Shown piece by piece: positions 1 to 7,084 of a stretch of DNA of 7,084 bases. The stretch lies in assembly GCA_023388385.1 (NCBI GenBank), contig JAEWGK010000083.1, forward strand, positions 1 to 7,084. The letters run 5' to 3'. Numbering within the stretch: the first letter of the stretch is position 1; each line of letters starts with the position of its first letter. The notes under the pieces are model-generated. The model made no database searches, was not told the DNA's origin, and saw nothing but the letters and a program-made list of their open reading frames with translations. The translations under genes and the position numbers were made by a program. This DNA is from Actinomycetes bacterium. GTDB taxonomy: Bacteria; Actinomycetota; Actinomycetes; Mycobacteriales; Mycobacteriaceae.

Positions 1-714
1 AACCCGGTCCCCGAGCCCGAGCGCTTCGACCTGCGCCTCCAGATCTCCTCGATTCGGGCCTTCGCCGAAGATGACCAGATCAACCTCGGGCACGAGCGCC
101 ACCGCATCGAGCGCCAGATTCCACCGCTTCATGTCCGTGAGCCGACCGACGCCGACGAGAAGCGACCGCCCGGGGCCGCCGAGCCCAAATCGTTCAGTGA
201 ACTCCTCCCGCGTCCGCGCCGCGGGCGCCGCCGAAACGCCATTCTGGATCTGGAGTACGTCACGCACCCCATGTCCGGCCAGTTCGTCGACGATGAACGG
301 CGTCACCGCCGTGATCGGGCCACGGAAGACGCGGCAGATGAGCGCTTCCCTCCGGTAGTCGCCGGACATGTTCCCGTGCAGCGTGCCGACGAGCCGGATA
401 CCGCGCATGCCGGCGGTCGCCGCGGCCGCGCCGAGCATCATCGTCGGATTGTGGGCATGGATGACATCAGGGCGGAAGTCGCGGACGATGCGGCGGATCT
501 CACGGACGAAACGGGGAAGTCGGCCGGGCGATCGCTCCACGAGCGGAAGCTCGTGCCATGCATCCGCGGCATCCCGGAAACGCCCCTCCCACGCCCCCGG
601 GGCCATCGCGACGGCGGTGACGTCCCCACCGTCTCTCGAGCGCGCCAGAAAAGCCAGGATCATCATCTCCGCGCCGCCGCAGTCGGCCTTCGCGTTGAGG
701 TGCAGGATGCGCAT
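1..714 (-). CDS. Glycosyltransferase family 4, N-terminal part (3' end outside window)
   Basis: A second GT-B glycosyltransferase for building the repeat unit; 238 residues are visible and the frame is open at the window edge. The N-terminus MRILHLNAKADCGGAEMM has the glycine-rich loop GGAE at 13-16. HAHNP at 86-90, GTLHG at 110-114, the NG of QNGV (157-160), GVGRLTDMKRW (188-198) with Lys196 in the donor-phosphate site, and FGEGPNRGDLE (216-226) follow in the usual GT4 order. The missing part should hold the E-x7-E donor site. Two adjacent ATGs compete: 714 has AGGA (722-725) seven bases away and overlaps the flippase stop by one base; 717 overlaps it by four bases but leaves only four bases to AGGA. 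I prefer 714 for spacing. Third codon positions are less GC-biased than in the kinase gene. The sugar specificity is unknown. Confidence 0.93.
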   Translation of the reverse strand, partial: MRILHLNAKADCGGAEMMILAFLARSRDGGDVTAVAMAPGAWEGRFRDAADAWHELPLVERSPGRLPRFVREIRRIVRDFRPDVIHAHNPTMMLGAAAATAGMRGIRLVGTLHGNMSGDYRREALICRVFRGPITAVTPFIVDELAGHGVRDVLQIQNGVSAAPAARTREEFTERFGLGGPGRSLLVGVGRLTDMKRWNLALDAVALVPEVDLVIFGEGPNRGDLEAQVEALGLGDRV

Positions 715-1958
715 CATCGAGTCCTTTCGTCGGGGTGGGCGACGGGTGCGTCGGTGCGCAGCGCCGCGAGGAGCAGGAGGAGATAGAGGATCACGAACAC
801 GGCCGACTGGACGCAGATGGCGGCGATGAGCGCGTCGCCCTCGAACAGCGTCAGAAGCGTCATCGCGCTGATGGTGCGGAGGGTCGACCAGACGGCGGCC
901 AGGCGCTGCGAGCCGATCATGATCAGGTACTTGTTCACGATGGACAGCAGGAACTGCGCCGCGCAGAACGCGACGACGAGCACCATCAGCCACCATCCGA
1001 CCGTGAAGTCCCGGTTCCAGCGGAGGATGACGATGGCCGCCAGGACGGTGGCGACCGCGGCTGCCGCCGCCAGGATCGCGGCAACCGCCGTCACCTGGAG
1101 CACGCGACCTCGCACGGCGCCCCGATCCCCGCCGCGGACGGTCTCCGCGACGCGCATGTCCATCGCCGGGGCGACGAGCATCATGAACGTGGTGGTGACG
1201 CCGCCGGCGATGCGCTGCAGGCCGGACCACACGATGCCGTTGCCCGTCGCCAGCCCGACGGGGGCCACGGACAGCGCCGGGGACTGGGCGCCGACGATGT
1301 CGATGGACTGCCCGAGGATGGCTTCCCGGTGGGTGCGGATGTATCTCAGGGAGGTCCGGACGCCCCCGTGCCGGGTGTGGCGGAGCAGGGAGATGCCCAG
1401 ACGGCGTTCGCCGACGAGCCAGCCGACGGCGTAGGCGAGGACGCCGGTGGCGGCCAGCGCCGCCGTCCAGTCCGTGACCACCGTGACGGCGACGACGGCG
1501 ACGACATTGACGGCGCCGTAGATGAGGCGGACGGTCGCGTATTCGCGGTACCGCGAACGGCGGACGAAGACGGCGTTGATGATCTGGTAGAGCACCATCG
1601 TCACCGCCATGGCCGTGCTCCACAGCACGATCGACGCGACGTGCGCGGAAACGGGAAGAAGCACCAGTCCCGCGACGACCGCGACCGCGGCGGCGGCCAG
1701 CGTCACACGGACCGTCGCAGCCACCGAGTCCGCCGCGTCCTCCTCCGGCAGCACCGGGTAGACGGCCGGGAACGCCAGACCCGCGATCCGCGCCGCGATG
1801 CTCGCGGCGGCCGAGACGACGACCGCGAAGGTCACCTGAGGGACGTCGCCGGCCGCCAGCGGGATGAGCATCGCGGCGAAGTTGAGGCCCTGGCCGGCGA
1901 GCCCCTGGCCAGCTCCTCCCTTGAGCGCGGCGAGGCGGCCGCGGAGTCCGCCCGCCAT
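714..1958 (-). CDS. Wzx-like lipid-linked repeat-unit flippase, 414 aa
   Basis: Probable MOP-superfamily transporter that moves the undecaprenyl-linked repeat unit across the membrane for polymerisation. The protein is hydrophobic with some ten or more membrane segments. Clear ones lie near residues 83-102, 105-127, 145-162, 164-182, 287-312, 321-345 and 376-397, with weaker pairs at 26-64, 225-260 and 355-372. Short basic loops such as RRSRYREY (133-140) and RHTRHGGVRTSLRYIR (193-208) point to the cytoplasm. Length and helix pattern fit Wzx proteins, which have low sequence identity and no short signature, so the call rests on topology and context. The ATG at 1958 follows the phosphatase TAG directly and has GGAGG (1964-1968) five bases away. 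Its TGA stop (714-716) overlaps the start of the next gene. A polysaccharide exporter with another lipid-linked substrate is the alternative. Confidence 0.82.
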   Translation of the reverse strand: MAGGLRGRLAALKGGAGQGLAGQGLNFAAMLIPLAAGDVPQVTFAVVVSAAASIAARIAGLAFPAVYPVLPEEDAADSVAATVRVTLAAAAVAVVAGLVLLPVSAHVASIVLWSTAMAVTMVLYQIINAVFVRRSRYREYATVRLIYGAVNVVAVVAVTVVTDWTAALAATGVLAYAVGWLVGERRLGISLLRHTRHGGVRTSLRYIRTHREAILGQSIDIVGAQSPALSVAPVGLATGNGIVWSGLQRIAGGVTTTFMMLVAPAMDMRVAETVRGGDRGAVRGRVLQVTAVAAILAAAAAVATVLAAIVILRWNRDFTVGWWLMVLVVAFCAAQFLLSIVNKYLIMIGSQRLAAVWSTLRTISAMTLLTLFEGDALIAAICVQSAVFVILYLLLLLAALRTDAPVAHPDERTR

Positions 1959-2492
1959 CTACGCCTCCCCGGTCAGCGCCGGAGCGAGGATGGCCAGATC
2001 GCGCCGGATGCGGGCGTACGCGTCGGCGTAGTCGTCGGGGGAACCACCGATGGGATCCCCGATCCCCGGGTCCGCCGGTGCGGCCGCACCGCGGTTGAGC
2101 GTGCGCAGGCCGGCGAGCCCGGTGAACTCCCCCGCTTCCGCGAGGGCCGCCAGGTGCGGCAGCGTGAAGGTGCGCCGCAGGGCTCCGGGGAACAGCCGCA
2201 GCACGGCGTCGACGTGCGACTGCTCCATGCCGAGGACGATGTCGGCGCCCACGACGTCCGCACGGGTCAGCCGCCGGGCCGAGTGCCCGGACGCATCGAT
2301 GCCGTCGGCCTCGAGCAGCGCCGCCATCCCGGGGTGGACCGGTTCGCCGACGACGCCCCGCGTGCCGGCGCTGGCGACGGCGAGGGCGGCGCCGGCCTTC
2401 CGCGCCATGTCGCGCAGGAGGATCTCGCCGACCGGGGAACGGCAGATGTTGCCGGTGCAGACGACGAGGACCGAGGGGGCCACGTCGGTCAC
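1959..2492 (-). CDS. Low-molecular-weight protein tyrosine phosphatase (Wzb-like), 177 aa
   Basis: Cytoplasmic phosphatase expected to remove phosphate from the tyrosine tail of the kinase encoded just upstream. Cycling of that phosphorylation is known to control capsule and exopolysaccharide assembly. The catalytic P-loop CTGNICRSP is at 12-20, with nucleophile Cys12 and phosphate-binding Arg18. The general-acid Asp is most likely Asp146 in DPIGGSPDDY (146-155), where Ile148 replaces the aromatic residue common in the family. SAGT at 41-44 is also usual here. At 177 residues it is slightly longer than the typical 150-165. The start is a GTG at 2490-2492 overlapping the kinase TGA as GTGA. 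There is no clear Shine-Dalgarno, only a purine-rich AAGAAG run, so coupled translation is likely. A second GTG at codon 4 (2481-2483) is a less likely start. The TAG stop abuts the flippase ATG. An arsenate reductase of the same fold is unlikely in this context. Confidence 0.95.
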   Translation of the reverse strand: MTDVAPSVLVVCTGNICRSPVGEILLRDMARKAGAALAVASAGTRGVVGEPVHPGMAALLEADGIDASGHSARRLTRADVVGADIVLGMEQSHVDAVLRLFPGALRRTFTLPHLAALAEAGEFTGLAGLRTLNRGAAAPADPGIGDPIGGSPDDYADAYARIRRDLAILAPALTGEA

Positions 2493-3967
2493 TTCTTGGT
2501 CTTCTTCCCGTCGGAGTGGTAGCCGCCGTACCGGTACGCGTCGGCGGCCTCGCCCGCGCTGCGGTTGAGGACGGTGCCGATGACGTGGGCGTTCGCTCCC
2601 TCCAGGGTCTCGATGGCCTCGGCGAACTCGTCCTTGCGGACCTTGCCGTAGCGGGCGACGACGATCGCGCCCTGCGCCGCGGAAGCCAGCAGCGCGCCGT
2701 CGGTCACCGGCAGCAGCGGTGCGGCATCGACGAGGACGTAGTCGTAGTCGTCGGCCAGGTCCTCGAGCAGCGTGCGGCAGGCGCGGGAGGCGATGAGCTC
2801 CGCCGGGTTCGGCGGGATCTCGCCGCTGGCGACGACGTCGAAGCCGCGATCCGCGTGGTGCTGCACGGCGTCCTCGACGGTGCAGTCACCCGCAAGGATG
2901 GTGGACAGGCCGACCTGGGACTCGATGCCGGTTCCCAGGGCGGAGGCGACGCGCGGGCGGCGCAGGTCGCCGTCGACGACGCAGACGCGGTGCCCCTCGG
3001 CCGCGAGGGCGGAGGCGAGGTTGAGGACGGTCGTGGTCTTGCCCTCGCCCTGGCGGGCGGAGGAGACGGCGATGAGCTTCGGCGGATTGTCCACGTCGAC
3101 GAAGCGCAGGTTGGTGCGCAGGCCGCGGTAGCTCTCCGCCGCGCCGGTGCCGTCGGTCGCGTAGTCGGGCAGGTGGCCGTCCTCCAGCACGCGGCTGGAC
3201 GGGATGGTGGCCAGCACCGGGGCGCTGGTCGCGACCTCCAGATCGCGCCGGCGCTTGACGGTGGTGTCCCGCAGCACCGCGATGGCGATGCCGAGGGCCG
3301 CGAGGATGAGGCCGGCGATGGCGCCCAGGACGGTGTTGCGCACGACGTTCGGCGAGCTCGGCGACATCGGCACGCCGGGGCCGTTGACGACGGTCATGGA
3401 GCTGACCGGGGTGCGGGTCTCCGTGGTGTCGGCGGGGCGCCAATTCCCCTCGTCGTCGTATCCGGCCGTCGTCGTGGTCTCCGTGGACGTGTAGTCGAGG
3501 TCGCCGACCACGTCGATGAGGGTGGACGCCACGGCCTTCGTGATGCGCGCCGACTGCTCCGGGTCCTCGTCGGTCACCGTGATCGTGAGCAGGACGGTGT
3601 CCGGGGTCGGGGTCGCCGTGACGCGCTTCGCCAGGTCCTCCGGGGTCTCCTGGAGGCCGAGCTGCTCGATGACGGGGACGAGCACGGCGTGGTCGTCGGC
3701 CAGCTGGGCGTAGCTCGCCAGGCGCTGTTCGAGGAACATCGACTGCTGGTACATGGAGACGTTGTCGGCCTCCGTGGACGCGGTGACGAACAGATCCGCC
3801 GACGAGGAGTACTGCTTCGGCATGAACTGGGACGCCGCCCAGCCCGCGATGGCGCCGACGACGGCGGTGGCGAAGAGCACCCACGCGTAGCGGGACAGCG
3901 CGGAGATGATGCGGCCGAGGGCCTCGTTGCCCCCCGCGGCGGGGGTGGCGTTCCTCTTCTGGGTCAT
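2489..3967 (-). CDS. Chain-length regulator (Wzz domain) with C-terminal BY-family tyrosine kinase, 492 aa
   Basis: Polysaccharide co-polymerase that sets chain length and autophosphorylates on tyrosine (Wzc/CapAB type). Residues 10-130 are a Wzz-type N-terminal domain with a first membrane helix at about 28-48. A Thr-rich outer segment lies near 160-190. The proline motif PGVPMSPSSP (197-206) precedes the second helix at about 210-233, which holds GAIAG. The cytoplasmic kinase has Walker A in SSARQGEGKTTT (302-313, Lys310), Walker A' in VVDGDLRRPR (330-339, Asp332 and Asp334), the family motif GEIPPNPAELI (382-392) and Walker B in VLVDAAPL (411-418, Asp414). The short C-terminal tail carries Tyr478, Tyr480 and Tyr483, then a Lys-rich end. 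The ATG at 3967 is chosen because AGGA lies seven bases upstream (3975-3978) and the length and N-terminus are typical. The frame stays open upstream into the polymerase, so an N-terminally extended or fused form cannot be excluded. Its stop overlaps the phosphatase start by four bases. Confidence 0.93.
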   Translation of the reverse strand: MTQKRNATPAAGGNEALGRIISALSRYAWVLFATAVVGAIAGWAASQFMPKQYSSSADLFVTASTEADNVSMYQQSMFLEQRLASYAQLADDHAVLVPVIEQLGLQETPEDLAKRVTATPTPDTVLLTITVTDEDPEQSARITKAVASTLIDVVGDLDYTSTETTTTAGYDDEGNWRPADTTETRTPVSSMTVVNGPGVPMSPSSPNVVRNTVLGAIAGLILAALGIAIAVLRDTTVKRRRDLEVATSAPVLATIPSSRVLEDGHLPDYATDGTGAAESYRGLRTNLRFVDVDNPPKLIAVSSARQGEGKTTTVLNLASALAAEGHRVCVVDGDLRRPRVASALGTGIESQVGLSTILAGDCTVEDAVQHHADRGFDVVASGEIPPNPAELIASRACRTLLEDLADDYDYVLVDAAPLLPVTDGALLASAAQGAIVVARYGKVRKDEFAEAIETLEGANAHVIGTVLNRSAGEAADAYRYGGYHSDGKKTKK

Positions 3968-5218
3968 GGTGTCGTCCTGTCGTGTCGTGATGTCGTGGCT
4001 GGGCCGGGGGGGGGCGGTGATCGCGCGGGCGGTGCCGGGTGGTCGTGCGGGAGACCCGGGGTCTCCGACCGCGGCTGCCGCGGGTGGCGGGGGCGGTGGT
4101 GGCGGCGGGGGCTCCGCCGGGTCGGGCGCCGCGGCCATTCGCCTCCTGTCGGTGGCGGTGATGAGGATGAGGAGGATGAACGGCAGCAACGGCGTCAGGT
4201 GGCGCAGGGCCGACCCGTAGTCCGGCTCGAACAGCGCCTGGACGGAGACGAACGCCGTCACGAACGCGATGGCCCGGGCGGTGACCGGCGGAACGGGGCC
4301 GTCGCGGAACGCGCCCACCGCCCAGAGGAAGGTCGCCCACAGGGCGAAGATCACCACGGCGAGCACCGCGTGGTAGACGGTGCCGAGGGAGAGCATCGGC
4401 AGCGGCAGCATGAGGAAGATGAACGTCGTGACGTTGTTCACGGTCCCGCCGATGGGCTCCGGCCAGGAGACCAGCCGGCCGATCAACGTCGCCGTGGCGT
4501 CGCCGCCGACGCGGTACTCGTTGACGGAAACGCGGAAGGCGTCCGGGGCCTTGCCCGTGATGACCCAGATGGCGAAGCCGAAACCCGCCACGAGCACGAG
4601 CGCGGTGAGCAGGATTCCCCGGGTGCCGCGGCGCAGGGCCAGGAGGATCCGGAACACGACGAACGCGGCGGCGATGAGCAGCCAGTACGGCCGGTACCAG
4701 ACGCCGAAGCCGAGGCATCCGGCGACGACCGCCAGGTCCCACGCCCAGTGGCGCGGCAGCAGGAGGACCGCCGCGACGAGAAACGCGACGAGCAGCTCCT
4801 TCGTGTGCGTGCCCAGGAACGCGGCGCCGATGATGATGCCGCCGCCGAGCACCGCCGCGACCGCCGTGGAATCCGGCACGCCGCCGGCGCGCCAGATGGC
4901 CAGGCCGACGCCAAGCAGGAGTGCGCCGAAGCCCAGGAATCCGGCGAGGAGGCGGTCGGCGCCGATGCCGATCGCCTCGTAGAAGTACGCGATGTCGGCG
5001 AAGGAGCCGAGCTGCTCCTCGTCGAGCGCCACCGGGTACTCGATGAGTCGGCGGATGCCCTCCGCATCGAAGTCGAAGCGGTCCGGGAAGATCGACTCCC
5101 GGAACATCACCATGACGAGCCCGACGAAGACGGCGAGGCCGATGACGGTGATGGCCGACGCGATCGGCCGGACCGGGTCCGTCGCGCCGCTGCGCCGGAC
5201 GCGGGTCAGAAGGTTCAT
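3968..5218 (-). CDS. Multi-spanning membrane protein, probable Wzy-like polysaccharide polymerase, open into the downstream kinase
   Basis: Likely joins flipped repeat units on the outer face of the membrane. This is inferred from topology and from its place beside the chain-length regulator and flippase genes; no diagnostic catalytic motif is visible. The ATG at 5218 overlaps the upstream TGA as ATGA and has GGAGG (5226-5230) seven bases away. About ten or eleven hydrophobic segments can be drawn, near residues 18-38, 90-109, 118-137, 142-155, 158-175, 178-195, 201-221, 261-278, 282-305, 312-330 and 341-355, with a polar loop at about 40-88. EPDYGSALRHLTPLLP (331-346), just before the last helix, is the most motif-like stretch. 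After residue 360 comes a low-complexity Pro/Ala tail with ten prolines at 370-379. No stop codon follows: residue 417 runs in frame into the kinase Met. One base fewer in the G run at 4006-4014 would give a 417-residue protein ending at the TGA in 3964-3966. An O-antigen-ligase-like role or another membrane glycosyltransferase is possible. Confidence 0.72.
3975..3978 (-). promoter_or_regulatory. Ribosome binding site that supports the kinase start at 3967
   Basis: AGGA on the coding strand with a seven-base spacer to the ATG at 3965-3967. It argues that the kinase can be made as a separate protein even though the frame is open upstream. Confidence 0.65.
4006..4014. repeat. Nine-base G homopolymer (C9 on coding strand) in the polymerase-kinase linker
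   Basis: Nine consecutive G on the plus strand, read as GCC CCC CCC CGG (Ala-Pro-Pro-Arg, linker residues 402-405) on the coding strand. It is the longest single-base run I found in the linker. Removing one base changes the downstream reading from continuous fusion to a TGA at 3964-3966 that overlaps the kinase ATG. Runs of this length are prone to replication slippage and to sequencing or assembly errors. Confidence 0.95.
4050..4066. repeat. Inverted repeat (8-base arms, 1-base centre) inside the linker
   Basis: Arms GGAGACCC (4050-4057) and GGGTCTCC (4059-4066) are exact reverse complements. In RNA this could fold as a six-base-pair stem with a five-base loop. No U tract follows, so it is not an intrinsic terminator. 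It lies between the polyproline codons and the C9 tract, upstream of the kinase ATG. Confidence 0.6.
4082..4111 (-). repeat. Ten consecutive proline codons
   Basis: Residues 370-379 of the frame that starts at 5218 are all proline, encoded by mixed CCC, CCG and CCA codons and followed by four alanines. Polyproline stretches stall ribosomes unless EF-P relieves them. Here the run sits just after the last membrane helix of the polymerase, so it could act as a stiff linker, as a pause site, or as a degenerate tail. Confidence 0.9.
4142..4147 (-). promoter_or_regulatory. AGGAGG motif before an in-frame internal ATG (4136-4138)
   Basis: A perfect AGGAGG on the coding strand lies just after the last polymerase helix, three bases before an ATG in the same frame as the kinase. 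Initiation there would give a kinase of about 549 residues with a Pro-rich N-terminal extension. The spacing is shorter than the usual five to nine bases, so efficiency is doubtful and the match may be chance, since it encodes Arg-Arg within a basic run. Confidence 0.35.
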
Positions 5219-6282
5219 GCGGCGGCCTCCGTGGGCAGGCCATAGAGGGAACGGACGGCGGTGGCGAAAGCCTCCGGGGCATGGCGCCTGCGGATCGGTT
5301 CCCATGCGGACAGGACGGCGCCGGGGTCGTCGAGTGCGGCCACGACCTTCGCCGCGGCCTCCCCCGCATCGGAGTAGCGGGCCGCCGCGGGCGCGTCCTC
5401 GAACGCCGCGATGCCGGGCACGAGCACCGGCACGCCGGCGCTGAAGGCCTCGAGGACGGAGACGGGGAAGCCGTCGTTGGAGGCGCTGTGCAGGTAGACG
5501 GAGAAATTCGCCATGCGGTGCAGGACCTCGTGCTTCGCCGCCCAGCCGGTGATCTCGACGCCGGCATCCTCGAGCACGGCGCGCAGCTCCTTCGGGCCGT
5601 CACCGATCCACGTGAAGCGGACGTCGGGACGTTCGGCGCGGACGCGGCGCACGACGTCGGCGAACATCTCCGGACGACGCATGGCCGCGATTCGCGCGGC
5701 GATGCCCACCTCCGGCGGCTGCGCCGGACTCCACTCCATGTCCGGGATCTCCTCGCCGACCAGACCGTTCGGCAGAGGATGGCGGGGCAGGAACGGATTG
5801 ATGCGGCCGAGCAGGCGGTCCTCGCGCGACGAGCAGCCGGCGAAGGTGCCACCGGCGAGCGACAACGCCACCTCGGCGGCGAGGAACACCAGCCGCTTCG
5901 GCATCGTGCGCCCCGAGTCGTCGAACGCCAGACTGTGCGGCGTGTAGACGACCCGGGACCGCAGGCGGCGGTCGGCGCCGCAGGCCAGCCGCGCGTAGGC
6001 GCCGCCGAAGCTGGAGTGCGCGTGGATGACGTCGGGGTCCAGCCCGCGCGCGACGCGGCGGACCTCGCGGATAGCCGCGGCATGTCCCTCGGGCAGCGCC
6101 AGGACGTCGTCGTAGACGCCGTCGCGCACCGGATCCCCGGGGTGCACCGTGCGGCGGGCGTTCCACAGCAGGATGTGGCGGGCGTCCGGGGCGACGGCGG
6201 CGTACCGGCGGATCATCGACTCGACGCCACCGCCATAGCACTCGGTGACGTGGAGGATGAGGCGGCTTCGGACGGCCGCCAT
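5215..6282 (-). CDS. Glycosyltransferase family 4 (GT-B fold), 355 aa
   Basis: Probably adds a sugar from a nucleotide donor to the lipid-linked repeat unit on the cytoplasmic face. The N-terminal domain has YGGGVESM at 16-23, the glycine-rich acceptor-side loop, and HAHSSFGG at 87-94. The C-terminal donor-binding domain has PNG at 171-173, GIAARI at 193-198, GDGP at 227-230 and SNDGFPVSVLEAF at 268-280. That last stretch is the usual E-x7-E site, with Asp270 in place of the first Glu and Glu278 kept. The length is normal for GT4. No signal peptide or membrane segment is seen. The start at 6282 is chosen because it overlaps the upstream TGA as TGATG and gives a standard N-terminus (MAAVRSRLILHVTE). 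The nearest Shine-Dalgarno-like AAGGA (6295-6299) is 12 bases away, so translation probably relies on coupling. The frame stays open far upstream, but that part is a shadow of the sugar transferase gene. Donor and acceptor are unknown. Confidence 0.93.
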   Translation of the reverse strand: MAAVRSRLILHVTECYGGGVESMIRRYAAVAPDARHILLWNARRTVHPGDPVRDGVYDDVLALPEGHAAAIREVRRVARGLDPDVIHAHSSFGGAYARLACGADRRLRSRVVYTPHSLAFDDSGRTMPKRLVFLAAEVALSLAGGTFAGCSSREDRLLGRINPFLPRHPLPNGLVGEEIPDMEWSPAQPPEVGIAARIAAMRRPEMFADVVRRVRAERPDVRFTWIGDGPKELRAVLEDAGVEITGWAAKHEVLHRMANFSVYLHSASNDGFPVSVLEAFSAGVPVLVPGIAAFEDAPAAARYSDAGEAAAKVVAALDDPGAVLSAWEPIRRRHAPEAFATAVRSLYGLPTEAAA

Positions 6283-7084
6283 CAGTACGCGCCGTCCTTG
6301 CCGATCACGGCCTTGGCGGTGCGGAACAGGATGTTGAAGTCGAGCGACGGGGTCCAGTTGTCGACGTAGAGGAGATCGAGGGCGATCGACTCCTCCGGCG
6401 ACAGGTTCGAGCGGCCGGAGACCTGCCACAGACCTGTCATGCCCGGGCGGACGGTGAGGCGCATCCAGGCGTCGGCGTCGTACTCGTCGCGCTCCTGCGC
6501 GAGCGGCGGACGCGGGCCGACGAGGGACATGGAGCCGCCGACGACGTTGAACAGCTGCGGCAGCTCGTCGATGCTGTAGCGGCGGATGAACCTGCCCACC
6601 TTCGTGACGCGCGGGTCGTCCTTCATCTTGAACAGCAGGGTCCCCTGACCGGTCTGCTCGGCCAGGCGCTCGCGCATCGTGTCCGCGTCGACTCTCATGG
6701 AGCGGAACTTCCACATGCGGAACTCCTCGCCGTCGCGGCCGATGCGGGTCGCCCGGTAGAACACCGGGCCGCCGTCGCCGGCCTTCACTGCGATGGCCGT
6801 CGCGAGAAGGACGGGGCCGAAGGCGATCACCAGCAGCGCACCGACGACGATGTCGAAGAGCCGCTTGAGCACGCCGTTGGCCGAGACGTTGCCCGCGCGC
6901 TGGACCTTCATCACGGACTGGCCCTGGATGCGGGAAACGCTGACGCGCTGCGGGCTCACCGACGCCAGGTTCGGGTACAGGTAGACCGCGATGCCGAGGG
7001 GCGTGCACGCCCACGTCATGCGGCGAATCCACTCGGGGGACACGGAGCCGGGGCACATGACGACGATCCCGTCGACGCCGAGCG
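6282..7084 (-). CDS. Polyprenyl-phosphate sugar-1-phosphate transferase (priming enzyme), 5' end missing
   Basis: Membrane enzyme that moves a sugar-1-phosphate from a nucleotide sugar to undecaprenyl phosphate, the first step of repeat-unit assembly. The frame is open to the window edge and the true start lies outside it; 266 residues are visible. The upstream codons read LGVDGIVV into the Met at 7058 and continue the regulatory domain typical of the family, so that Met is unlikely to be the start. Numbered from it: a membrane helix at about 66-92 opening with KRLFD and carrying a mid-helix Pro82 (as in the re-entrant helix of this family), GPVFYRATRIGRDG at 97-110, WKFRSM at 116-121, the acidic pair in SIDELPQLFN at 162-171, GSMSLVGPRPP at 175-185, VRPGMTGLWQVSGR at 203-216 and a C-terminal DGAY. 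These are hallmark motifs of the bacterial sugar transferase family (WbaP/CpsE type). The sugar specificity cannot be read. Its TGA stop shares one base with the ATG of the next gene. Confidence 0.95.
   Translation of the reverse strand, partial: LGVDGIVVMCPGSVSPEWIRRMTWACTPLGIAVYLYPNLASVSPQRVSVSRIQGQSVMKVQRAGNVSANGVLKRLFDIVVGALLVIAFGPVLLATAIAVKAGDGGPVFYRATRIGRDGEEFRMWKFRSMRVDADTMRERLAEQTGQGTLLFKMKDDPRVTKVGRFIRRYSIDELPQLFNVVGGSMSLVGPRPPLAQERDEYDADAWMRLTVRPGMTGLWQVSGRSNLSPEESIALDLLYVDNWTPSLDFNILFRTAKAVIGKDGAY

Follow-up and report, generated by a model that had tools for sequence, protein, structure and literature searches.

A likely Wzy-type polymerase and a predicted Wzz/BY tyrosine autokinase fused in one frame, with a putative internal start for the kinase

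The fused frame and its recurrence

In the stretch of DNA analyzed here (7,084 nucleotides; the window), a polymerase-like membrane domain and a Wzz-like/BY tyrosine kinase share one open reading frame, which raises the question of whether they form a single natural protein and which products such a gene would make. The frame (2489..5218) is read on the minus strand from an ATG at 5218 to a stop codon at 2491-2489 and encodes 909 residues, comprising the membrane domain, a linker, a Wzz-like domain, and a BY tyrosine kinase, with no internal stop, as a preliminary description of this DNA had claimed. The Pro- and Ala-rich linker of about 57 residues that it had reported was also found, at residues 361 to 417 (3968..4138), where 19 Pro and 12 Ala occur among 57 residues. 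Judged by its sequence, this is a fusion in a single frame.

The Wzz-like/BY-kinase part (residues 418 to 909, 492 residues; 2492..3967) was recognized by TIGR01007, with 160.8 bits for the kinase part and 159 bits for the fused protein against a cutoff of 108.05, and Wzc structures were the top hits when the fold of the fused model was compared. Its Wzz-like co-polymerase domain (3269..3886) lies between two predicted membrane helices, 445-465 and 625-650, which enclose 159 residues that would be extracytoplasmic; PF02706 scored 25.4 bits on the kinase part and 24.2 bits on the whole protein, just under its cutoff of 25.5, and is precomputed on 10 of 13 fused relatives. The BY-kinase domain (residues 695 to 900; 2519..3136), delimited by TIGR01007 and motifs, contains GEGKT at 724, DLRRP at 751, and VLVD at 828, which we take to be Walker A, Walker A', and Walker B-like motifs, respectively, and tail tyrosines at 895, 897, and 900. 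Tyrosine autokinase function is predicted for this part.

All the neighboring genes described here are likewise read on the minus strand. The flanking genes encode a low-molecular-weight tyrosine phosphatase (Wzb-like; 1959..2492; PF01451, E of 1e-24), whose GTG start overlaps the kinase stop, and a GT4-type glycosyltransferase (5215..6285; PF13692, E of 6.2e-14), whose stop overlaps the polymerase ATG. Beyond these lie a membrane protein gene (714..1958), a bacterial sugar transferase gene (an initiating phosphoglycosyltransferase; 6282..7058; PF02397, E of 1.7e-65), and a second GT4-type glycosyltransferase gene (1..717; PF13439, E of 5.7e-17) that is cut by the window edge. The membrane protein had no Pfam match and is putatively assigned as a Wzx flippase by its position; its counterparts have 8 to 10 hydrophobic segments. 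The sugar transferase, which is near the window edge, is probably longer, its counterparts having 506 to 589 residues. The gene set looks like an ordinary capsule/EPS operon minus the stop between polymerase and kinase.

A full-length search of 5.8 billion proteins with the fused protein identified 13 others that span both domains (P0004 to P0016; 870 to 946 residues), 12 of them covering 94 to 100% of the query and one, P0009, covering 55% when its best segment alone is counted. One relative was 99% identical and represents a cluster of 11 member sequences, and the other 12 had 33 to 76% identity (alignment A1). The six named relatives were all from Corynebacterium: sp. 335C, C. sphenisci, TAE3-ERU12, C. 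uterequi, and C. variabile (twice). The two conserved domains were separated by nine different distances in 14 DNA copies, of which the window is one, and every one was in frame.

These relatives bear directly on the competing explanation in the preliminary description, namely, that a sequencing or assembly indel had joined two ordinary adjacent genes. The concern was reasonable because the linker of the window contains a run of nine C (4006..4014), a possible slippage site; furthermore, a TGA in another frame of the junction overlaps the kinase ATG. However, the 99% identical protein and the 12 further fused relatives argue against an indel, and the linkers of the other 13 DNA copies are joined even though they contain no run of six or more. 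We therefore regard an indel as extremely unlikely and, with the fused relatives and the nine in-frame domain distances, reject it. The comparison supports a fusion that is real, conserved, and presumably covalent, with an indel excluded as its cause.

The openness of the linker was also considered as proof of coding and was rejected, since composition-matched random linkers would often be open. It says little by itself because, with the composition of the window, 93% of such linkers stayed open (0.26 to 1.00, depending on the copy); what exceeds chance is the recurrence, in 13 fused proteins and, in frame, in 14 DNA copies.

In a polymerase profile search, 21 of 242 Corynebacterium genomes were positive, and in a kinase search, 40 of the 242 had a match below 1e-30, comprising 13 with the fused gene, 4 of the kroppenstedtii group, and 23 with standalone kinases. 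Both polymerase and BY kinase were present in 17 genomes, as a single frame in 13 and as abutting genes in 4. One of the 13, CNJ-954 (G004; locus L010), has a frameshift within the kinase; it was counted at the junction and left out of the trees. A stop codon between the domains, the finding that the preliminary description had named as refuting a fusion, was present only in the distant kroppenstedtii group, whose polymerase has 32% identity; there, a TAA directly precedes the kinase ATG, and the kinase adjoins the polymerase in the same frame. The four polymerase carriers with neither arrangement (G067, G068, G236, and G187) had only weak best kinase matches (5.3e-10, 5.6e-10, 6.8e-10, and 9.2e-11, respectively), and thus in all 17 two-gene genomes the genes are fused or are immediate neighbors in the same frame. 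Among the matches listed for the 13 fused genomes, with six candidates per genome scored, there was no other full-length BY kinase; further matches there started at 1.8e-13 and covered the ATPase part only, and the G004 gene appeared as two pieces.

Elsewhere, no close standalone kinase was found with the kinase part as the query (proteins of about 271 to 861 residues), because the 120 matches listed of 773 reached 42% identity at most. No polymerase-kinase fusion from another genus was named among the 16 proteins listed by a profile search, a list that is incomplete because six known fused proteins reappeared in it and seven did not. Two other architectures were P0127, which by reading of its sequence has the polymerase and a Wzz-like part without the kinase, and P0128, in which the polymerase is joined to a glycosyltransferase. 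The polymerase occurred in 2 of 394 genomes in a class sample and in 6 of 397 in an order sample (the centers, G008 and G001, included). Except in G001, the open frames in these samples had 399 to 642 residues; the 642-residue frame, in G756, reflects upstream read-in and contains no kinase. Plasmids gave two weak partial matches, and a genome scan with the whole fused protein as the query found no relative. Another locus scan, from which the best 80 of 96 loci were kept, included 53 Pseudomonas loci, and two rows of these are in alignment A3.

The polymerase-like membrane domain

The membrane domain (residues 1 to 360; 4139..5218) was delimited by a structure model, fold comparison, and conservation, and its predicted fold is GT-C-like. 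The model of residues 1 to 367 had a mean pLDDT of 90.7 and a pTM of 0.90. Foldseek gave no match at an E value of 0.001 or better for this domain, either against the PDB or against a viral library, and the Pfam matches of 30 members included no polymerase model. The resemblance to GT-C proteins was seen in a structural second look with VIA-align, in which the top 22 of 50 listed rows were GT-C-type proteins: 9 whose donor is a lipid-phosphate sugar, 3 GPI-transamidase U chains, and 10 subunits of oligosaccharyltransferases. The SEDS proteins FtsW and RodA scored only 4.2 and 3.3, and the O-antigen ligase WaaL was not named among the 50 rows.

In an alignment of 30 rows, the conserved residues were D51, K140, R176, Y178, W179, R229, E331, D333, and H340; R176, R229, and H340 were kept in 30 of 30 rows, and D51 was kept in the 28 ungapped rows (28/28). 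A long loop, residues 39 to 88, lies between the first two predicted membrane helices, and a second spans residues 222 to 255, while predicted loops after residue 256 have at most 10 residues. The long conserved C-terminal loop of the SEDS/O-ligase type (clan GT-C1) was looked for in the predicted domain and was absent. Polymerases of clan GT-C3 are described in the available text of PMC10920833 as having two conserved Arg, one Asp, one His, and a long loop near the N terminus, and all of these were found here, the equivalence of the individual residues with those of GT-C3 being assumed. The earlier label “Wzy-like” therefore needs refining: the polymerase-like character stands, but the predicted fold appears nearer the GT-C_A type than SEDS, with a GT-C3 residue pattern. 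The fold does not seem to be most like SEDS, the family to which a review, in its accessible portion, assigns Wzy (PMC12004945), and this counts against polymerase activity, as does the lack of a PDB match by Foldseek.

The same structural rows could mean that the domain is a GT-C transferase tethered to the co-polymerase, attaching a side sugar outside the membrane instead of polymerizing the chain; the 22 GT-C-type rows and the low FtsW and RodA scores would suit that reading. However, the invariant two Arg and His, the Asp where present, and the N-terminal long loop fit GT-C3 as far as PMC10920833 describes it, and the domain is joined to a co-polymerase. In addition, 10 further proteins encoded near the loci, polytopic or membrane associated, included no polymerase; they belonged to antiporter, acyltransferase, MFS, PTS, MMPL, and histidine-kinase families (the scan covered these 10 proteins, apart from the Wzx-like and sugar-transferase counterparts). 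We consider a side-sugar transferase improbable, and fold, residues, and gene place together suggest polymerase activity.

The linker and a putative internal start

Across residues 365 to 431 of the fused model, pLDDT was <50, and the linker is predicted to be disordered. If the short helix 256-270 is re-entrant, the C terminus of the polymerase, the linker, and the N terminus of the Wzz part would all lie on the cytoplasmic side, as judged from hydropathy, charges, and predicted helices. The linker sequence is poorly conserved (alignment A1). Its GC3 was below that of the gene body in 14 of 14 copies, and its length differed by whole codons only, both as expected of a translated former spacer. 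Codon changes gave no support for protein-level selection on the linker, the numbers being small: the near relatives L006 and L007 differed by 4 nonsynonymous changes and 1 synonymous change in 39 linker codons, and the L010, L011, and L140 linkers showed 0 synonymous changes and at most 1 nonsynonymous change in 18 codons.

One use of such a linker would be as the site at which a protease cuts a fused precursor, so that separate polymerase and kinase do the work and the fusion is a translational convenience. The poor conservation, the predicted disorder, and the codon changes between L006 and L007 are compatible with cleavage. However, the linker columns of alignment A1 show no common motif, the frame is kept across nine domain distances, and the start signal described below would be needless; we judge cleavage to be distinctly unlikely.

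An in-frame ATG at residue 418 (MTQKRN; 3965..3967), predicted by comparison of the copies to be an internal start of a free Wzz-kinase, is preceded in the window by a Shine-Dalgarno-like AGGA (3975..3978) 7 nt to its 5' side. An in-frame kinase-start ATG with AGGA or GGAG at 5- to 8-nt spacing was present in 13 of 14 fused DNA copies, 24 to 35 codons ahead of a conserved Trp in the first Wzz helix; the signal was not found in C. uterequi (G235), the sole exception. By comparison, among the remaining in-frame ATGs of the 14 fused and 4 split frames, counted together with upstream read-in, the 4-mer accompanied 31 of 253, and as a positive control it occurred at 14 of 22 predicted starts of standalone Corynebacterium kinases. 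The difference between the kinase start and the background ATGs had a Fisher P value of 1.5e-10, uncorrected for kinship; the copies amount to about five independent lineages because 10 of the 14 form one close group. Furthermore, 10 of 14 copies have the Arg codon AGG within the codons directly preceding the ATG, while the peptide around it and the spacing change; in the gene bodies, AGG made up 37 of 618 Arg codons.

Duplex energies with the anti-Shine-Dalgarno tail were less distinctive. Among the 12 to 23 in-frame ATGs of a copy, the kinase start took 2nd to 6th place; it came first in none of the 14 copies, though it was always in the upper half. A linker ATG ranked first in 3 of 13 copies, each time not the kinase-start ATG, and in the window AGGAGG lies only 3 nt from a second linker ATG, that of residue 361.

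A fusion whose internal ATG is unused, forming all-fused rings or placing polymerases outside the ring at a fixed 1:1 ratio, would agree with the unbroken frame between the domains in 14 of 14 copies, with the missing 4-mer in C. uterequi, and with the duplex ranks. It is opposed by the 4-mer frequencies and by the retained AGG, and eight polymerases would be too many for the published ring, whose lumen contains one, as far as PMC10030265 describes it; we regard it as unlikely. The preliminary description had proposed that a covalent fusion would fix the ratio of the two activities; taken as 1:1, this is probably wrong because the kinase retains its own start signal in 13 of 14 fused copies. 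In our reading, the linker region was once an intergenic spacer that contained the ribosome-binding site of the kinase and is now read through, and the sequence comparisons suggest two products, the fusion and a free Wzz-kinase. Our preferred reading, to which we give a probability of about 0.57, is that a likely Wzy-type polymerase of the GT-C kind and a predicted Wzz/BY autokinase are joined in frame and that an internal start would also yield the Wzz-kinase alone.

A possible ring assembly, known systems, and history

Two products would match a published 8:1 Wzz:Wzy ring, by analogy. In the available text of PMC10030265, WzzE and WzyE of enterobacterial common antigen form a polymerase/co-polymerase complex at about 8:1, with one WzyE within the ring lumen. 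We tentatively propose, at somewhat less than even odds, that one gene here encodes a self-assembling polymerase ring, in which one fused polymerase is covalently part of a ring whose other members are free kinases. The polymerase of the fused chain would likely lie in the membrane lumen of the Wzz-kinase ring, with its C terminus joined to one ring subunit by the disordered cytoplasmic linker, and the remaining places would be filled by free kinases from the internal start. Free kinase would be needed because eight fused chains would mean eight polymerases; no second full-length BY kinase was listed in the fused genomes, and the internal start would supply it. Autophosphorylation and the neighboring phosphatase may assemble and disassemble the ring, from which the polymerase would be unable to diffuse away; for Wzc, octamer assembly and disassembly have been proposed as a means of regulating Wzy, in the consulted part of PMC11986026. 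If this proposal is true, the loss of a stop fixed the placement of one polymerase in each ring, with the ratio set by internal initiation, and the gene would be a natural covalent capture of the Wzy-in-ring layout with a kinase-type co-polymerase. The ring model is drawn from Gram-negative proteins.

Each part resembles a known system. Wzc, a PCP-2a tyrosine autokinase (PDB 7nhr and others), likewise has a Wzz-like domain and a BY kinase in one chain and, as here, a phosphatase partner (PMC11986026, as far as available), but no polymerase is attached to it, and it is Gram-negative, with an outer-membrane partner. Actinobacterial standalone Wzz-BY kinases have the same kinase part (Rhodococcus P0134 and P0017 were 41 and 39% identical, respectively), but they have no fused polymerase and comprise 458 to 587 residues (best 20 rows). 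WzyE and WzzE are products of separate genes and form their complex as separate proteins without a kinase, as described in the portion of PMC10030265 at hand, whereas a single chain is found here. The likeness to clan GT-C3 polymerases (CAZy GT122 to GT124) consists in the residue pattern, namely, two Arg, Asp, and His, and the N-terminal long loop, as given in the available text of PMC10920833, in whose main text the word “fusion” is absent. For the two-product arrangement, SctQ/YscQ of type III secretion offers a parallel: one gene gives a full-length product and an internally started C-terminal product, and both are required for ring assembly (PMC4295842, in the part available). That is another machine, and the internal product was shown there but is predicted here.

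No published description of a Wzy-Wzz or polymerase-kinase fusion was found in the open-license literature; the modules are all known, and nothing in the literature searched describes their covalent union together with a retained internal start. A Wzc-Wzy complex has been expected by analogy with Wzz-Wzy, according to the accessible text of PMC11986026, and a natural fusion makes contact between a kinase-type co-polymerase and its polymerase, and its regulation, directly testable because the complex should stay together on purification and could be labeled via one gene. Use of the internal start, if it occurs, would also show how a 1:n assembly can be encoded by one gene.

The origin of the fusion was likely the loss of a stop codon between adjacent, translationally coupled capsule/EPS genes, after which the former spacer and the kinase's ribosome-binding site would have become the linker. 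In the kinase tree (47 rows), 13 fused and 4 split rows formed one clade (98/95) with the split rows nested within it, and a clade of the fused rows alone was rejected (p-AU of 0.0215). In the polymerase tree (34 rows), there were two fused clades, and neither the fused rows alone (p-AU of 0.111) nor the fused and split rows together (p-AU of 0.318) were rejected as one clade. The trees disagree over which fused clade is sister to the split group. By these tests, one fusion with a later regained stop and two separate fusions both fit.

In the databases, these proteins have names such as “polysaccharide biosynthesis tyrosine autokinase” or “hypothetical protein,” and the former name, carried by some entries, gives no hint of the membrane enzyme, about 360 residues long, that they include.

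Cytosine run and second start codon in the linker

The linker of the fused frame contains a run of nine C (window 4006-4014), and none of the 13 other fused copies has one. At the window junction, a TGA in one of the other frames overlaps the in-frame ATG predicted as the internal start of the free Wzz-kinase, and with this stop codon in place, slippage at the nine-C run could in principle yield two separate products. A second in-frame linker ATG, at residue 361, is preceded by AGGAGG 3 nt upstream (window 4136-4147, minus strand); initiation there would give a kinase whose N-terminus is the proline-rich linker.

Frames with an altered or absent kinase

The kinase part of the fused copy in Corynebacterium sp. 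CNJ-954 (locus L010) is frameshifted at about 9653-9755, which is either real or a sequencing error. The polymerase frame of Corynebacterium genome G067 (locus L133, 6441-8459) carries a long acidic C-terminal extension in place of the kinase.

Polymerase relatives with other partners

As read from its sequence, the 655-residue metagenome protein P0127 consists of a polymerase relative and a Wzz-like part without a kinase, an architecture which suggests that this polymerase may have been joined to a co-polymerase more than once. The database protein P0128 (768 residues) is a fusion in which the same type of polymerase has a GT4-like glycosyltransferase as its partner, with precomputed matches to PF00534 and PF13692.
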